Origin: Halorubrum sp. BOL3-1
GTDB lineage: Archaea > Halobacteriota > Halobacteria > Halobacteriales > Haloferacaceae
DNA length: 64,000 bases
Direction: 5' to 3'
NCBI RefSeq assembly: GCF_004114375.1
Contig: NZ_CP034692.1
Coordinates: 3,162,001 to 3,226,000, forward strand
A program made the translations under genes and the position numbers. Under the pieces are notes generated by a model. That model had not been told where the DNA came from, did no database searches, and worked only from the letters and a program-made list of their open reading frames with translations. Position 1 is the stretch's first letter, and each line of letters opens with the position of its first letter. Shown here piece after piece: positions 1-64,000 of the stretch.

Positions 1-403
1 CGTCACCGGAGTAGTGTCGACTGACCGCCTCTTCCGCGCGAACGCGAAGGAACCCCACTATGGGATTCGATATGATCGAGGGCTTCGGTGTTCAACCCCA
101 CACTCAGAGAGGGACCAGCAACACGTCGGGGATAGCTCTTGTTTGTCTCTCTTGGAAGACTGTGGCCCGACCAGTGACTCCCACCGATCCCGTAGCACTC
201 TGCTCGACACGGGACCACGACTAGATACTCACGGTGGGAAATCCCAGCCAGCCACGGTTCGGGGGCTGTAGCCACTATATCCCCTCAACCGCCACCTGAA
301 AACGGAGGTATGCGCTCACTATCTCAACCGTGATTCTTCTGGGGGTGCGCGTTTCCCAACTCGCAACACGTGCTTGATATATACGTGATCCGAGTGTCTG
401 CGT
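1..403. other. Leading stretch with no recognised gene
   Basis: Open frames of up to 90 residues exist on both strands near the left edge, but they overlap each other antisense and match nothing I recognise. The stretch may hold the end of a gene truncated by the window edge. Confidence 0.4.
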
Positions 404-553
404 ATGAATATGAACTCACAGCAATCTGTCACCGACTCCGATGCGCCGATCTCGCATCGTAACCTGGCGAATGGAACGTATCTCGAGCAGTCAGTGCCGC
501 TACAACAATTGGAGATGACGCGGAATCATGCTCAACGAAGGTGTTTCTATTGA
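404..553 (+). CDS. Possible 49-residue protein, unrecognised
   Basis: An uninterrupted ATG-to-TGA frame of 49 codons begins MNMNSQQSVTDSDAPISHR and is hydrophilic. No family is recognised and no clear promoter is visible. It could be a small gene or the stump of a longer one. Confidence 0.25.
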   Translation: MNMNSQQSVTDSDAPISHRNLANGTYLEQSVPLQQLEMTRNHAQRRCFY

Positions 554-637
554 CGGCGCTCAGGACGGGTTCCCCGTATTAATCAGGCTTATCGTTGAAA
601 AGAGACTCAACATGTTCTCACACGTCTCCGATTAGGA

Positions 638-829
638 ATGATGGACCCGCTACAAGCGCTATATCCGGTCGCTTTGGCCGGTGTAAACGTGATCATGGGC
701 TGGTTTCTCTACCAGCTGTCCGAGCCAGGCTTAGGAGGGCTCCTTATCGTGATGGGCCTTCTCATCACCCTCACCTCAATAGGGAAAGCCGTTAGCAGAC
801 ATCGATCGTTGTTCAGGAGCTCTACCTGA
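638..829 (+). CDS. Small membrane protein, unrecognised
   Basis: The 63-residue product has two hydrophobic segments (about residues 8-25 and 32-48) separated by a short Gly-rich turn, followed by a basic tail. Two adjacent ATG codons could start it. The layout matches the many two-helix small membrane proteins of haloarchaea, whose functions are mostly unknown. It lies tail-to-tail with the Bat-like regulator gene. Confidence 0.45.
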   Translation: MMDPLQALYPVALAGVNVIMGWFLYQLSEPGLGGLLIVMGLLITLTSIGKAVSRHRSLFRSST

Positions 830-912
830 TTTTCTGTTAGCTGCCCGGGCCGTTCAAGACAGCTGACACGCTTGGAACGGTTGATAGCCGAGCGGTCAAA
901 TGCGGGTGAACG

Positions 913-2451
913 CTATAGGCCGGTGTTGCCGTGTTCGTCATAAAACGCCCCCAGCAGTTTCCGTTGGCTCGCACGTAAGTGATGGAGGAGCGTCGATCCG
1001 GTGATTCCGAGCGACGACGCGACCTCCTCGGCCGTGTTACCTCGCGGCGATCTGAAGTAGTCAGCGAGATACGCCGTTCGTAAGGCAGTCGCCTGTCGGT
1101 CGGTGAGCCGCTCGTCCAGTTCGTTCTGGAACTCCCGTTTCGTGGTCGGAGACTGGGTCCGATCTTGACGCGCGAGGACGGTGGCGGGCCCATCGTCACC
1201 GAGCGCACCGGCCAGTCGGCGGACGTCCGCGTCTGGGGAGAGTTCGACGACAAGTTGACCGTCGCCGTCGTCGAACGTCGCCGTGCGGACCGTGGCGCCG
1301 CGATTGACCGCCGAGACGAGCGGTACCGTGTCGTCGAGGGTCACCTCAACCCGACCGTGCTCTTCGTCTTCCCGGCGGACGATCTGCCCGTCGCGTGTCG
1401 TCGGCACCGCGTCGACCGTTTCGACGACAGTCTTCGCGTCGGCCCCGGACACCGTAAAGAAGCACGTGAGACCGTCTTCGTCCGGAGCTACCGTGCCGTC
1501 GAGCGTGAGCGCTGCGCTACAGGTATCGCTGACCCGCACCAACGGGGAGTTCGAGGCGAGTTCGAACGTGACCTCGGTGACCGTGTCGGCGAACAGGAGT
1601 TTCCGATTCTGTGTCGCGTTGATCGCGAACCCGGCGAGCTCGCCCAACGTCTCGAAGCTCGACCGCACGTGATCGCTAAACGCAGTCTCCATCTCCGCGT
1701 AGACCCCGACGACTCCGTAGACGCTGGAGCCGTAGACAAGCGGGAGCGCCAGCACCGATTGAACGCCGTCGGCGAACCCGGCGACACGAAGCGGTTCCGG
1801 GACCCTTTCGTCCTCGCTCACCGAGTGTATCAGCTCCGGCTGTTGCCGTTCGACGGCTCGGCGTTCCGGGATAGCAGCGCCCTGCTCGATCGCTTCACGG
1901 ATCGCCGGGAACGTCTCTCCCGGTTCGCCCGCGACTCCGCCGACGAGCAGCTCGTCGCCGTCGGCGACGTGTTCGCCGGTCCACGCGAATCGGTACTGGT
2001 CGGAAGTCCCCAGCCGCTCCCGGATCGTCTCCGTGATCGCCCCCCGAGAGGTGGCACCGATCAGCCCCTGGAGAACGTCGGCTATTAGACGATCGACCAC
2101 GGTGGCCCGCTCGGACTCCGCCCGAAGTCGTTCGATAGTTCGTTCACGGTTCTTTTGTTCTGTCACATCGGATACATAAACGGTCGCGGCATCGTCTCCG
2201 GGAACGACCGAGACCGAGAGCCACTGGTCGACCGTCGGATAGTACTCTTCGAACGAGGAATTTGATACCGACGACCCGTCGAAGGCCGGCGAGATCGAGC
2301 CCTCGACCGAGCGCGGAAACACGTCGACGATCGGGTCGCCGGCGGGGGTGTCAGTCGCAAGAATGTCGGCCGCGCGTTCGTTACATGCCTGTACGGTTCC
2401 CTCTCGAACCGTTATGATACCGATCGGGGCTTCCTCAAGGCGGTGTTCCAT
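913..2451 (-). CDS. Bat-type transcriptional regulator: PAS, GAF-like and HTH_10 domains
   Basis: The 512-residue protein has the order of the haloarchaeal bacterio-opsin-activator (Bat) family. An N-terminal PAS-like domain spans about residues 5-110. A coiled linker leads to a GAF-like domain at about 140-290, then a Bat-associated central region. The C-terminal HTH_10 DNA-binding domain covers about 445-500 and contains LTDRQATALRTAYLADYF and EVASSLGITGSTLLHHLR. Family members are cytoplasmic regulators that couple a sensed signal to transcription. There is no kinase core, so it is probably a one-component regulator. The target is unknown. It may be cotranscribed with the glycosyltransferase gene, which lies about 150 bp upstream on the same strand. 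Confidence 0.85.
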   Translation of the reverse strand: MEHRLEEAPIGIITVREGTVQACNERAADILATDTPAGDPIVDVFPRSVEGSISPAFDGSSVSNSSFEEYYPTVDQWLSVSVVPGDDAATVYVSDVTEQKNRERTIERLRAESERATVVDRLIADVLQGLIGATSRGAITETIRERLGTSDQYRFAWTGEHVADGDELLVGGVAGEPGETFPAIREAIEQGAAIPERRAVERQQPELIHSVSEDERVPEPLRVAGFADGVQSVLALPLVYGSSVYGVVGVYAEMETAFSDHVRSSFETLGELAGFAINATQNRKLLFADTVTEVTFELASNSPLVRVSDTCSAALTLDGTVAPDEDGLTCFFTVSGADAKTVVETVDAVPTTRDGQIVRREDEEHGRVEVTLDDTVPLVSAVNRGATVRTATFDDGDGQLVVELSPDADVRRLAGALGDDGPATVLARQDRTQSPTTKREFQNELDERLTDRQATALRTAYLADYFRSPRGNTAEEVASSLGITGSTLLHHLRASQRKLLGAFYDEHGNTGL

Positions 2452-2597
2452 CGTAATTCGGCGAGTTATCCTCGCTCCGAGAACTGGGAGGGCACTCGCC
2501 AGTACCTTAGGAGGGCACCTAATTAAATTGCTTCCCGCCGGGATGAGAGCAATCCGTCAGCCGGGTCAGTCGGAAGCAGTCGCGAGTACAGCGATAG

Positions 2598-3527
2598 CTA
2601 CTCCGGCAGTACGTCGACTTCGAACTTCGAGCGCCACCGATACCGTCGGCCGCCCCAGACGAACGTCTCGCGGGTCATGGCGTATGCCCCGAGCGGAACA
2701 GAAAGGACGAGCGCTGGCACCGCAAGGAGTGCCGTGGCACGGTGGACACCGAACCACGCGTAGACGCAGCCGACGAGGGTCGTTATTCCCACCGTCAGCA
2801 ACGGCGAGAGGACGCATCCGAGGATGACCGTGGCCAATAAAAAGAACGATAGCCGGGCGACCCGGGGATCGTGGGTGGCGAAGATCTTGTTGAATCGCAC
2901 GTGACGCTCGATCGTCTGTCTCAGGCTTCCGCCGATGGGAACCTCACGACCTCGGCGGACGGCGGTGATGTCGACGTGTTCGCCGAGGAGACCGTCGTCG
3001 CTGACTGTCTGTCGGAGGTCGGTGAGGAATACCTGCTCATCGAGGTCCTCCCGATCAAAAATGACGGCACCGCCCCAAGCGTGGTCACCGACGTACGTTC
3101 CAAGTGTCCCACCTAGGGCGTAGATCGGCTCTAACAGGACCGCCAACGGGTCTTGCCCAATAAAGACCGGAAGCTCCGTTGTGGGGCCATGTGCGGCGTA
3201 CTCCCGGTGAAGACTGTCGAGCCAGTCAGGCGGGTGATCGAAGTCGTCGTCCGTCCAGACGAGGCGGTCGTGTCTTGCAGCGTCCATGCCGGCGGCAATT
3301 GCGTTGGCCTTACCCGAGCAGCCGTCGGGGTCGCCGGCAGCCACGAGATGAACCCGCTCGGGCAGGGAAGTGTGGTCTGTCACCGGGTCGTCCTCGTGGT
3401 CGTGAACGATGAGGAGTTCATCTACAGGACCGAGCTGGGCGGCGACCTGATCGCAGGCGTCGGTCCACGAGACCGTCGGAAGCAGCACACTCGTCGGGGC
3501 GCGTGACGAAGTAGGTTTGGACATCAT
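2598..3527 (-). CDS. Family 2-like membrane glycosyltransferase
   Basis: The 309-residue protein has a GT-A type nucleotide-sugar fold at its N terminus: CSGKANAIAAGMDAARHD, then the metal-binding acidic motif WTDDDFDHPPDW at about residue 90. A second acidic stretch and a QxxRH-like segment (QTIERHVRFNKI) follow at about 205-220. The C terminus carries two or three transmembrane helices and the motif WGGRRYRW, as in ceramide-glucosyltransferase-like enzymes. It probably transfers a sugar to a lipid carrier at the inner membrane face. It lies 17 bp downstream of a membrane-protein gene on the same strand, so the two probably form an operon. The donor and acceptor cannot be read from the sequence. 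Confidence 0.75.
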   Translation of the reverse strand: MMSKPTSSRAPTSVLLPTVSWTDACDQVAAQLGPVDELLIVHDHEDDPVTDHTSLPERVHLVAAGDPDGCSGKANAIAAGMDAARHDRLVWTDDDFDHPPDWLDSLHREYAAHGPTTELPVFIGQDPLAVLLEPIYALGGTLGTYVGDHAWGGAVIFDREDLDEQVFLTDLRQTVSDDGLLGEHVDITAVRRGREVPIGGSLRQTIERHVRFNKIFATHDPRVARLSFFLLATVILGCVLSPLLTVGITTLVGCVYAWFGVHRATALLAVPALVLSVPLGAYAMTRETFVWGGRRYRWRSKFEVDVLPE

Positions 3528-3544
3528 CGCTACGGAACCGTTTG

Positions 3545-4318
3545 TTATACCTCCGGAGTTCCTGAGATGTCAAGCGGCTCTGCCGACCCGCGGTTCGCGC
3601 TGTCAGAGTCGTCTCGTAGTTGGAGGTACGACGCCGCGAGGATCCCATAGTACGGGGTCATGAAGACCGCGGTGACGACCGATATAAACACTCCGCTGGC
3701 GACCGGAAGCCCGGCGAGATCGAACAGGGGCGCAAGGCCACCGATGACACCGCCAAAGACTGTTGTCAGGAGGACGAGAGCGAACAATTTGAGCCGGGAG
3801 CCGCTTGCGAGCGCCCAACTCCGCTTGAGGCCGCCGATCACACCGCGTTCTTCGGTGGCAATGGTAAACAGGATGAGCAGGAACGACGTCGCCAGAAACA
3901 GTCCTGGGATGAGGAAAAATAAGCTCCCGAGGAAAACTAAAATTGAGACGACGGTCCCACCGATCAACATCGCGAGCGTGGTTCGTCCGAGACGCCGCGT
4001 GGCGTCCGCCGGTACCGCCGAAAACTCTCCTATCGGCTGGACCATGGCACGAGCAATCACGACCGAGAACGCCGCCGAGAAAACCAGCAGCGCGGCGAAC
4101 AAAGCGAGCGCGACCGGCGCTGAAACCGGAAGAATGAGACCGGGGTTCGAGACTGTTTGTGTACTCATTCCGGCCGGGAAGTACGACGAGACAGCCGTGC
4201 TGAGCGTCGCCTGAGTACCGATCTGGATGATCAAGAGTCCGATGAATAGCAATCCGCCGGTTTTGCTGAGCGTTCGTCGAAGTCCGTCACCGATCGCACG
4301 ACTGAGGTGGAAGCCCAT
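3545..4318 (-). CDS. Polytopic membrane protein, DUF7847-like
   Basis: The 257-residue protein has about six hydrophobic segments. It opens with an amphipathic region (MGFHLSRAIGDGLRRTLSKTG) typical of haloarchaeal proteins related to the membrane domain of glycerophosphodiester phosphodiesterases. A long insertion-free core resembles those annotated DUF7847. No catalytic motif is visible. It is the first gene of a two-gene unit with the glycosyltransferase and is divergent from the multi-PAS kinase. A role in the envelope is inferred from the neighbour only. Confidence 0.6.
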   Translation of the reverse strand: MGFHLSRAIGDGLRRTLSKTGGLLFIGLLIIQIGTQATLSTAVSSYFPAGMSTQTVSNPGLILPVSAPVALALFAALLVFSAAFSVVIARAMVQPIGEFSAVPADATRRLGRTTLAMLIGGTVVSILVFLGSLFFLIPGLFLATSFLLILFTIATEERGVIGGLKRSWALASGSRLKLFALVLLTTVFGGVIGGLAPLFDLAGLPVASGVFISVVTAVFMTPYYGILAASYLQLRDDSDSANRGSAEPLDISGTPEV

Positions 4319-4500
4319 GTGCGACGGTTCGTTGTGTAATAACTAGAAGCCGCGGGCAGTTCTCTGAGCGGGAAACACGGATGCCTGCGACTCGGTCTCG
4401 CACTCTCGTTTCCGACCGATGGTCGTCCGCCACCCCAGCGTCTAGTAGTGGCACAGTATCGGGGAAGACCAGAACCGTTCCGCTACATCGCCGCGTGAGG

Positions 4501-4511
4501 AAGTTTAAACC
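4501..4511 (+). promoter_or_regulatory. TATA-like promoter element of the five-PAS kinase
   Basis: The A/T-rich core AGTTTAAAC lies about 28 bp before the ATG at 4534. This is the usual spacing for a leaderless haloarchaeal transcript and supports that start over the in-frame ATG 153 bp upstream. Confidence 0.45.
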
Positions 4512-4533
4512 GATTCACACATCACATGTTCGT

Positions 4534-7464
4534 ATGACAGATGACGGCGAGCGTCTCCGGCTGCTGGTTGCCGACAGCGACGCCGCGTTCGCCGATGCTG
4601 CGGCGGACGCTATCGAGGAGGTGAATCCAGGAGCCGAGGTCGAGACAGCCACGAAGGGCGGATCGGCAATCCGGCGGGCTTCGGGTAGCGATGCGCTTGA
4701 CGGAATCATCGTCGGTGACGCTCTTGAGAGACCCACCGAGGTCATTGAGCGACTCGACGAACGGACGGACCTGCCTGTCGTGTATATCACCGAAGGGACA
4801 GCCGATCGAAGTACCATCACCAACGCCGTCAGAGCGGGGGCGGACGACTACTTTCCGCGGACCACCGCGAGCGCACAGTACGCAGTTGTCACCGATATCA
4901 TCACGGACAGCTCTCGAACGGGCGCTCCAGCGACTGATGCTTCGGCAGCAGTTCAAACCACAGAGTCGTCAGATCGGTCTTCAGAACGTGACAAGTCGTT
5001 CGGCCGTGAGTTCCGTACGGTGTTTGAGAACGTAAGCGACGGCCTCATTCTCCATGATCCCACCACCGGGGAGATTCTCGAGGTCAACGAGCGATTCTGC
5101 GAGATGAACGGGTACGACCGGGAAGAACTGGTCGGCGAAAATGTCGGGATTTTGACCCCACCTGAGAAGGAGTACAGCTACGAGGCCGCCCAAGAGAAGA
5201 TTCAGGCGGCCCGCGAGGAAGGCCCACAGCTCTTCGAGTGGCAGAACCAGCGTAAGGACTGCCAGAGATTCCCCGTTGAGGTCCATCTCTCAGTCATCCA
5301 ATTTGACGGAGAGGAGCGTGTACTCGCATCGGTACGGGACATCTCTACACGGAAGCGGCGCGAGCGAGAGTTCGAACAGATCTTCAATAGTGTCAACGAT
5401 TCAATCGTGGTCCACGATCTCGAGACGGCCGAACTGACCGAGGTGAACGACACGTTCTGTGACCTGCTGGGATACGACCGCGACGAGGTCCTCGAACGCG
5501 GGACGGCCGGGGTGAGCGTCCGGGAGAAGGGGTACACGACCGACCGTGCCGAGGAGATCGTCGCTGAGGTCCGGGAGACGGGGCAGAAAGGACCATTCGA
5601 GTGGAAAGTCGAGACGGCCGACGGCGACCATCGCCTGCTCGAAGTGACAGCCACGGCGGCCGAGATCGGCGGAGAGCGAAGACATGTCTCGCTGATGAGG
5701 GACATCACCGAGCGCAAGCGCCGTGAGCGGGAGTACGAACAGATCTTCAACGGCGTCAACGACGGGATCACGATCCACGATCCCAACACCGGCAGGATAC
5801 TTGACGCCAACCAGACCTATCTCGACATCTTCGCGTACGACGACATCAAGACGGTCCGAGATCTCGGCATCGAGGGCCTCAGCGTCACCGAAGAGGGGTA
5901 CACCGAAGAGCGGGCAAAATACCTTATCAGCGACGTCGTCTCCAGTGGGGAGCCGAGGACCGTCGAATGGCGAATTAAAACGGCAGACGGTGAGCAACGG
6001 TGGTTCGAATCGACGGTCGCACCCGCTGAAATTGGCGGGGAAAAGCGAGGGCTCGCCATTCAACGGGACATCACGGAACGGAAGCGCCGTGAGCGGGAGT
6101 ACGAGCAGATCTTCAACGGCGTTAACGACGGAATCGCCATCCAAGATCCGGAGACAGCCGAGGTGCTAGATGTCAACCAGACGTACGTCGAGCGGCTCGG
6201 CTACGAGAACGTCGAAGAGGCCCTCGAACAGGGGTATAGTGGGCTGGCCGCGACCGAGACTGGCTACACGAGAGAGAAGGCGCGGGCACTGTGTCACCGA
6301 GTGATGGAGACGGGAGAACCGGAGACAGTCGAGTGGCAGCTCGAAACCAAGGCCGGAGACAGGCTGTGGATCGAGGCAACGGTCAGTCCGGCGGTCATCG
6401 GCGGCGAGGACCGCATCGTCTCGATCCAACGGGACATCACGGAACGCCGTCGACTCGAACGGCGACTCCGGACGATCACCGAGCGGATCGACGAGGTCGT
6501 CTACCTGGCGAACGCCGACCTTTCCGAAGCGCTCTACGTCAATTCGGCGTACGCCGACCTCTTCGGACGACCGGCTGACGAACTCTACGAGGACCCGAAG
6601 GCGTACTTTGATGCCGTTCTCCCCGAAGACAAGGAATCGTTCGAATCCGTAGTGACCGCGATGAGGGACGACATCGAATCAGGGGACCCCAACGACAGAT
6701 ACGAACTCGAGTACCGGATTCGTCGTCCCGATGGAGAGGTCCGTCGAGTGAAAACGACGGGCTATCCGGTCCTCAGTGAGACCAGCGATTCACACCGGTG
6801 TGTCAACGTTACGGAAGATATTACCGACCGACGCGCCCGCGATCAACGCCTCTCGGTCCTCAACCGAGTCCTCCGACACAACGTGCGAAACGGTCTCGAC
6901 GTCGTGCTCGCACATGCCGACCGCATTGATGACGATGACGTTCGAGCCGAGATCCGTGACCGTGCGACCGAACTCCTCGAATTGAGTAGGAGAGCCAGGG
7001 AAGCCGAAGAGATCATGGCGGTGACCACCGACCCGCCCGAGAGGATCGATCTCACTGAATTAGCCGGACATGTCGTCTCTCGGGTTCGGGACGGAGACCA
7101 CTCCGGTGAAATAACGCTCGACTGTCCCAACGAGCTATCGATCCCTGCTCACCGGATAGTGGTTCGACGGATCCTCGCAGAACTGGTCGAGAATTCGCTC
7201 ACACACACGGACAAAGACACACCTCGGGTCGAAATCGGGATCCGACAGCACGCGGAAGCAGAGGTTGAGATCACTGTCGCAGACGACGGGCCGGGCATTC
7301 CGGATCAAGAGCGACAGATCCTGACGGCTGAGACCGAGACACAGCTTGAACACGGCCGTGGGATAGGACTCTGGTTCGTCAACTGGGCCGTCACGCAGAT
7401 GGGTGGTGAACTTTACTACCAGCCGAACACGCCAGAAGGCAGTGTCGTCACGATCCGGATCTGA
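4534..7464 (+). CDS. Sensor histidine kinase with a degenerate receiver and five tandem PAS domains
   Basis: The product has 976 residues when started at the promoter-supported ATG. Domains in order are a receiver-like domain (8-115), PAS domains at about 158-275, 279-395, 400-515, 521-640 and 644-765, a dimerisation/H-box helix near 780 (RHNVRN) and a HATPase (845-976) with VENSLTHTD and DDGPGIP. PAS 2-4 are near-repeats of one another, sharing EQIFNxVNDxI, which suggests recent duplication. In the receiver-like domain the usual SDY phospho-acceptor motif reads IVGDAL with shifted register, so phosphorylation is doubtful. No transmembrane segment is seen, so it is probably a cytoplasmic sensor. 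The ligand and the response regulator are unknown. Confidence 0.88.
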   Translation: MTDDGERLRLLVADSDAAFADAAADAIEEVNPGAEVETATKGGSAIRRASGSDALDGIIVGDALERPTEVIERLDERTDLPVVYITEGTADRSTITNAVRAGADDYFPRTTASAQYAVVTDIITDSSRTGAPATDASAAVQTTESSDRSSERDKSFGREFRTVFENVSDGLILHDPTTGEILEVNERFCEMNGYDREELVGENVGILTPPEKEYSYEAAQEKIQAAREEGPQLFEWQNQRKDCQRFPVEVHLSVIQFDGEERVLASVRDISTRKRREREFEQIFNSVNDSIVVHDLETAELTEVNDTFCDLLGYDRDEVLERGTAGVSVREKGYTTDRAEEIVAEVRETGQKGPFEWKVETADGDHRLLEVTATAAEIGGERRHVSLMRDITERKRREREYEQIFNGVNDGITIHDPNTGRILDANQTYLDIFAYDDIKTVRDLGIEGLSVTEEGYTEERAKYLISDVVSSGEPRTVEWRIKTADGEQRWFESTVAPAEIGGEKRGLAIQRDITERKRREREYEQIFNGVNDGIAIQDPETAEVLDVNQTYVERLGYENVEEALEQGYSGLAATETGYTREKARALCHRVMETGEPETVEWQLETKAGDRLWIEATVSPAVIGGEDRIVSIQRDITERRRLERRLRTITERIDEVVYLANADLSEALYVNSAYADLFGRPADELYEDPKAYFDAVLPEDKESFESVVTAMRDDIESGDPNDRYELEYRIRRPDGEVRRVKTTGYPVLSETSDSHRCVNVTEDITDRRARDQRLSVLNRVLRHNVRNGLDVVLAHADRIDDDDVRAEIRDRATELLELSRRAREAEEIMAVTTDPPERIDLTELAGHVVSRVRDGDHSGEITLDCPNELSIPAHRIVVRRILAELVENSLTHTDKDTPRVEIGIRQHAEAEVEITVADDGPGIPDQERQILTAETETQLEHGRGIGLWFVNWAVTQMGGELYYQPNTPEGSVVTIRI

Positions 7465-7777
7465 CATTCTCCGAGGATTGAGGTCGTGGCGTCTGAGCGC
7501 CACCGACCGTACCCCGAGTGTTCGAGGGCGGTGCCGGTCTTGAACTTGCTAAGTGGTCTGTCACCCTCACGGCGCACTTCCTCCGGATGTCACCGAGAAA
7601 CTCTCCGGAATCACCTGACTGAGCGCACTCCGGTGTCTTCCGTCCTCTTCGGTGATGGTCGACTCAGTATCGCGAGACGTGGTCGGACGGAGGTCACGTA
7701 GATGGACGCCAATCCTCAGTTTCTGAGCCTGCGACCCGCTGCCTCTTTTTATTTCTCGGCAGATCCCGGTCAGAGTC
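7465..7777. other. Intergenic stretch
   Basis: No gene is recognised here. A T/A-rich block at about 7745-7756 lies some 25-30 bp before the next ATG and is a plausible TATA element for it. Confidence 0.4.
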
Positions 7778-7990
7778 ATGTCCGACAGTGGCGACTCCGA
7801 GAGCACCGCGCCGTGGACCGACCGCGATCCATCCGAAGATACTCCGCGCGACAATCCGAGCGTGGATGTGATACCGGGGCCGGACGCAGGGACTGTTACG
7901 TTTGCCTGGCGTCACGACGATGACAAGACGACGACCGCGTGGATCACCGCGGACGCAGGCCTCCTCGTCGACGTGACAGATATACAGTGA
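7778..7990 (+). CDS. Small acidic haloarchaeal protein
   Basis: The 70-residue product is highly acidic in its first 35 residues. It ends in a compact segment, FAWRHDDDKTTTAWITADAG, that resembles small haloarchaeal proteins with a W(I/L)xxD core (DUF7331-like; the family assignment is tentative). A TATA-like element about 28 bp upstream supports expression as a leaderless mRNA. Its function is unknown. Confidence 0.5.
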   Translation: MSDSGDSESTAPWTDRDPSEDTPRDNPSVDVIPGPDAGTVTFAWRHDDDKTTTAWITADAGLLVDVTDIQ

Positions 7991-8336
7991 CGAAAGGGCA
8001 GGACACCGTGGGAGTGTAATCAGCCGCCAAAGCGCTGAGATGTACTGCTGTCGGAACCCGTTGAGATGCCGCAACGACCGGCGACGCTCTCGAGTTCACG
8101 CTATCGTTCGTCGCCACGGGGGACCATCATTTATAAATGATTCCTGATTGGACAGCGCCGCTGGTAGTGGAGGGCCGATGCCTTGTGAGGGGACAGCCGA
8201 CAGACCGTCAAACCGGAGGGAAGGGAAGTGAGGGAGAGTGAGTGCTCCCACCAACTTGGCCACGGTGATGTGACGTACTCAACATTCGGATACTTGCTTG
8301 CGTGCCGCCTCCGACTGGCGACTACGTCATTGAGAT

Positions 8337-8359
8337 CCTCCCCCGGCTAAAGCCGGAGG
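8337..8359. repeat. Hairpin resembling an IS200/IS605-type element end
   Basis: CCGGCT and AGCCGG form a tight stem-loop within a CCTCC/GGAGG frame, followed by GAATCCC-like sequence. Haloarchaeal IS200/IS605-type elements end in similar hairpins. No tnpA or tnpB lies beside it. The rest of 7991-8559 holds no gene I can support, so this is best read as the trace of a lost element. Confidence 0.35.
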
Positions 8360-8559
8360 AATCCCGACCGTAGTTGGAATATAATACACCCTCTCAAATT
8401 TCAAGCCCAGAGCAGTGTTTCAAGCCCCGAAACACGAAATCAATAGGTTTCGGGAGAGCATTAGTATGACAAGTGGCATCCTCCTGGCCTAGACCCAGGA
8501 CCTCCCGTTCCGCAGGTGGGATATTTTTGACCTACGACGCGACCGGTTTCTGAACCTAC

Positions 8560-9054
8560 TCACCCGGTCTCATTTGTCTGGCCGAGATCCGAGAAGGATT
8601 CGCCGACACGAAGGGCGATTGGTTCGCTTTCATCGCTCGAGCCGATGGAGATGGCGACGAGTTCCTCTTCAGTACTTGTAATCGAGAACCGCTGATTGAG
8701 TTGTGAAGTCCCTGATATCTCGGTGTCCGCGAGCTCCAAGTCGACTTGGTACTCGCCAGTGGTGGTCCAAACGTCGGCATAGGCGACGATGTTACTGTCA
8801 CCATCAGACTCAGTCGAGGGGACATCAAATGAGGTATCGAGAACCGTCTCGCCGTCGGGATCTACAATCTCAATCGACCCGGTGACCTCGTGATTCAGTT
8901 GGTTGAGGAGATTGACTTCTTCGAAGACCTGGTTACCGACTGCGTCAAGAACTGTTGAACAACCCGCTGTCGACACTACGGCGGCGCTAGCACCGATCGC
9001 AATAGCCCGACGTCGTGTAATGAACTCGGGAGATGAGTGCGTGTTCTGATTCAT
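8560..9054 (-). CDS. Tat-exported lipoprotein, unknown function
   Basis: The product has about 164 residues when started at MNQNTHSSPEF; ten more residues are possible upstream. A twin-arginine signal (TRRRAIAIGAS) is followed by a lipobox ending at Cys (VSTAGC), so the mature protein is probably a lipid-anchored exported protein. The mature part alternates polar beta-strand-like segments, for example VTGSIEIVDPDGETVLDT, which resembles an immunoglobulin-like or DUF-type haloarchaeal secreted domain. No catalytic motif is visible. It stands alone between mobile-element scars. Confidence 0.7.
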   Translation of the reverse strand: MNQNTHSSPEFITRRRAIAIGASAAVVSTAGCSTVLDAVGNQVFEEVNLLNQLNHEVTGSIEIVDPDGETVLDTSFDVPSTESDGDSNIVAYADVWTTTGEYQVDLELADTEISGTSQLNQRFSITSTEEELVAISIGSSDESEPIALRVGESFSDLGQTNETG

Positions 9055-9129
9055 TGTTGGAGCGCGTGTTGTTGTCGGTATCATCGTGAGATAAACCTAC
9101 ATGGCGTGTCTCAGGCCAAGAAATCGGAT

Positions 9130-9605
9130 TGCCGTGAGCTTTGAACCGTAATTAAGATGGGTCGGATTGAGTTTGGCGTGAATTGTGGTAGACGGCGAAG
9201 GCTTCGAGCCAAGTTGAGCGGTCTCTAGCTCGACATGACTGAAAATATTTGTGAACGATGATGTTCGTCGTTCTATTTCTCAAAAGATACGTTCGGTAGC
9301 ATTCCGATCTTCATGGCGAATCACCCGAAACCGATAATCATCTTCAGCAAGAACTGGGCCGAGATAATCGGCGTCATCAACGAGAAATTCGACATCATTG
9401 AGCTGGTAGCGTCGGTGGAGATCGGTGAGAAACCATCGCGTCGTCTGTTTCGTTGCGGTCGGATAGGGGCTTAAATTGAGGATTTCGTTGGTATACGGAT
9501 CAACCGCTCCGTACAGCCAGAACTTCTGACCGTGGAGGCGGATCATCTTTTCGTCAACCGCAACCTAGTCCGTTGAGACTGTCGAGATTCGCTGAGTCCC
9601 TTCCG
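9130..9605 (-). pseudogene. IS6-family transposase remnant
   Basis: The frame reads VSTD-stop-VAVDEKMIRLHGQKFW, then LYGAVDPYTNEIL, FLVDDADYL and RNATERIF-stop-EIERRTSSF. These are the DDE core and C terminus of IS6-type transposases. Two in-frame stops (TAG near 9567 and TGA near 9277) interrupt it, and the N terminus is missing. It is a dead fragment. Confidence 0.75.
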
Positions 9606-10093
9606 ACAGAACGACAACGGGTGGCAGGCGGACTGCGTCTCATCCCGATTCTCTTGTTACTCGGTTTAGTCAGCCTCACTATCTTCGCTCCAGAAGTAAT
9701 TCTCGGCCCACGATAGGGGAGCTATGTCCAATATACAGACAAGTTCTCACGGCTAATTTAGCTTCAAGACCGGGAAATAAAAATCGTAGCAATAATTCTG
9801 TGCCACCCTCTATAGCCCTTTAGATAGGCCAGTTCTTAGCCCTAATCCGACTGTTCAGAAAACCCCGATTTCCCACATCCTTACACTTCCGGACATGGAC
9901 TCAGCCGATCACATCGAGCTAGAGGGAGGATCTGCTTGGAGAGGACGTGGAAGAGAGTGGTGCCCCCTGTGGCAGAGCGCAACCGTTGTTATACAGTCTC
10001 CCCGATCAGACCTTTATTTTAATCTAATGTGATCAACTGAAACTAATTTCCACCTTTCGAACTGTTTTTGTTCGCACGCCTGCTTGAATCGGT
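9606..10093. other. Intergenic stretch
   Basis: This is mostly A/T-rich sequence. A short hydrophobic frame ending near 9716 (LRLIPILLLLGLVSLTIF) looks like the C-terminal scrap of a lost membrane protein. Nothing else is recognised before the SPFH gene. Confidence 0.35.
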
Positions 10094-10999
10094 GTGTCAC
10101 GTATTCCGATCGACATCGATTTGTCACCAAAGCTGACATCAGCAAGCATAGTCCTAGTTGTAGCGATGTTACTCCTTGGAGTTGTATTCTTATTCTCAGT
10201 CGCGACTGTCGACGAAGGCGACCGTGGTGTATTAAAAGAGCAGGGTGCCGTTACTGGCGAGATTATGGAACCCGGATGGCATGTTGTGCTCCCGCTCGTT
10301 CAGTCTGTTGAGCACGTTGAAGTCCGTCCACGGACGTACACAATGAGTGGCGACGTATTTGAAGGCGATGTCGATGAAGAGGACGCTGTTGCGTTCCGAT
10401 CAGCCGACCAACAGCAAGTGGGTGCCGATATTACTGTTCGATACCGAGTTGTCGAAGACGGGGTTGATACGTTCCACAGCGATTGGAACACGATTTCTCA
10501 GTACGAAAATCGATTGCTACGGCCTGAAACGATCGATACAGTCGCTCGGGAAGCATCAGCACTGAACGCAACGGAAGCAAATAGTGATGAAGGACGAGAA
10601 TTATTGTCCGAGATTATTGCAGAGTCACTACGTGAGCAGTCGCCGAATTACCTCGTGATTGAGTCGGTCCAAGTCAGAGATATTATTTTTGCTCCCAGTT
10701 ATGAGGACGCGCTAGAGGATGTCGAGATTGCCCAACAAGAGGCCGAAGCCGAGCGGACCCGTGCACAGGGTGAGGCCGATGCTGAACGGATCCGGGCCGA
10801 GGGGGAAGCAGATGCATTACGTGAAGTCCAGGATGCTATTGAGCAAGAGAATCTGGCATTAGAGCAGATTCGGGCATACGATGAAGGAACAGTATATGTA
10901 ACGGATGGTGGAACGCCAGTGATCTTGTCACCAGATCAAAACGCCGGCAGTACACAGAACGAAGATGACGAAATCACGGCGAACAGCACTAATGATTAG
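10094..10999 (+). CDS. SPFH/band-7 (prohibitin-like) membrane protein
   Basis: The 301-residue protein starts at GTG. One N-terminal transmembrane helix (about residues 17-40) is followed by the SPFH core (VDEGDRGVLKEQGAVTGEI to about residue 210). A charged coiled coil comes next, with Glu/Ala repeats such as AEAERTRAQGEADAERIRAE. Band-7 proteins form oligomeric rings at membranes and influence membrane-protein turnover or microdomains. The acidic tail is low-complexity. Its stop codon overlaps the start of a small membrane-protein gene, which suggests translational coupling. Confidence 0.85.
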   Translation: MSRIPIDIDLSPKLTSASIVLVVAMLLLGVVFLFSVATVDEGDRGVLKEQGAVTGEIMEPGWHVVLPLVQSVEHVEVRPRTYTMSGDVFEGDVDEEDAVAFRSADQQQVGADITVRYRVVEDGVDTFHSDWNTISQYENRLLRPETIDTVAREASALNATEANSDEGRELLSEIIAESLREQSPNYLVIESVQVRDIIFAPSYEDALEDVEIAQQEAEAERTRAQGEADAERIRAEGEADALREVQDAIEQENLALEQIRAYDEGTVYVTDGGTPVILSPDQNAGSTQNEDDEITANSTND

Positions 11000-11156
11000 G
11001 GCTGTATTCCTCGGTGGCTTGCTACTATTATTACTGTTAGGACTCTTGTTACTATATCGAGTGATACTTCAAAAAATACAGACTCGGCAAGAAATACAGG
11101 AGCGAAAGATGGAGCATGATGAACGAAAGGAATTGTTCGAAGACGAGGATCTGTAG
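10992..11156 (+). CDS. Small single-span membrane protein coupled to the SPFH gene
   Basis: The 54-residue product starts at the ATG that overlaps the SPFH stop (ATGATTAG). One strongly hydrophobic helix (Leu-rich, about residues 3-24) is followed by a highly charged cytoplasmic tail, KIQTRQEIQERKMEHDERKE. The overlap implies co-translation with the SPFH protein. A role as an accessory or clamp subunit is inference. Confidence 0.55.
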   Translation: MIRAVFLGGLLLLLLLGLLLLYRVILQKIQTRQEIQERKMEHDERKELFEDEDL

Positions 11157-11176
11157 TAGGACTATACCCATCAACC

Positions 11177-11898
11177 ATGCCAGTTAAACACCGCTATACA
11201 CTTCCGCAGCACGTTGTACTGCTGTATCTCAAGGTTCGGAAGAACACGACCTATCGTGGCCTGCTTGACGGACTAATCGAGATGCCACGTATTCGTCGAG
11301 CTCTTGTATTAGCTAGACTACCTACGCCATCAACGCTCTGTAAGGAGTTCAATCGGCTTGATATGGCTGTCTGGCGTGTCATATTGACTCTCTCAGCGAC
11401 GCTACTTCCGACAAGCGGTATCGTTGGAGTCGATGTTTCGGGGTTCGACCGGAGTCATGCCTCAAAACACTACACGAAACGAACTGAACTCACGATTCAG
11501 CAGCTCAAAGTGACACTGCTGGTCGATACGAAGGTGAACGCAATCCTCGATCTACACGTGACGACGACACGAAGACACGATAGCCAGATCGCCCCATCCT
11601 TAATTAAGCGCAATCCCGGGGGTATCGATATTCCGCTCGGTGACAAAGGCACGACGATCAAAAAATCAGACGACTTGCCCGTCAACGCGAGGTTCGGCCA
11701 CTGGCCAAGCACCGTGAGTTCACACCGCTCCACAAGGCATGGAACGCACGCTTAGACGCTGATCTCTACAGCCAACGAAGTCAATCTGAGACGGTCAACT
11801 CGACACTCAAGCGAAAGTATGGTGCGTTCGTCCGCTCGCGGCACTGGTGGAAACAGTTCCGTGAACTCACCATCGCTTGTCTCGTTCATACTCCTTGA
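11177..11898 (+). pseudogene. IS5-family transposase, frameshifted
   Basis: The first 150 codons carry a DDE-type transposase: VGVDVSGFDRSHASKHYTKR with the first Asp, and LGDKGTTI at the second Asp region. The frame is lost near 11680. The C-terminal part continues in another frame as QSETVNSTLKRKYGAFVRSRHWWKQFREL and ends at 11898. No intact terminal repeats were identified, so the copy is immobile. Confidence 0.8.
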
Positions 11899-12004
11899 CC
11901 GGTCACTCTGAGCGGTCAATACGGCGGATAGAGGGAGCAGACACAACCATACACTTTTTATAAATTGAATCAGGGATAAAAATATATTTCCTCTCCAGTC
12001 CAGA

Positions 12005-12217
12005 GTGCCCGTCGGCCCTGAACTCCTAATTATCGTCGTTATCGGCTTGCTGTTGCTTATTATTCCCTTGGTGCTGGCCTATTTGGTGTACAACGACGCT
12101 CAAAAGCGTGACAATGACAACGCCGCGTTGTGGGCTCTTGCCGTCGGTGCTCTCACCTTTCTGACGTTCTTCGGAGGGATACTCGTACTCGTTATCTACA
12201 TCTGGGACCGCGAGTGA
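12005..12217 (+). CDS. Small two-helix membrane protein
   Basis: The 70-residue product starts at GTG and has two hydrophobic helices (about 7-30 and 41-66). They are separated by a polar loop, YNDAQKRDNDNAALWA, and the protein ends in WDRE. This topology is common in haloarchaea and its function is unknown. A T/A-rich TATA-like block lies about 40-50 bp upstream. Confidence 0.6.
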   Translation: MPVGPELLIIVVIGLLLLIIPLVLAYLVYNDAQKRDNDNAALWALAVGALTFLTFFGGILVLVIYIWDRE

Positions 12218-12376
12218 ACGCCGGTCTCCCCCCGAAATACGTGCGCCTCGTATTCAATACGACAGGGAGGGAGCAGTATCTCTGTCCGATAGAACACTCT
12301 GAAAGCAGTTCTCACTGACCGGCTGTTTCAGGCGAAAATATGTCTGAAGAATAGATTTCAACAAAGCCGCGCGCAG

Positions 12377-12787
12377 TTATTCGTCGCCGAGTTCCGAAAG
12401 CCGAGTTTGGATTTCCTCAGCATCCGTCTCAGAGAGCGCCTCAACACCAAACTGGACGAGTAGCGGGTAGAAGTGTCGGTTCTTTTTGAACTCGTCCTGA
12501 CCAGCTTTTCGGAGCTTCAGCTGGGACTTGAGGTAGGTATCCTCCATCTCGTCGAGGACACCATCGGGGATGTAGATCGTCCGCCCATTCCACTCGTCTT
12601 TGATATTCGTATTCGTTTTATTCGTTCCGTTCGTTTTACTCGTTGACTTCGATTCGGTTGTTTCAGTCGAGGAACTGGTTTCCGCCGTTTCACTCACCTC
12701 ACTCGTTTCGCTGGAATCAGCCTTATTATCCTCCTCGTCCTCATAGTTTCCTTCGATACCCGAGGCATCTCCCCAGCCGTCACTCAT
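12377..12787 (-). CDS. ParA-partner protein, probable plasmid-partition adaptor
   Basis: The 136-residue protein has a long acidic Ser/Thr/Glu-rich disordered N-terminal half. A compact C-terminal domain follows (WNGRTIYIPDGVLDEMEDTY to about 130). Its start overlaps the parA stop (ATGA), the classic arrangement of a partition NTPase with its DNA-binding partner. I do not recognise a named family, so the DNA-binding role is inferred from position. The Asn/Lys/Thr-rich stretch SKTNGTNKTNTN is encoded by a 9-bp phased DNA repeat that also occurs upstream of parA. Confidence 0.6.
   Translation of the reverse strand: MSDGWGDASGIEGNYEDEEDNKADSSETSEVSETAETSSSTETTESKSTSKTNGTNKTNTNIKDEWNGRTIYIPDGVLDEMEDTYLKSQLKLRKAGQDEFKKNRHFYPLLVQFGVEALSETDAEEIQTRLSELGDE
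12610..12654. repeat. 9-bp phased repeat array inside the partner gene
   Basis: Five consecutive 9-bp units on the + strand read TATTCGTTT, TATTCGTTC, CGTTCGTTT, TACTCGTTG and ACTTCGATT. The consensus NNTTCGTTN is shared with three arrays upstream of parA. Here the array lies inside coding sequence and explains the low-complexity Asn/Lys/Thr stretch. Confidence 0.75.
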
Positions 12788-13602
12788 GCTTCCACCTCCT
12801 CAGGAGCGGTCTTCTCAAACGTCTCGTCGAACAGATCGGCAATCTCGTTGAACAGGTCTCGGGCATCCTCGACGCGCTTGTTCTCCTTCCCGAATTCGAA
12901 GGCGGACACGCCTTCGCCGATCGACTGGGAGAGGTCGGTCCGCTTCGGAATCTCGAAGACAGGAAGTGGGTACGCCGACTTGATCTCCTCGATGGTATCG
13001 CGGTGTTCGGAGTTCTGCTCAACCCGATTACATACGATCGCGAGTCGGTTGATGTCACCGTATGCCGGTTCAAGCGAGCTCAGCTGCTTTGCGAAAATCT
13101 GGAGGCTGTTTGCGTTGAGCTTCTCGGGAATGACGGGGATAACGACGTTGCCGGTCGCGACGAGGGCGTTGTCGGTGAGGACATTCAGAGAGGGCGGCGT
13201 GTCGACGATGATATAGTCGTAGTCTTCATTAAGTTCGTCGAGCGTCATCTCCAGTCGTTCTCGACTCTTCGGCGCCTCAAGCAGCATCTGGATGTTCTTG
13301 TTGTTCGCGAGCTTCTCGCTCGCCGGGAGGATGTCGAATTCCTCGTGCTCGACGATGATGTTGTTCACTGACTCCATCTGATCGAAGTCGAGGACGTCGA
13401 ACAGCGTTGTGCGGTCGGTATCGTAGTACAGATCGTTGTAGCCAAGCGAGCAGGTGAGCCCCCCGTGGTAGTCGATGTCGACTAGGAGGACATCATGGCC
13501 CCGGGCGGCGAGTGCCCCGCCTGTGTGAATAACGTCAGTCGTCTTCCCCGCGCCTCCCTTCTGATTCGCTACGGTGATTCGTGCGGTATTGGTGTTGGGC
13601 AT
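12784..13602 (-). CDS. parA: ParA/Soj-type partition ATPase
   Basis: The 272-residue protein has a deviant Walker A motif (KGGAGKTT) at about residue 15. A Walker A' region DIDYHG follows, then the switch/Walker B DYIIVDTPPSLNVLTDNAL at about 135. It lacks an N-terminal HTH, so it resembles short (type Ib-like) ParA proteins of haloarchaeal plasmids. ParA dimers bind ATP and non-specific DNA and move plasmid copies together with a centromere-binding partner, here probably the overlapping downstream gene. Arrays of TCGTT repeats lie just upstream and are candidate centromere or autoregulatory sites. Confidence 0.9.
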   Translation of the reverse strand: MPNTNTARITVANQKGGAGKTTDVIHTGGALAARGHDVLLVDIDYHGGLTCSLGYNDLYYDTDRTTLFDVLDFDQMESVNNIIVEHEEFDILPASEKLANNKNIQMLLEAPKSRERLEMTLDELNEDYDYIIVDTPPSLNVLTDNALVATGNVVIPVIPEKLNANSLQIFAKQLSSLEPAYGDINRLAIVCNRVEQNSEHRDTIEEIKSAYPLPVFEIPKRTDLSQSIGEGVSAFEFGKENKRVEDARDLFNEIADLFDETFEKTAPEEVEA

Positions 13603-13622
13603 TATTTCCGGTTCTCTCTTTG

Positions 13623-13667
13623 TATTCGTTTCATTCGTTTTGGTCGTTCTGGTCGTTTGGGTCGGTG
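13623..13667. repeat. Phased 9-bp repeat array A upstream of parA
   Basis: Five exact-phase units read TATTCGTTT, CATTCGTTT, TGGTCGTTC, TGGTCGTTT and GGGTCGGTG. They begin about 20 bp before the parA start, where an operator or centromere would sit. Confidence 0.8.
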
Positions 13668-13757
13668 AGGGTGTTTCACTCGGTGAGAAGATTACTACGG
13701 TATTAAAACTAATTGTTCGTTGGATTAGTTGAAATAAATATACTCGTTGCCATCTAT

Positions 13758-13802
13758 TTATTCGTTCTGTTCGTTACGTTTATTTTTCTCGTTCTGCTCA
13801 TC
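13758..13802. repeat. Phased 9-bp repeat array B
   Basis: Five 9-bp units read TTATTCGTT, CTGTTCGTT, ACGTTTATT, TTTCTCGTT and CTGCTCATC, the same motif as array A. The array sits in an A/T-rich stretch that could also serve as a replication or unwinding region. Confidence 0.75.
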
Positions 13803-13858
13803 GAGTAGAGAGCAGCCAGCTAATCCGTGACCAGTTCGTTCCTCAGAATGTGTTCAAT

Positions 13859-13912
13859 ACATTCGTTTAGCTCATTCTTTTCATTTTGTTCGTTTCATTC
13901 GTTATACTCGCA
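13859..13912. repeat. Phased 9-bp repeat array C
   Basis: Six units in one phase read ACATTCGTT, TAGCTCATT, CTTTTCATT, TTGTTCGTT, TCATTCGTT and ATACTCGCA. Together with arrays A and B it forms a repeat field of about 300 bp upstream of parA without coding sequence. Confidence 0.75.
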
Positions 13913-14086
13913 CCGGGCGACTTTAGCAGGATTCAGAGTTACCCTTGAGACAAGTGGAGAGATCGTAGCCTCGTGGCCAGTCAAGTAAGACCTTTAATTG
14001 GCACCGGATTATCGGTAACGATTAGATATACGAGGTGTCGACGATACGGCGGCGCAGGTCATCCTCGCCATCGAGAGTAGTGACCG

Positions 14087-14158
14087 CCCATGTGGGTCAT
14101 CAAGTCCGGCAACGACGTACAGTAGATCTCGCTGAAAACCTGTGAGGTCATACATGCC
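14087..14158 (-). pseudogene. PadR-like regulator, N-terminal remnant
   Basis: The sequence MYDLTGFQRDLLYVVAGLDD followed by PHG is the start of haloarchaeal PadR-type winged-helix regulators. The match ends after about 25 residues and the rest of the gene is missing. The open frame extends upstream to 14257 without matching the family. Confidence 0.6.
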
Positions 14159-14246
14159 GTAATCTGCGTATCCGAGTTTTGCGATACCACTGATCTGGAG
14201 ATACAGAGGAGCTATACAGCAGAAGCCAATTAGGTAGTCGGCACAG

Positions 14247-15548
14247 CTACTGGTCACTTACCCGCTGGTCTGTCTGTGAGAATGCCTCGGTCGCCATATC
14301 GGCGCGTTCGACCGCCTCGATGTGCTGGTACGCCTCGCGGACCTGTTCCTCACTGTTGTCGAGATACCGCGCCGCGGCGGCGTACCCGAACTGGCGAACG
14401 AGAACCTCGCCGACACCCCGTCGGCCACCATGGAGTTCGGGGTAATCGCCATCGAGTGAGAGGTCCAGTTCGTCACGACGCTCTGTAAGCGCCTCGTGGG
14501 TCCAGAGTCGTTCCATGATCGACCGCGCACCATCGGTGGTGAGTGGCTTCGGCGCGTTGAGGTCGTGCTCGGCTGCGACGATCAGGTCGGGTGCGCCTGC
14601 CCGGATGCGCTCGATCGCGTCATCGTCGAAGCCGGCGTCGGCGAGCCCTGTAGTGACGTGATTCGCGAGTGTCGGGCGGTGAAGGGTCGTGAACACGGGC
14701 CGCGAGTCTGAGACGTCCAGTACCTCGGCGTATCGCTTCAGAGGCGAGATGACGGGTTCGGGCAGCGACGCCTCCTTCCACTCGCGGCTCTTCCGGAACA
14801 CGGTGACACTACTGTCCGCGAACGACACGTCTCGCCAGCGGATGCCGTTGCGGCCCTCGCGGTCCTCCTTCGGCGCGGAGAGGAACTCTGACCCGCGCAG
14901 GCCGGTGTAGGCGACGACGTACACGAGCGCCTGCTCACGACACCGCTGGTACGCTTTGAACCGTGCCTGCTGTTTGGCCTGCCACAGCTCACTCTCAGGG
15001 TCACCGCGATCTGTGTGGGGAACTTCGATCGCACCGAGTTCGTCGAACGCTTCAGAGACGCGGCGGTCGACGAACTGCGTGATCAGGTCACGGTGGATCG
15101 GCTCCCACGCCTGTTGGTCACCTGGACGTCTCCCGTCGTTTTCTGGAAGTGGGTCTTCGGCATCCGACTCGCGGGCATAGTGGCGTGGGAGGTACCCCTG
15201 CGCGTGCGCCCAGCCGCACCACGACGCGATATGCGCGTAGTAGGTGAGGACCGTTCCGGCGGCGTATCCGGCGGTCGAGAGGTACCGCGCGTAGTCTGAG
15301 AAGACCGTCGTGTCGAGGTCTATGAACCGGACGGTGTCGCCGTCGACGATGCCGGTCCACGACTCCGGTGGCGTGGCGTTCGCTGAGTCAGCAGTCTTGC
15401 CGAGACACCAGCGTCGGAATCGATACAGCTCGCGCTCGGCGTCGGTTCGGTACGCGCCGTCCTCGCCGGCGTCGCCCTTCCCCTTGTCCGTGAGGTACTT
15501 TGTGAACGTGTCCTCGATTGGCGTCTCGACGGAGCGGCGGCCCGTCAT
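14247..15548 (-). CDS. Tyrosine recombinase / phage-type integrase
   Basis: The 433-residue protein has an N-terminal SAM-like core-binding domain (about 65-180; YARYLSTAGYAAGTVLTYYAH). The C-terminal catalytic domain shows TGLRGSEF with the first Arg (about residue 220) and LHGGRRGVGEVLVRQFGY with the His-x-x-Arg box (about 375). The Tyr nucleophile lies in REAYQH near 410. All main catalytic residues appear present. Such archaeal integrases insert or resolve plasmids and proviruses. No tRNA gene or attachment-site duplication is seen next to it, so whether it acts in dimer resolution or integration is open. Confidence 0.85.
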   Translation of the reverse strand: MTGRRSVETPIEDTFTKYLTDKGKGDAGEDGAYRTDAERELYRFRRWCLGKTADSANATPPESWTGIVDGDTVRFIDLDTTVFSDYARYLSTAGYAAGTVLTYYAHIASWCGWAHAQGYLPRHYARESDAEDPLPENDGRRPGDQQAWEPIHRDLITQFVDRRVSEAFDELGAIEVPHTDRGDPESELWQAKQQARFKAYQRCREQALVYVVAYTGLRGSEFLSAPKEDREGRNGIRWRDVSFADSSVTVFRKSREWKEASLPEPVISPLKRYAEVLDVSDSRPVFTTLHRPTLANHVTTGLADAGFDDDAIERIRAGAPDLIVAAEHDLNAPKPLTTDGARSIMERLWTHEALTERRDELDLSLDGDYPELHGGRRGVGEVLVRQFGYAAAARYLDNSEEQVREAYQHIEAVERADMATEAFSQTDQRVSDQ

Positions 15549-15974
15549 TGGACCTCTGGAGTGTAGGGGTTGTATCCTCCATTCACCGCTGTAGACACGG
15601 TGATCCGGCTGAACCGACTGTGTAGGGAAGTGTCGGACATAATTCTGAATTTGCCTCGTTTGGGGTGACGGGTGGGGGTGACTAAGAGTTTACTCTGTCT
15701 TACTCAGATAAGACAAAGTAAGTTTGAATTGCGAATTTGCCCGGGTGTATACGCAGATCGACCGAATTCTGGCGAGAGAGTGCTTGTACACCGGTTAGCA
15801 GATATTGTATACTTTATATTGCTATATAAAATTCTGGTGATGGATTTTCCCACAGTTTCAGAGGATAAGCTAGTTTTAGATTGAATTCGCATCAGTCCGT
15901 AGTTCTTCTCGCCGAACAGGTGCTCATTTGGGCCTTCTTACTCGTTCATACCGGTTGAAAGTACGAAATTACGT
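15549..15974. other. A/T-rich intergenic stretch
   Basis: This region between the integrase start and a transposase remnant is A/T-rich, especially 15700-15890. A 70-codon frame is present but its composition is not haloarchaeal-like, so I do not call it. Confidence 0.4.
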
Positions 15975-17300
15975 GGATTTTGACGCTACTGAACAGGGTT
16001 GTCACTCCCGAACGGCAGACTCAGCCGGGGTTCAGCCGATCAGTCGTGCGGGGTCAACGCCGAGGCGACGAGCTCAACACACTCACCCGCAGTCAACACG
16101 GGCGCGTAGTCCATCTCACCATCCACGTCCGCTTTCAGCAGGAAGTCGGTGAGCCGCCAGATATTGTACAAAAGTACCGCGAACACGAAGTAGAACAGGC
16201 GAACGCGGTAGTCTTTCGAGGAAGTCTTGGCGAGAAAGTCACCTTTAATCGATCTGTACTCACTCTCGATCTGCCACCGGCGGCTGTAGCGCTGACAGAA
16301 CGACCCGGCTTCCTCCGAACCGACTCGGAGATTCGTCGCGAAGACGACCGTCCCCTCCCCACTCGTCGACGGCACGTACAGGAGCCGCATTGGATGCGAT
16401 CCAGATTCCACATGGACAGAAGCCGACTCAACAGCAACCTCTTGATCGTCTCCTTTCATCTGTCCGAGTGCATCCTGTTCGGAGCTGGAGACCCGCTTGG
16501 GAATGGGGTAGTTCACATCGAGGTTTGAGAGCGTCTGGAACACTTGTATCGAATCGAACTCCCGGCCACACAGCACCGTCTCGATGGGGACGAGCTCTTT
16601 CGCTCGTTGAACCAATTGTCGCACAGTACGTGTATTGATTCGACGGGTTCTCATCCCACTCAGAACTCTCTCGGACCGGCTCAACCGCCAGAACGAGCGG
16701 GATGTTCTGCCCGATGATCGAGAGGGTCGCAAATTTGAACGCTCGACCATCTCTGTCCTTGGTCCCGCTGACCATCGGCATTCCTTCGACCTCTCGGTAG
16801 TAGGGAATGGTCGTGATATCGATCGCAGCGGTAACTAGTCTCCGAAAGGATGCTTCAGAGGCGATCACGGAGAGCAAGCGGCCCGTCGTCTCATTGAAGC
16901 CGTTCACGAGTTCTTCGGGATCGAACTGTTTGACAGCGCGGAGATGAGTATCACCATGGGGGCCGTACTCTTCACCACGACGATATTGGAAGCGAGTCAC
17001 TCCCTGCATGGTTCCGCACCGAACCATCCCCATGAACGTCTGTAACTCGAAAAATTGCGTGTCTTCGTAAGAGGCGTTTGACGCCCGATCAGGGACCATC
17101 GCGCGAAAAGAGAGCGGCGCAGGATGCCACGCTGGATACCCGTCTTCGATCGCGTCAATCGAGTGGTCGAGGTTCTCGAACGCAATGACGAGGTCCGATA
17201 CTCCGAGTTCGTTCCGGATGGCGATCCCGAGTTGGTACGCTTCGCACAAAGAGCGCATTCGCAGATTCTCACCGCGAGCAGGGTCGTCAAAACCGTTCAT
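15975..17300 (-). pseudogene. DDE transposase of a haloarchaeal IS, frameshifted
   Basis: The N-terminal part (17300 to about 16650) includes AAIDITTIPYYREVEGMP with an Asp. The C-terminal part lies in another frame (about 16650 to 16040) and includes VLCGREFDSIQVFQ and RWQIESEYRSIKGDF with the Glu. Joined, it would be about 420 residues of an IS4-like DDE transposase. Sequence beyond the stop, to about 15975, is shared with the remnant at 48230-48783, which marks the element end (GGGTTG/CAACCC). One frameshift near 16650 inactivates it. The IS family name was not assigned. Confidence 0.75.
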
Positions 17301-17967
17301 CGGATTGCTGAGGTGGAGATGGGGGTGAAGAGGCTGACCTATCCATCCCGGTCATCTGAATTCCCTCAACGAGTGATCGATCTATATCATCGTACCCGAG
17401 AGTCCGCCCACCGTGATCCTCCGCGAACGTTTCGGCTTCATCACTGTCAGAGAACGGCAGTAGGTCCGGACCCATTCCCCCCATCACGTCCGTTTCGACG
17501 GCGTAGGTGAGACCAGTCGCATCGGCGAAGGTGTCTGGCGCGGTCGGCGCGGGCATCTTCTTCCGTTCGGTTTCCTCGGGGATTTCCCAGTCGACGCGAG
17601 AGTAGTCCGTGACGTAGATCGCGGTCGCCTCCGCACCGTCATCCACCATCTCGAAGTGATACGGAAAGAGCCCGTGCGCGAGCGTGTGGAACCAAGCGAG
17701 ATGCGCTGTATCTTCAGTATCTTCGGCGGGTCCCTGTTTGGGTTCCGGCTGTGTGTCGGAGTAGAAGACCTGTCCGTTCGGTCCGCCGTGGTCTCCGATC
17801 ACCATTCCGCCTTGGTAGTCCGTTTTTTGTCCAGACAGGTCCACCGGTTCGGGAGCTGATTCGGCAGAGCTACCGAGACAGCCGGCGAGACCCATCGCGG
17901 CTCCAGTACCGACCGCATGAACAGCGTGTCGACGCGACACCGAACGCTGGCTAAAGTCGAGATCCAT
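17287..17967 (-). CDS. NosL-like Tat lipoprotein lacking the copper-ligand cysteines
   Basis: The 226-residue protein has a twin-arginine signal (SRRHAVHAVG) and a lipobox Cys at 30. The NosL signature region reads QGGMVIGDHGGPNGQVFY where canonical NosL has CxxCGM, and the downstream CSSxC segment is replaced by WFHTLAHGLFPYHF. NosL proteins bind Cu(I) and support maturation of nitrous oxide reductase. This form keeps the fold (YVTDYSRVDW, MGGMGPDLLPF) but not the cysteines, so Met/His ligation or a different partner is likely. The last 30 residues overlap the transposase start and may be altered by that insertion. It sits next to a SafE-type gene. Confidence 0.75.
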   Translation of the reverse strand: MDLDFSQRSVSRRHAVHAVGTGAAMGLAGCLGSSAESAPEPVDLSGQKTDYQGGMVIGDHGGPNGQVFYSDTQPEPKQGPAEDTEDTAHLAWFHTLAHGLFPYHFEMVDDGAEATAIYVTDYSRVDWEIPEETERKKMPAPTAPDTFADATGLTYAVETDVMGGMGPDLLPFSDSDEAETFAEDHGGRTLGYDDIDRSLVEGIQMTGMDRSASSPPSPPQQSDERF

Positions 17968-18062
17968 ACGATACCGTTCGGCTACACATCAAATATCGTT
18001 CTGGTGCGGGCGTCGAACGCCGGCTACTTAACGAGACGAGTGACGCGTAGAGCGTATCGGTG

Positions 18063-18854
18063 TCACATCCCGCCGAGCGGCTGGTAGTGCGGAAACATCG
18101 GGTGCGGGATGTTGATACCGAGCGCCATCAGTCCGTGTGCGAACAGGACGTATCCTAAGACGACGAACACGACACCGAGCAGCCGATGAACGCGACGCCG
18201 GTGGGTGACATCGATCGACTGGATAACGGTTCCGTAGAGGAAGACGGCCGGGATCGTCCCGACGCCGAGGGCACCGAGAGCGATCCCGCCGGTCGTCGGG
18301 GAGCCGCTCGCGAACGCGAACAGGTACGCGGGATACAGCATCGGGCACGGGAGAAACGCGTGGACGGCACCGAGACCGACGATACTCGGGCTGTTCACGT
18401 GACGGTGGACTCGCGCCGCGAGCCACGACGTTACGCGCTGGACGCCGGGTATGCGAATATCGCCGCCGCTCCCTCCGATGACGTACCGGATCCCCGTCGC
18501 CACGATGAACCCGCCCACCGCGAGGCCAACGGTACCTCGCAGGAGGTCGGCGACCGGGGTCAGCTGGTCGGCGGTGACGAACACGACGCTCCCGAGCGCA
18601 CCGAAGGCGGCCCCGAGAACCGCGTACGTCGTCGCCCGACCGACGTTGAACAGGAAGTGCTGTCGGACTTCGTAGGTCGTGAGATGACCGGTCCGTCGGT
18701 CGTCGACCGTTGCGGTTCCGCCGTCCGGCTGCGGCGTCATCTGTTTCGAATACATCGTGACGAGCGGGCCGCACATCCCGATACAGTGTGCGCCGCCAAA
18801 CACGCCGATGAGGACGAACAGCGCGACGTCGATCCGGAACAGCGACTCGATCAT
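18063..18854 (-). CDS. SafE/DsbD_2-type six-helix membrane protein
   Basis: The 263-residue protein has about six transmembrane helices. The family signature GGAHCIGMCGPLVTMY lies in the first helix and a second conserved segment, FLPCPMLYPAYLFAF, at mid-protein. These Cys/Met/Pro motifs are typical of the family often labelled sulfite exporter TauE/SafE or cytochrome-biogenesis transmembrane proteins. In many genomes it sits with copper-enzyme assembly genes. Here its neighbours are a NosL-like lipoprotein and a small membrane protein, and a paralogue lies at 24706-25593 beside sco and nos genes. Copper or thiol transfer across the membrane is inferred. Confidence 0.8.
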   Translation of the reverse strand: MIESLFRIDVALFVLIGVFGGAHCIGMCGPLVTMYSKQMTPQPDGGTATVDDRRTGHLTTYEVRQHFLFNVGRATTYAVLGAAFGALGSVVFVTADQLTPVADLLRGTVGLAVGGFIVATGIRYVIGGSGGDIRIPGVQRVTSWLAARVHRHVNSPSIVGLGAVHAFLPCPMLYPAYLFAFASGSPTTGGIALGALGVGTIPAVFLYGTVIQSIDVTHRRRVHRLLGVVFVVLGYVLFAHGLMALGINIPHPMFPHYQPLGGM

Positions 18855-19119
18855 AGGTTGTGTTAGTTGCCGACTGGCTTATGTCGTCTGGTGCGATCCT
18901 CGACAAACTGACCCGGTCAAGTGTCGCGACGACATCCTGGAATCGATACTATGTGGACCCCGCGATTGTGTACATTGCGTATGTGAAATCTATCATAGGA
19001 GATGGTTTTGACCCGTTACGGTCAATATAGATAGTCTGACGCCTGATCGACTCGGATGTACTGAGAGACCAACGACTGGTTCCGTGTTCTTCAGATCAGC
19101 TGTCAGACTATCCGGTAGT

Positions 19120-19509
19120 ATGGACGAAGATAGCTCTCACACGAACGTCGTCCCCGGGAGTGATGAGGAACTCGATACGGCGGACGTACGTGGCTACGAC
19201 TTCCGTGGAGAATTCGACTTTCACGAGATGCTTGACGCCTACGCGACGACGGGGTTCCAAGCGACGCAACTCGCGGAGGCCATCGACATCGCCGAACGCA
19301 TGTAAGAGGCGGACGCCACCGTCTACCTCACGTTCACGTCGAACGTCATCTCGTCGGGGCTGCGCGAGACCGTCGCGTACCTCGTTCGAGAGGGGTACGT
19401 AGACGTGCTCATCACCACGTCCGGATCGCTGACCGAAGACGTCATCAAGACTGCGAAGCCGTTCAAGATGGGGAAATGGGACGCAGACGAGGAGTCGCTT
19501 CGGCAGATA
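19120..19509 (+). pseudogene. Deoxyhypusine synthase fragment
   Basis: The frame reads VRGYDFRGEFDFHEMLDAY, IDIAERM-stop-EADATVYLTFTSN, then VREGYVDVLITTSGSLTEDV and KTAKPFKMGKWDADEESLR. This is the N-terminal third of archaeal deoxyhypusine synthase, interrupted by TAA at 19303 and cut off near 19509. The enzyme normally modifies aIF5A and is essential, so a functional copy must exist elsewhere. This is a translocated fragment. Confidence 0.8.
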
Positions 19510-19516
19510 TCGCTTT

Positions 19517-19921
19517 TCAATCCGAGACGGTGTCGTTCCCGACCGATCCCGGCGCATGTGTGTACACCGTGTAGAGAATGATCGCTGCGATCAAAAAATC
19601 GAGACCATGTCCGAGGAAGTGGTGGACCGGCATCGGCACGATACCGAGAATCGTTCCAGTGCCCACAATCGATCGGAACAAGAGCATGCTGACCGCGACG
19701 GCGATCAGCCGGTACTGTGCCCCTTGACGACGACGATACGCGACGACGCTGACGACGAAGAGGATACCCGTACCCATTCCGGCGACGAGTGCAGCCGCGA
19801 GCAGCAGTAGCGACCCCTCTACGGACCACCCGTCGATCGCGGACAACAGGAGGGCGATTGGCTGCGTCACAACAGGCTTTGAACGAGGACCGATAAAAAA
19901 CGCGCTCTTACGTAGAAACAT
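19517..19921 (-). CDS. Small haloarchaeal membrane protein, DUF7471-like
   Basis: The 134-residue protein has about four hydrophobic helices and the conserved stretches VSVVAYRRRQGAQYRLIAVAV and GIVPMPVHHFLGHGLDFLIA. The PMPVHH segment holds two His that could bind metal. A clear paralogue at 26228-26641 shares these motifs and also neighbours SafE and nos genes, so a role in copper-enzyme assembly is inferred by association. No biochemical function is known to me. Confidence 0.65.
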   Translation of the reverse strand: MFLRKSAFFIGPRSKPVVTQPIALLLSAIDGWSVEGSLLLLAAALVAGMGTGILFVVSVVAYRRRQGAQYRLIAVAVSMLLFRSIVGTGTILGIVPMPVHHFLGHGLDFLIAAIILYTVYTHAPGSVGNDTVSD

Positions 19922-20185
19922 GGAATAACCGTATAATTACACTGAGACGGTGCTAATTCGGCAATATGGCTTCTACTCAGCCAGCGTTCGACGGGATGTT
20001 TCGACAACTGATTGTGTTGGGAGTTGCCGAGATTAACACGGAGCCGCTCGATGTCTCATCGAGCGGCGACTCAAGGAGTTCTGGGAGAACACATCATGTC
20101 CGCGCTGCGGTCACCAGCGTCTGATGACGTCGGAGAAACGCGACTGGGTTCGGTGTCGTAAGTGTGAATTTAACTCAGATTATAC

Positions 20186-21125
20186 GGCTGTGTTGAATCG
20201 CTGTAAGGCGTAGAGATTCACTGTTTGACAAAGCGCTTGATGTTGTAGACCATACACATCAGAGCGATCTCACGGAACTCGCGGAACCACGACCGCGCTC
20301 GCACGGCGAAGCCGAGCGAGCGCTTCATAGCCGAGTTCACGGTTTCGGTCATAGAGCGCTGATTGTAGCGGTTATCGTCGATTCTGGCGTTGTGTGCGTG
20401 GTCGTACGGTGCGAAGATGCGGTGCTTGATCAGCGGTCTGATACTGAGATCGCGTAATCCTTCGCGGAGCGATTGCTTGTCGTAGCCCTTATCGGCAGCG
20501 AGAGACCGCAGATCGCCCGCGTTCCGGCGGGCGATCTGCTCAGCGAGATCTGCGTCACTTCCTTCCCGGTTGGTTGAGCAGTGAACGTCAAGGACAGCTT
20601 GAGACGCTGTATCGACGAGTTTCGTGACTTTCAGCTTCTGAACGTGGTAGCTGATTCGCTGGCAGTAGTGGCGGCTCGCTGCTGAGCGTTCGTAGAATGT
20701 GGCGTCGATCGCGGCGTGTTCGGAGAGATCGTGCAGCTGCGCCGACTGGCGCAGCAGCACTCGACAGACGCTCATACTGATCCGGTCGAACGCCTTACAC
20801 AACGTGGACGGCACGGGGAGATCGGCCGCGTCAAGGCCGATCTCCCCAATTATTTGTGGCATCTCTTTGAGTAGGTCGATTGTCATCCGATAGGATGTGT
20901 CGAGGTAAATTCGCAGACAGTGGAGGGAAACGAGTGCGTAGTCGGCGAATCCGCCGCCGCCTTCCGGGGCGGCGGATTCGCCTCCATCGCCAGTAACTCT
21001 TTGAGCAACCGGCACAACTTCCCCGATGAAGCGGGAGATTTGCGTCATAGACAACCGCAGTTTCCCGCTTCAGCTCCTTTGATTTAGCGACCTACCCTGC
21101 CGCCGTATGGCGATTCAACACAGCC
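20186..21125 (-). mobile_element. Complete IS5-family insertion sequence with 8-bp target duplication
   Basis: This 940-bp element has terminal inverted repeats GGCTGTGTTGAATCGC, and both flanks carry GATTATAC (20178-20185 and 21126-21133). It interrupts the IS1595-like transposase gene inside the codons following NSDYT. The transposase inside is intact, so it may be active. Confidence 0.9.
20218..21054 (-). CDS. IS5-family transposase, intact
   Basis: The 278-residue DDE transposase shows AAIDATFYERSAASRHYCQR with the first Asp, LAADKGYDKQ with the second Asp, and SMTETVNSAMKRSLGF with the catalytic Glu. It acts on the element's own terminal repeats. A Gly-rich acidic loop follows the N terminus. 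It is distantly related to the transposases at 43217 and 60666. Confidence 0.9.
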   Translation of the reverse strand: MSMTQISRFIGEVVPVAQRVTGDGGESAAPEGGGGFADYALVSLHCLRIYLDTSYRMTIDLLKEMPQIIGEIGLDAADLPVPSTLCKAFDRISMSVCRVLLRQSAQLHDLSEHAAIDATFYERSAASRHYCQRISYHVQKLKVTKLVDTASQAVLDVHCSTNREGSDADLAEQIARRNAGDLRSLAADKGYDKQSLREGLRDLSIRPLIKHRIFAPYDHAHNARIDDNRYNQRSMTETVNSAMKRSLGFAVRARSWFREFREIALMCMVYNIKRFVKQ

Positions 21126-21264
21126 GATTATACCTACGGAACGCCGTTTCACGAGAAGCACCTTGCGGTGAGGTGCTTCTCGATTTTATTCTCTACGCAG
21201 AGACGCTGCTGAGTATCAACCAGATCGCGCCGTTACTTGATCGCGCTTACAAGACCGTTCACAC

Positions 21265-21391
21265 TGCTCTGTTGAATAGCGGTGTTGGTTGAGGTGGTCA
21301 AAATCTGAGTCGGCTTGTTAGCACCCGAATCTGGCGATCTCAATATCGCTATCGTCTCACCGTGGCTTAGAGACCGCTATTCAACACAGCA
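21265..21391. mobile_element. 127-bp MITE with 8-bp target duplication GTTCACAC
   Basis: This non-coding element begins TGCTCTGTTGAATAGCGG and ends with the inverted form CTATTCAACACAGCA. Flanks at 21257-21264 and 21392-21399 are both GTTCACAC. Its ends match those of the IS5-type elements at 43142 and 60591, which probably mobilise it. It lies inside the IS1595-like transposase gene after the codons for KTVHT. Confidence 0.88.
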
Positions 21392-21999
21392 GTTCACACA
21401 GCGATACGGGACATGGAAGTTGCGATTCGACGCGGCTTCTTTGTCTTCTGGGAGCTGCTCGATCAGACCTCCGATGGACCGACATAGGTCAACGAATCCA
21501 GGAAAGTCTGTTCAGGCTACAAAAATCAATATTCGTATGATTCGTGGACAGCGTGGTATCGAGTACGAAAGCTATCTCGATCCAGTAATTCAGGGGGCTA
21601 AAGACCTCTCTCAGCAGCTGGGAGAGGTCTGGACAGATGGTCTCCAAGCGTACCGCCAGGTGGATCGTGATCACCGAACAGTCGTCCACAAAGAGCGGTA
21701 TATACTGCCCAACGGCGTCCACATCAATCAGGCTGAGTGCCTGTTTTCTCTCGTACAACCGTAGCTTCGGAGTCCTGCGGCCTATCCAAGCAGGGTTTTG
21801 AACAGGCCGTTCACACGTTTGGACTCATCGGATTGTTGAACCTTACCGGCGCATCTGTCGATATTACCATCGATCGCCTTATTATGGGGGGCTTTCCGCA
21901 GTTCTACATAAGAACGAGAATTCTATGACACGCAATGTAATTCATTTTATGATACCGTCCGAATATAAGCGCCTTACCGGTGACATCATCGGCGAGCGC

Positions 22000-22665
22000 T
22001 CAGTAGACGACGAGCGAGAGGTACAGCTGTCCGACGCCGGCGACGACCATCACCGCGCCCGCGATCCGCTTCAGCAGGCCCGCGTGAGCCATCACCCGGT
22101 TGGCGTTGCTAATGAGCCCCGCGCCAGTCGCCGCGGTGGTCGCGGCCATCAGGACGGCGACGGTGCCGACGTACACGCCGACCACGATCGCGGCGGCCTC
22201 GGTCGGGAGCGCGATCCCCCGAGCGACCACGGCGAGGAAGATCGGCGCGACGCAGCCTGCCCCGGCCAGCGCGTACCCAGCGCCGAACAGCCCGAACCCG
22301 AGCACGCCGGACCGGCGCTTCGGCAGCGAGACGGAGAGCGAGGGCGTCCGCCCGGCGACCACGAGCAGTCCGAAGACGACGAGCAGTGCGCCGACGAGCG
22401 TCTCGAACACCGTGATGTTCGAGAGCGTCGAGTGGCCGATCCGGACCGCCGCACCGGCGAGCAGCGCGAACATCGCGAGCACGCCCAGCGCGGCTGCGAC
22501 CCCCCGAACCCCCGCGCCGGCGACCGAGGCGTTCTCGGCGTCGACGGAGTTGACGTAGAAGCCGACGTACCCCGGCAACAGCGGGTACGCGCACGACGAA
22601 AAGAACGTGGCCACGCCCGCGGTCACAGCGAACGGAACGTTCGTCGCGAGCGACGCGCCCGTCAT
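22000..22665 (-). CDS. ccdA: CcdA-type thiol/cytochrome-biogenesis membrane protein
   Basis: The 221-residue protein has six transmembrane helices. Redox cysteines lie in FFSSCAYPLLPGYVGFY (helix 1) and ALAGAGCVAPIF (helix 4), the signature of CcdA/DsbD transmembrane domains. CcdA passes electrons from cytoplasmic thiols to exported thioredoxins. The start was chosen at the ATG that overlaps the intended stop of the upstream TlpA-like gene (ATGA). It probably feeds that thioredoxin and the Sco protein encoded just upstream. Confidence 0.85.
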   Translation of the reverse strand: MTGASLATNVPFAVTAGVATFFSSCAYPLLPGYVGFYVNSVDAENASVAGAGVRGVAAALGVLAMFALLAGAAVRIGHSTLSNITVFETLVGALLVVFGLLVVAGRTPSLSVSLPKRRSGVLGFGLFGAGYALAGAGCVAPIFLAVVARGIALPTEAAAIVVGVYVGTVAVLMAATTAATGAGLISNANRVMAHAGLLKRIAGAVMVVAGVGQLYLSLVVY

Positions 22666-23146
22666 CTGTCGAGTGCCCTCTCGATGCCGTGACGAACTCC
22701 TCAGTGGTGTGCGTTCCAGATGTCGCCCAGCGAACGCGCCCCGACGCGTCGATGGCGCGGGCGCTGGGATAGGCGGCAACGTTGAGCCGCGCCGCGAGTT
22801 CGGCGGTGACATCGGCCGCGCCGCCGACATCTTCGGCCGTCACCGAGACGAACAGCACTTCGTTGCCGATCCGGTCGTGGGCGGCGGCGAGGTCGGACAT
22901 CTGCTCGGCGCAGGGCGGACACCACGTTCCGAAGAAGTCGACGAACGTTGGACGGTCGGGAGACCGAAGGGTCACCTCGCCGTCGTGACTTCCGGGCGGC
23001 TCAACCGTGTCGATTGTCATCGGTTCGATCGGCTCCGGGGTGTCGTCGCCGCCGAGTACGTCGGGAACACGCCCTGTCGCAACCGCGCCCGCCCAGCTGA
23101 GGAGGCCAACGCTCGCCAGTCCGGCCAGCAGGTCGCGGCGTCTCAC
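22665..23146 (-). CDS. TlpA-like exported thioredoxin, frameshifted at the extreme 3' end
   Basis: A Tat-type signal (MRRRDLLAGLASVGLLSWAG) leads to a thioredoxin fold with WCPPC at 75-79. After EEFVTA the frame shifts by one base. Restoring it gives IERALDR and a TGA overlapping the ccdA ATG. As written, the open frame runs on through ccdA out of frame to 22109. The loss affects only about seven residues, so function may survive as a run-on protein, or a base may be missing from the sequence. Its role would be to reduce Cu-site or cytochrome cysteines outside the cell. Confidence 0.75.
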
Positions 23147-23590
23147 GTGGTGACCACCCGCTCGAAGTCGTCCACGAGCGCCTCAATGTCCGTCTGTATT
23201 CCTCTCAGGCACGTCCACTCGTCGGTCCCCTGATTATTGACGAGCAAGCTCAGACCGTAGTGAGAGAATGTGTACTCCAGGCTCTCGTCCTGTTCCTCGT
23301 CCGTCTTCTCGATCTTGAGTCCGAAGTGTTCGTCCATCAGCTCCTGCCTCGCCTTGTAGCTCTCGGGGGAAGGAAGTGCCAGCTGTTGGCGTCCAGATCG
23401 ACGCCCTGCTGGCCAGCGTACTCGCGGAGAAGCTTCTTACTGTTACGCTCGGGATCGAACGTCTGCGCGAGGAACGCGGACTCGTCGCCGTATCCCTGCT
23501 CGGTGGCGTACTCCTGAATGCGCCGGATCCGGAGGACCAGCCCGGGGTAGACCCCGTCGTGGCAGTTCATGTAAAACGAGGTCTACAGGA
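23143..23590 (-). pseudogene. Sco1/SenC-type copper chaperone, decayed
   Basis: Two frames together read CHDGVYPGLVLRIRRIQEY, AQTFDPERN, then after an extra C in a C-run ELMDEHFGLKIEKT and YTFSHYGLSLLVN. This is the middle and end of a Sco protein including the copper-site His. The N terminus is missing and the CxxxC motif reads C-HDG-V-Y, with the second Cys absent. An intact Sco gene lies upstream at 23944-24630. Confidence 0.75.
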
Positions 23591-23865
23591 ACGCGGGCTC
23601 CCGCTCAAACTGTGTCGTCGAGAGCTCCTTGCCGAACTCCCGCTCGACAACGTACGGCACGAGGTCGGTCCCGGAAGTCACGCCGCCCGCGAAGATCAGG
23701 TCGCCGCCGCCGCCGACGCGTCCGTTCACCATCTTGGCGCCCGATTCGCGCAGTTCGTCGGCCGTGGCGGCGTAGCTCAGCGTGTAGTCGAACACCTCGT
23801 ACGGGGCGATCGTGTCGAGTTCGTCGACCCCGTCGTACAGCAAAATATCGATGTCAACTGCCGGG
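23583..23865 (-). pseudogene. DJ-1/PfpI-family protein with internal deletion
   Basis: DIDILLYDGVDELDTIAPYE is the N terminus of haloarchaeal PfpI-like proteins, and GDLIFAGGVTSGTDLVPYVV followed by EREFGKEL is the C-terminal part. The central nucleophile-elbow region is missing, so the two ends are fused by a deletion. The nominal open frame starts further upstream at 24035, but that part is antisense to the Sco gene end. Confidence 0.65.
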
Positions 23866-23943
23866 GACGTGCGCGCCCGGTCGTGATGTGCGTTCCACCA
23901 TGTGGACACACTCACTGGCCTACCCGTCGGTTCCCGCTTCGAC

Positions 23944-24630
23944 TCATTCGCCATCGAACGCCTCGGCGACTGCCTCAATGTCGTCGGCGACGCGGTCGCG
24001 ATCGATCCGCTCGCCCCGGTAGGCGCGCTCAACAACGCCGTCGGGGTTAACGAGCAGGGTGAGGACGATGTGCGTGAAGTCGTACCCCTCGATCCGCGAG
24101 TTCTCGGTCGTCTTCTCGAAGCCGATCCCGAGCCGGTCCTCCACGACCGTCTTCGCTCGCTCCGGGGTCTCCGGACGGAGGTAGTGCCAGTTTCCGGCGT
24201 TGAGGTCGACGCCGATCGACTCGGCGTTGTCGCGCAGCGCCGCCTCGTCGTCGCGCTCGGGGTCGAACGTGATCGGGAGGAACAGCGTCTCGTCGGTCAG
24301 CCCCGCCTCGGCGACGCGCCGCTGTACCCCGACGAGCCGCCGGAGGAGGATTCCACACTCCACAGGGCAAAAAGAGAAGACCCCGGTCACGATCGCGGTT
24401 CCGTCGATAGCCTCGCTATCGATAGTTGTGCCCGCGATCGGGTCTCGCAGTTCGAACGCCGGGAGAGACTGGCCGTAGGCGGGATACGCGAGGTCCTTGC
24501 TGTCTGCGATCTGGTCCTCCTGCGGACCGAGAACGACTCCCTCGGGCTCGCTGCCGAACACCGACGTACACCCGGCCGTCGCGCCAGTCGTCGCCGCTGC
24601 GATTCCGCTAAGCAGCGCCCGTCGTCGCAT
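23944..24630 (-). CDS. Sco1/SenC-type copper chaperone lipoprotein
   Basis: The 228-residue protein has a Tat-like signal and lipobox (TAGC, Cys 21). The thioredoxin-like Sco fold carries the copper ligands C88 and C92 (FSFCPVECGIL) and H187 (DFTHIVLTLLVN). Sco proteins insert copper into the CuA site of haem-copper oxidases and, by homology of sites, may serve nitrous oxide reductase CuA. It is in the same orientation as the SafE gene upstream and the TlpA/CcdA pair downstream, consistent with a shared copper-delivery unit. Confidence 0.88.
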   Translation of the reverse strand: MRRRALLSGIAAATTGATAGCTSVFGSEPEGVVLGPQEDQIADSKDLAYPAYGQSLPAFELRDPIAGTTIDSEAIDGTAIVTGVFSFCPVECGILLRRLVGVQRRVAEAGLTDETLFLPITFDPERDDEAALRDNAESIGVDLNAGNWHYLRPETPERAKTVVEDRLGIGFEKTTENSRIEGYDFTHIVLTLLVNPDGVVERAYRGERIDRDRVADDIEAVAEAFDGE

Positions 24631-24705
24631 ACCTAGAGTGACGGCGTACGGGCTGATAACGTGTCTGGTACGAGCGTCGAACGACGCCCACCGAAAGCCA
24701 ATGGA

Positions 24706-25593
24706 TTATAAGGGCGAGTAGTATGGGATCGGCGGATGCGGCAGCGGAATCCCGAGCGTCGCGAGGCCGTGTTGGAGCGGAATGTACCCAAGGACGACGA
24801 AGACGACGCCCAGCACGCGGTGGAGCCGCATCCGGGTATCGACGCTCACAGACCCGAACACAGTCCCGAAGAGGAACATCGCCGGCACGGTACCGAGCCC
24901 GAGTGCGGCAAGTGCAGTCGCACCGCCGAGAGCGCTCCCCTGTACGAACGCGTACAGGAATGCCGGGTACAAAAGTGGACACGGCAAGAGCCCGTGCGCA
25001 GCGCCGAGCCCGACGATCCGCCAGTCGCCGACCCACGCATCGACACGGGGAACGATCCGACGGGTGACGACCCCCGAGGCGGTCTCGAGTCCGGGGACGG
25101 GAATCCGTTGGAGTTCCAGTCGGAGCGCGTACCGGACCCCGATCGCGATGACGACCGCGCCGACGACCAGCCCTGTGAGTGCGTGGACCTCGTCGGCGAC
25201 GGTTGTCACCGTCCTGCCGGTGACGAAGGCGAGGCTCCCCGCGAGGCCGAACAGCCCGCCGATCGCGGTGTAGCTCGCCGTCCGACCGAGGTTAAACAGC
25301 GCGTGTTGGCGCACCTGTCGCACGGTGAGGTCGTCGCCTCCGCCGGCCCGCGCGGTTCCCTTCCGTCCGCCGTCACTCCTCCCGCTGCCGGCGTCGGAAC
25401 GCATCCGGTCGGCGTACGTCGAGACTAGCGGCCCGCACATCCCGAGACAGTGAGCGCCGCCGAGAAGCCCGACGAGTAGGAACACACCGAGGCTCAGCGG
25501 CTCGGCAGAGTGGATTGAGCCGGTCGGTTCGCACGTCGCCGTCGCGAGGGTGAGCTGACGACCAAGCGAATCGATACCCCCCGGTCCGTACAT
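24706..25593 (-). CDS. SafE/DsbD_2-type membrane protein, second copy
   Basis: The 295-residue protein has six helices and LLGGAHCLGMCGPLVSTY at about residues 40-57, then LLPCPLLYPAFLYAF. It is paralogous to the protein at 18063-18854. A Gly/Arg-rich loop of about 25 residues sits between helices 1 and 2. It lies about 75 bp upstream of sco on the same strand, supporting a function in copper loading or thiol chemistry at the membrane. Confidence 0.82.
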   Translation of the reverse strand: MYGPGGIDSLGRQLTLATATCEPTGSIHSAEPLSLGVFLLVGLLGGAHCLGMCGPLVSTYADRMRSDAGSGRSDGGRKGTARAGGGDDLTVRQVRQHALFNLGRTASYTAIGGLFGLAGSLAFVTGRTVTTVADEVHALTGLVVGAVVIAIGVRYALRLELQRIPVPGLETASGVVTRRIVPRVDAWVGDWRIVGLGAAHGLLPCPLLYPAFLYAFVQGSALGGATALAALGLGTVPAMFLFGTVFGSVSVDTRMRLHRVLGVVFVVLGYIPLQHGLATLGIPLPHPPIPYYSPL

Positions 25594-25687
25594 GATTTAT
25601 GTGTGGCCGGGGACGATCATAACGGATCTGGTGCGATTGACGAACGCGGTGGCGAGAGGAGAGAGTCAACGAGTGACAGCGACTTGC

Positions 25688-26191
25688 TCATTCGAACAGA
25701 CTGTCGACGGTCCGGACGAACCGGTCGGCGAGCCGGTCCGGGAGCGACGGCGACACCTCGTCGAGGAGCGCCGCGGTCCGGTCGGGGCGCGCGAGCGAGA
25801 TGCGCATGGGTCGGTCGTCGGACTTCTCGACGATCCCGCTCTCGGCGAGGTTCGAGACGTGCCACGAGACGGTGCTGCGCGCGAGGTCGAGATCCTCGGC
25901 GAGATCCGCCGGTCGGGTCGGTCCGTCGGCGTGGAGCCGGAGGAGGATCACGCGTGCGGTCTCTCGTCGAAGGAAGGAGAGTGCCCGGTGCTCCCACGAG
26001 TTGAATTCCGGGTCGAAGTAGTGCGCTCGCCCGGCGATCCGCTCGACCGCGACCTCGCTGTCGCCGACGAGTCGGTGGAGGTGGTGCTGCGCCTGCCCGG
26101 TGGCAATATCGAGGTCGCGGCTCAGTCGGTTGAAATGGACGCCCGGCGTGTCGCGGACGTGCCGGCGGACCCGAGTTCTGGCGTCCGGTAT
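25688..26191 (-). CDS. Double winged-helix regulator, start codon unclear
   Basis: The frame encodes two winged helices. The first contains PGVHFNRLSRDLDIATGQAQ and the second RPADLAEDLDLARSTVSWHV with a wing ending VEKSDDRPMRISL. This is the layout of haloarchaeal tandem-HTH regulators. At the expected start the sequence is ATA-CCG-GAC, and no ATG or GTG was found in frame just upstream. Either an unusual start is used, the start was lost, or only the second domain (from 25951) is made. It is divergent from a DUF7471-like gene and near nos genes, a likely local regulator. Confidence 0.6.
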   Translation of the reverse strand: MPDARTRVRRHVRDTPGVHFNRLSRDLDIATGQAQHHLHRLVGDSEVAVERIAGRAHYFDPEFNSWEHRALSFLRRETARVILLRLHADGPTRPADLAEDLDLARSTVSWHVSNLAESGIVEKSDDRPMRISLARPDRTAALLDEVSPSLPDRLADRFVRTVDSLFE

Positions 26192-26227
26192 AGGTGAATA
26201 CTGTAGTCTATTGGGTCGGTATTGAAA

Positions 26228-26641
26228 ATGACCGTGGGGGTTCCCTCCGCGCGGGAGCAGTCGGAAAGTGTAGTCTTGTCGCTCGCCACGGTACTACTCG
26301 ATACCGTGGTTCCGATTCCCGTGACCGCGGCCGCCGGAGGGTGGGGCGTAGAGGGGTCGCTGCCGCTGCTCGCCGTCGTGTTCGTCGCCGGCCTCGGCAC
26401 GGGGCTGCTCTTCCTCGTGAGCCTCGTCGCGTACCGCCGCCGCCAGAGCGCGCAGTACGCGCTCATAAGTGTCGCCGTCGGCACCCTCCTCGCCCGCTCG
26501 ATCGTGGGCGCAGGGACCGTCCTCGGCGTCGTGCCGATGCCGGTCCATCACTTCGTCGAACACGGCTTCGACTTCCTGATCGCTGCGGTCGTCCTCTACG
26601 CGGTGTACACACACGCCCCGGGGCCGTCGGAGACGACGTGA
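26228..26641 (+). CDS. Small haloarchaeal membrane protein, DUF7471-like, second copy
   Basis: The product has 137 residues and four hydrophobic helices, with SLVAYRRRQSAQYALISVAV and VVPMPVHHFVEHGFDFLIA, clearly paralogous to 19517-19921. The ATG was preferred over an in-frame TTG six bases upstream. It is divergent from the winged-helix regulator and convergent with nosY. Association with two SafE genes suggests a shared, uncharacterised role. Confidence 0.68.
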   Translation: MTVGVPSAREQSESVVLSLATVLLDTVVPIPVTAAAGGWGVEGSLPLLAVVFVAGLGTGLLFLVSLVAYRRRQSAQYALISVAVGTLLARSIVGAGTVLGVVPMPVHHFVEHGFDFLIAAVVLYAVYTHAPGPSETT

Positions 26642-26680
26642 CCTCGGGGTGACCGGCAGAGCGCTGCTCTACTGGCCGAT

Positions 26681-27544
26681 TTACTCGACGCTCCCGCTCC
26701 GGACACGCTCGACGGCGGCGTCGATCCGGCGGCCGTACGCCAGCGTCACGGCCGAGACGACGGCGCCGAAGAGCGTCCAGCCGACCAGCGAGGCGACCGC
26801 GCGGCCCGTAGAGACGAACCCGCCCTCCGGCGCGAAGGCGACGCCGATCACGTGTTCGAAGACGAGCCCGCGGAACGCCCCGTTCGGCGTCAACGCGATC
26901 GATCCCGGGATCGTCGCCGGCGAGGCTCCGGCGCCGAGCGAGCGGAGCAGGAGGAGGTCGCCGCCGAGCACGCCAGCGACCAACGCGAGGACGCCGAGCG
27001 CGATCGCGCTCCGTCGGCTCGCGGCGAGCGCCGAGACGGCCGCCGCGATCGACACGTACGCCGCCCCGAAGCAGAGGACGAACGCGAGGAACCGGAGGTA
27101 TAAAACCGGCGAGTCGATCCCGGCGTGGGTCGCGAAGATCCCCGTGTCCGGCGCGGCGGTCAGCCAGACCCAGACACCGACCAGCGCGTAGGGGACGCCC
27201 ACGACGCCGACGAGGGCGACCGTTCGCGCCAGCAACACGCCGGCGACGTACTCGCCGACTCGGACCGGATACGTCCGGATCACCGTGAGCTCCCCGCTCG
27301 CGCCGTCGGCGAGCAGTGCGCGGTAGCCCAACACCACCGCGGCGAGCGGAACGAGCGCTTCCGTCGGGAGCAGCAGGTCGACGACCGCCGGCACGAACCC
27401 CGTCGCACCCCCGCCGCCCGCAGCGAGGAGCCCGCCGACGGCGACGAGCAGCCCGACCGCTAGCACGCCGTAGCCCGGGGTCCGAACCACTGTGGCGAGC
27501 TCGCGCCGGAACACGGTCCCGACGCCGGTGAGCGGAGCGCTCAT
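26681..27544 (-). CDS. nosY: NosY-like ABC permease
   Basis: The 287-residue protein has six hydrophobic helices and the short soluble loop ELTVIRTYPVRVGEYVAG, typical of NosY/ABC-2 permeases. Its start overlaps the nosF stop (ATGA). With NosF and NosD it would form the transporter complex that supplies a sulfur species or energises copper-sulfur cluster (CuZ) assembly in nitrous oxide reductase. Confidence 0.85.
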   Translation of the reverse strand: MSAPLTGVGTVFRRELATVVRTPGYGVLAVGLLVAVGGLLAAGGGGATGFVPAVVDLLLPTEALVPLAAVVLGYRALLADGASGELTVIRTYPVRVGEYVAGVLLARTVALVGVVGVPYALVGVWVWLTAAPDTGIFATHAGIDSPVLYLRFLAFVLCFGAAYVSIAAAVSALAASRRSAIALGVLALVAGVLGGDLLLLRSLGAGASPATIPGSIALTPNGAFRGLVFEHVIGVAFAPEGGFVSTGRAVASLVGWTLFGAVVSAVTLAYGRRIDAAVERVRSGSVE

Positions 27545-28356
27545 CGGTCCGACACCCCCGTGACGTGGACCGCCGGCTCCGCGTCGTTGTCGTCGCTCTC
27601 GCCCGCATCGTCACCCTCTCCGTCGCCCTCCTCCTCATCGGGCCTCTCGCCTTCGTCTCCTGCCGGCGCGCCCATGTCCCCTGCCACGACACGGTACAGC
27701 TCTCTCGCGTCAGCGGCATCGTGCTCCTCGAGCAACCGGTCGAGCGGTCCCGCAGCGGCGACCTCCCCGCGACGGAGGACCACGACGCGGTCGGCATGGT
27801 CGTCGACGAGGTCAAGCGCGTGCGAGGAGACGACGACCGCGGTGTCGCTGTCGGCCCAGTCGGCCGCCGCGCGGAACGCGCGCTCACGCATCCCCGGATC
27901 GAGGCCGCTCGCGGGCTCGTCGAGAACGACGAGTGAGGGGTTGCCGAGGACCGCCTGCGCGATGCCGAGGAGACGACGCATCCCGCCCGAGAGCGCCTCG
28001 ACGCGCCGGTCTCCCGCGTCGCCGAGCCCGACCCGGTCGAGCGCCGCGTCCGGGTCGTCGCCGACGAGCCGCGCGTAGAACGCGAGCGTCTCGCGGGCCG
28101 TGAACCCCTCGCGGAACGGTACCCGCTGCGGGAGGTACCCGATCGGCTTCGGCCCGGTCGCGCCGAGGTGGCGCACATCGCCCGCCGTCGGCGCCGTCGC
28201 GCCGACGAGCACTTCGAGGAGGGTCGACTTCCCGGACCCGTTCGGGCCGACCACGGCGGTGAGACCCGGTTCGATCGTAAGCGACACCGATTCGAGCACC
28301 GGTACACCGCCGTACGTTCGGGTGATATCGGAGAGGGACGCGACGGCCTCAGACAT
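27541..28356 (-). CDS. nosF: NosF-like ABC ATPase
   Basis: The 271-residue protein starts at the ATG overlapping the nosD stop. It shows Walker A GPNGSGKST at about residue 40, the signature LSGGM, Walker B LVVLDEPASGLDP and a switch His in VVSSHALDL. The last 50 residues are very acidic low-complexity sequence. In the NosDFY complex it powers maturation of the nitrous oxide reductase copper cluster. Confidence 0.88.
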   Translation of the reverse strand: MSEAVASLSDITRTYGGVPVLESVSLTIEPGLTAVVGPNGSGKSTLLEVLVGATAPTAGDVRHLGATGPKPIGYLPQRVPFREGFTARETLAFYARLVGDDPDAALDRVGLGDAGDRRVEALSGGMRRLLGIAQAVLGNPSLVVLDEPASGLDPGMRERAFRAAADWADSDTAVVVSSHALDLVDDHADRVVVLRRGEVAAAGPLDRLLEEHDAADARELYRVVAGDMGAPAGDEGERPDEEEGDGEGDDAGESDDNDAEPAVHVTGVSDR

Positions 28357-30511
28357 CTCTGACACCTCGAGTCGGGTGAGCCACCGGACCGGCCGCCGGT
28401 GCGGTCGCTCCCGCGGCAGTCGTCGTCCGGTCAGACCGCTGCGCTCTCGACTCGATACCGTCAACCGTCGCGTTCCGATCGTGTGTGTTCATGACTGCGT
28501 CCCCGTCCCCGTTCCCTCCCTCCGCCTCGTCGTCCCCGTTACTGCCGTCGAGTTCGGCGCGCCAGTCGGCGCTGACCGGCCCCGTGTCCGAGTCGAGCGC
28601 AGCGTCGACCCGGTCGGGCGAGTACGGCGTCGCCGCCGGCGCCGGGTCGATGATGCTCCCCGAGCGCGCTCCGGGGACGGTCCCGCGGAGGCGGTCGAGG
28701 AGGGCGACCACCGGTGACTCACGTACGCCGACCGCAGCCACCTCTCGGTGGAGCGCGGCGTCGACCGGGGCGGTCGGCCGGTACGCTCGCTCGCCGGGCT
28801 CGTGGATACCGACGTTCGCCCCCTCCCAGTAGTTTCCGCGGTCACCGTCGGCCCAGACCCGAAGCGCGCCCGCCCCGGCGGCAGCGTGGTCCGCGTTGCC
28901 GACGAAGTCGTTCGCGACGACCCGACTCGACGGGACGACCGTGGTCGCTCGCGCGCCCAGTTCGTTGTTCACGGCCACGTTCCGCTCGTACAGCGACCCG
29001 CGTGCGCTCGTCGAGAAGCCAAGCTCGTTACCGACGAGCGTATTGTACCCGATGTACGTCCGCGTTCCCGACGACTGTATCCCGGCGCTCGAGTTCCGCA
29101 CGTCGTTGCCGACGATCGCGTTACCCGACGGTCGCGTCATCACCGTGACCCCGCCGAACAGCTCGTTTTCGAACGTGTTGTCAGCGATCAGCGCGTCGCC
29201 TGTGTACATGAGATGCGTCCCATACCGGTTGTCCGTGAACACCGAGTTCCGTATGACCGAGCCGTCGGCGCGGTGGAGGTATATCCCGTCGCGACCGCCC
29301 TGGAATTCACTGTCGGTCACTGTCACTCGTGACTGCATCCCCGCGATCCCCATGAATCCATCCTGCCAGCTCTCCGCCCCGTCGACGCGGAGGTCGCGGA
29401 CGACCGCGTGAGAGCCCTCCCGGAGAAGCAGGCCGCTCGCATTTGCCTCGACCGTCATGTCGTCGACGACGAGTCCCGGCGCGTCGATCGCGCGAATCCC
29501 CGCGTCGCCGTGGCCGTACCCGAGCTGGATGTTGGTGTCCCACGGCTCACCCTCGCTCGCACCGTCGCCCCCGCGACTCTCGCGCGCCGCCTCCGGGTCG
29601 CGGGTCTGTCCCCCGCTCCCGTCGACCGAGAGTCCGGTGAGCGCCACGTCCGACGCTCGCACCGTGATCACGGAACCGTTCCCGTCGCCGCTGACCCGCG
29701 CGTTCTCCCCGGCGATCGTGACCGACTCGTTCACCGTCAGCGTCTCCTCGTAGGTCCCCGGCGGAACGACGACGGTCGTGTTCGGCGGCGCGGCTTCGAT
29801 CGCCGCCTCGATCGTCGGGGCGTCCTCTCCGACGACGACCGAGACCGGGCGGTCGGCGCGGCGCTCGGCGGCAGCGATCCGCTCGTCGGCGGCGTCCCAT
29901 CGCTCGGGAGCCATCGAGCGCACCGTCGCCGCCGAGTCGGTGTCGAACGACGCGCTCCGGACCGCCTCCCAGTCGACTACCCGCCCGTCGTGGTCGGCGG
30001 CGAACGCCTCGGCAGCGTCCCGCTCGCGGAACGGGACGACCGTCTCGCCCGCCGGGCTCTGAGCGTCGCTCTCGACGACGTAGAGCGCCTCCGCCGCCGG
30101 CGTCCACTCGCCGAGTCGCTCCGACTCGAACAGGTCGGTCTCGGTCGTCTCCGGTCGGGCGTCGTCGAAGGTCTCGACGTAGACGGCGATCGGATAGCCG
30201 AACTGGCGTTCGGTGCGCCCGTTGTCGAGCGTCGCCGCGAACGACTCGATGCCGTTGTACCCGACGACGTACTGGAGCTGTGAGTAGAAGACCTGCGTCC
30301 GTGGGACCCTCGCCGACCCCGCCATCAGCGCGTCCGTCTCGGAGGAGAGCCCGAGTTCGACCACGTCGTCGTAGGCGACCGGCGAGGGCGCTGCCGCCTC
30401 GGGGTCCGCGGCGAACGCCCCAGCGGTCGCGACGGCGGCGACGAGGAGGAGCGCGACGAGCGCGATCCGAACCGCCCGAGGCGGATCGCTGTAGGGATCG
30501 AACACTATCAC
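28349..30511 (-). CDS. nosD: NosD-like beta-helix protein with an N-terminal NosL-like domain
   Basis: The 720-residue protein has a signal-anchor helix (about 13-35). A NosL-like domain follows at about 60-205 (TQVFYSQLQYVVGYNG, FPYIAVYVE-like segment, DAAEAFAADHDGRVV) and carries no Cys. A right-handed beta-helix of pectate-lyase/NosD type spans about 225-600, with repeats such as GIYLHRADGSVIRNSVFTDN. The tail is acidic. NosD is the extracytoplasmic partner that docks on NosFY. The overlap with nosF (8 bp) and of nosF with nosY (4 bp) shows a tight operon. The fused NosL-like domain is unusual relative to bacterial NosD. Confidence 0.85.
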   Translation of the reverse strand: MIVFDPYSDPPRAVRIALVALLLVAAVATAGAFAADPEAAAPSPVAYDDVVELGLSSETDALMAGSARVPRTQVFYSQLQYVVGYNGIESFAATLDNGRTERQFGYPIAVYVETFDDARPETTETDLFESERLGEWTPAAEALYVVESDAQSPAGETVVPFRERDAAEAFAADHDGRVVDWEAVRSASFDTDSAATVRSMAPERWDAADERIAAAERRADRPVSVVVGEDAPTIEAAIEAAPPNTTVVVPPGTYEETLTVNESVTIAGENARVSGDGNGSVITVRASDVALTGLSVDGSGGQTRDPEAARESRGGDGASEGEPWDTNIQLGYGHGDAGIRAIDAPGLVVDDMTVEANASGLLLREGSHAVVRDLRVDGAESWQDGFMGIAGMQSRVTVTDSEFQGGRDGIYLHRADGSVIRNSVFTDNRYGTHLMYTGDALIADNTFENELFGGVTVMTRPSGNAIVGNDVRNSSAGIQSSGTRTYIGYNTLVGNELGFSTSARGSLYERNVAVNNELGARATTVVPSSRVVANDFVGNADHAAAGAGALRVWADGDRGNYWEGANVGIHEPGERAYRPTAPVDAALHREVAAVGVRESPVVALLDRLRGTVPGARSGSIIDPAPAATPYSPDRVDAALDSDTGPVSADWRAELDGSNGDDEAEGGNGDGDAVMNTHDRNATVDGIESRAQRSDRTTTAAGATAPAAGPVAHPTRGVRDV

Positions 30512-30616
30512 GGCTACTCTTCGCTCGCGGGGGGTTTAGCCGGTTTGGTTCGTTCCTCGAACAGGCCGTTGAATTGGTCCCGAGGGCCTATGATGGTCGT
30601 CTTGTAACAACAACAT

Positions 30617-31186
30617 ATGACTGAACATCAGCGTTCGTCGGTGTCTCGTCGGAGTCTGCTCGCCGGAGTCGGAGCGGGCCTCGCGCTCGCGACCGCCGGC
30701 TGTACGGGCGACGAGGGCGCGTCAATCACGCCGGTCCCGCTTGACGGCGAGCGCGCGTGCGACGAGTGCGGCATGATCATCGAGGACCATCCCGGCCCAG
30801 TCGGGCAGATCCACTTCGAGGACAACGAGCCTGAGGGCGGCCGACCGGGCCAGTTCTGTAGCAGCACCTGTACGTACACCTACCGGTTCGACGCTGAAGC
30901 CGAAGGGCGGACAACCCTGGCGACGTTTCTCACCGACTACTCGACGGTCGACTACGAGGTGTTCACCGAGGGCTCCGACACGATGTTCTCCTCGCACGTC
31001 AAAAGCGAGGCGTTCGAGCGACTGCCGAACCTCACCGTCGTCGCGCGCAGCGAGGTCATCGGCGCCATGGGGCCCGGGCTGATCCCGTTCAGCGAAAAAG
31101 ACGACTTAGAGTCATTCGTCGAGGAGTACGGCGGTGAGTCTATGCCCGCCGAAGATGTCGAGCGGTCGACGCTGGAAGCGTTGTGA
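30617..31186 (+). CDS. nosL: NosL copper lipoprotein, canonical ligands
   Basis: The 189-residue protein has a Tat motif (SRRSLLAGVG) and lipobox Cys 29. It has the copper motif CDECGM (C48, C51, M53) and FCSSTC (C81, C85), followed by the family core FLTDYSTVDYEVF and MGPGLIPFSEKDD. NosL delivers Cu(I) during nitrous oxide reductase maturation. It is divergently transcribed from nosD across about 105 bp, so the two probably share control sequences. Confidence 0.88.
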   Translation: MTEHQRSSVSRRSLLAGVGAGLALATAGCTGDEGASITPVPLDGERACDECGMIIEDHPGPVGQIHFEDNEPEGGRPGQFCSSTCTYTYRFDAEAEGRTTLATFLTDYSTVDYEVFTEGSDTMFSSHVKSEAFERLPNLTVVARSEVIGAMGPGLIPFSEKDDLESFVEEYGGESMPAEDVERSTLEAL

Positions 31187-31332
31187 GGACCGCTACCGGC
31201 TACGCTGAGATCAGCCCAGCTCCGTGCCTTCATCTATACTGGTCAGCGAGGCGAATACCCCGATCCACCGTGGTCGGGGATGAAGCCGACAACTCGTGAT
31301 ACAAACCGTTAAACGGATATATCGACAATCAG

Positions 31333-32581
31333 CAGACGGCGATAGAATACAGTCACCGCTACCACGCCTACCCGACACAAGAGGTAGCGGCTGATCTGGA
31401 ATACCATCTCGACGTTCATCGCCAACTCTACAACCACGTCCGCTGGGACTACACGAATAGCCCCGAGGACGACAAACCGAGCGAGTACGACCAGAACAAC
31501 AAACTCCCCACGTGGAAACGCAAGTGGCCGGTGTTCGGTGAATTGTACTCGAAAGCCGCACAAGCCACTGTGGCTCGCTTCCACCACAACCTCTCGAGCC
31601 TTCGCAAAAAGAAAGAGGACGGGTACAACGCTGGTCGGCTCAAACGACAATCACCTACCGAGTACCGAAGCGTGACGTACAACCAGTCTGGTTTCGACCT
31701 CGATGAAAAGAGGGGCCACGACAAGTACGCATACGTGCGTTTCAGCGAAATCGGGTGGGTGAAAATCCGGTGTCCTCGTCCGATCCCTGACCACGCCATC
31801 ATCAAAGAGGTCACGATCAAAAAAGAGATGACTGGCGAGTGGTTCGTCTCCTTCGGTCTGGAAACCGATGACGCCCATTTGCCCGAGAAACCCGACGTGG
31901 ACTCGCTAAACACGAGTAACAGCGTTGGGATTGGCCTCGGCATCCAGAACTACATCCACACATCGGATGGCAAGACCGTGGGTTGGCTTGACCTCGAAGA
32001 CGACTACGAGCGTCTTCGCCGCGAGCAACGCAAGCTCTCGCGGAAGCAACACGGATCGAACAACTACGAGCGACAACGCCAGAGGGTCGCCACGATCAAA
32101 CGCCACATTCGTCGGAAGGTGCTAGACTACCGGTACAAGATTACGACGTGGCTCGTCAAGGAGTACGACGCGGTGTTCGTAGAAGACCTAACCATCCAAA
32201 GTATGCTTCAAGGCGACGGGAACGCCCGAAACGAGCAGCATGTAGCGTAGAGACGTTCATCACGCTTCTCGAATACAGAGCCGACCTCTACGGCGCTTAC
32301 GTTGTTCAGGTCGAGGCAAGAGGGACGACGGAGGAGTGCGCGTCGTGTGGTGTAGAGACAGCGAAGCCAATCTGGGTCAGGGAACATTCGTGTCCGGCGT
32401 GTGGGTTCGAGATGAATAGGGATGCGAATGCGGCGATGAACATCTTACAGAGAGGGTTTCTGAACTAGGGCTGGGATGGCCCGAATCAACGCCTGTGGAG
32501 ACTGTGACCGCTACGGACACAACTCAGTTTGAGTCTGTGTCTACAAGTGACGTCATCGAAACAGGAAGCCTGCCCTCGTGA
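31333..32581 (+). pseudogene. TnpB (IS200/IS605-type) nuclease gene, catalytically dead and frameshifted
   Basis: The frame from about 31333 reads YSHRYHAYPTQEVAADLEYH with no start codon in place. The main frame carries SVGIGLGIQNYIHTSDG, where the RuvC-I Asp of related proteins (GIDLG) is Gly. VFVEDL keeps the second acidic residue. Near 32240 the frame shifts, continuing VETFITLLEYRADLYG, a CxxC...CxxC zinc ribbon and MNRDANAAMNIL. A further shift gives TPVETVTATDTTQFESV up to TGA at 32581. A GC-rich hairpin follows at 32592-32614. The element splits the nosL genes. Confidence 0.8.
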
Positions 32582-32591
32582 GAGCAGGATT

Positions 32592-32614
32592 CCCCGCGCC
32601 ACCGTGCGCCGGGG
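32592..32614. repeat. Hairpin at the right end of the IS200/IS605-type element
   Basis: CCCCGCGCC and GCGCCGGGG-type arms lie just after the TnpB reading frame, where such elements carry their right-end hairpin and the 3' end of the guide RNA. The guide function is presumably lost with the nuclease. Confidence 0.5.
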
Positions 32615-32760
32615 TAACATTCAATTTTAATAGAGTAGAATACTGTAGCATCAAATCTACTGCTCAATGGCTCTCAGCTGCTACACCAGTCGCTCGCTAT
32701 CTAAGACATTCGACTACCGCACCAGATGAGCTATTATCCGTTGAAACAGATCATCTATGT

Positions 32761-33399
32761 ATGTCTTCAGACTGCTGGCATCCGAACCGACGAACCGTTA
32801 TCGGAACCGCAGTGTCAGGCGTTGTCCTCGCGTTAGCCGGGTGTGCGGGTGGCTCCGGTGATGGAGACGACACTAGTCAGGATACAGAGAGCGAATCGGA
32901 CGAGGGTGAACCTACTGACGACGACCAACAAACAGCACAGTTGGACTCGCCGACGGAGTTTCCCGATGGTGAGGGGTGTCCCGTCTGTAACATGGTGCCA
33001 TCGGAACACTCCGAGTGGAACGCTCAGTTGGTAGGGACAGACGGGACGAGAGTGTACACCTGTTCATCGGGCTGTATGTTGGCCTACACGGCTGACCCCG
33101 AACACTTCGGTGGTGCCGACGAAGAGATCGAGAACGTCTGGGTCACCGACTACGAGACGGGAGACCTCATCGACGGACAAGAGAGTTACTACGTCCGCGT
33201 CAAAGATTCCAATCACGTCGATGATATTATGAAGAAAAACCCGACGCCGTTCGCCGAGCGTGGCGACGCTGAGGCGTTTATCGACGAACTCAACGATGAG
33301 TTCGACGCCGACTACCAACCTGATGTGGATGTCATCACGTTCGACGAGTTTGATATGGAACTTGCGACGTTCTATCGAGGGGGATCCTTCGAGAACTGA
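32761..33399 (+). CDS. NosL-family copper lipoprotein
   Basis: The 212-residue protein starts at ATG (MSSDCWHPNRRTVIG). It has a Tat-like signal, lipobox Cys 28 and an acidic linker. The metal motif CPVCNM (C73, C76, M78) is followed by TCSSGCMLAY (C101, C105), with WVTDYETGDLID further on. It keeps the ligands that the copy at 17287 lacks. The open frame continues 61 codons upstream into mobile-element sequence, which I exclude. It may serve a copper enzyme other than NosZ. Confidence 0.82.
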   Translation: MSSDCWHPNRRTVIGTAVSGVVLALAGCAGGSGDGDDTSQDTESESDEGEPTDDDQQTAQLDSPTEFPDGEGCPVCNMVPSEHSEWNAQLVGTDGTRVYTCSSGCMLAYTADPEHFGGADEEIENVWVTDYETGDLIDGQESYYVRVKDSNHVDDIMKKNPTPFAERGDAEAFIDELNDEFDADYQPDVDVITFDEFDMELATFYRGGSFEN

Positions 33400-33671
33400 G
33401 GCGGCAATCACGACCACTAATCGAGGAACTTGACAAGAGCGCTCCTAGAACACTAGTACTTTAGCAGAATAAAAACATAAAATAAATAACTAGTATTCTG
33501 TATATATCTTCTGTATCGGTCATTGATGCTCTCGCATCGCTATGGTGGCTGCCGGGCTGTATCCGCTACCTGTCGGCTCACATAATAAAATTGGTGACGC
33601 TACCGAGGAGCTACCTGTTAACTGGGTTTAGATTATCCAAAATAATATTTTTAATTCCAAAACATTCTTTA
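33400..33671. other. A/T-rich intergenic stretch
   Basis: No gene is seen. The sequence is A/T-rich with several TATA-like runs, and a promoter for the ZIP gene follows it. Confidence 0.4.
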
Positions 33672-33680
33672 CTATATATC
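33672..33680 (+). promoter_or_regulatory. TATA-like element of the ZIP transporter gene
   Basis: CTATATATC lies about 24 bp before the ATG at 33700, the spacing of leaderless haloarchaeal transcripts. Confidence 0.5.
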
Positions 33681-33699
33681 GCAAACTCGGATATAAGAG

Positions 33700-34578
33700 A
33701 TGCTACAGGACTTCATATTCGTCTTCGTCGCAGGATTAATGACGGCGTTGGCGACTGGGATGGGAGCAATCCCGTTCTTTTTTATCGAGGAGTTTAGCGA
33801 TCGTTGGAACGTCGCGTTGTGGGGAATTGCCTCGGGGATCATGGTTTCGGCCTCGCTGTTCGGCTTGATCAACGAGGGGTTGGCCTACGCCGCCGGTGGA
33901 CTCCCGACGCTGATGGTCGGCGGCCTGTTGGCCGGGGTCGTCCTCGTCGAGGTCTCCGACCGTGTACTCGACGGGAGCGATGTCGGCGGTCGCTCCGAGG
34001 CGGACGCCGACACAAACGACGCTGATACCGACGAGTCGACCGGGAGTCCGGACGCCCCGATCGACGTCGAGGCCTTCGCGGAGGACGACCCGAAGAAACT
34101 CGTGCTCATCCTCGGTATCCTGACGGTCCACAGCTTCCCCGAAGGGGTCGCCGTCGGCGTTTCCTTCGCGGAACTCGGGTTCGACGGGGGAATCGGAATC
34201 CTCGGGCTGTCGGTGCCGGTGTTGGCCGTCTTCATGACAATCGCCATCTCGATCCACAACGTGCCCGAGGGGACGGCGATCGCCATTCCGATGCGGGCGA
34301 TGGGGCTCTCGAAGTGGCGGATGGTCGGCGCGGCGATTTTTTCGAGTCTCCCCCAGCCGATCGGCGCGGTGATCGCCTTCGCGTTCGTCCGATGGGCCGA
34401 GGCGTTCCTCCCCTTCGGCTTCGGCTTTGCGGCCGGCGCGATGATCTACCTCGTCCTCACCGAGTTCATCCCCGAGGCCCTCGAAACCGGCGTCGACCTC
34501 CCCCGCAGCGGCTACCGCGAACTGTCCGCTGGGATCGGCGCCGGCGTCCTGCTGATGGTTCCGCTACTGTTCGTCTGA
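33700..34578 (+). CDS. ZIP-family divalent metal transporter
   Basis: The 292-residue protein has about eight hydrophobic helices. The two ZIP metal-site motifs are TVHSFPEGVAVGVSF (TM4) and SIHNVPEGTAIAIPM (TM5). An acidic cytoplasmic loop of about 45 residues (SEADADTNDADTDES and onward) lies between TM3 and TM4, as in ZupT-like transporters. It probably imports Zn, Fe or other divalent cations. A TATA element close to the ATG indicates its own promoter. Confidence 0.88.
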   Translation: MLQDFIFVFVAGLMTALATGMGAIPFFFIEEFSDRWNVALWGIASGIMVSASLFGLINEGLAYAAGGLPTLMVGGLLAGVVLVEVSDRVLDGSDVGGRSEADADTNDADTDESTGSPDAPIDVEAFAEDDPKKLVLILGILTVHSFPEGVAVGVSFAELGFDGGIGILGLSVPVLAVFMTIAISIHNVPEGTAIAIPMRAMGLSKWRMVGAAIFSSLPQPIGAVIAFAFVRWAEAFLPFGFGFAAGAMIYLVLTEFIPEALETGVDLPRSGYRELSAGIGAGVLLMVPLLFV

Positions 34579-34645
34579 CGGTCCCGCGGCAGTACGTCCG
34601 AGACGGACGAGTCGTCGAAAGCGAGGAACGATGTCGGCGTGACCC

Positions 34646-34819
34646 ATGACGGAACTGGCTGCCAGAAGCGTGATGCCGCTGCCCGAACTGGGGGTCGGCG
34701 GCGAGATCGATACGGAGAACACGACACCGCCGGCCGATCGCGTCGTGTCGATCTTCACCGGCGATACGAAGGCCGGCTGCGGCGCAATCGGTCTCAAAAC
34801 CCGATTCCGACGGGGTTGA
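34646..34819 (+). CDS. Possible 57-residue protein or gene remnant
   Basis: An ATG-to-TGA frame with haloarchaeal-like codon use encodes MTELAARSVMPLPELGVGG, a middle region ending RVVSIFTGDTKAGCGAIGLK, and a basic tail. It overlaps the 3' end of the convergent enolase-like gene by 26 bp. I do not recognise it. It may be the stump of a longer gene. Confidence 0.25.
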   Translation: MTELAARSVMPLPELGVGGEIDTENTTPPADRVVSIFTGDTKAGCGAIGLKTRFRRG

Positions 34820-35831
34820 CATCAGACCGTAGCGGACTCGCAGGGTACGGCGGGGTCTCTTCTGGATCGTTGAAGACGCTCGGGGCGACATCGTTCGGGG
34901 CATCTGGATAAAAGAGGGCAGCGAGCGTCTGGATCGCCGTCCGACCGCTAGCGAGTTCAAACTGGCCGCCACCGTACAGATCGATCCCCGCCTGCTGGCA
35001 GTACTCGATGGTCTCGAACAGCGACTCCAGCGTTCCGAATCGCGAGGGTTTAACGTTACACCATCCCGGTTTGACCGGCAGCGACCTGAGGCTTTCGACG
35101 CCGTCGATCGGGAAGTCGAAGGAAAGCCGTTCGGTCCGCGACTCGACCAACTGGTTCGTCTCGGAGACGAACGCGGCGTCCTCGACGATCACCGAATCCA
35201 TTCCGAACACGTCGCGGTACAGCTCTGGTTCGACGTCCGGATCGGGGCCCCCGTACCAGTCTTTCAAATCCATAATCTGGACGGCGTCGGTTGCTCCAAG
35301 CGTCGTGAACAGGTCTGCCGGCCACTCCTCGCTGGGATCGAGCTTGAATTCGCGCGTGTCATCGAGGGCGAGCAGTCGCTCGATGCGGTCGGCGGTCGGC
35401 GGCTCGCCCAGACGCGTCGAGACGACGAACCGGACGGGGTCCGGCTCGATCCCGAGGGCCTCGCCGAGCGTCTCCCCTCGCTGTCGAAGCGCAAGGTCGA
35501 GGGCTGCACTCTCGATGGCCCACCGACGGTAGTTACGGTAGTGCTCGTAGGTCGGCGCTTCGGGGGCGAACAGGTCTGCGGTATCGAGGTGAGCCGACAG
35601 TGTTGCGACCGTCCAGTCGCCGGCGAGATCGATCGGCTCCGTCTCCGCGAGCGCATCGTGGTCGGCCGTCTTATAACAAACGTCCTCACCGCGGCCGACG
35701 GCGTCGTCGCCGGCGAGCCGATACTCGGTCGTCGTGCGAGTGAAATCGCTCGTCGTCTCGCTCGTGTATCGTCGTCGATCCACCGAGTCGATCGTAACCG
35801 GCAGATCGGCGACACGGGCGTACAAGCTCAT
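34794..35831 (-). CDS. Enolase-superfamily (mandelate-racemase-like) protein
   Basis: The 345-residue protein shows a capping domain rich in beta strands and a barrel part. FKLDPSEEW, AVQIMDLKDWYGG, DSVIVEDAAFVS and PVKPGWCNVKPSR look like metal- and substrate-site strands of the enolase superfamily. The catalytic Lys/Asp set is only partly recognisable, so the reaction is unknown. It follows a small membrane-protein gene by one base and is probably translated from the same mRNA. Confidence 0.65.
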   Translation of the reverse strand: MSLYARVADLPVTIDSVDRRRYTSETTSDFTRTTTEYRLAGDDAVGRGEDVCYKTADHDALAETEPIDLAGDWTVATLSAHLDTADLFAPEAPTYEHYRNYRRWAIESAALDLALRQRGETLGEALGIEPDPVRFVVSTRLGEPPTADRIERLLALDDTREFKLDPSEEWPADLFTTLGATDAVQIMDLKDWYGGPDPDVEPELYRDVFGMDSVIVEDAAFVSETNQLVESRTERLSFDFPIDGVESLRSLPVKPGWCNVKPSRFGTLESLFETIEYCQQAGIDLYGGGQFELASGRTAIQTLAALFYPDAPNDVAPSVFNDPEETPPYPASPLRSDVNPVGIGF

Positions 35832-35832
35832 C

Positions 35833-36084
35833 TTACGCGGTCTTGTTGACGGTAATTAGTGCGGTCGGAATGATGACCGCAATCGTCACGATCGCCCCGC
35901 TGATGACGGCGAAGGGTGCGACCGCGTTCGCGGGGTACGCGAGCAGGCTGACGGCTGCCCAGTCGATAACAGCTAACATGACCGTATAGGCGGTGGCTGC
36001 AAGCAGTACGACGACGCTGAATGCACCGACGACGACACCGGCGAGCGGTGGCGACGAATCGGCTGTACTCGAATCGGAATTCAT
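35833..36084 (-). CDS. Small two-helix membrane protein
   Basis: The 83-residue product starts at the ATG after A/T-rich leader sequence (MNSDSSTADSSPPLAG). Two long hydrophobic helices span about residues 17-42 and 50-78. Its stop lies one base before the enolase-like start, so the pair is an operon. Function is unknown. Confidence 0.6.
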   Translation of the reverse strand: MNSDSSTADSSPPLAGVVVGAFSVVVLLAATAYTVMLAVIDWAAVSLLAYPANAVAPFAVISGAIVTIAVIIPTALITVNKTA

Positions 36085-36368
36085 CAATATGTTCTCTATC
36101 CTTACGGTGAAAGTACACCTATTTAAATGAATCGAAGCGAACGGAGATTCGATCGCCGTGTGTCGAGTTAGTATTAAATCCAAGAATTGGGGTTCTAACG
36201 GCAGTAAACGGGACGAAACCGCTTTACTGACATCGCTTTGGCAGTCAACCGAACGATACGTGTGATCCATTCATCACTCTATGGAACGTAGTACAGGTGC
36301 GTACTTGAATTGAGATTAGTAGATATAACCTGTGTGAGGTTCTCCTTGACTACTCCGTAGAAAAAGCG
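36085..36368. other. Intergenic stretch
   Basis: No supported gene is seen. The open frame upstream of 36084 has non-haloarchaeal composition and I treat it as leader sequence. Confidence 0.35.
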
Positions 36369-36584
36369 ATGAAAGTCACCGTCTACGCCGACTAGCGGAT
36401 GTGTGCCCGACTCACGAAGCCGACCGAGACGGTCGTCGACGAGACAGGGGCCGTCGACGAGCTGAGGGTTAACGCCGAGATTACACAAGAACCGGATACG
36501 ACGAAATCGGCCACCGGAAATGTGATGTCGTCGCCCGAACTGGAAATCGACGGTCATATCAGTCACGGCGGTACGACGCCCTAG
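36369..36584 (+). pseudogene. Decayed paralogue of the small thioredoxin
   Basis: Aligned with the intact gene at 36881, the frame reads MKVTVYAD-stop-RMCARLTKPTETVVDE and GNVMSSPELEIDGHISHGG. The CxxC site region is altered, an in-frame TAG follows codon 8, and the end is truncated. It is a duplicated, degenerate copy. Confidence 0.6.
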
Positions 36585-36880
36585 ACCAGCCGAATCGCAT
36601 CGGTACGCTCCGACCGCGTGAACTACCTTGTGGCCGAACACCGAGACACTCTGTCTCGTACCCTGTAGACGCGATATCTCTCTTCTTACGGTCGAGGTCC
36701 GTCTTGGCTTCGTCGATCGGACGGTCAGGGGGCTCGCCTCTCAATACGAATCGACGTTCTTCGAAACGTCTTTATGTCATACCGTGTTTTATAGATATGT
36801 ATGGTGAAGTCGATAGTCGACACGACTGGAACGAATCGACAACCGACTGCCGCCGCCGATGTCGCTACTGGAGGCTACCA

Positions 36881-37123
36881 ATGAACATCACAATCTACGG
36901 ACCGTCGGGCTGTAGCAACTGTACAGCACTCAAGGAGACGACCGAATCGGTCGTCAAGCGCAACGATATCGACGCCGACGTAACGAAAGAAGAAGATATG
37001 ACCAAGCTGGCCGAGAAGGGTATCATGTCGACGCCGGGCTTCGAGATCGACGACGAGATGATCTTCAGCGGCTCGACGCCGTCGGAAGACAAGCTCAGAT
37101 CGATCATCACAGAACGGCTGTAA
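36881..37123 (+). CDS. Small thioredoxin-like redox protein
   Basis: The 80-residue protein begins MNITIYGPSGCSNCTALKET, with a CSNC redox pair at 11-14. The cis-Pro segment MSTPGFEIDDEMIFSG completes a minimal thioredoxin fold. Proteins of this type are commonly found beside ArsP/DUF318 permeases. The stop lies five bases before the permease start, so they are cotranscribed. It may reduce or deliver the transported species. Confidence 0.82.
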   Translation: MNITIYGPSGCSNCTALKETTESVVKRNDIDADVTKEEDMTKLAEKGIMSTPGFEIDDEMIFSGSTPSEDKLRSIITERL

Positions 37124-37128
37124 GCCGG

Positions 37129-38058
37129 ATGGTTTTCAAGCAGTTCGCGACGTATGTCGTCGATCTACTCGGGCTGACGGGAGCCCGCAGAGCGGCGGTA
37201 CACTTCTTCGTATACGACACCCTGAAGATCCTCGCGATCCTGATGGCGGTGATATTCGCGGTCACGTATCTCCGGACGTACTTCCCGCCGGAGAAGATCC
37301 GCGACTACCTCGACGGCAAGACCGCGTTTACCGGCTACGCGCTGGCCGCCCTGCTGGGGATCGTCTCACCGTTCTGCTCGTGTTCGACGATCCCGATCTT
37401 CCTCGGGATGGTCGGCGCGGGTATCCCGTTCGGTATCACGATCACGTTCCTCGCGGTCTCGCCGATGATCAACGAGGCTGCGCTCGTCGTGCTACCCGGG
37501 GTCGTCGGCCTCGATCTGACTGCGCTGTACGCGATCAGTGGGATCACGATCGGGATGACGAGCGGCTACACGCTCAACCGTCTCGGATTCGACCGCTACG
37601 TCGACGACTTCGAGTTCGGCGACTCGGGAGTCGACATCGACGAGCCCACCAGGCGCGAGCGGATCGAAGAGGCCTACGTCGAGGCCAAAGAGATCATCCT
37701 CGAGATCATTCCGTACGTCATCGTCGGGGTCGGTGTCGGGGCGCTCATTCACGGCTTCCTCCCCGAACAGCTGGTCGAGACTTACCTCTCGGGCCAGTGG
37801 GGCGTCGTCGGCGCGGTCGCCGTCGGCGTACCGATGTACACCGATATCCTCGGGGTGATTCCAGTCGTCGAGTCGCTGATCGGCAAGGGGCTACCTATCG
37901 GGACCGGCCTCGCGTTCATGATGTCGGTCGCCGCACTCTCGCTGCCACAGTTCATGATTCTCAAGAAAGTCATGCAAAAAGAACTGATCGCGGCCTACGC
38001 CGGGACACTAGCCACAGGAATTCTCCTGATCGGGCTACTGTTCAACCTCGTGCTTTAG
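37129..38058 (+). CDS. ArsP/DUF318-type permease
   Basis: The 309-residue membrane protein has about eight helices. The conserved VSPFCSCSTIPIFLGMVGAG lies at about residues 79-98, AVSPMINEAAL follows, and a related repeat GVPMYTDILGVIPVVESL occurs in the second half. The CSCS motif is typical of permeases for trivalent or organic arsenicals and of related uncharacterised exporters. The thioredoxin gene upstream and the ArsR gene downstream support metalloid or thiol-reactive compound resistance. The exact substrate is unknown. Confidence 0.85.
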   Translation: MVFKQFATYVVDLLGLTGARRAAVHFFVYDTLKILAILMAVIFAVTYLRTYFPPEKIRDYLDGKTAFTGYALAALLGIVSPFCSCSTIPIFLGMVGAGIPFGITITFLAVSPMINEAALVVLPGVVGLDLTALYAISGITIGMTSGYTLNRLGFDRYVDDFEFGDSGVDIDEPTRRERIEEAYVEAKEIILEIIPYVIVGVGVGALIHGFLPEQLVETYLSGQWGVVGAVAVGVPMYTDILGVIPVVESLIGKGLPIGTGLAFMMSVAALSLPQFMILKKVMQKELIAAYAGTLATGILLIGLLFNLVL

Positions 38059-38162
38059 AGTCACTATTGGCCGCCGGTAGCCGGTCGCCGCAGCCGAACC
38101 CTTTTGAGTTGAACCGGACAACATCGATTCGAACGTCGATCCTCCGTCGACGCAATCTCACC

Positions 38163-38534
38163 ATGACTGACACAGTACCTGAATCGACACGTCAGACCCT
38201 CGAACGGCTCTATGACAACCCCGACGACCGGCTCACGTCGCTGTTCGAGATCAACGACGACGACAAGCAGGTCGACGCACAGCTGACCGTTTTCAAGGCT
38301 CTAGCGAACGAGTACCGGGTCCGTATTCTACATGCGCTCCGCGACGGCGAGATGTGTGCCTGTGAACTACAGGTCGTCCTTGATGCTCCCCAGTCGACTG
38401 TTGCAAGTCACCTCCGGGAACTCGCTAACGCCGGAATCGTTAGGAAACGCCGGCAAGGCAAGTGGACCTACTACCGGGTCGGCGATACGGCCGTCCTTCA
38501 ACTACTTGATATGGCGGAAGCCCTTGACGGGTAG
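38163..38534 (+). CDS. ArsR-family metal-responsive repressor
   Basis: The 123-residue winged-helix protein contains LANEYRVRILHALRDGEMCACEL, here given in two parts: LANEYRVRILHAL and EMCACELQVVL. QSTVASHLRELANAGIVRKR is the recognition helix and wing. The Cys pair MCAC near residue 62 matches the ELCVC metalloid site of ArsR. It likely represses its own operon until the metalloid binds. It begins about 100 bp after the permease. Confidence 0.88.
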   Translation: MTDTVPESTRQTLERLYDNPDDRLTSLFEINDDDKQVDAQLTVFKALANEYRVRILHALRDGEMCACELQVVLDAPQSTVASHLRELANAGIVRKRRQGKWTYYRVGDTAVLQLLDMAEALDG

Positions 38535-38754
38535 CAGTTAGACTCGCATCAACTACGACTGATAAGTGTTGTCAACCATTTACCCGAACTATCGTAATAT
38601 TATTTATCGAAATGGCGTCGCTAATATCTCAACGACGGATTCATGAAGTGACCTCTATCATGAAGTTGGACCCCAGCCCTAAGTACGCGGATCGTCGCGC
38701 AGTTTGAGGACCTGATAGCCACACATCCTCGTTTATTGGTGAATCTTGAGATGA

Positions 38755-38887
38755 AAAGTAGCACTGGCTTTGGGCTCAACATCGCCAAAGAGGTCGCTAA
38801 GGCACATGGCTGGGAGATCTGTGTTACTGAGAGTGAGACCGGGGGGAGGCACGATTCGATACCACCGGTGTCGAGTCTGCCGTATAG
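38755..38887 (+). pseudogene. C-terminal scrap of a histidine kinase
   Basis: TGFGLNIAKEVAKAHGWEI and CVTESETGG match the HATPase end of the kinase at 56966-59740, which reads TGFGLNIAKEVAKAHGWDI. After a one-base shift the sequence ends ARFDTTGVESAV-stop. Only the last 45 codons remain, so it marks a lost or deleted paralogue. Confidence 0.75.
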
Positions 38888-38953
38888 AAGCTCCGCTCGT
38901 GTGGCAGCATTGGTGGCAGGCTGGCTTGCGATTCTCTAAATTTAGCTTTATCG

Positions 38954-39080
38954 TGCTGTGTTGAATAGCGATCTCTGAGCGGGGATATCGCTCCTCTCAA
39001 TCTGAGACTACTGGTCTCAAGCGCTTACAAGCGCACCTAGAGAGTGGCCGTCCACGAAGGCACCGGTATTCAACAGAGCA
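38954..39080. mobile_element. Diverged 127-bp MITE
   Basis: The ends are TGCTGTGTTGAATAGCGA and GTATTCAACAGAGCA and the length is exactly 127 bp, like the four other MITE copies, but the interior is strongly diverged. The flanks (CTTTATCG, TTCTGTAC) do not match, so the target duplication has decayed or the site was rearranged. Confidence 0.7.
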
Positions 39081-39180
39081 TTCTGTACAGCCTCTATAGA
39101 GGCTAACCCTAACACGACGGTCAGGCCGTTATACATAGCCGATGATGTGTACTGATCTTAGCTGCCCAAAATTATAGCCA

Positions 39181-39192
39181 CCTATATATATG
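39181..39192 (+). promoter_or_regulatory. TATA element of the heliorhodopsin gene
   Basis: CCTATATATATG lies 25-36 bp before the ATG at 39217. It overlaps the alternative upstream ATG at 39190, which argues against that start. Confidence 0.55.
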
Positions 39193-39216
39193 TATGGAAG
39201 CTACTCAAATAGAATA

Positions 39217-40026
39217 ATGGCGACGACAACTCCAACAGCCGGCGAGACCAGTAACCAGCGTTCATCGGGGGACACCCGGCTACGGTCGTGGAACGCGGTT
39301 ATGGCCGTTCTCCATTTCCTTCAGGCGCTTGGAATGGTGCTCCTAGCAGAGGGCGTCCTATGGCCCGTCACGCGCACCAGATACGGATTCAACCCTGAAA
39401 CTGAATCGATCTTTCCTGAGACGGTTTCGTTCATTGATGCCAATCTCCCGCTGCTCGTAGCCGGATTTCTCTTTATTTCTGCGCTCGCACACGCAATCAT
39501 CGCAACTAACCGGTACGAGGCATACATCGCATATCTCGACAGGGGGATGAATCCCTACCGCTGGTATGAGTACTCAGTGAGTGCTTCGCTGATGATTGTC
39601 GTGATTGGGATGCTCGCTGGTGTCTGGGATCTTGGAACGCTTGTGGCGCTGTTTGGACTCGTTGCGGTGATGAATCTCTGCGGACTCCTTATGGAACAAC
39701 GCAACGAGTTGACCGACGAAACTGACTGGACGCCGTTTTGGGTCGGGGTCCTCGCCGGTATTGTGCCTTGGATCGTCATCGCAATCACGTTTATCGGAAG
39801 CGTGACAGCTAGTGCCGGCGAGTTCCCTCAGTTCGTTATCTATATTTACATCTCGATCTTCGTCTTTTTCAATCTCTTTACGCTGAATATGGCCTTACAG
39901 TATCTGGAGGTTTCTCGTTGGAAGAACTATCTCTTCGGCGAGCGGATGTATATTGTCCTGAGTCTGGTAGCCAAGTCCGTGCTCGCATGGCAGGTGTACT
40001 TCGGTACTCTAAATTCGCCGATCTGA
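39217..40026 (+). CDS. Heliorhodopsin
   Basis: The 269-residue protein has seven hydrophobic helices. The retinal-binding Lys is K253 in LSLVAKSVLAWQVYFGTL (helix 7). The counter-ion Glu is E118 in YRWYEYSVSASLMIVVIGM (helix 3), preceded by NPYR. These are heliorhodopsin-specific signatures, unlike the DTD/DTE motifs of bacteriorhodopsin or halorhodopsin, so it is not expected to pump ions. Heliorhodopsins have inverted membrane topology (N terminus inside) and a slow photocycle; their roles are debated. It is transcribed alone from a strong TATA box, between a MITE and an IS5-type element. No carotenoid or retinal gene is nearby. Confidence 0.92.
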   Translation: MATTTPTAGETSNQRSSGDTRLRSWNAVMAVLHFLQALGMVLLAEGVLWPVTRTRYGFNPETESIFPETVSFIDANLPLLVAGFLFISALAHAIIATNRYEAYIAYLDRGMNPYRWYEYSVSASLMIVVIGMLAGVWDLGTLVALFGLVAVMNLCGLLMEQRNELTDETDWTPFWVGVLAGIVPWIVIAITFIGSVTASAGEFPQFVIYIYISIFVFFNLFTLNMALQYLEVSRWKNYLFGERMYIVLSLVAKSVLAWQVYFGTLNSPI

Positions 40027-40072
40027 GGTCGGTAGTTTTCCGCGGTATTATTCAGTACAGACACGATCGAAC

Positions 40073-41000
40073 TGCTCTGTTGAAGAGCGATCTTATCAGC
40101 CGATATCACCGGTTTAGAAGGGGGAACCCGAGGAAACCGAACCTGACATGGAGATCGACATCCTCGAGTTCATCGAGCAGTATCGTGACCTAGCTAAACA
40201 AGCGTTAGGGAAGCACGCGGGCGAGCCCGCCAGCGGCGGGTTCGCCCGCTGGGTCCATGTCGTTCTTCACTGTTTCCGGGTCGAAGAGACCCACAGCTAC
40301 CGTGAAACGCCGAATCGGCTGAAGTACATGGCCGAAGTTCGTGACGCTCTCGATTTAGATCAGGACGATCCCCCGATCACACGATGATCTACAAGTCGTT
40401 TGATCGGCTAAAAATGTGGGTGTGGCGGGCGCTGCTGCGCGTTTCCGCGCAGCAGCACCCGCAGTCTGGCCACGTTGCGCTCGACAGCACGTTTTTTGAC
40501 CGCCGACGTGCGTCATCGTACTTCCGCCAGTGGGCAGGACGAACGATACAGACGCTCAAAGTGACGACATTGACAGATGTGGAATCGCTTGCTGTTCTCG
40601 ACGTCCACATCGCAGCACGGTGGAAGCATGATACGAAGACCGGACCGCAGGTCGTCCGCCGAAACGCGGACGACCTGCAGTCAATCGCCGCCGATAACGG
40701 CTTCCAAGACTGGCATACCGAGTACGAAATCGCCGCACATGACCTTGAGTATCTCGTTCACTACCGCGGCTCGTCAGCGAAAGCAGCCGCAAACAACGCA
40801 CTCAATCGAGCAAACGGCTACTCTCAGCGGTGGATGGCTGAAACATCTTACTCAACAACGAAGCGCTCGCTCGGCGATGCCGTGCGAGCGCTGAGCTGGT
40901 ATCGACAGTTCCGTGAAATTGTCCTCATGTTCGCTATCACCAACATAGAACCGCTGTGTGAGCCGCTATAACTGTGACTCAACGTCTATTCAACAGAGCA
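40073..41000 (+). mobile_element. IS5-type element, decayed copy
   Basis: This 928-bp copy runs from TGCTCTGTTGAAGAGCG to TATTCAACAGAGCA and is homologous to the intact copies at 43142 and 60591. The flanks are GATCGAAC and GTAGATAT, not a duplication. The right flank GTAGATAT is the reverse complement of ATATCTAC found repeatedly at 43134-44213, which marks an inversion breakpoint. Confidence 0.85.
40148..40971 (+). pseudogene. IS5-type transposase with one-base deletion
   Basis: The frame follows the intact transposase until LDLDQDD, where one base is missing (GATCCCCCGATCAC against GATCTCCCCGATCAT). It resumes in another frame as MIYKSFDRLKMWVWRALLR through to the catalytic AETSYSTTKRSLGDAV. 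The lesion inactivates this copy, which otherwise differs only at scattered positions. Confidence 0.85.
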
Positions 41001-42250
41001 GTAGATATGATATTCAATTAAAATGCTGTGTTGAATAGCGGTCTCTAAGCCACGGTGAGACGATATTGATCTTGAAACCACTAGATTCAGCCGCCAACAA
41101 GCCAAATCAGATCTCGACCACCTCAACTAACACCGCTATTCAACAGAGCAAATTAAAAGGCTCTGGTAGAACTACTTACTCAGGAAGGGGTGATGGAAAC
41201 GCAACTGTTAGCTCCGTGCTCAGAGAGTACATCTACTCATATGTAATGCAAAACCTTGGAATAAAAACATCTAGAAGTCTTGTAGTAATCGAAACCGGAG
41301 AATCAGTTCGGAGACGTAGAATAGAACCTGGTGCCATCCTCGTAAGAGTGATGAAAAGCCACATTAGATACGGTACATTCTAATATGTTACAGACAAGCA
41401 ACCGATGAACTAAAACGGTTTACTGATTACGTAATTGACAGGCACTATCCTTATCTGAATGATACAAATAAGAAATATATAAACTTCTTTGATGAAGTTA
41501 TGATATCTTCTATAGAGATGGTTATTGACTGGATGCGTGTGGGATTCATACATGGAGTCATGAACACAGACAATATGAGTATAGATGGAGAGACATTCGA
41601 TTACGGACCATGTACATTCATGAATTACTATGACGAAGATACTGTCTTCAGCTCTGTAGATAGAACAGGTAGATATTCTTTCGGGAGCCAAAGAAATATC
41701 TTGAAGTGGAATATTAACCGCTTTGCGGAATCTCTAAGACCGCTCTTTGAGGAATCATCTCATGCTTTTGATGAAGTAGAAGCCGAGCTAGACAATTTTG
41801 AGGAAATATTCGATACTAAATACTACAATATGATGAACAAGAAACTCGGGATCAAATCAGACGGAGAGGAAAAAAATAGTAAATCAGTTCTTAGACTGGC
41901 TTCGTGAATCTAGAGCAGATTATACGAATACGTTCATAGAATTAGAAAGTCCTGGTTCCTTTGATGACGCAGTTTATTCGTCGGAAGGTTTCAAACATAT
42001 TCGAAGTGAATTATCTGGTATCGGACTAGATAAGAAAAGAATGAAGCAGATGAACCCCCGGTATATCCCCCGCAACTACCTAGTAGAGGAAGCACTAAAT
42101 GAATATCTGAAAAAAGAAGATATGTCTAAATTTAATAATTTATTGGCTGTGCTAAAAAATCCTTACGAGCCGAACGTGACAAGTTCGCAATTTCAACAAC
42201 CACCTCCAAAAGAATTCGATACAGAGTATACAACGTACTGTAATACTTAA
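41001..42250 (+). pseudogene. selO: selO (protein AMPylase, YdiU family): inverted 3' part
   Basis: From 41009 the frame reads DIQLK, is interrupted by a MITE, and resumes at 41159 as GSGRTTYSGRGDGNATVSSV. Then follow VMKSHIRYGTF-stop, VIDWMRVGFIHGVMNTDNMS, and finally NPRYIPRNYLVEEAL to TEYTTYCNT-stop at 42250. These are conserved SelO pseudokinase motifs. A CAA-to-TAA change plus a lost base near 41381, and an extra A in a seven-A run near 41878, break the frame. The N-terminal part is on the opposite strand at 44206-44493. Base composition is much more A/T-rich than the neighbours, suggesting foreign origin. SelO transfers AMP to redox proteins. Confidence 0.9.
41024..41150. mobile_element. 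127-bp MITE with target duplication AATTAAAA
   Basis: It begins TGCTGTGTTGAATAGCGG and ends CTATTCAACAGAGCA. AATTAAAA flanks it on both sides (41016-41023, 41151-41158). It interrupts the selO 3' part between the codons for DIQLK and GSGRT. Confidence 0.92.
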
Positions 42251-42497
42251 AAATTTTTAATATCTTACCGGCAGGAGACAGAACTGAAGTCATGGGCCTC
42301 CGCCTCGTACCTCTATATGTAGTTTGTGGTAAACTCTCAAAACGCATATGCGAGGATTTCGAGACACACGAGATAGCCAAACAACATCCGAATCCTCTGA
42401 AATCAGCGATACAATCCACAGACGATGTCGTTATTCAACGGACCGAGGCTTACTGACCAGCCGAACAATCTTATCCATGAGAGTGCCTAGTATCATT

Positions 42498-42911
42498 ATG
42501 AACAACAAGTTTGTCCGAGAGTTACTCGCAGATCACTCACAGAGTCCCCGGAATTACGGTGAGCTTCCCTCACCCGATGTTGAGGCAGCAATGACGAACC
42601 CACAGTGTGTCGGCCCAACCCACCCTGAAGGAGACCGAGTCAGGCTTCAGGTAGTTCTCAGTGATGATGGCACCACAGTCGAAACAGTTCGCTTCACCGG
42701 TGACGGATGTACATTGTCACAGGCCGGTGCCTCACTATTGTCTGAGCAGATGATTGGTGCCTCCGTCTCCGAGGTCGTTGAGTGGGACTCCGAATATATT
42801 GAAGAGCATGTTGGTATGGACCTGACACCATCTCGACTCCAGTGTGCGGAATTAATTTTGACTGCCTTTCGGCAGGCTATCGAAGACGGACCCACCAATC
42901 CCTCTAGTTGA
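42498..42911 (+). CDS. SufU/IscU-type Fe-S scaffold-like protein
   Basis: The 137-residue protein carries the three scaffold cysteines: C37 (NPQCVG), C71 (GDGCTLSQAGAS) and C116 (RLQCAEL). Usual NPxCGD is changed to NPQCVGPTHPEGD, an insertion after the first Cys. The N terminus LLADHSQSPRNYGEL is typical of SufU. It would accept sulfur and iron or relay sulfur to SufBCD. Three in-frame ATGs exist; I chose the one giving the family-like start. It lies within the inverted segment, so it was originally on the same strand as sufB at 46274. Confidence 0.78.
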   Translation: MNNKFVRELLADHSQSPRNYGELPSPDVEAAMTNPQCVGPTHPEGDRVRLQVVLSDDGTTVETVRFTGDGCTLSQAGASLLSEQMIGASVSEVVEWDSEYIEEHVGMDLTPSRLQCAELILTAFRQAIEDGPTNPSS

Positions 42912-43006
42912 TCGACTTCGGTGTAGTGGCGCTTCAGTTATGATCTGGTATATTCTTAGTATAGACTATTTATCGGTCGTATATGGTACTTAGTCGTTGA
43001 ATAAAT

Positions 43007-43133
43007 TGCTGTATTGAATAGCGGTCTCTAAGCCACGGTGAGACGATATTGATCTTGAAACCACTAGATTCAGCCGCCAACAAGCCAAATCAGATCTCGA
43101 CCACCTCAACTAACACCGCTATTCAACAGAGCA
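43007..43133. mobile_element. 127-bp MITE at the inversion breakpoint
   Basis: The ends are TGCTGTATTGAATAGCGG and CTATTCAACAGAGCA, and the sequence is near-identical to the copy at 41024. The right flank is ATATCTAC but the left flank is GAATAAAT. The missing left ATATCTAC is found inverted at 41001-41008. Confidence 0.9.
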
Positions 43134-43141
43134 ATATCTAC

Positions 43142-44070
43142 TGCTCTGTTGAAGAGCGATCTTATTAGCCGATATCACCGGTTTAGAAGGGTGAAGCCGA
43201 GAAAATCGAACCTACCATGGAGATCGACATCCTCGACTTCATTGAGCAGTGTCGTGACCTAGCTAAACAAGCGTTAGGGAAGCACGCGGGCGAGCCCGCC
43301 AGCGGCGGGTTCGCCCGCTGGGTTCACGTCGTTTTACACTGTTTTCGGGTCGAAGACGAGCGCAGCTACCGTGAAACGCCGAATCGGCTGAAGTACATGG
43401 CCGAGGTTCGTGATGCGCTCAACTTAGATCAGGACGATCTCCCCGATCATACGACGATCTACAAGTCGTTTGATCGGCTGAAAATGTGGGTGTGGCGGGC
43501 GCTGCTGCGCGTTTCCGCGCAGCAGCACCCGCAGTCTGGCCACGCTGCGCTCGACAGCACGTTTTTCGACCGCCGACGTGCGTCATCGTACTTCCGCCAG
43601 CGGGCAGGACGAACAATACAGACGCTCAAAGCGACGACATTGACTGATGTGGAATCACTTGCTGTTCTCGATGTTCACATCGCAGCACGGTGGAAGCATG
43701 ATACAAAGACCGGACCGCAGGTCGTCCGCCGAAACGCGGACGACCTGCAGTCCGTCGCCGCCGATAACGGCTTCCAAGACTGGCATACCGAGTACGAAAT
43801 CGCCGCACATGACGTTGAGTACCTCGTCCACTACCGTGGTTCGTCAGCGAAAGCAGCTGCGAACAACGCGCTCAACCGAGCAAACGGCTACGCTCAGCGG
43901 TGGATGGCCGAAACATCCTACTCGACAACGAAGCGCTCGCTCGGCGATGCCGTGCGAGCGCTGAGCTGGTATCGACAGTTCCGTGAAATTGTCCTGATGT
44001 TCGCCATCAGCAACATAGAACCACTGTGTGAGTCGCTGTAACCGTGACTCAACGTCTATTCAACAGAGCA
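43142..44070 (+). mobile_element. Intact IS5-type insertion sequence with duplication ATATCTAC
   Basis: This 929-bp element runs from TGCTCTGTTGAAGAGCG to TATTCAACAGAGCA. Both flanks are ATATCTAC (43134-43141, 44071-44078). It appears identical in sequence to the copy at 60591-61519, indicating recent movement. Confidence 0.93.
43217..44041 (+). CDS. IS5-type transposase
   Basis: The 274-residue DDE transposase has AALDSTFFDRRRASSYFRQR (first Asp), SVAADNGFQDWHTEYE (second Asp) and MAETSYSTTKRSLGDAVRAL (Glu). The gene spans nearly the whole element. It probably also mobilises the 127-bp MITEs, which share its terminal repeats. Confidence 0.92.
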   Translation: MEIDILDFIEQCRDLAKQALGKHAGEPASGGFARWVHVVLHCFRVEDERSYRETPNRLKYMAEVRDALNLDQDDLPDHTTIYKSFDRLKMWVWRALLRVSAQQHPQSGHAALDSTFFDRRRASSYFRQRAGRTIQTLKATTLTDVESLAVLDVHIAARWKHDTKTGPQVVRRNADDLQSVAADNGFQDWHTEYEIAAHDVEYLVHYRGSSAKAAANNALNRANGYAQRWMAETSYSTTKRSLGDAVRALSWYRQFREIVLMFAISNIEPLCESL

Positions 44071-44078
44071 ATATCTAC

Positions 44079-44205
44079 TGCTCTGTTGAATAGCGGTGTT
44101 GGTTGAGGTGGTCAAAATCTGAGTCGGCTTGTTAGCACCCGAATCTGGCGATCTCAATATCGCTATCGTCTCACCGTGGCTTAGAGACCGCTATTCAACA
44201 CAGCA
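44079..44205. mobile_element. 127-bp MITE with duplication ATATCTAC
   Basis: It begins TGCTCTGTTGAATAGCGG and ends CTATTCAACACAGCA. ATATCTAC lies on both sides (44071-44078 and 44206-44213), the left copy being shared with the adjacent IS. Orientation is opposite to the copy at 43007. Confidence 0.92.
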
Positions 44206-44493
44206 ATATCTACTGCCATTGTGTATATGTCCTCCTAAAATCATCGCCTTTCCATCCCCAAGCACAGTATACGTTCCAAATTGATGCCCTGCATATGCTT
44301 GAGCAATCGGTTCTTCCAGAAGATCTTGTCCTGAAAGAATTTGACTAATTAAATCCTCTCTATTTAATCCGAGATCGTTACACAAATTCTCATTAACGAC
44401 TAGAACCTCCGGAGTATCGACGTTTTTGGGCTTCGCTGTTGAATAGAGTTTGGAGTCTAAATCTTTGTAGCTCGTATCAAATGAAAAGGGCAT
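44206..44493 (-). pseudogene. selO: selO: 5' part, cut by mobile elements
   Basis: MPFSFDTSYKDLDSKLYST, PEVLVVNENLCNDLGLN, AQAYAGHQFGTYTVLGDGKA and ILGGHIHNGSRY form the N terminus of SelO. The last native codon (TAT) ends exactly at the edge of the MITE, after which four element-encoded codons and a stop follow. The continuation, starting DIQLK, lies at 41009 on the other strand. A/T-rich composition matches that part. The promoter and start appear intact, so a truncated 96-residue peptide could be made. Confidence 0.92.
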
Positions 44494-44632
44494 GTGTTAT
44501 GATACTGTTTATTGTTTCCGTTTTAATAACATATTCGCTGTGAACTACCATTTCCGCTTACACTGACGTGCTCGCTGAAATGAGTGGCCTATGGTTGTGA
44601 GATTCACTCTCTATATTCAGTAACGTGACCAG

Positions 44633-45685
44633 TCAATCACGCTGTGTCTGTACGTCTTCGGCGTCCGCTGCGGCCAAGACCTCCGGGTACCGGTTCCGTA
44701 TCGTCATCTCGCTTACGTCTGCTACACGAGCAATATCGGCCTGCCGAAGAGACTCACCGCAGCGTTTTGCGGCCGCATACGGTGCCCCTGCGGCGATGCC
44801 CATCGGACGTTTTCCGCTGTGAACGCCGTTTTTAACCGCTGTTTCGGCGAGTTGTCGTGCCTCTCGCTCTGTCGCGTCTGTACACCCCACATCCGACGCG
44901 ATCCGTCCGATGAACGAACGTGGATCTGTCGGAGCGATCTCGAGACCAAGTTCACGTGACATGTGTCGATATGCCCGCTCAATGCGGATTTGTTCGATGC
45001 GGTTTACTGTCGAGACCTCGTCGATAGAGCGCGGGATACCGTCCATACGACTCGCCGCGTACACGCTACAGTGGCGACGCTTTCAAAAGTTCGACCCGGC
45101 ACAATCCGTCATCGAGTGGTCGCCGCTAAATGACGCCTCCCGTCTCTCGGGTGCTGTTGGGGACGCCGAGCGCGGAAGCCATGCGATTGATTTCACCGAG
45201 CGCATGTATAAGGTTCGTATCCGACGAGGAGCGGCGTCGGAAGCGCTCGTCCCACTTCCGAAGACGACGTACCTGTTGTCGTCGTTCTCCCGATAGCGCG
45301 TTCCCCTTCGCGTCGGTGTCTTGCCACCCGATCGTCGTTGACAACCCCTTGTCGTGTAAGAGGTTCGTACTCGATGGCCCGACGCGAGATTCCTGATCAC
45401 CGGTTCCGTTCGGCGTATACCGCGTGACACTAGTACTGAGCGCCGTATCTGGAACAACAAGCCCACAGTCTTCACAGGCCGCGTCCACGTCATCATCGGC
45501 TCGACGAAGTTACACACGACATTCCGGACACGTGGTTCGATTTTGAGACTGTCTATCCGTGTTCTCCTCCGAAACGGAGTCGGTAACAGACCGTCTGTCC
45601 CTGGCTTCGCTTGATGAGGACCTGTCAGTCCCGTTTTTGCGAGAACGGTGTTCGGTCGCTTTTTATTAGTGCGCTCGTTCATCAT
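44633..45685 (-). pseudogene. Transcription factor B (TFB), decayed
   Basis: Reading leftward from about 45685, a zinc ribbon is visible as TCPECRV-stop-LRRADDDVDAACEDCG with an in-frame stop. The conserved GWQDTDAKGNALSGERRQQV and RKWDERFRRR follow, then MASALGVPNSTRETGGVI-stop. The last frame starts YAASRMDGIPRSIDEVSTVN and runs to ADVSEMTIRNRYPEVL. This covers the zinc ribbon and both cyclin folds of a haloarchaeal TFB, broken by at least two stops and a frameshift. Haloarchaea carry several TFBs, so loss of one paralogue is tolerable. Confidence 0.82.
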
Positions 45686-45753
45686 GTAGCATTACCACTC
45701 GTTACCGGGGCAGTACAGACGCAACTGACCGCGTGTATAGCCTGTGCTGCCCG

Positions 45754-46119
45754 TCATGGGGCCTGAGGCGGCGTCGAGTCGCTGAGCCTAATCCCGTGTG
45801 CGGTAACTCTCGTAGCGACGGCAGACGGAACCGACCACACCGTATCGGTGGGTACCTCTGTGCCGTCGATCGCGAGACAGACGAGTTCCCCTCGCCCATG
45901 ACGCGCTGCGACGACAAACTCGAAACGACGCGCTCGTCTATCGGTCGCCGTCACGTGGAGCGTCGAGAGACCGGTGGCGCTCTCCCACACCGTCGTGTCG
46001 ACGACGCTGAGCTCGCCTGCTGGCGTGACGGCCGACGAGCCGCAGGCTGGACAGGACCCTTCGTGCGGCGTCGTCCCCAGATACCCATAGTCGGTGTCGC
46101 ACGCGAAGCAGTGTTCCAT
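45754..46119 (-). CDS. Zinc-ribbon protein of unknown function
   Basis: The 121-residue protein opens with two Cys pairs, HCFACDTDYGYLG and GSCPACGSSAVTP, making a zinc ribbon. A beta-rich C-terminal domain of about 80 residues follows. It lies just downstream of a second tiny zinc-ribbon gene and sufB on the same strand. No specific function is recognised. DNA, RNA or metal binding is possible. Confidence 0.6.
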   Translation of the reverse strand: MEHCFACDTDYGYLGTTPHEGSCPACGSSAVTPAGELSVVDTTVWESATGLSTLHVTATDRRARRFEFVVAARHGRGELVCLAIDGTEVPTDTVWSVPSAVATRVTAHGIRLSDSTPPQAP

Positions 46120-46128
46120 CGTTCGCCG

Positions 46129-46269
46129 TCAGCGACGGTTTAAGACCGTCTCTGCGATGTTCGCTTGACTGGAACACGCTGGGCAGGCAACTACGTCACC
46201 GCCGTCTAGGCCGAACACGGTCACGAATCGCTGTGAGACGTGTCCTCCGCAATGTGCACACTCCGGCAT
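46129..46269 (-). CDS. 46-residue zinc-ribbon protein (DUF7563-like)
   Basis: MPECAHCGGHVSQRFVTVFG begins the 46-residue protein and VVACPACSSQANIAETVL completes a two-CxxC zinc finger. Very similar tiny proteins are widespread in haloarchaea. Its start lies four bases downstream of the sufB stop, so it is translated from the sufB mRNA or a processed form. Function is unknown. Confidence 0.7.
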   Translation of the reverse strand: MPECAHCGGHVSQRFVTVFGLDGGDVVACPACSSQANIAETVLNRR

Positions 46270-46273
46270 CAGA

Positions 46274-47707
46274 TCACCCGAGCGAGCCCTCCATCTCGAG
46301 CTCAACGAGCCGGTTCAGTTCGACCGCATACTCGATCGGCAGCTCTTCGGTGATCGGTTCGATGAACCCGGAGACGATCATCTGTTTCGCGTCATCGTCG
46401 TCAAGCCCGCGCGACTGGAGGTAGAAGATATCCTCATCGCCGATCTTCCCGACGGTCGCCTCGTGTGCGACGTCGACCTTCGACTCGTTGATCTCCATGT
46501 ACGGCATCGTATCGGAGGTCGACTCGTTGTCAAACATCAGCGCGTCGCACTCCACCGCGGTCGAGGAGTTCTCGGCGCCGTCCGCGATGTGGACGAGTCC
46601 GCGGTAGTTGGTGCGGCCACCGTCCTTGGCGATCGACTTCGACTCGACGGTGGATTTGGTCTCGGGCGCGTTGTGGTAGACCTTCGCGCCCGTGTCGATG
46701 TCTTGACCTTCGCCGGCCATCGCGATGGTGATATGGTTGTCGGAGGCGCCGCGGCCCTTCAGGATCGTCGACGGGTACAGCATCGTCGCCTTCGACCCCA
46801 TCGAGCCGGAGATCCACTCCATGCGCCCGCCCTTCTCCGCGATAGCGCGTTTCGTGTTCAGGTTGTACGTGTTCTTCGACCAGTTTTGAACGGTCGAGTA
46901 CTGAACGTGGGCGTCCTCGTCGACAAACACCTCAACCCCGCCACAGTGGAGATTGAATTTCGAGTACTTCGGGGCCGAACAGCCCTCGATGTAGTGGACC
47001 TCGGCGCCTTCCTCAGCGATGATGAGCGTGTGTTCGAACTGACCCATCCCCTCGGAGTTCATCCGGAAATACGCCTGGATAGGCATGTCGACGGTTGTGT
47101 TCTCAGGGACGTAGACGAACGAGCCGCCCGACCAGATCGCACCGTGAAGCGCCGCGAACTTGTTGTCGCTCGGCGGGACACACTTCGTCATGAAGTGTTC
47201 ACGGACGAGTTCTTCGTGCTCTTGGACGGCCTCGTCCATGTTACAGAAGACCACGCCTTTGTCCTCCCACCGCTCCTGCATGTTCTGGTACACAACTTCG
47301 GACTCATACTGGGCGCCGACGCCCGAGAGCGCGTTCTTTTCCGCCTCCGGGATGCCCAGCTTGTCGAAGGTGTCCTGAATCTCGTCTGGAAGTTCGGTCC
47401 AGTCGTCCACGCCGGCGCGAACGTCAACGTCCGGCCGGATGTACGGGACGATCTCGTCGACGTCAACCTCGCTGAGGTCCGGCTGTCCGGGCCAGTCGGT
47501 CGGCATCGGCATCTCCTGGAACTGCTCAAGCGCGCGCAGGCGGCGTTCTAACATCCACTCCGGCTCGCCCTTATCTTCGGAGATGACGCGGACCGTCTCC
47601 TCGGTGAGACCCTTATCGCTTCTGAAGGCGGACTTCTCCTCCTTCTTAAACTCGAAGCGGGCCTCGGTGTTCGTTTCCTTGAGATCGTCTTGTTTTGAAC
47701 TCATCAA
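46274..47707 (-). CDS. sufB: Fe-S cluster assembly protein SufB
   Basis: The 477-residue protein is a full-length SufB. It contains CVPPSDNKFAALHGAIWSGG, the beta-helix core with QNWSKNTYNLNTKRAIAEKG, MLYPSTILKGRGASDNHITI and SFxDxMPYMEI-like stretches, plus the conserved Cys (KYSKFNLHCGG). SufB with SufC and SufD forms the ATP-driven cytoplasmic scaffold for Fe-S clusters. No sufC or sufD is in the window. A second in-frame Met follows directly at residue 2. A TATA-like TTATATTC lies about 30 bp upstream. Confidence 0.93.
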   Translation of the reverse strand: MMSSKQDDLKETNTEARFEFKKEEKSAFRSDKGLTEETVRVISEDKGEPEWMLERRLRALEQFQEMPMPTDWPGQPDLSEVDVDEIVPYIRPDVDVRAGVDDWTELPDEIQDTFDKLGIPEAEKNALSGVGAQYESEVVYQNMQERWEDKGVVFCNMDEAVQEHEELVREHFMTKCVPPSDNKFAALHGAIWSGGSFVYVPENTTVDMPIQAYFRMNSEGMGQFEHTLIIAEEGAEVHYIEGCSAPKYSKFNLHCGGVEVFVDEDAHVQYSTVQNWSKNTYNLNTKRAIAEKGGRMEWISGSMGSKATMLYPSTILKGRGASDNHITIAMAGEGQDIDTGAKVYHNAPETKSTVESKSIAKDGGRTNYRGLVHIADGAENSSTAVECDALMFDNESTSDTMPYMEINESKVDVAHEATVGKIGDEDIFYLQSRGLDDDDAKQMIVSGFIEPITEELPIEYAVELNRLVELEMEGSLG

Positions 47708-47877
47708 ACTATTCTTTAGGGACTATGAATATAAGTGTAATGTACTAGAATACTTTTTGTAACCTATATTAGTTTCTTCAGAGAGAGGGAATAACTTAAT
47801 GAGATTTAATTTAGTTTCTTCAATTGTTAGAATTTAATTGGTGGCGAGAGAGCTACTCCGTATAATTAGGATCACAA

Positions 47878-48174
47878 TCACTCGGTAGCGAGAACAACCC
47901 GACAGCACTCAATCGCCGCTTCGATGTGGCGATCGGCGACCGCGTCGTCCGTTTCGTCAGCCGACTCAAGCAGTGTGGCAACCTGTCGGACGCGTTTCTG
48001 TCTGGTTGGACTGTCGAGGTCGTTACTGGTGGCATCGCGGGCAACAGCTTCGGCTTCACCGAGCCAGCGGTTTGTCGCCGGCGGAACTGGACGGTCTGCG
48101 GTCGCAGTTAGATGGTTGGCCAGCGCGTCGACCGCAGCCTGCGGTTCGGTCGGGATGTCTATCTCGTCGGTCAT
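47878..48174 (-). CDS. Conserved haloarchaeal protein, unknown function
   Basis: The 98-residue acidic helical protein contains VDALANHLTATADRPV, NRWLGEAEAVARDA and TRQKRVRQVATLLESADETD. The start at MTDEIDIP was chosen over an ATG 14 codons upstream by composition. No motif indicates a function. It is upstream of sufB on the same strand but with a gap of about 170 bp. Confidence 0.6.
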   Translation of the reverse strand: MTDEIDIPTEPQAAVDALANHLTATADRPVPPATNRWLGEAEAVARDATSNDLDSPTRQKRVRQVATLLESADETDDAVADRHIEAAIECCRVVLATE

Positions 48175-48229
48175 CGTCGGTGTATCGGTACCCTGTGGTA
48201 AGAATCGTTGCCTCACTGTACATATTAGA

Positions 48230-48783
48230 CGTTTTCAATCTCGGTGTAAACTACCACGGTACCAACGGATCCGTAGCTCCGAGCGGGAGGTATTTCATCA
48301 AAATGAAGACGACCTATACGCCGCTATGGAGCCGGCCTCTGTCCACGTTGAGACGAGCTCTTATTCAATTCGGCTCCTGTACGTGCCGTCGACGAGTGGT
48401 GACGAGATGGCCGTCTTCACGACGAATCTCCGAGTCGGACCCGACGAGGCCGAGACGTTCTGTCGGCGCTACAGCCGTTGGTGGCAGATCGAGAGTGAAT
48501 ACAAATCGATCAAAGGTGACTTTCTCGCCAAGATCCCCTCGAAACCTACCGCGTTCGCTTGTTCTACTTCGTGTTCGCGGTCCTCTTGTACAATATCCGA
48601 CGGCTGACCGACTTCTTGCTGAAAGCGGGCGTGAGCGGTGAGATAGACTACGCGCCCGTGTTGACTGCGGGTGAGTGTGTTGAGCTCGTTGCCTCGTCGT
48701 TGATTCCACACGACTAATCGGCTGATCCCCCACTAAGCCCGCCGTTTGGGAGCGGCAACCCTATTTACGAGCGCCAAAATTCA
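48230..48783 (+). pseudogene. C-terminal fragment of the IS seen at 15975-17300
   Basis: Pieces read AAMEPASVHVETSSYSIRLL, RYSRWWQIESEYKSIKGDF and, after a shift, YRVRLFYFVFAVLLYNIRRL to SLIPHD-stop near 48716. The flanking sequence to about 48783 matches the end of the other copy. Only the last 150 codons and the right end are present. Confidence 0.78.
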
Positions 48784-49130
48784 GCAATTTCGCACGTTCG
48801 TTCGGGAGATACGACCAATAAGGATTTGGATTGGTTATTGATCGGTGAGATACGCCACGGATTGATACTGATTCGACCTGAAACTGGTCTATCCTCTGAA
48901 ACTGTAATTTGGCGGTGGGCTCTGAGTAGTTGAGGTCGGTCGTCTCAATGTATAGAGCATAGTCTCGTTGGGTGCTATGGTTTCGACCCTTCTTACACTC
49001 AATATCTGGTCTAACGGCTGATAAGAAGGGCCTGCGAATTGACCGCTAAGATTCCTACTAGTTCCAGTAAATTTTTACAGTTCCGTGTAAGACAGAGGGC
49101 GCGAGTTTTGTATCAGTACTCATCTCAATG

Positions 49131-49150
49131 GGCCCGGCTGGGCCGTTTTT
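49131..49150 (+). terminator. Possible T-rich hairpin terminator
   Basis: GGCCCGGCTGGGCC forms a short stem-loop followed by five T. It lies in the gene-poor 48784-49242 stretch, which otherwise shows only A/T-rich promoter-like sequence before the next kinase. Archaeal termination relies mainly on T-runs, so this is tentative. Confidence 0.35.
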
Positions 49151-49242
49151 GATGCCTGATTCAGTAGCCGGTAGTTGTCTCTGTGATATAAAATGTTAGC
49201 ACCAATATTAATGTTTAACCTGTTTCGGTAGAAGCTTTGGGC

Positions 49243-51477
49243 GTGTCTCTGTCTGGAACTAAAATCAACGTTGTTTATGTTGACGATGATCTGGATTTTG
49301 CGGAGATGGCTGCCGAATTCGTTGAACGGCACGACGAACGGATCGATGTCCAGACCGCATCAAGTACAAGCGAGGGGCTAGATCGACTCGCTGAGGACGA
49401 GTTCGACTGCGTCGTTTCCGACTACGACATGCCCGAGAAGAATGGGGTTGAGTTCCTAAAAGCCATGCGCGAGTCCCATCCCGAAGTGCCGTTTATTCTC
49501 TTCACCGGGAAGGGTTCCGAGGAGGTGGCCAGTAAGGCTATTTCTGCTGGCGCCACCGATTACCTGCAGAAAGGGCCGGGAACAAGCCAGTATGAGATCC
49601 TGGTAAATCGAATCACGAACGCCGTTGAACAACGTCGTACCCGCAAGGAGGTCGCCAGAACCGAGCAACGTCTCCGGACCATCGCAGAAAACACTACGGA
49701 TGTCCTCTGGATGTTCAGTACCGACTGGGATGAGCTTCTGTTCATCAATTCTCCATACGAGGAGATCTGGGGGCGCTCGATAGACGAACTCCATGAAGAG
49801 CCACGCTCCTTTCTTGAGGGCACCCATCCTGAGGATCGAGACCTCGTCAAGGAGGCCATGGCTCAACTCTCGGCCGGAGAGCCAGTCAATATAGAATACC
49901 GCGTGAATGCCGACGAAGATTACAGCCGCTGGGTATGGGTTCAGGGTCAACCGTTATTTGGAGATGGCGACGAGGTGGGCAAGGTTGTGGGCTATGCCAA
50001 AGATATCACCGAACGTAAAAATCTCAAGACCGACCTCGAATGGTATGAAACCTTGGTTAATTCGTCTGGCGACCCGATGTATATTGCTGATACTGACGGA
50101 TATTTTGAATACGTAAACGAGGCCCTCTGCGAAATAACCGGCTACGAGAAGGAGGCGTTAATTGGGGGGCACGTCCGAAAAATAATGAACGAGGAGAGCC
50201 TCGAATCGGCAGAGAAACTCATTAGATCGCTGTTGTCCTCCGAAAATCAGCGAGGGACGTTTGAAATGGAGGGGATTACGAAGGGCGGGGGTTCGATCCC
50301 GGCTGAGAACCATCTCTCCCTGATATTCAACGGTGGAAAGTTTCAGGGAACCGTTGGCGTCGTGCGGGACATCTCTGAGCGCAAGGACCGCGAACAGAAG
50401 CTTACGGCCCTGAATGACGTTGCGGGCGACCTAATCACGAGCAAGTCGGTTGAACAGGTCTGCGAGCGCACTATCGAAGCCAGCGAGCAAATTCTGGACT
50501 TCGATATGAGTGTCATTGCACTTGAGGACTCAGGGATGCTTTCGCCGGTTGCTGTATCCAAGAACATTCCCCCGGCGGGAATGGCCGATATGTCGGTCAC
50601 ACAAGGGATATCTGGGAAGACCTATCGGACCGGGAAATCGTTCCTCATTAATCGTATGACGGCCCATGAAGACGCCGATCCTCAGGGACCGTACAAGTCG
50701 GCGATTAGTCTTCCAATCGGCGATCATGGAAATTTCCAAGCCGTCGCTACCACTAGTGATGCCTTTGATGAGAAGGATCTGGAACTGGGTGAACTGCTGA
50801 TTAATCACACCGAGAATGCACTGGAACGGCTCGCTCACGAACAGCGCTTACAACGCCAGAACCTGCGACTGGAAAAGTTCGCTAACGTCGTCTCTCACGA
50901 CCTTCGGAATCCACTCAACGTCGCTCAGGGCCGGATCAACATCGCCCGAGAAAACCGTAAGAGCGAGCATCTTGACGCTGCAGCAGATGCGGTCAATCGG
51001 GGCTTTGATCTCATCGACAATTTGTTAGATCTGGCAAGAGCGGAACAAGATATAACCGATACTGAAGATGTAGCAGTGGCTGAACTCGCCGAAGACTGTT
51101 GGAACACGGTCGAAACAGGCAATGCGGAGATTGCGGTCGATATCGGGTCAATAGTTGAAGCAAATCGAAGCCGACTTCGCCAACTCTTTGAGAATCTGTT
51201 CCGCAATTCGGTTGAACATGGCGGTGAAAATATAACTGTTGAGGTCGGGTCACTGCCAGATGGATTCTACGTAGCGGATACCGGCCCCGGGATTCCCGTG
51301 GAGAAGCGAGAGGACGTCTTCGAAGAGGGATACTCGGAGAGCCAGGACGGCACCGGATTCGGATTAGCCATCGTCAAGCAGATTGTAGAGGCATACGGGT
51401 GGAAAATTCGAATTACCGATGGGCAGGAAGGTGGGGCGCGATTTGAAATCTTCGGGGTCAACGACGTTTCTGAATAG
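49243..51477 (+). CDS. Hybrid sensor kinase: receiver, two PAS, GAF, HisKA and HATPase
   Basis: The 744-residue protein starts at GTG, which is consistent with a TATA-like TTTAAC about 28 bp upstream; a TTG two codons earlier is possible. The receiver (1-125) has an intact SDY motif (Asp about 59) and TGKGSEE. PAS domains lie at about 138-260 and 265-385, and GAF at about 395-535. H-box VVSHDLRNPLNV is at about 549, N-box FRNSVEHGG and G-boxes DTGPGIP/GTGFGLA at about 650-715. It is soluble, with its own receiver at the N terminus, the typical haloarchaeal layout. Its output partner is unknown. Confidence 0.9.
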   Translation: MSLSGTKINVVYVDDDLDFAEMAAEFVERHDERIDVQTASSTSEGLDRLAEDEFDCVVSDYDMPEKNGVEFLKAMRESHPEVPFILFTGKGSEEVASKAISAGATDYLQKGPGTSQYEILVNRITNAVEQRRTRKEVARTEQRLRTIAENTTDVLWMFSTDWDELLFINSPYEEIWGRSIDELHEEPRSFLEGTHPEDRDLVKEAMAQLSAGEPVNIEYRVNADEDYSRWVWVQGQPLFGDGDEVGKVVGYAKDITERKNLKTDLEWYETLVNSSGDPMYIADTDGYFEYVNEALCEITGYEKEALIGGHVRKIMNEESLESAEKLIRSLLSSENQRGTFEMEGITKGGGSIPAENHLSLIFNGGKFQGTVGVVRDISERKDREQKLTALNDVAGDLITSKSVEQVCERTIEASEQILDFDMSVIALEDSGMLSPVAVSKNIPPAGMADMSVTQGISGKTYRTGKSFLINRMTAHEDADPQGPYKSAISLPIGDHGNFQAVATTSDAFDEKDLELGELLINHTENALERLAHEQRLQRQNLRLEKFANVVSHDLRNPLNVAQGRINIARENRKSEHLDAAADAVNRGFDLIDNLLDLARAEQDITDTEDVAVAELAEDCWNTVETGNAEIAVDIGSIVEANRSRLRQLFENLFRNSVEHGGENITVEVGSLPDGFYVADTGPGIPVEKREDVFEEGYSESQDGTGFGLAIVKQIVEAYGWKIRITDGQEGGARFEIFGVNDVSE

Positions 51478-52019
51478 ATGTGGCGCTCTTGGGTAGAGGA
51501 TTGCTGGTGAGTGTTCGTCAGTTCTGGTTAGTTTCGAGAAAGCACAATTCGGCCAGGATCAGGTCCCTTATAAAAGGATGGCTCAAAAAGTTGGATTTCG
51601 AAGAATCCCAAGATAACTCGCCAACAATAATCTTCGCTACAAGGGCGTAGCTGTGGAACTATTTTAACGGTTTCTACCATACACTCAGCGTGTCATAGAA
51701 CACATTTCACGCCCTCTACGTAGTGATCTTGACTACTTCATCTCACGCTTGATTCGGGGAAACACCGTATTCTCGTATCTATTCAGTCGATAAGCCGCGA
51801 AATATCTCGGTTAAGAACTATTATATGACACATTCAACTGAGTAATTCGGACAATTTGATCGGATTGAAATACACCGACCCCAAGATCAAAGTTGCCAGT
51901 TGTATCGGCGATATTCGGTGTAGGCTCATTAAGATCCTCTACGACATCAAGAAAGAGCACAGAGATTGTCGCAGCTAAAATAATATTATACTGATATTTG
52001 ATAAGAGCTTAGAAAGAAG
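51478..52019. other. Intergenic stretch
   Basis: This 540-bp A/T-rich stretch has no supported gene. It lies between two kinase genes that converge on it. Confidence 0.4.
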
Positions 52020-53138
52020 CTATCTAGCAATAGTATTAATGCCCGTAATCTCAAAACAACCGCCGTCTTCCGGTCCTTCACACACTGAAACGTTCCACCC
52101 ATGAGCGGAAGCGATATGTTTCACTCGTGCTAATCCGAGTCCATTTCGTCTCTTAAGATCGGACATCCCTGCCCGGAAAATGTCTTCTCGGCTGTCTTCG
52201 GGAATTCCGGGGCCGTCATCCAGAACGTAGAACCCATCGGGCAGCGGTCCGACCTCAACCGTTATGTTTGCCGGTCCGTGATCAACCGCGTTGACATATA
52301 GCTCTCGAAATAGTCCGAGCGTTCTTTCGCGGTCAGCAACAATTTCCTTCGAAACCAGCGTCCCCTCCTTGATTACATGGAGACTTGCTTTCTTTGTATT
52401 ACTTTGGCTCCAAGCCGAACGAGCGACTTCTGTGAGTTCTAATGGTTCCCGTGAATCGACCGGCTGGCCCTGCTGTATCAGCACGTTCAGATCGTCAAGA
52501 TATGAATCGATACGATTAAGAGCTCTAGTAATTTTTGATACCGGTTCATTCCGGTTATTTTCTTGGCTATCGTCCTTATTTGTCTCGGTGGAGATGTACT
52601 GAGTATACCCCTTTGCCACGTTTAATGGGCTCCGCAAATCATGAGAGAGCACTCGCCTGACTTCTTCGAGTCGCTCTCGCTCCCACTCTAACTCCGCCTG
52701 ACAGCTTTCAAACTCGGATTCAGTGACGGTATGTCCCCGAGAACGAGAGGGATCGATATCGTTTCGGATGCGATCTACAACTTGATCGACTGCGTCTGGA
52801 TAATCTCGCTGAACGTATGCTGAGACGCCAGCGTTGAGTGCCGACGCTGCGATTGACTCTGAGCCATCTTTCACGAATAACACGAGCGGAACGGCCGACC
52901 CCATACCTTGGCTAGTTCGTCGCTGGCTGAATTCAATGCCATCTATTCCGGGAAGGTGGTAAGCGCTGACAATATAGTCGGGAAGTTTCTCTGCGTCCGT
53001 AAGAAACGACAATGCCGCTTCGGCGTCGGGTTCAGCGATGGGGTCAACTGTAACGTCTGACCGTGTGAGAACCTCCATTATTGCGGATTGATCCCCGGCA
53101 TCAATACCAACGTGTAACAGAGACAGTGGCGAACTCAT
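52020..53138 (-). CDS. Histidine kinase with a phospho-dead receiver
   Basis: The 372-residue protein has a receiver fold at about 1-125 in which the phospho-acceptor motif reads IVSAYHLPGIDG (Ala 59 where Asp is expected). The acidic pair reads VGIDAGD and the conserved Lys is Arg (YVQRDYP), so the receiver cannot be phosphorylated in the usual way. The H-box VLSHDLRSPLNVAKGY is intact near 165, with N-box ELYVNAVDHGP and G-boxes DDGPGIP and NGLGLARV. It lacks PAS or GAF domains. It is divergent from the CheF-receiver gene across 280 bp, suggesting joint control. Confidence 0.88.
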   Translation of the reverse strand: MSSPLSLLHVGIDAGDQSAIMEVLTRSDVTVDPIAEPDAEAALSFLTDAEKLPDYIVSAYHLPGIDGIEFSQRRTSQGMGSAVPLVLFVKDGSESIAASALNAGVSAYVQRDYPDAVDQVVDRIRNDIDPSRSRGHTVTESEFESCQAELEWERERLEEVRRVLSHDLRSPLNVAKGYTQYISTETNKDDSQENNRNEPVSKITRALNRIDSYLDDLNVLIQQGQPVDSREPLELTEVARSAWSQSNTKKASLHVIKEGTLVSKEIVADRERTLGLFRELYVNAVDHGPANITVEVGPLPDGFYVLDDGPGIPEDSREDIFRAGMSDLKRRNGLGLARVKHIASAHGWNVSVCEGPEDGGCFEITGINTIAR

Positions 53139-53416
53139 TGTACGCAGAAGTAGGAACTACCAATTAATAGGTTTTTAAATCCGGTAGCTCAATATACTTG
53201 TTGCTAGCACAGCACAATTATTTTTAATGATCATTTATAAACTATATTTGATATATTCTCCAGAATCTCAGCTGGTAACACGGGGCTGATTTTAGCCGGT
53301 TAGCAGACTGGTTCGCCAATATATCTAAGTAAATTGGTATTATCTATTGTAGATGAACTCAATGAGCTAAAACGGTGGAAACAATCATAATCTTGCTATA
53401 CATATCTGCTGTTACG

Positions 53417-54463
53417 ATGTCGAGATCTATCGTTGCGGACTTCCACGCCGAAGTCGAATTAACCGACTCGACGGAACACAGATCTCTTCAATCTCGGATC
53501 GTCGTAAGTGATGAACAGATTGGGGTAGCGATAGACGGAACAAAACGGACGATAGAAATTTCAAGTATCTTTGATATCGTTCAAGGGGTCTCGCAGATAC
53601 GGAGTGTTGAATCAACTGAAACAGTCACTCTCGCGTTTTGGAGTGACAGTCAACGAGAGACGATCTCGATCAGTACAGATATAGAGATATTAGTTAAATT
53701 CCAGAACGTTCTTTACAAGAAGCTACTGAACGAGACCGAAGTCGTCGATACGTATCGAAGTCGGACGGGAGAAAAAAAAGCGAACCACACGTACCGAATT
53801 TTTGTCACCAACTCGCAGATTCGTCTTCAGTCTAGTAAAACTGATGATCAGATTATTATCGATCGGAACGACATAATCAAATTCAAAACTCCTCCAAGCT
53901 CCCCGACGAGTGGCGACCAAGAGCCGGCGGCCGTGATCTATTCGGAGACTGACAATCAGATTAATAAAACAACTGTTTGTCTGCCGTCTTTTCGAACACT
54001 CAATCTATTCGTGCGCTACCTACGGGCAGACCTGCTATCTACGGACAAAATCGGCACTACGGCCGGAGCCAAGAATACAATCGAAATATTGCTTATTGAT
54101 GATAATCAACATGATATAGAGATGGCGGAAGTATTCCTGAAGGAGCAATCCGATCGATTTTCTTTCACATCTGTGTTGAGCGCATCAGATGGGCTTGATG
54201 AGCTCAACCAAGTAGATGATCCTGCCGAGTCGTTTGATTGCATTGTGAGCGACTATCAGATGCCTGGGACAGATGGCCTTGAACTTCTCAATAAAATCCG
54301 GGAACGCTATCAGAACTTACCATTCATCCTATATACGGGGCAAGGGAGCAAGGAGATAATGAAGCAGGCAGTATTGGACGACGCGACTGATTATGTAAAA
54401 AAAGGTGTTGGCCGCGAACAGTACGAGATTCTTTCCGGACGTATTCGGAAAGCTGTTCGCTAG
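53417..54463 (+). CDS. CheF-like taxis protein fused to a receiver domain
   Basis: The product has 348 residues when started at MSRSIVADF; fourteen more codons are possible upstream. Residues about 1-215 match archaeal CheF (SIVADFHAEVEL, GTKRTIEISSIFDIVQGV, LPSFRTLNLFVRYLRADLL). CheF links the Che system to the archaellum motor. Residues about 219-340 are a receiver with an intact Asp near 279 (FDCIVSDYQMPGTDGLELL), acidic pair LLIDDNQ and YVKKG Lys. The receiver is closest to those of the neighbouring kinases. A protein joining CheF to its own phosphorylatable input could bypass CheY. It is divergent from the dead-receiver kinase. Confidence 0.82.
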   Translation: MSRSIVADFHAEVELTDSTEHRSLQSRIVVSDEQIGVAIDGTKRTIEISSIFDIVQGVSQIRSVESTETVTLAFWSDSQRETISISTDIEILVKFQNVLYKKLLNETEVVDTYRSRTGEKKANHTYRIFVTNSQIRLQSSKTDDQIIIDRNDIIKFKTPPSSPTSGDQEPAAVIYSETDNQINKTTVCLPSFRTLNLFVRYLRADLLSTDKIGTTAGAKNTIEILLIDDNQHDIEMAEVFLKEQSDRFSFTSVLSASDGLDELNQVDDPAESFDCIVSDYQMPGTDGLELLNKIRERYQNLPFILYTGQGSKEIMKQAVLDDATDYVKKGVGREQYEILSGRIRKAVR

Positions 54464-54777
54464 CAAAAACGCTCCACCGGTGTGCCGTCTGAGACGCACG
54501 CAAACCAGTCTCTCGAATTACGATTTGAGATATTAGGGAATACCAATCACAGATTATAAATTAACCAACTCGCGTCCTACATCTTGTACGACAATCTAAA
54601 TATCATCTGTAACTAGTAAGATTCCCAGCGGCCAATCTACATCTTCAATGAGCGGCTGATATATTATATTTAACGTGAAATAAACGCTGCCGGCGTGACG
54701 AAGTGGTCATTCGCTCTTCTGTCGACGGCAGACTTCGCGAGGTCGTTCCACAGCCACATCCCGCGGAACTCACTTTT
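54464..54777. other. Intergenic stretch
   Basis: This stretch is A/T-rich. A short minus-strand frame just beyond the next gene's stop (GMWLWNDLAKSAVDRRAN) may be a gene scrap, but nothing is recognisable. Confidence 0.35.
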
Positions 54778-55095
54778 TCAGATCGTCTCTCGTGATAGTT
54801 CGTTGCGTTCCAGTTCAGGGTCTGTGATCCGGAGGCTGCCGTCAGCCTCGTAGAGCCATCTCGAGTTCAACAGGTGATCAACCGCGTACTCTGTGTCAGA
54901 AGGCTCGTCAAGAAATTTCCCGTGGGCAAGCAGTTCCTCACGCGCACGATCGCAAGGGAGCCCCTCACCACTCGCGTCCGCAATTTCAACCGACAGGATC
55001 TGGTATCCTCGTTTGACCCAGTCGGCCAATGGTCGTGGTTCATTCGACACATGGTTTTTCACGCTCTGGTCACCAATAGACCCCGGTTCGTTCAC
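54778..55095 (-). CDS. Hypothetical haloarchaeal protein
   Basis: The 105-residue acidic protein contains WVKRGYQILSVEIADASGEG, REELLAHGKFLDEPSDTEYA and VDHLLNSRWLYEADGSLRIT. The last part resembles a winged-helix segment with a beta-wing, so a DNA-binding or adaptor role is conceivable. I do not recognise a family. Confidence 0.5.
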   Translation of the reverse strand: MNEPGSIGDQSVKNHVSNEPRPLADWVKRGYQILSVEIADASGEGLPCDRAREELLAHGKFLDEPSDTEYAVDHLLNSRWLYEADGSLRITDPELERNELSRETI

Positions 55096-55194
55096 TATTA
55101 GTGTTAATCTCCCGTAATATCTCTGACGTATAAATGATAATCAGTACCTCACAAAGCATCCTCGGATAGCTGTTTCTGAAGCCTGAGTTCTATA

Positions 55195-55680
55195 TCAGAG
55201 CGGTTGTACTGACAGTCTCGACGAGAGAATCTTGAACGAATCAACGGAGAGCTGTCGCTGTCGGCGTCGGTGCCGCCGACGCGACAGCGTCGCCACTCCC
55301 GCTAGAGGCTGTCTGGGTGCCGATGACCGGTTGAAACGGTCGTCCGGTGGCCGGTTTGCGGGGACGGCCCGACGCACCGCGAGGGCCGTCCACGTTGCCC
55401 GTCGGATCATGTTGATGAACTCTTTGAACGACCACTTCCAGAGGCGACGCCCGCTTCGGCGGGGCGTCGCCACGTATTCCCAGTGTAAATATCGCCAGAC
55501 ATTTTGTAACAGTAAGCTCACCACAACGTACAACAGCCGTACGACCGGATTTTGTGTCGAGGTCGTCGCAATACTTTTGCCGGAGAGTCGGTAGCTGGCA
55601 TCGATACCGAAACGTTTCGCGTAGTGGTATCGAGCGTCTCGTAGTAAGTTGCTCCGTTGAACGCCGACGCCGTCTGCGGA
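55195..55680 (-). pseudogene. ISH3-family transposase, C-terminal remnant
   Basis: RDARYHYAKRFGIDASYRLS, VRLLYVVVSLLLQNVWRYLH and RRATWTALAVRRAVPANRPP are the C-terminal third of ISH3-type transposases. The N-terminal two thirds are missing and the frame is truncated against the next IS remnant, so the copy is inert. Confidence 0.85.
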
Positions 55681-55721
55681 TTGTATCGCTGATTTCACGG
55701 ATATGGACGCCGTCTGGCGAT

Positions 55722-56584
55722 ATGGAGCGTCTCAATACCCTCCCACAGACGTTTCGAGACCTTTTCACGAACCACGTAGAGGAACCGGACGTACCCGCTG
55801 TTGCCGACGGCGACAACGGGTACGCCAAGTCCACGATGATCGCGCTTCTTTTACTCAAAGAGGAGATCAACAAGCCGCTTCGGAAACTCGAAGACTATCT
55901 CAACGAGGTGCCGGGAATTCTCGGTGTGTTTGATTTTGATGAATCTCCTGATCACACATCTTTCAGCGTGTGGGACGATGAATCCCCGATGAAAGAACTG
56001 CGCCGCCTGCTCCGCCGAGGCGCGGAGCAGGTGGGGCTCTCGGGCACTGCGTCGATCGACGCCAGCGGCTTTCAGCGTGATCAAGCCAGTTCGCACTACC
56101 GGAATCGGGTCGGCTACTCGTTCAACGCGATGAAAACGACGCTGCTCGTCGACACGGAGTCACTCGATATCATAGATGCTCATTTCACGATAAAAAAACT
56201 TACGGCGGCCATATTGGGTTATAGGTCTTTCGGCGGAACGCCGAAGACCTGTAAGCGTTGCTAGCCGATAAGATGTACTCGTGGAGTGATCTCCGTGAAG
56301 CCTGTCGTGACGCGTCTACGCGACCAGTGATCAAACACTGCGAGCAAAACGCGCTCAAGAAAGCTCATAACGCCAGAATTGACGATGATGTCTACATTCA
56401 ATGGTCAATGAGTGAGACCGTGTTTGCGATGCTGAAAGACAACGGCGACGAGACCCGCTCTCGGAGCTGGCACGGCCAGTTCCGGGAGCTCACACGGAAG
56501 TGTATCGTATATAACCTCGCGCAGGCGGCGAGCCTTAATTCGCCGCCTGCTCTCCTTCTCCGAATGTATTCGGGAGAGCACTGA
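55722..56584 (+). pseudogene. IS5-like transposase, internally broken
   Basis: MERLNTLPQTFRDLFTNHVE, GTASIDASGFQRDQASSHYR (first Asp) and LLVDTESLDIIDAHFT are followed by a scrambled stretch of about 80 bp. MYSWSDLREACRDASTRPVI and WSMSETVFAMLKDNGDETRS (catalytic Glu) then resume in another frame. Frame loss at 56200-56270 removes the second Asp region. It differs from the IS5-type copies elsewhere in the window. Confidence 0.8.
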
Positions 56585-56965
56585 GCACCGCTCACCTCCC
56601 ACGGCTCCAAGCCGCTTGACAGGTGTCGGCGCCGCGTCACCAGCGCGAACCCAGATATTCCACGTATGGCTCTTGCCTAACCGGTCGCGTTAAGTTAGTG
56701 GGGAGTTCGGTCGCAATCTTGCGATTTGAAGCAAACCTATGACGAGATCTCGTTCAGAACTGATCCACTGAACAGCCGGTTTTTGACGACCTCTGCGAAA
56801 TTATTGCTTCTCTAATTATTATGAGGGGATAAACAGTGTATCATCGATTGAGTCGATCAGCTCGCTGCCCGCGAATTCTGCTTAACTTAACGCGACCGCC
56901 TAACCCGGGAAAACAACTATTCGACCGCCGACATTGTCACCAGTTACCGTGTGAGATTAAAGCTT
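56585..56965. other. Intergenic stretch
   Basis: I see no gene in this 380-bp stretch between the IS remnant and the kinase 3' end. Confidence 0.4.
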
Positions 56966-59740
56966 TTATACGGCAAACTCGATACCGGTGATCTCAAACC
57001 GTGCTCCGCCGGTCTCATCCTCAGTAACACAGATATCCCAGCCATGTGCCTTGGCAACCTCTTTGGCGATGTTGAGCCCGAAACCCGTACCGTCGTTGGT
57101 GGTCGAATAGCCCGCCTCAAATACCTGTTCTCGCTTCTCTTCTGGGATGCCGGGGCCGTTATCCGCAATATAAAAACCGTCGTCGAGGCCGCCGACCGTG
57201 ATGGTTATATCGTCGCCTCCGTGTTCGACCGCATTTCGGATCAGGTTCTCCAGTAGCTGCTGGAATCGGCTACTATCGGCGCGAATCGTCCGGTCGGTCT
57301 CGGTTACGAGTGTCGCGTTGTTCGTCTCAACGTTCTGCCAGCACCCTTCAACCGTCTCGGATAGACCAACCGATTCGGTCTCGCTGACTGTCTCGCCTTC
57401 ACGGGCGAGCGTGAGCAAGTCATCGATCAACGTGAGGCTCCGGTCCACGGCACTAGCTGCGTCGTCCAAATGTTCGCTGTCGCAGTCCTCGCGAGCCAGC
57501 TCTAGCCGACCCTCCACGACGTTCAGTGGATTCCGGAGATCGTGGGAGACGACATTAGAGAACTCGTTGAGGCGCTCGTTCTGGCGTTCCAACTCCTGCT
57601 CTCGCTGCTTGCGGTCGGAGATATCGCGCCCGACGCCGATAAGACCGATTACGTCCCCCTCCAAACCGGTGAGTCGGTCTCCAGTGAACTCGTAGGGGAT
57701 CCGCTCACCGTCAGCTGTCAAGATATCAGCCTCCACGATGGCTTCTCCCGTTGAAATCGTCTCCTCAATGGCGTTGGCAACCGTCTCCTGCTCGTCTTCG
57801 GGGAATAATTCGGTCGCGTACATCTCTGCGAGTTCGTCACGCGGGTAGCCAGTCACTCTCGAAGCTCGATGATTCCACCGCCGAAGATTACCATCTACTC
57901 CGATCACGTAGAACATGTCGCTAAGAGTGTCGAGAGCCTGCTCGATGAACGCCTGTTCTTTTTTGAGTTCGCGTTCATGCTCAACCGCATCAAGTGCAGT
58001 CGTCATGTGAGTGGCAACTATCTTTGCGAGGGACACGTCCGTCTCGTCGAAGGCGTCCGGCTCGGATGAGCCGATAACGAGGACCCCATGATCGGCGAGG
58101 GGGAAGATAATCTCACTCCGAATGTCTGTATCGGGGTTGAGGCAGTCGGCTGCGGTCGAGATATCCCTATAAATTTGTGGCTCTCCCGTCTCGAAGGCCC
58201 TTCCTGCGATTCCTTCGCCGGGCGTAAATATCGGCGGTTCACCAACGATTTCTTCAGCCTGTTCAGTCCACGCGATGGGTACCAGTCCCTCTTCCTCCTC
58301 GTCATAGAGGTGAACGCCATTATTCGGCATGTCGAGGATTTCGGTGACTGCCTCGGTTGCGATGTCAGCGACCGTCTCGGGCGCCGTCGCTTCCATGAGT
58401 TCGTTCGTTGCCTGATGGAGCTTCGTGATGGCCCGTTCGCGCTCGCTCCGCTCAGAGATATCCGTATAACACGCATACAACCCATCAGCACGGCTATCGT
58501 CAAGCCCATAGGGAATCATTTGGAGCAGGAAGGTACGGGGGCCATCAGCCGTAATTCGGTCTACCTCTGCGACGAACGTGTTGCCGGTATTCGCCCGCTC
58601 TCGGAACTCCTCGTGCCTGTTCAGGTCCTTCTCGGGAACGAGAAATTCGGATGGATCCTTACCGACAACCGCTTCGGTGTCGTAGTTGAACACTTCCTCA
58701 AAGGCGTTGTTGACGGCGGTCACGATGTGAGTATCGCCTCCGTCACGAATCTCGGCAGCGACCATCGGACCGGGGGCATTTTCGAAGAGTGCCCGTCGTT
58801 GATCGCGTTCTGTACGAAGTTGGTCTTGGACTTCGATGGAGTGGAACGCATGGGCGATGTCGTCTCCGATTTCGGCCAGCAGGTTGCGTTCGTCTTCATC
58901 GAACGCATTTGGTTGCTCGGCGTAGACGCCGAGTACTCCGTAGAATGTGTCTTCGTATTCGAGTGGGACGGCAGCGAGTGACTGGTAGCCACGTTCGAGT
59001 GCGTCTTCACGCCACGGTTCGAAATCGGGGTCCTGTTGTACGTTTTGGGAGACCGCGATACGTCTCTCTTGTAGTGCCGTGCCACCCGGACCCTGGCCGG
59101 TCTCGGTATCGTCGGCAGTGACAGTGATGTCGTCAAGATAGTCTTTACCGATGCCCGCCCACGCCCGCGGTTCGAGACGTTGGGTCTTGGAATCCATCTC
59201 GCCAATCCATGTAAACAGATACGGCTCAGATTCGCTGATGATCTCACAAACACGGGCTTCGGCATTCGAACGGGACTTCGAACGTATAAGCGCTTGATTT
59301 ATTTCACTACGAATGGTGCGGATACGCCAGAGATTCACCGCGCGTCGAGAAGAGCGATACTGGTTGATGGCGTTGGTGATCCGGTTTGCAAGAAGTTCGT
59401 ACTGTTCGGTCCCGGAGCCTTTCTGAAGGTAATCGGTAGCACCAGCGGTGATCGCATCGCTGGCGACTTCCTCGCTACCCTTGCCCGTATAGAGAATGAA
59501 CGGCAGGTCAGGATAGTCCTCACGAACGGCCTCAAGAAACTCGATGCCATCTTGACCCGGCATATCATAATCGGAGACGATACAGTCGTACTCGTCAGCG
59601 GCGAGCTGATCAAGTCCGTCGCTAGCGCTCGTTGCGGTACCTACCTGAAACTGCTCGTTTTTACGTTCGAGGAACGTTGTAACTAGCTCTATAAAATCCG
59701 GCTCGTCATCAACGTGGAGAATCCGGACTTCATTTACCAT
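56966..59740 (-). CDS. Large hybrid kinase: receiver, GAF, PAS, GAF, PAS, HisKA and HATPase
   Basis: In this 924-residue protein the receiver spans 1-125, with Asp 57 in CIVSDYDMPGQDGIEFL and YTGKGSEEVASDA. GAF 1 is at about 145-300 (YQSLAAVPLEYEDTFYGVLG) and a PAS at about 315-435. GAF 2 lies at about 440-590 (VHLYDEEEEGLVPIAWTEQ) and the second PAS at about 600-720. The H-box SNVVSHDLRNPLNVVEG is near 735, with N-box LIRNAVEHGG and G-boxes NGPGIP and GTGFGLNIAKEV. It is soluble. Its C terminus closely matches the scrap at 38755, indicating duplication of kinases on this replicon. Signals and partners are unknown. Confidence 0.92.
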   Translation of the reverse strand: MVNEVRILHVDDEPDFIELVTTFLERKNEQFQVGTATSASDGLDQLAADEYDCIVSDYDMPGQDGIEFLEAVREDYPDLPFILYTGKGSEEVASDAITAGATDYLQKGSGTEQYELLANRITNAINQYRSSRRAVNLWRIRTIRSEINQALIRSKSRSNAEARVCEIISESEPYLFTWIGEMDSKTQRLEPRAWAGIGKDYLDDITVTADDTETGQGPGGTALQERRIAVSQNVQQDPDFEPWREDALERGYQSLAAVPLEYEDTFYGVLGVYAEQPNAFDEDERNLLAEIGDDIAHAFHSIEVQDQLRTERDQRRALFENAPGPMVAAEIRDGGDTHIVTAVNNAFEEVFNYDTEAVVGKDPSEFLVPEKDLNRHEEFRERANTGNTFVAEVDRITADGPRTFLLQMIPYGLDDSRADGLYACYTDISERSERERAITKLHQATNELMEATAPETVADIATEAVTEILDMPNNGVHLYDEEEEGLVPIAWTEQAEEIVGEPPIFTPGEGIAGRAFETGEPQIYRDISTAADCLNPDTDIRSEIIFPLADHGVLVIGSSEPDAFDETDVSLAKIVATHMTTALDAVEHERELKKEQAFIEQALDTLSDMFYVIGVDGNLRRWNHRASRVTGYPRDELAEMYATELFPEDEQETVANAIEETISTGEAIVEADILTADGERIPYEFTGDRLTGLEGDVIGLIGVGRDISDRKQREQELERQNERLNEFSNVVSHDLRNPLNVVEGRLELAREDCDSEHLDDAASAVDRSLTLIDDLLTLAREGETVSETESVGLSETVEGCWQNVETNNATLVTETDRTIRADSSRFQQLLENLIRNAVEHGGDDITITVGGLDDGFYIADNGPGIPEEKREQVFEAGYSTTNDGTGFGLNIAKEVAKAHGWDICVTEDETGGARFEITGIEFAV

Positions 59741-60239
59741 AATATTGCGGAAGAGTTCCAGTACAAAAACCTAGTGGTTGTGGTACGATTACAGTCGGCA
59801 TGTAGTAGGCAGTTACTGATAGGAATTAGGCGGACGCTCTTCTGGCGAAGATTGTTGATACAGCCCAGTTGAACTCGAAGTGAGTACTAAACTCAACAGA
59901 GATCGGTTTACAAGACCATTCTCGAACCGAAGACAAATTCTTCAAACCGCAAGAAGGCAAGCTATCAACAATCTCCTACACATGAGAGTATATATAATAG
60001 GTCATTGTCTGATGAAATAATAATTGTGGGACCTTTGCTCTGCACTGAGCAATTGAGTGTGTGGAACTATCAATTACAGAGAATTTCAACAGAGCCTCGT
60101 ATCGGAAAGTCGCTTAGAATCCACTCTGTTCTTTGCCTTACGGTAGGCTGGACCCCCCAGTAGAGATTACAAATCACGATGGCTCTTACCGAACTCAGTG
60201 AAACAGCGTGAGTATCACGGCGTCCCGCGGAATGCGTTC
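59741..60239. other. Intergenic stretch
   Basis: This is mixed A/T-rich sequence upstream of the IS1595-like remnant. No gene or clear repeat is supported. Confidence 0.4.
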
Positions 60240-60590
60240 GCGTGAACAACCAAACCGCATTCGGCGGGACGCTTCAGCATCTTGTTGAGCCCACATCGAT
60301 AGCGTTGCGGCCAGAGCCGCTCGATGAAGAAATCGAGCGGCGCTGTAAACACGCTTGGAAAGGAGCTCCATGCCCTTGTGGTAAAACCGCCATCAGCGCT
60401 GGGGACGACAGTCCCGACTGTGGTGTTCTAACTGCCGATATACTTTCACCTACACCCGCAACACACCTTTCCAAGGACGAACACTCACGCCAGGAGAAAT
60501 TATCATCGCCTTCGTCCTCTACGCAGATACGCTGCTCAGCATCAACCAGATCGCTCAGCTCTTCGAGGCGGTTTACGATACTGTTCATAC

Positions 60591-61519
60591 TGCTCTGTTG
60601 AAGAGCGATCTTATTAGCCGATATCACCGGTTTAGAAGGGTGAAGCCGAGAAAATCGAACCTACCATGGAGATCGACATCCTCGACTTCATTGAGCAGTG
60701 TCGTGACCTAGCTAAACAAGCGTTAGGGAAGCACGCGGGCGAGCCCGCCAGCGGCGGGTTCGCCCGCTGGGTTCACGTCGTTTTACACTGTTTTCGGGTC
60801 GAAGACGAGCGCAGCTACCGTGAAACGCCGAATCGGCTGAAGTACATGGCCGAGGTTCGTGATGCGCTCAACTTAGATCAGGACGATCTCCCCGATCATA
60901 CGACGATCTACAAGTCGTTTGATCGGCTGAAAATGTGGGTGTGGCGGGCGCTGCTGCGCGTTTCCGCGCAGCAGCACCCGCAGTCTGGCCACGCTGCGCT
61001 CGACAGCACGTTTTTCGACCGCCGACGTGCGTCATCGTACTTCCGCCAGCGGGCAGGACGAACAATACAGACGCTCAAAGCGACGACATTGACTGATGTG
61101 GAATCACTTGCTGTTCTCGATGTTCACATCGCAGCACGGTGGAAGCATGATACAAAGACCGGACCGCAGGTCGTCCGCCGAAACGCGGACGACCTGCAGT
61201 CCGTCGCCGCCGATAACGGCTTCCAAGACTGGCATACCGAGTACGAAATCGCCGCACATGACGTTGAGTACCTCGTCCACTACCGTGGTTCGTCAGCGAA
61301 AGCAGCTGCGAACAACGCGCTCAACCGAGCAAACGGCTACGCTCAGCGGTGGATGGCCGAAACATCCTACTCGACAACGAAGCGCTCGCTCGGCGATGCC
61401 GTGCGAGCGCTGAGCTGGTATCGACAGTTCCGTGAAATTGTCCTGATGTTCGCCATCAGCAACATAGAACCACTGTGTGAGTCGCTGTAACCGTGACTCA
61501 ACGTCTATTCAACAGAGCA
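60591..61519 (+). mobile_element. Intact IS5-type insertion sequence with duplication GTTCATAC
   Basis: This 929-bp element appears identical to the one at 43142-44070. GTTCATAC flanks both sides (60583-60590, 61520-61527). It is inserted inside the IS1595-like transposase gene directly after the codons for DTVHT. Confidence 0.93.
60666..61490 (+). CDS. IS5-type transposase, second identical copy
   Basis: The 274-residue product is identical to the protein encoded at 43217-44041, with the same DDE residues (LDSTFFD, AADNGF, AETSYST). It is a probable active source of transposase for both IS and MITE copies. Confidence 0.92.
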   Translation: MEIDILDFIEQCRDLAKQALGKHAGEPASGGFARWVHVVLHCFRVEDERSYRETPNRLKYMAEVRDALNLDQDDLPDHTTIYKSFDRLKMWVWRALLRVSAQQHPQSGHAALDSTFFDRRRASSYFRQRAGRTIQTLKATTLTDVESLAVLDVHIAARWKHDTKTGPQVVRRNADDLQSVAADNGFQDWHTEYEIAAHDVEYLVHYRGSSAKAAANNALNRANGYAQRWMAETSYSTTKRSLGDAVRALSWYRQFREIVLMFAISNIEPLCESL

Positions 61520-62169
61520 GTTCATACGGCTATCCACGAGGTGGAAGCCGCTTTTGAGCGCGGCTTCCACCTCGTCTGGACACATCTCCAAGAGAATGGC
61601 GACAGCCCTACCCAGACCGACGAAACCGGTCAGAAGTGTTCTGGCTTCAAATGACAGACGCCGCCGCGGGACGGTTTTTCCCGCAGTGGCGACGGTAATC
61701 CAGACCGATCACGCTGGGAAGGTGCGCCAGGCGATACGATGACGCTTGTTGGGGCTTGCCGAGACACACTCCGTGTGATTCGTGCTGAAATGGCGTAAAG
61801 CCTGATGAACTGAGACAGACACTTGACGAGGTAGAGGTCCTCTCTGGGAAGATTGACGAACTGTGACACGACGGGTGGCGCGGATACGCGCCACTCGTCC
61901 ATGACAACGAGAAGGTCGTCCCACACTCAGAAGAGTTTGTCACTGATGAGGGCGTTCACGTCGATCAAGTCGAATCCCACTGGTCACTGTGAATCCTTGG
62001 CTACAGAAGTTTCGCGGTCTCTCGAAGCCCGGACTGGAGTAGTCCGTCCGAACCTACGGGTTCGTACGGACGCTAAACCTTGCTGGAGTACCATTGAGCG
62101 GGCTTATTGACTGCTTCGCGGTCAACGTGTTTCGCTGATTTTTGTAAGAGCCCTCATAAAAAGGCCGGG

Positions 62170-62573
62170 TTAGCTTTTGACAGCGGGAGCCGAGGTCTCG
62201 GACTGCTCGTATTTGTTTTTGAATTCCTGAATAAGTTGGCCCATCATAGCATACCGGTCGTTGAGCATCCGCTACATCTCGTCGGTGATATTCGACGGGT
62301 CAGTCGGCGAGTAGACGTGGTAGTAGCCACCTTGGTCGTAATTGGTCTGCTCTTTCTCGATGAGCCCCATCTGGAGCAGGCGCTGGACGGTTCGGTACGC
62401 AGTCGAGCGCTCTCGATCCACACGCTCGGCAAGTTGATCAACGGTCAGCGGTTCTTCTGCCTCAACGAGCGCCTGGAAGGACTCTCTGTCGAGGTCGTTG
62501 AGCCCGTGGAAGCATTCCAGCAGCCCCTCACTCCCCATTCTTGACGAAGCTGTTCAGCCATCGAATCTGGCAT
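62170..62573 (-). pseudogene. TrmB/MarR-like regulator beside the TauE gene, two lesions
   Basis: MPDSMAEQLRQE starts the gene. A one-base shift in a G-run near 62535 follows, then SEGLLECFHGLNDLDRESFQ, EPLTVDQLAERVDRERSTAY and GGYYHVYSPTDPSNITDEM. An in-frame TAG at about 62270 is where Gln would be expected. Beyond it RMLNDRYAMMGQLIQEFKNK runs to TAA at 62170. The helix-turn-helix core is intact between the lesions and could be expressed from 62538 as an 88-residue protein. It is next to the TauE/SafE exporter it presumably controlled. Confidence 0.7.
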
Positions 62574-62693
62574 TGTAATCAAGACTGTGTAGGTCCGTCG
62601 TTGTTAAAATATTTTTGTACGGGTTGTACAATTTTGTGGTGGACCGCGTGAGCGTGAAAGAACAGCACAAAGGCAGCTATCCGGCTAGAATAA

Positions 62694-63761
62694 TCAGTCT
62701 GCGGCTGTAGCCGTCTGGCGACGCGTCTTGCGGAGCGAAGTGATCGTCGTGTAGAGGATCGCGAAGGCGACGACGACTGCCGCCCCGATGACGAGTACTA
62801 GCCCGATAAGTTCGAGCGTCGGGTTACCGATGTAGGACCCGATTTCGCCGATACCTACCGCAATGGCACCAATTACGAGCATCCCACCGAAGTAGATTTT
62901 GATACCGTCAGCGTCGACAACGGCGGTCGCAGCTGATCCGATACGCGCGCCAAGTGCGCTCCCGAACAGTAGTGGAGCGACGATACCAAGGTCTACACCG
63001 CCACCCTGTCCATAGAGGTAACTCCCGAGACCACCGGAGAAGACGATCTCGAAGAGGTCAGTACCGACAGCGACGGGCACCGGAACGCCAATGGCATAAA
63101 TCATCGCCGGCATCCGAATAAAGCCGCCACCGACACCAAGGAAGCCCGACAAAATGCCGGTTGAGAAGGCAACAGCGGTAATAACCCACACGGAAACGCG
63201 GACATCGCCACGGAGTGTTACCATCGGCGGGATTCGAATGGTCCGTTGGACCTTTTTGGCAATTTCGGGAACTTCATACTCGGTGAGATCCTGGTCGGTC
63301 GCTTCGTGGTCAACACCACTCCCACCATCACCGTTTAACGCATCACGGGTCACCATTGCGCCGACACCGCCGAGCAGTACGACGTACGAGACACTGATGA
63401 TACCGCCAGCGAGCCCTAGTGACTCGAGGTAATAGACGCTGGCGCGACCGACTTCGATGCCGATTGTGGTCCCGGTGATCATGATCGCGCCAAGCTTGTA
63501 GTCGACCTGCCCGAGGTCGTGGTGTTTGAGGGTCGCGATGACTGCTGTCCCGAAGACGAACGCCATCCCACTACCGACTGCGACAGGCGCTGGATAGTCC
63601 AGCATAAGCAAGGCAGGGGTGACAAGGAACGACCCGCCCATGCCGAAGAATCCGAACAGGACGCCGACGACGAGTCCGAATCCAACGAACAGCGCCAACA
63701 TCTCGGGACTCGTCCCCAAGACCCCGCCCCCGTCCAGAAGGCTACTGAGCACTCGCATCAC
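62694..63761 (-). CDS. TauE/SafE-family sulfite/organosulfur exporter
   Basis: The 355-residue membrane protein has about eight to nine helices in two repeats. The family motifs are GFFGMGGSFLVTPALLML in the first half and ILSGFLGVGGGFIRMPAMIY in the second. A hydrophilic loop of about 60 residues separates the repeats. Family members move sulfite, sulfonates or related anions. Its start overlaps the end of a small membrane-protein gene by 20 bp, indicating coupled translation. An in-frame ATG three bases after the GTG is an alternative start. Confidence 0.87.
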   Translation of the reverse strand: MMRVLSSLLDGGGVLGTSPEMLALFVGFGLVVGVLFGFFGMGGSFLVTPALLMLDYPAPVAVGSGMAFVFGTAVIATLKHHDLGQVDYKLGAIMITGTTIGIEVGRASVYYLESLGLAGGIISVSYVVLLGGVGAMVTRDALNGDGGSGVDHEATDQDLTEYEVPEIAKKVQRTIRIPPMVTLRGDVRVSVWVITAVAFSTGILSGFLGVGGGFIRMPAMIYAIGVPVPVAVGTDLFEIVFSGGLGSYLYGQGGGVDLGIVAPLLFGSALGARIGSAATAVVDADGIKIYFGGMLVIGAIAVGIGEIGSYIGNPTLELIGLVLVIGAAVVVAFAILYTTITSLRKTRRQTATAAD

Positions 63762-63906
63762 CTTCGACTAGGAATTTCATGAGATAGGGCCCGAAGAGCC
63801 GTTCGAGACCACCGTAGCCAACGTACAGTACGATCGCTTCCAGTAGAATTGTCCCGATGAGCAAGGCTGTCTCCGGGTCCCACGTAGGTATCTCTAGTCC
63901 AGCCAT
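63742..63906 (-). CDS. Small single-helix membrane protein coupled to the TauE gene (DUF7512-like)
   Basis: The product has 54 residues when started at MAGLEIPTWDPETALLIGTI, with one hydrophobic helix followed by LERLFGPYLMKFL. Nineteen further codons upstream are possible but less likely by composition. The same small gene often precedes TauE genes in haloarchaea. A role as an accessory subunit is inferred. Confidence 0.6.
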   Translation of the reverse strand: MAGLEIPTWDPETALLIGTILLEAIVLYVGYGGLERLFGPYLMKFLVEGDASAQ

Positions 63907-64000
63907 CGATCCTGCCTCTGACTTTCGAATTCGGTAATTTGCTGTTGGCACATTTCTGCTCAATACCCTCTAGCTGCTTCGTGCCTATAACGGTTTTGGG

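Follow-up and report, generated by a model that had tools for sequence, protein, structure and literature searches.

Can the archaellum motor be reached by a signal that passes through neither CheA nor CheY? As far as is known, sensing is coupled to the motor through CheA, CheY and CheF (PMC9126983), and the question is raised by a locus of Halorubrum sp. BOL3-1 in which a CheF-like protein carries a receiver domain of its own and is encoded divergently from a histidine kinase whose receiver lacks the phospho-acceptor. The locus lies in a stretch of 64,000 nucleotides (contig NZ_CP034692.1, positions 3,162,001 to 3,226,000), here called the window, and coordinates are positions within it unless another sequence is named. 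The original prediction was that the kinase phosphorylates the fused receiver directly while its own dead receiver serves for docking or gating, which would give a two-protein route to the motor without CheY. A search of the open-access literature turned up no paper that describes a CheF joined to a receiver. The fusion would be what is new here; two-component systems and CheF adaptors are known.

The CheF-receiver fusion

The gene at 53417-54463 (+ strand) encodes a protein of 348 amino acids, referred to below as CheF-REC, in which both halves are recognised by their Pfam profiles. PF04283 (CheF-arch, formerly DUF439) matches with 55.7 bits (E 7.6e-15, cut-off 25) over profile positions 2-214 of 218 and places the double-PH, motor-docking module at residues 6-204 (53432-54028), the meaning of this domain being taken from PMC9126983. 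PF00072 matches with 65.6 bits (E 5.3e-18) and places the receiver at residues 224-335 (54086-54421). The expectation of a CheF joined to its own intact receiver, with an acceptor at about residue 279, is borne out by these matches. The predicted phospho-acceptor is Asp279 (54251-54253), and the acidic pair, the phospho-acceptor Asp, the Thr and the Lys (DD/D/T/K) are kept in all 14 aligned homologs. Translation likely starts at the ATG at 53417. A GTG start at 53375 was considered and rejected: the extra stretch is conserved as DNA but is interrupted by a stop codon in one of the genomes (G369), and it adjoins a conserved non-coding element.

Neither half is close to the corresponding parts of the Che system. 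The PH part shares 18% identity with CheF1 of the same genome, which scores 224 bits against PF04283 compared with 55.7 bits for the fusion. The receiver is closest to the receivers of haloarchaeal REC-kinases (37-50% identity), and CheY-type receivers gave a weak match or none. A sequence search of solved structures with the fusion PH profile gave no match, so that the link to CheF structures runs through canonical CheF. AlphaFold models, made from an input limited to two sequences, reached a pLDDT of 37 for the fusion and 39 for the kinase, too low for the models to be used.

The larger difference from CheF lies behind the PH part. All of the canonical haloarchaeal CheFs examined (about 25) have a tail of 68-94 amino acids at this point, and the tail of CheF1 from the same genome matches the crystallised C-terminal domain of CheF (7od9 and 7ovp). 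This domain forms the CheF dimer and binds CheY-P, while the two PH domains probably dock on the ArlCDE ring (PMC9126983). In every one of the 14 aligned fusions the C-terminal domain is missing and the receiver stands in its position. Judged from the sequences, CheF-REC has swapped the CheY-P binding site for a receiver of its own and is a CheF-derived regulator rather than a full CheF, the PH module being present and the CheY-P-binding, dimerising domain absent. Since the binding tail is missing, CheY would not be usable by the fusion in the known way.

Protein and profile searches, of the kind proposed with the original prediction, found the fusion in 14 haloarchaeal genomes belonging to Halorubrum, Natronomonas and others (G000, which is the genome of the window, G005, G077, G078, G120, G134, G142, G155, G209, G216, G230, G369, G405 and G435), with the kinase family beside it in six. 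G142 (Halorubrum sp. PV6, with a second contig that corresponds to plasmid NZ_CP030065) has two copies, G405 is represented by a contig of Natronomonas sp. LUM.42, and a further copy, beside these 14 genomes, is present on the megaplasmid of Halorubrum ezzemoulense Fb21. A class-wide search mostly sampled the same genomes again. The fusions are separated from all other CheFs by a clear gap in profile score (at least 164 bits versus at most 123 bits), and full-length homologs in other genomes match with E values from 1e-70 to 1e-121. The recurrence of full-length homologs, and of the kinase with its Ala in six genomes, indicates that the architecture is not due to chance. Two members are named only 'response regulator' in public annotation, and the link of CheF-REC to motility has probably been missed so far for this reason. 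The G134 homolog is split into two open reading frames which overlap by 4 bases, one for the PH part and one for the receiver (locus L046, 7645-8298 and 8295-8714); this could reflect a split of the gene, a frameshift or a mistake in the assembly.

The divergent kinase and its pseudo-receiver

The gene at 52020-53138 (- strand) encodes a histidine kinase of 372 amino acids with orthologs in five other genomes. Matches to PF00512 and PF02518 identify the HisKA and HATPase_c domains, the latter at 52044-52346 with 43.9 bits. The kinase motifs are all present, namely the DHp phospho-acceptor His166 in SHDLRSPLN (52641-52643), N283, DDGPGIP and GLGLA, and the His, the Asn and DDGxGI are invariant in 6/6 family members.

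The N-terminal domain, residues 8-125 (52764-53117), matches PF00072 weakly, scoring 24 bits in the window copy, below the cut-off of 30.2, and 32.6 bits in the G230 ortholog. It reads 'YIVSAYHLP' where the phospho-acceptor should be, with Ala59 (52962-52964) in place of the Asp; in addition the acidic pair is lost, the Thr is replaced by Val and the Lys by Arg. In the alignment of the six orthologs the same losses are found in each. An intact catalytic core behind a receiver with Ala for Asp, as first read from the window copy, is shared by all six. The dN/dS of the pseudo-receiver is about 0.21-0.28, as low as that of the catalytic part, compared with at least 0.6 for the linker, and the domain is under purifying selection. 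There is no PAS or GAF domain in the kinase, which leaves the pseudo-receiver as the only candidate input domain.

The Ala by itself is unremarkable because dead receivers are common in archaeal REC-kinases; it is the conservation and the purifying selection that are remarkable. About 10-15% of archaeal receivers are without the Asp (PMC12632262), and up to 40% of archaeal REC-kinases may be non-phosphorylatable according to the archaeal two-component census (PMC5847659). In the genome of the window about a third of the REC-kinases lack the receiver Asp. Other receivers in this genome have Ala or Glu for Asp (G000:C3:757550, which is L112, and L113 and L114), and pseudo-receivers are common in the organism.

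On either side of the pair lies the gene for a large histidine kinase of REC-PAS/GAF type whose receiver is intact, hk1 at 49237-51477 (+ strand) and hk2 at 56966-59740 (- strand). Elsewhere in the window, at about 16-35 kb, there are NosL-, SCO- and TauE/SafE-like genes, a gene for a periplasmic repeat protein, ABC transporter genes and transposase genes, a set which resembles a nitrous oxide reductase cluster (family names assigned by eye).

Conserved pairing of kinase and fusion

Six genomes (G000, G405, G369, G230, G216 and G005) have an ortholog of the kinase gene in divergent orientation to CheF-REC. When 392 genomes of the order were searched with a profile of the kinase, the five paired kinases in the sample scored 622-697 bits and the next best match 229 bits, and no member of the family was found away from CheF-REC in these genomes. 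That the two genes belong together, as had been supposed from their arrangement in the window, is thus upheld by all six family members. The kinase and the fusion also diverge in parallel (r = 0.93, from 15 non-independent pairs).

The divergent intergenic region shared by the two genes (53139-53416) is 278 bp long with a G+C content of 35%. It contains a conserved element, GAAACAATCAT (53378-53388, + strand), roughly 39 nt before the start codon of CheF-REC, which recurs with at most one mismatch in all six kinase-paired loci (the window, L087, L088, L089, L090 and L039) to give the 11-base consensus (G/A)AAACA(A/C)TCAT. The only exact copy in the genome is the one at this locus. In the orphan fusions of Halorubrum its place is taken by ordinary TATA-like boxes. 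The element is a probable promoter core and may serve a particular TFB or activator.

Away from the six paired loci the neighbours of CheF-REC are more varied. Unrelated kinases flank it in G077, G209, G435 and Hrr. ezzemoulense. The G077 kinase (locus L044, 4885-7743) is a protein of 952 amino acids with GAF/PAS domains and Gly at the receiver Asp site; its gene is divergent from CheF-REC and overlaps the longest open reading frame of the latter. The kinase in G435 has Ala at the Asp site and lies about 1.5-2 kb away, and the kinase in G209 has no receiver. On the Hrr. ezzemoulense Fb21 megaplasmid (NZ_CP034941.1, 474229-482822) the fusion is divergent from a REC-PAS-histidine kinase with an intact Asp, and two genes for methyl-accepting chemotaxis proteins lie downstream of CheF-REC. 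The Halorubrum orphans lie between a mutS-like gene and uvrA with no adjacent kinase. The recurrent neighbour of CheF-REC is therefore a histidine kinase and not specifically one with a dead receiver, since the intact-receiver kinase, the receiver-less kinase and the orphans indicate that loss of the kinase Asp is not needed for the arrangement. A dead receiver as the general mark of kinases adjacent to CheF-REC was considered and dropped: it is dead in three unrelated families (the main one, G077 and G435), intact in Hrr. ezzemoulense and missing in G209. Given that about a third of the REC-kinases in the genome of the window are without the Asp, there is no significant enrichment of dead receivers beside CheF-REC.

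Origin of the pair

A tree of the PH part gives a single origin for the fusion (support 98/92), adjoining the CheF2 branch. The window copy groups with the copies from Natronomonas rather than with those from Halorubrum, the genus to which it belongs. The G+C content of the pair is 45-51%, compared with 69-71% in the che regions of the same genome, and IS-like genes lie around it. The grouping, the low G+C and the IS-like genes together argue that the pair, kinase included, was probably acquired horizontally.

A proposed second input to the motor and its alternatives

Our preferred reading is that the pair forms a two-component branch, from the kinase to CheF-REC and from there to the archaellum motor, lying beside the Che pathway; we give this about an even chance. 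A fuller version, which we hold more tentatively and somewhat below even, is that a dedicated HisKA kinase, gated by its pseudo-receiver as the only input, phosphorylates the receiver built into CheF and controls the archaellum independently of CheA and CheY, as a second, independent entry to the motor that has spread horizontally in haloarchaea. In this scheme a CheF2-like protein would have supplied the PH domains of the fusion, which are thought to dock on the ArlCDE ring, and a receiver of the sensor-kinase type stands in place of the CheY-P-binding, dimer-forming tail. After autophosphorylation on His166 the kinase would transfer the phosphoryl group to Asp279 in CheF-REC, with no competition from its dead receiver. 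A partner or ligand probably binds to this domain, which would gate the kinase via the short helical segment that links it to the DHp helix. Once phosphorylated, the fused receiver would probably dimerise and so replace the lost dimer tail of CheF, the seating of the PH domain on the motor would change, and switching or stopping would be biased in parallel to CheA-CheY-CheF1.

The absence of CheY from such a route has to be qualified. The missing CheY-P-binding tail supports a two-protein route that does not use CheY, but the route would not replace the usual one: cheW, cheB, cheA, cheR, a gene for a HEAT protein and cheF1 are found together in the same genome (read by eye), with two canonical CheFs in total. 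The presence of its own CheA/CheR/CheB cluster and of both canonical CheFs points to an extra input to the motor and not to a substitute. A point against the preferred reading is that deletion of CheF2, the canonical type nearest to the fusion, gave only a weak phenotype in Hbt. salinarum (PMC2666748).

CheF-REC might instead be phosphorylated by CheA or by another REC-kinase, hk1 or hk2 for example, with the adjacent kinase acting elsewhere or as a phosphatase. The existence of orphan fusions would fit this, as would the fact that, of the receivers in its own genome, the one most similar to the fused receiver is that of hk2 (49.6%). Further kinases, non-orthologous to each other, are also found within 6 kb in 4/6 paired loci. 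We nevertheless think this unlikely, given the exclusive linkage of the kinase family to CheF-REC and the parallel divergence of the two proteins, and the CheY-type receivers are no more than distant relatives of the fused one.

A similarly low probability is given to the fusion being a brake or decoy, in which the tail-less protein would fill docking sites on the motor and block switching driven by CheY-P/CheF1, phosphorylation setting the occupancy. When the C-terminal domain is removed from CheF in Hfx. volcanii, the protein still takes up the polar position of intact CheF but the motility rings are smaller, and no rings form when the C-terminus is blocked (PMC9126983); the loss of this domain from every aligned fusion is consistent with such a role. 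The receiver is strictly conserved and intact, however, which implies active control by phosphorylation.

The PH module could also act on a target other than the archaellum, the pair then being an ordinary two-component system with another output. Docking on the motor is inferred from membership of the CheF family, as the PH part is so divergent, and no che or arl genes were seen beside the six paired loci, which lie outside the che and arl clusters. Against this, ArlCE and ArlD are encoded in 14/14 carriers, canonical CheFs are also present in the carriers to which the CheF profile was applied, and the chemotaxis receptor genes adjoin the Hrr. ezzemoulense copy; another target is, in our judgement, improbable to about the same degree as the two preceding alternatives. 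Lastly, it is very improbable that the locus is a decaying, functionless fragment of horizontally acquired DNA, as its G+C content, the IS-like genes, the Natronomonas grouping and the split homolog in G134 might suggest, because both genes are intact, the dN/dS of their domains is mostly 0.1-0.4 and the catalytic residues are all conserved where expected.

Comparison with known systems

CheF-REC has the two N-terminal PH domains of CheF, matches almost the entire Pfam profile and nests beside the CheF2 branch, but has its own receiver where CheF has the dimerising, CheY-P-binding C-terminal domain and is encoded outside the che cluster. In common with the CheA-CheY-CheF1-ArlCDE pathway, the archaellum motor is likely the final target, whereas CheA would have its counterpart in a kinase of the HisKA type, and free CheY in a fused receiver unlike CheY. 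The haloarchaeal response regulators described in the tables and passages of the two-component census (REC-HalX, REC-HalOD and stand-alone REC; PMC5847659) have what is predicted for CheF-REC as well, a phosphorylatable receiver with the protein-protein output typical of archaea; the output of CheF-REC would be a motor-adaptor module and its receiver is C-terminal. CheF-REC itself is absent from those tables and passages.

The kinase has the order of domains given there for archaeal REC-HisK kinases, an N-terminal receiver followed by HisKA/HATPase, and many of those kinases are also without the phospho-acceptor Asp. It differs from the kinases covered there in having no PAS/GAF, so that the dead receiver is the only input, and in belonging to a family that is always beside one type of response regulator. 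Pseudo-receivers that control the kinase they belong to are known (reviewed in PMC12632262), as in ShkA of Caulobacter (PMC7010744). Like the window kinase, ShkA is a histidine kinase that contains a receiver devoid of catalytic residues, and a gating role is plausible for the domain in the window kinase; the pseudo-receiver of ShkA is central and binds c-di-GMP, whereas that of the window kinase is N-terminal.

If the preferred reading is correct, a derivative of CheF that has a receiver and a kinase to itself would open another way to the archaellum motor, and CheF-REC would be a natural relative of the engineered CheY:CheF-CTD fusion construct (PMC9126983). The authors of a review from 2025 were not aware of functional work on any pseudo-receiver from archaea (PMC12632262), and the kinase offers a defined case for such domains. 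Together the two genes would provide a clean two-gene system for finding how phosphorylation at CheF moves the motor.
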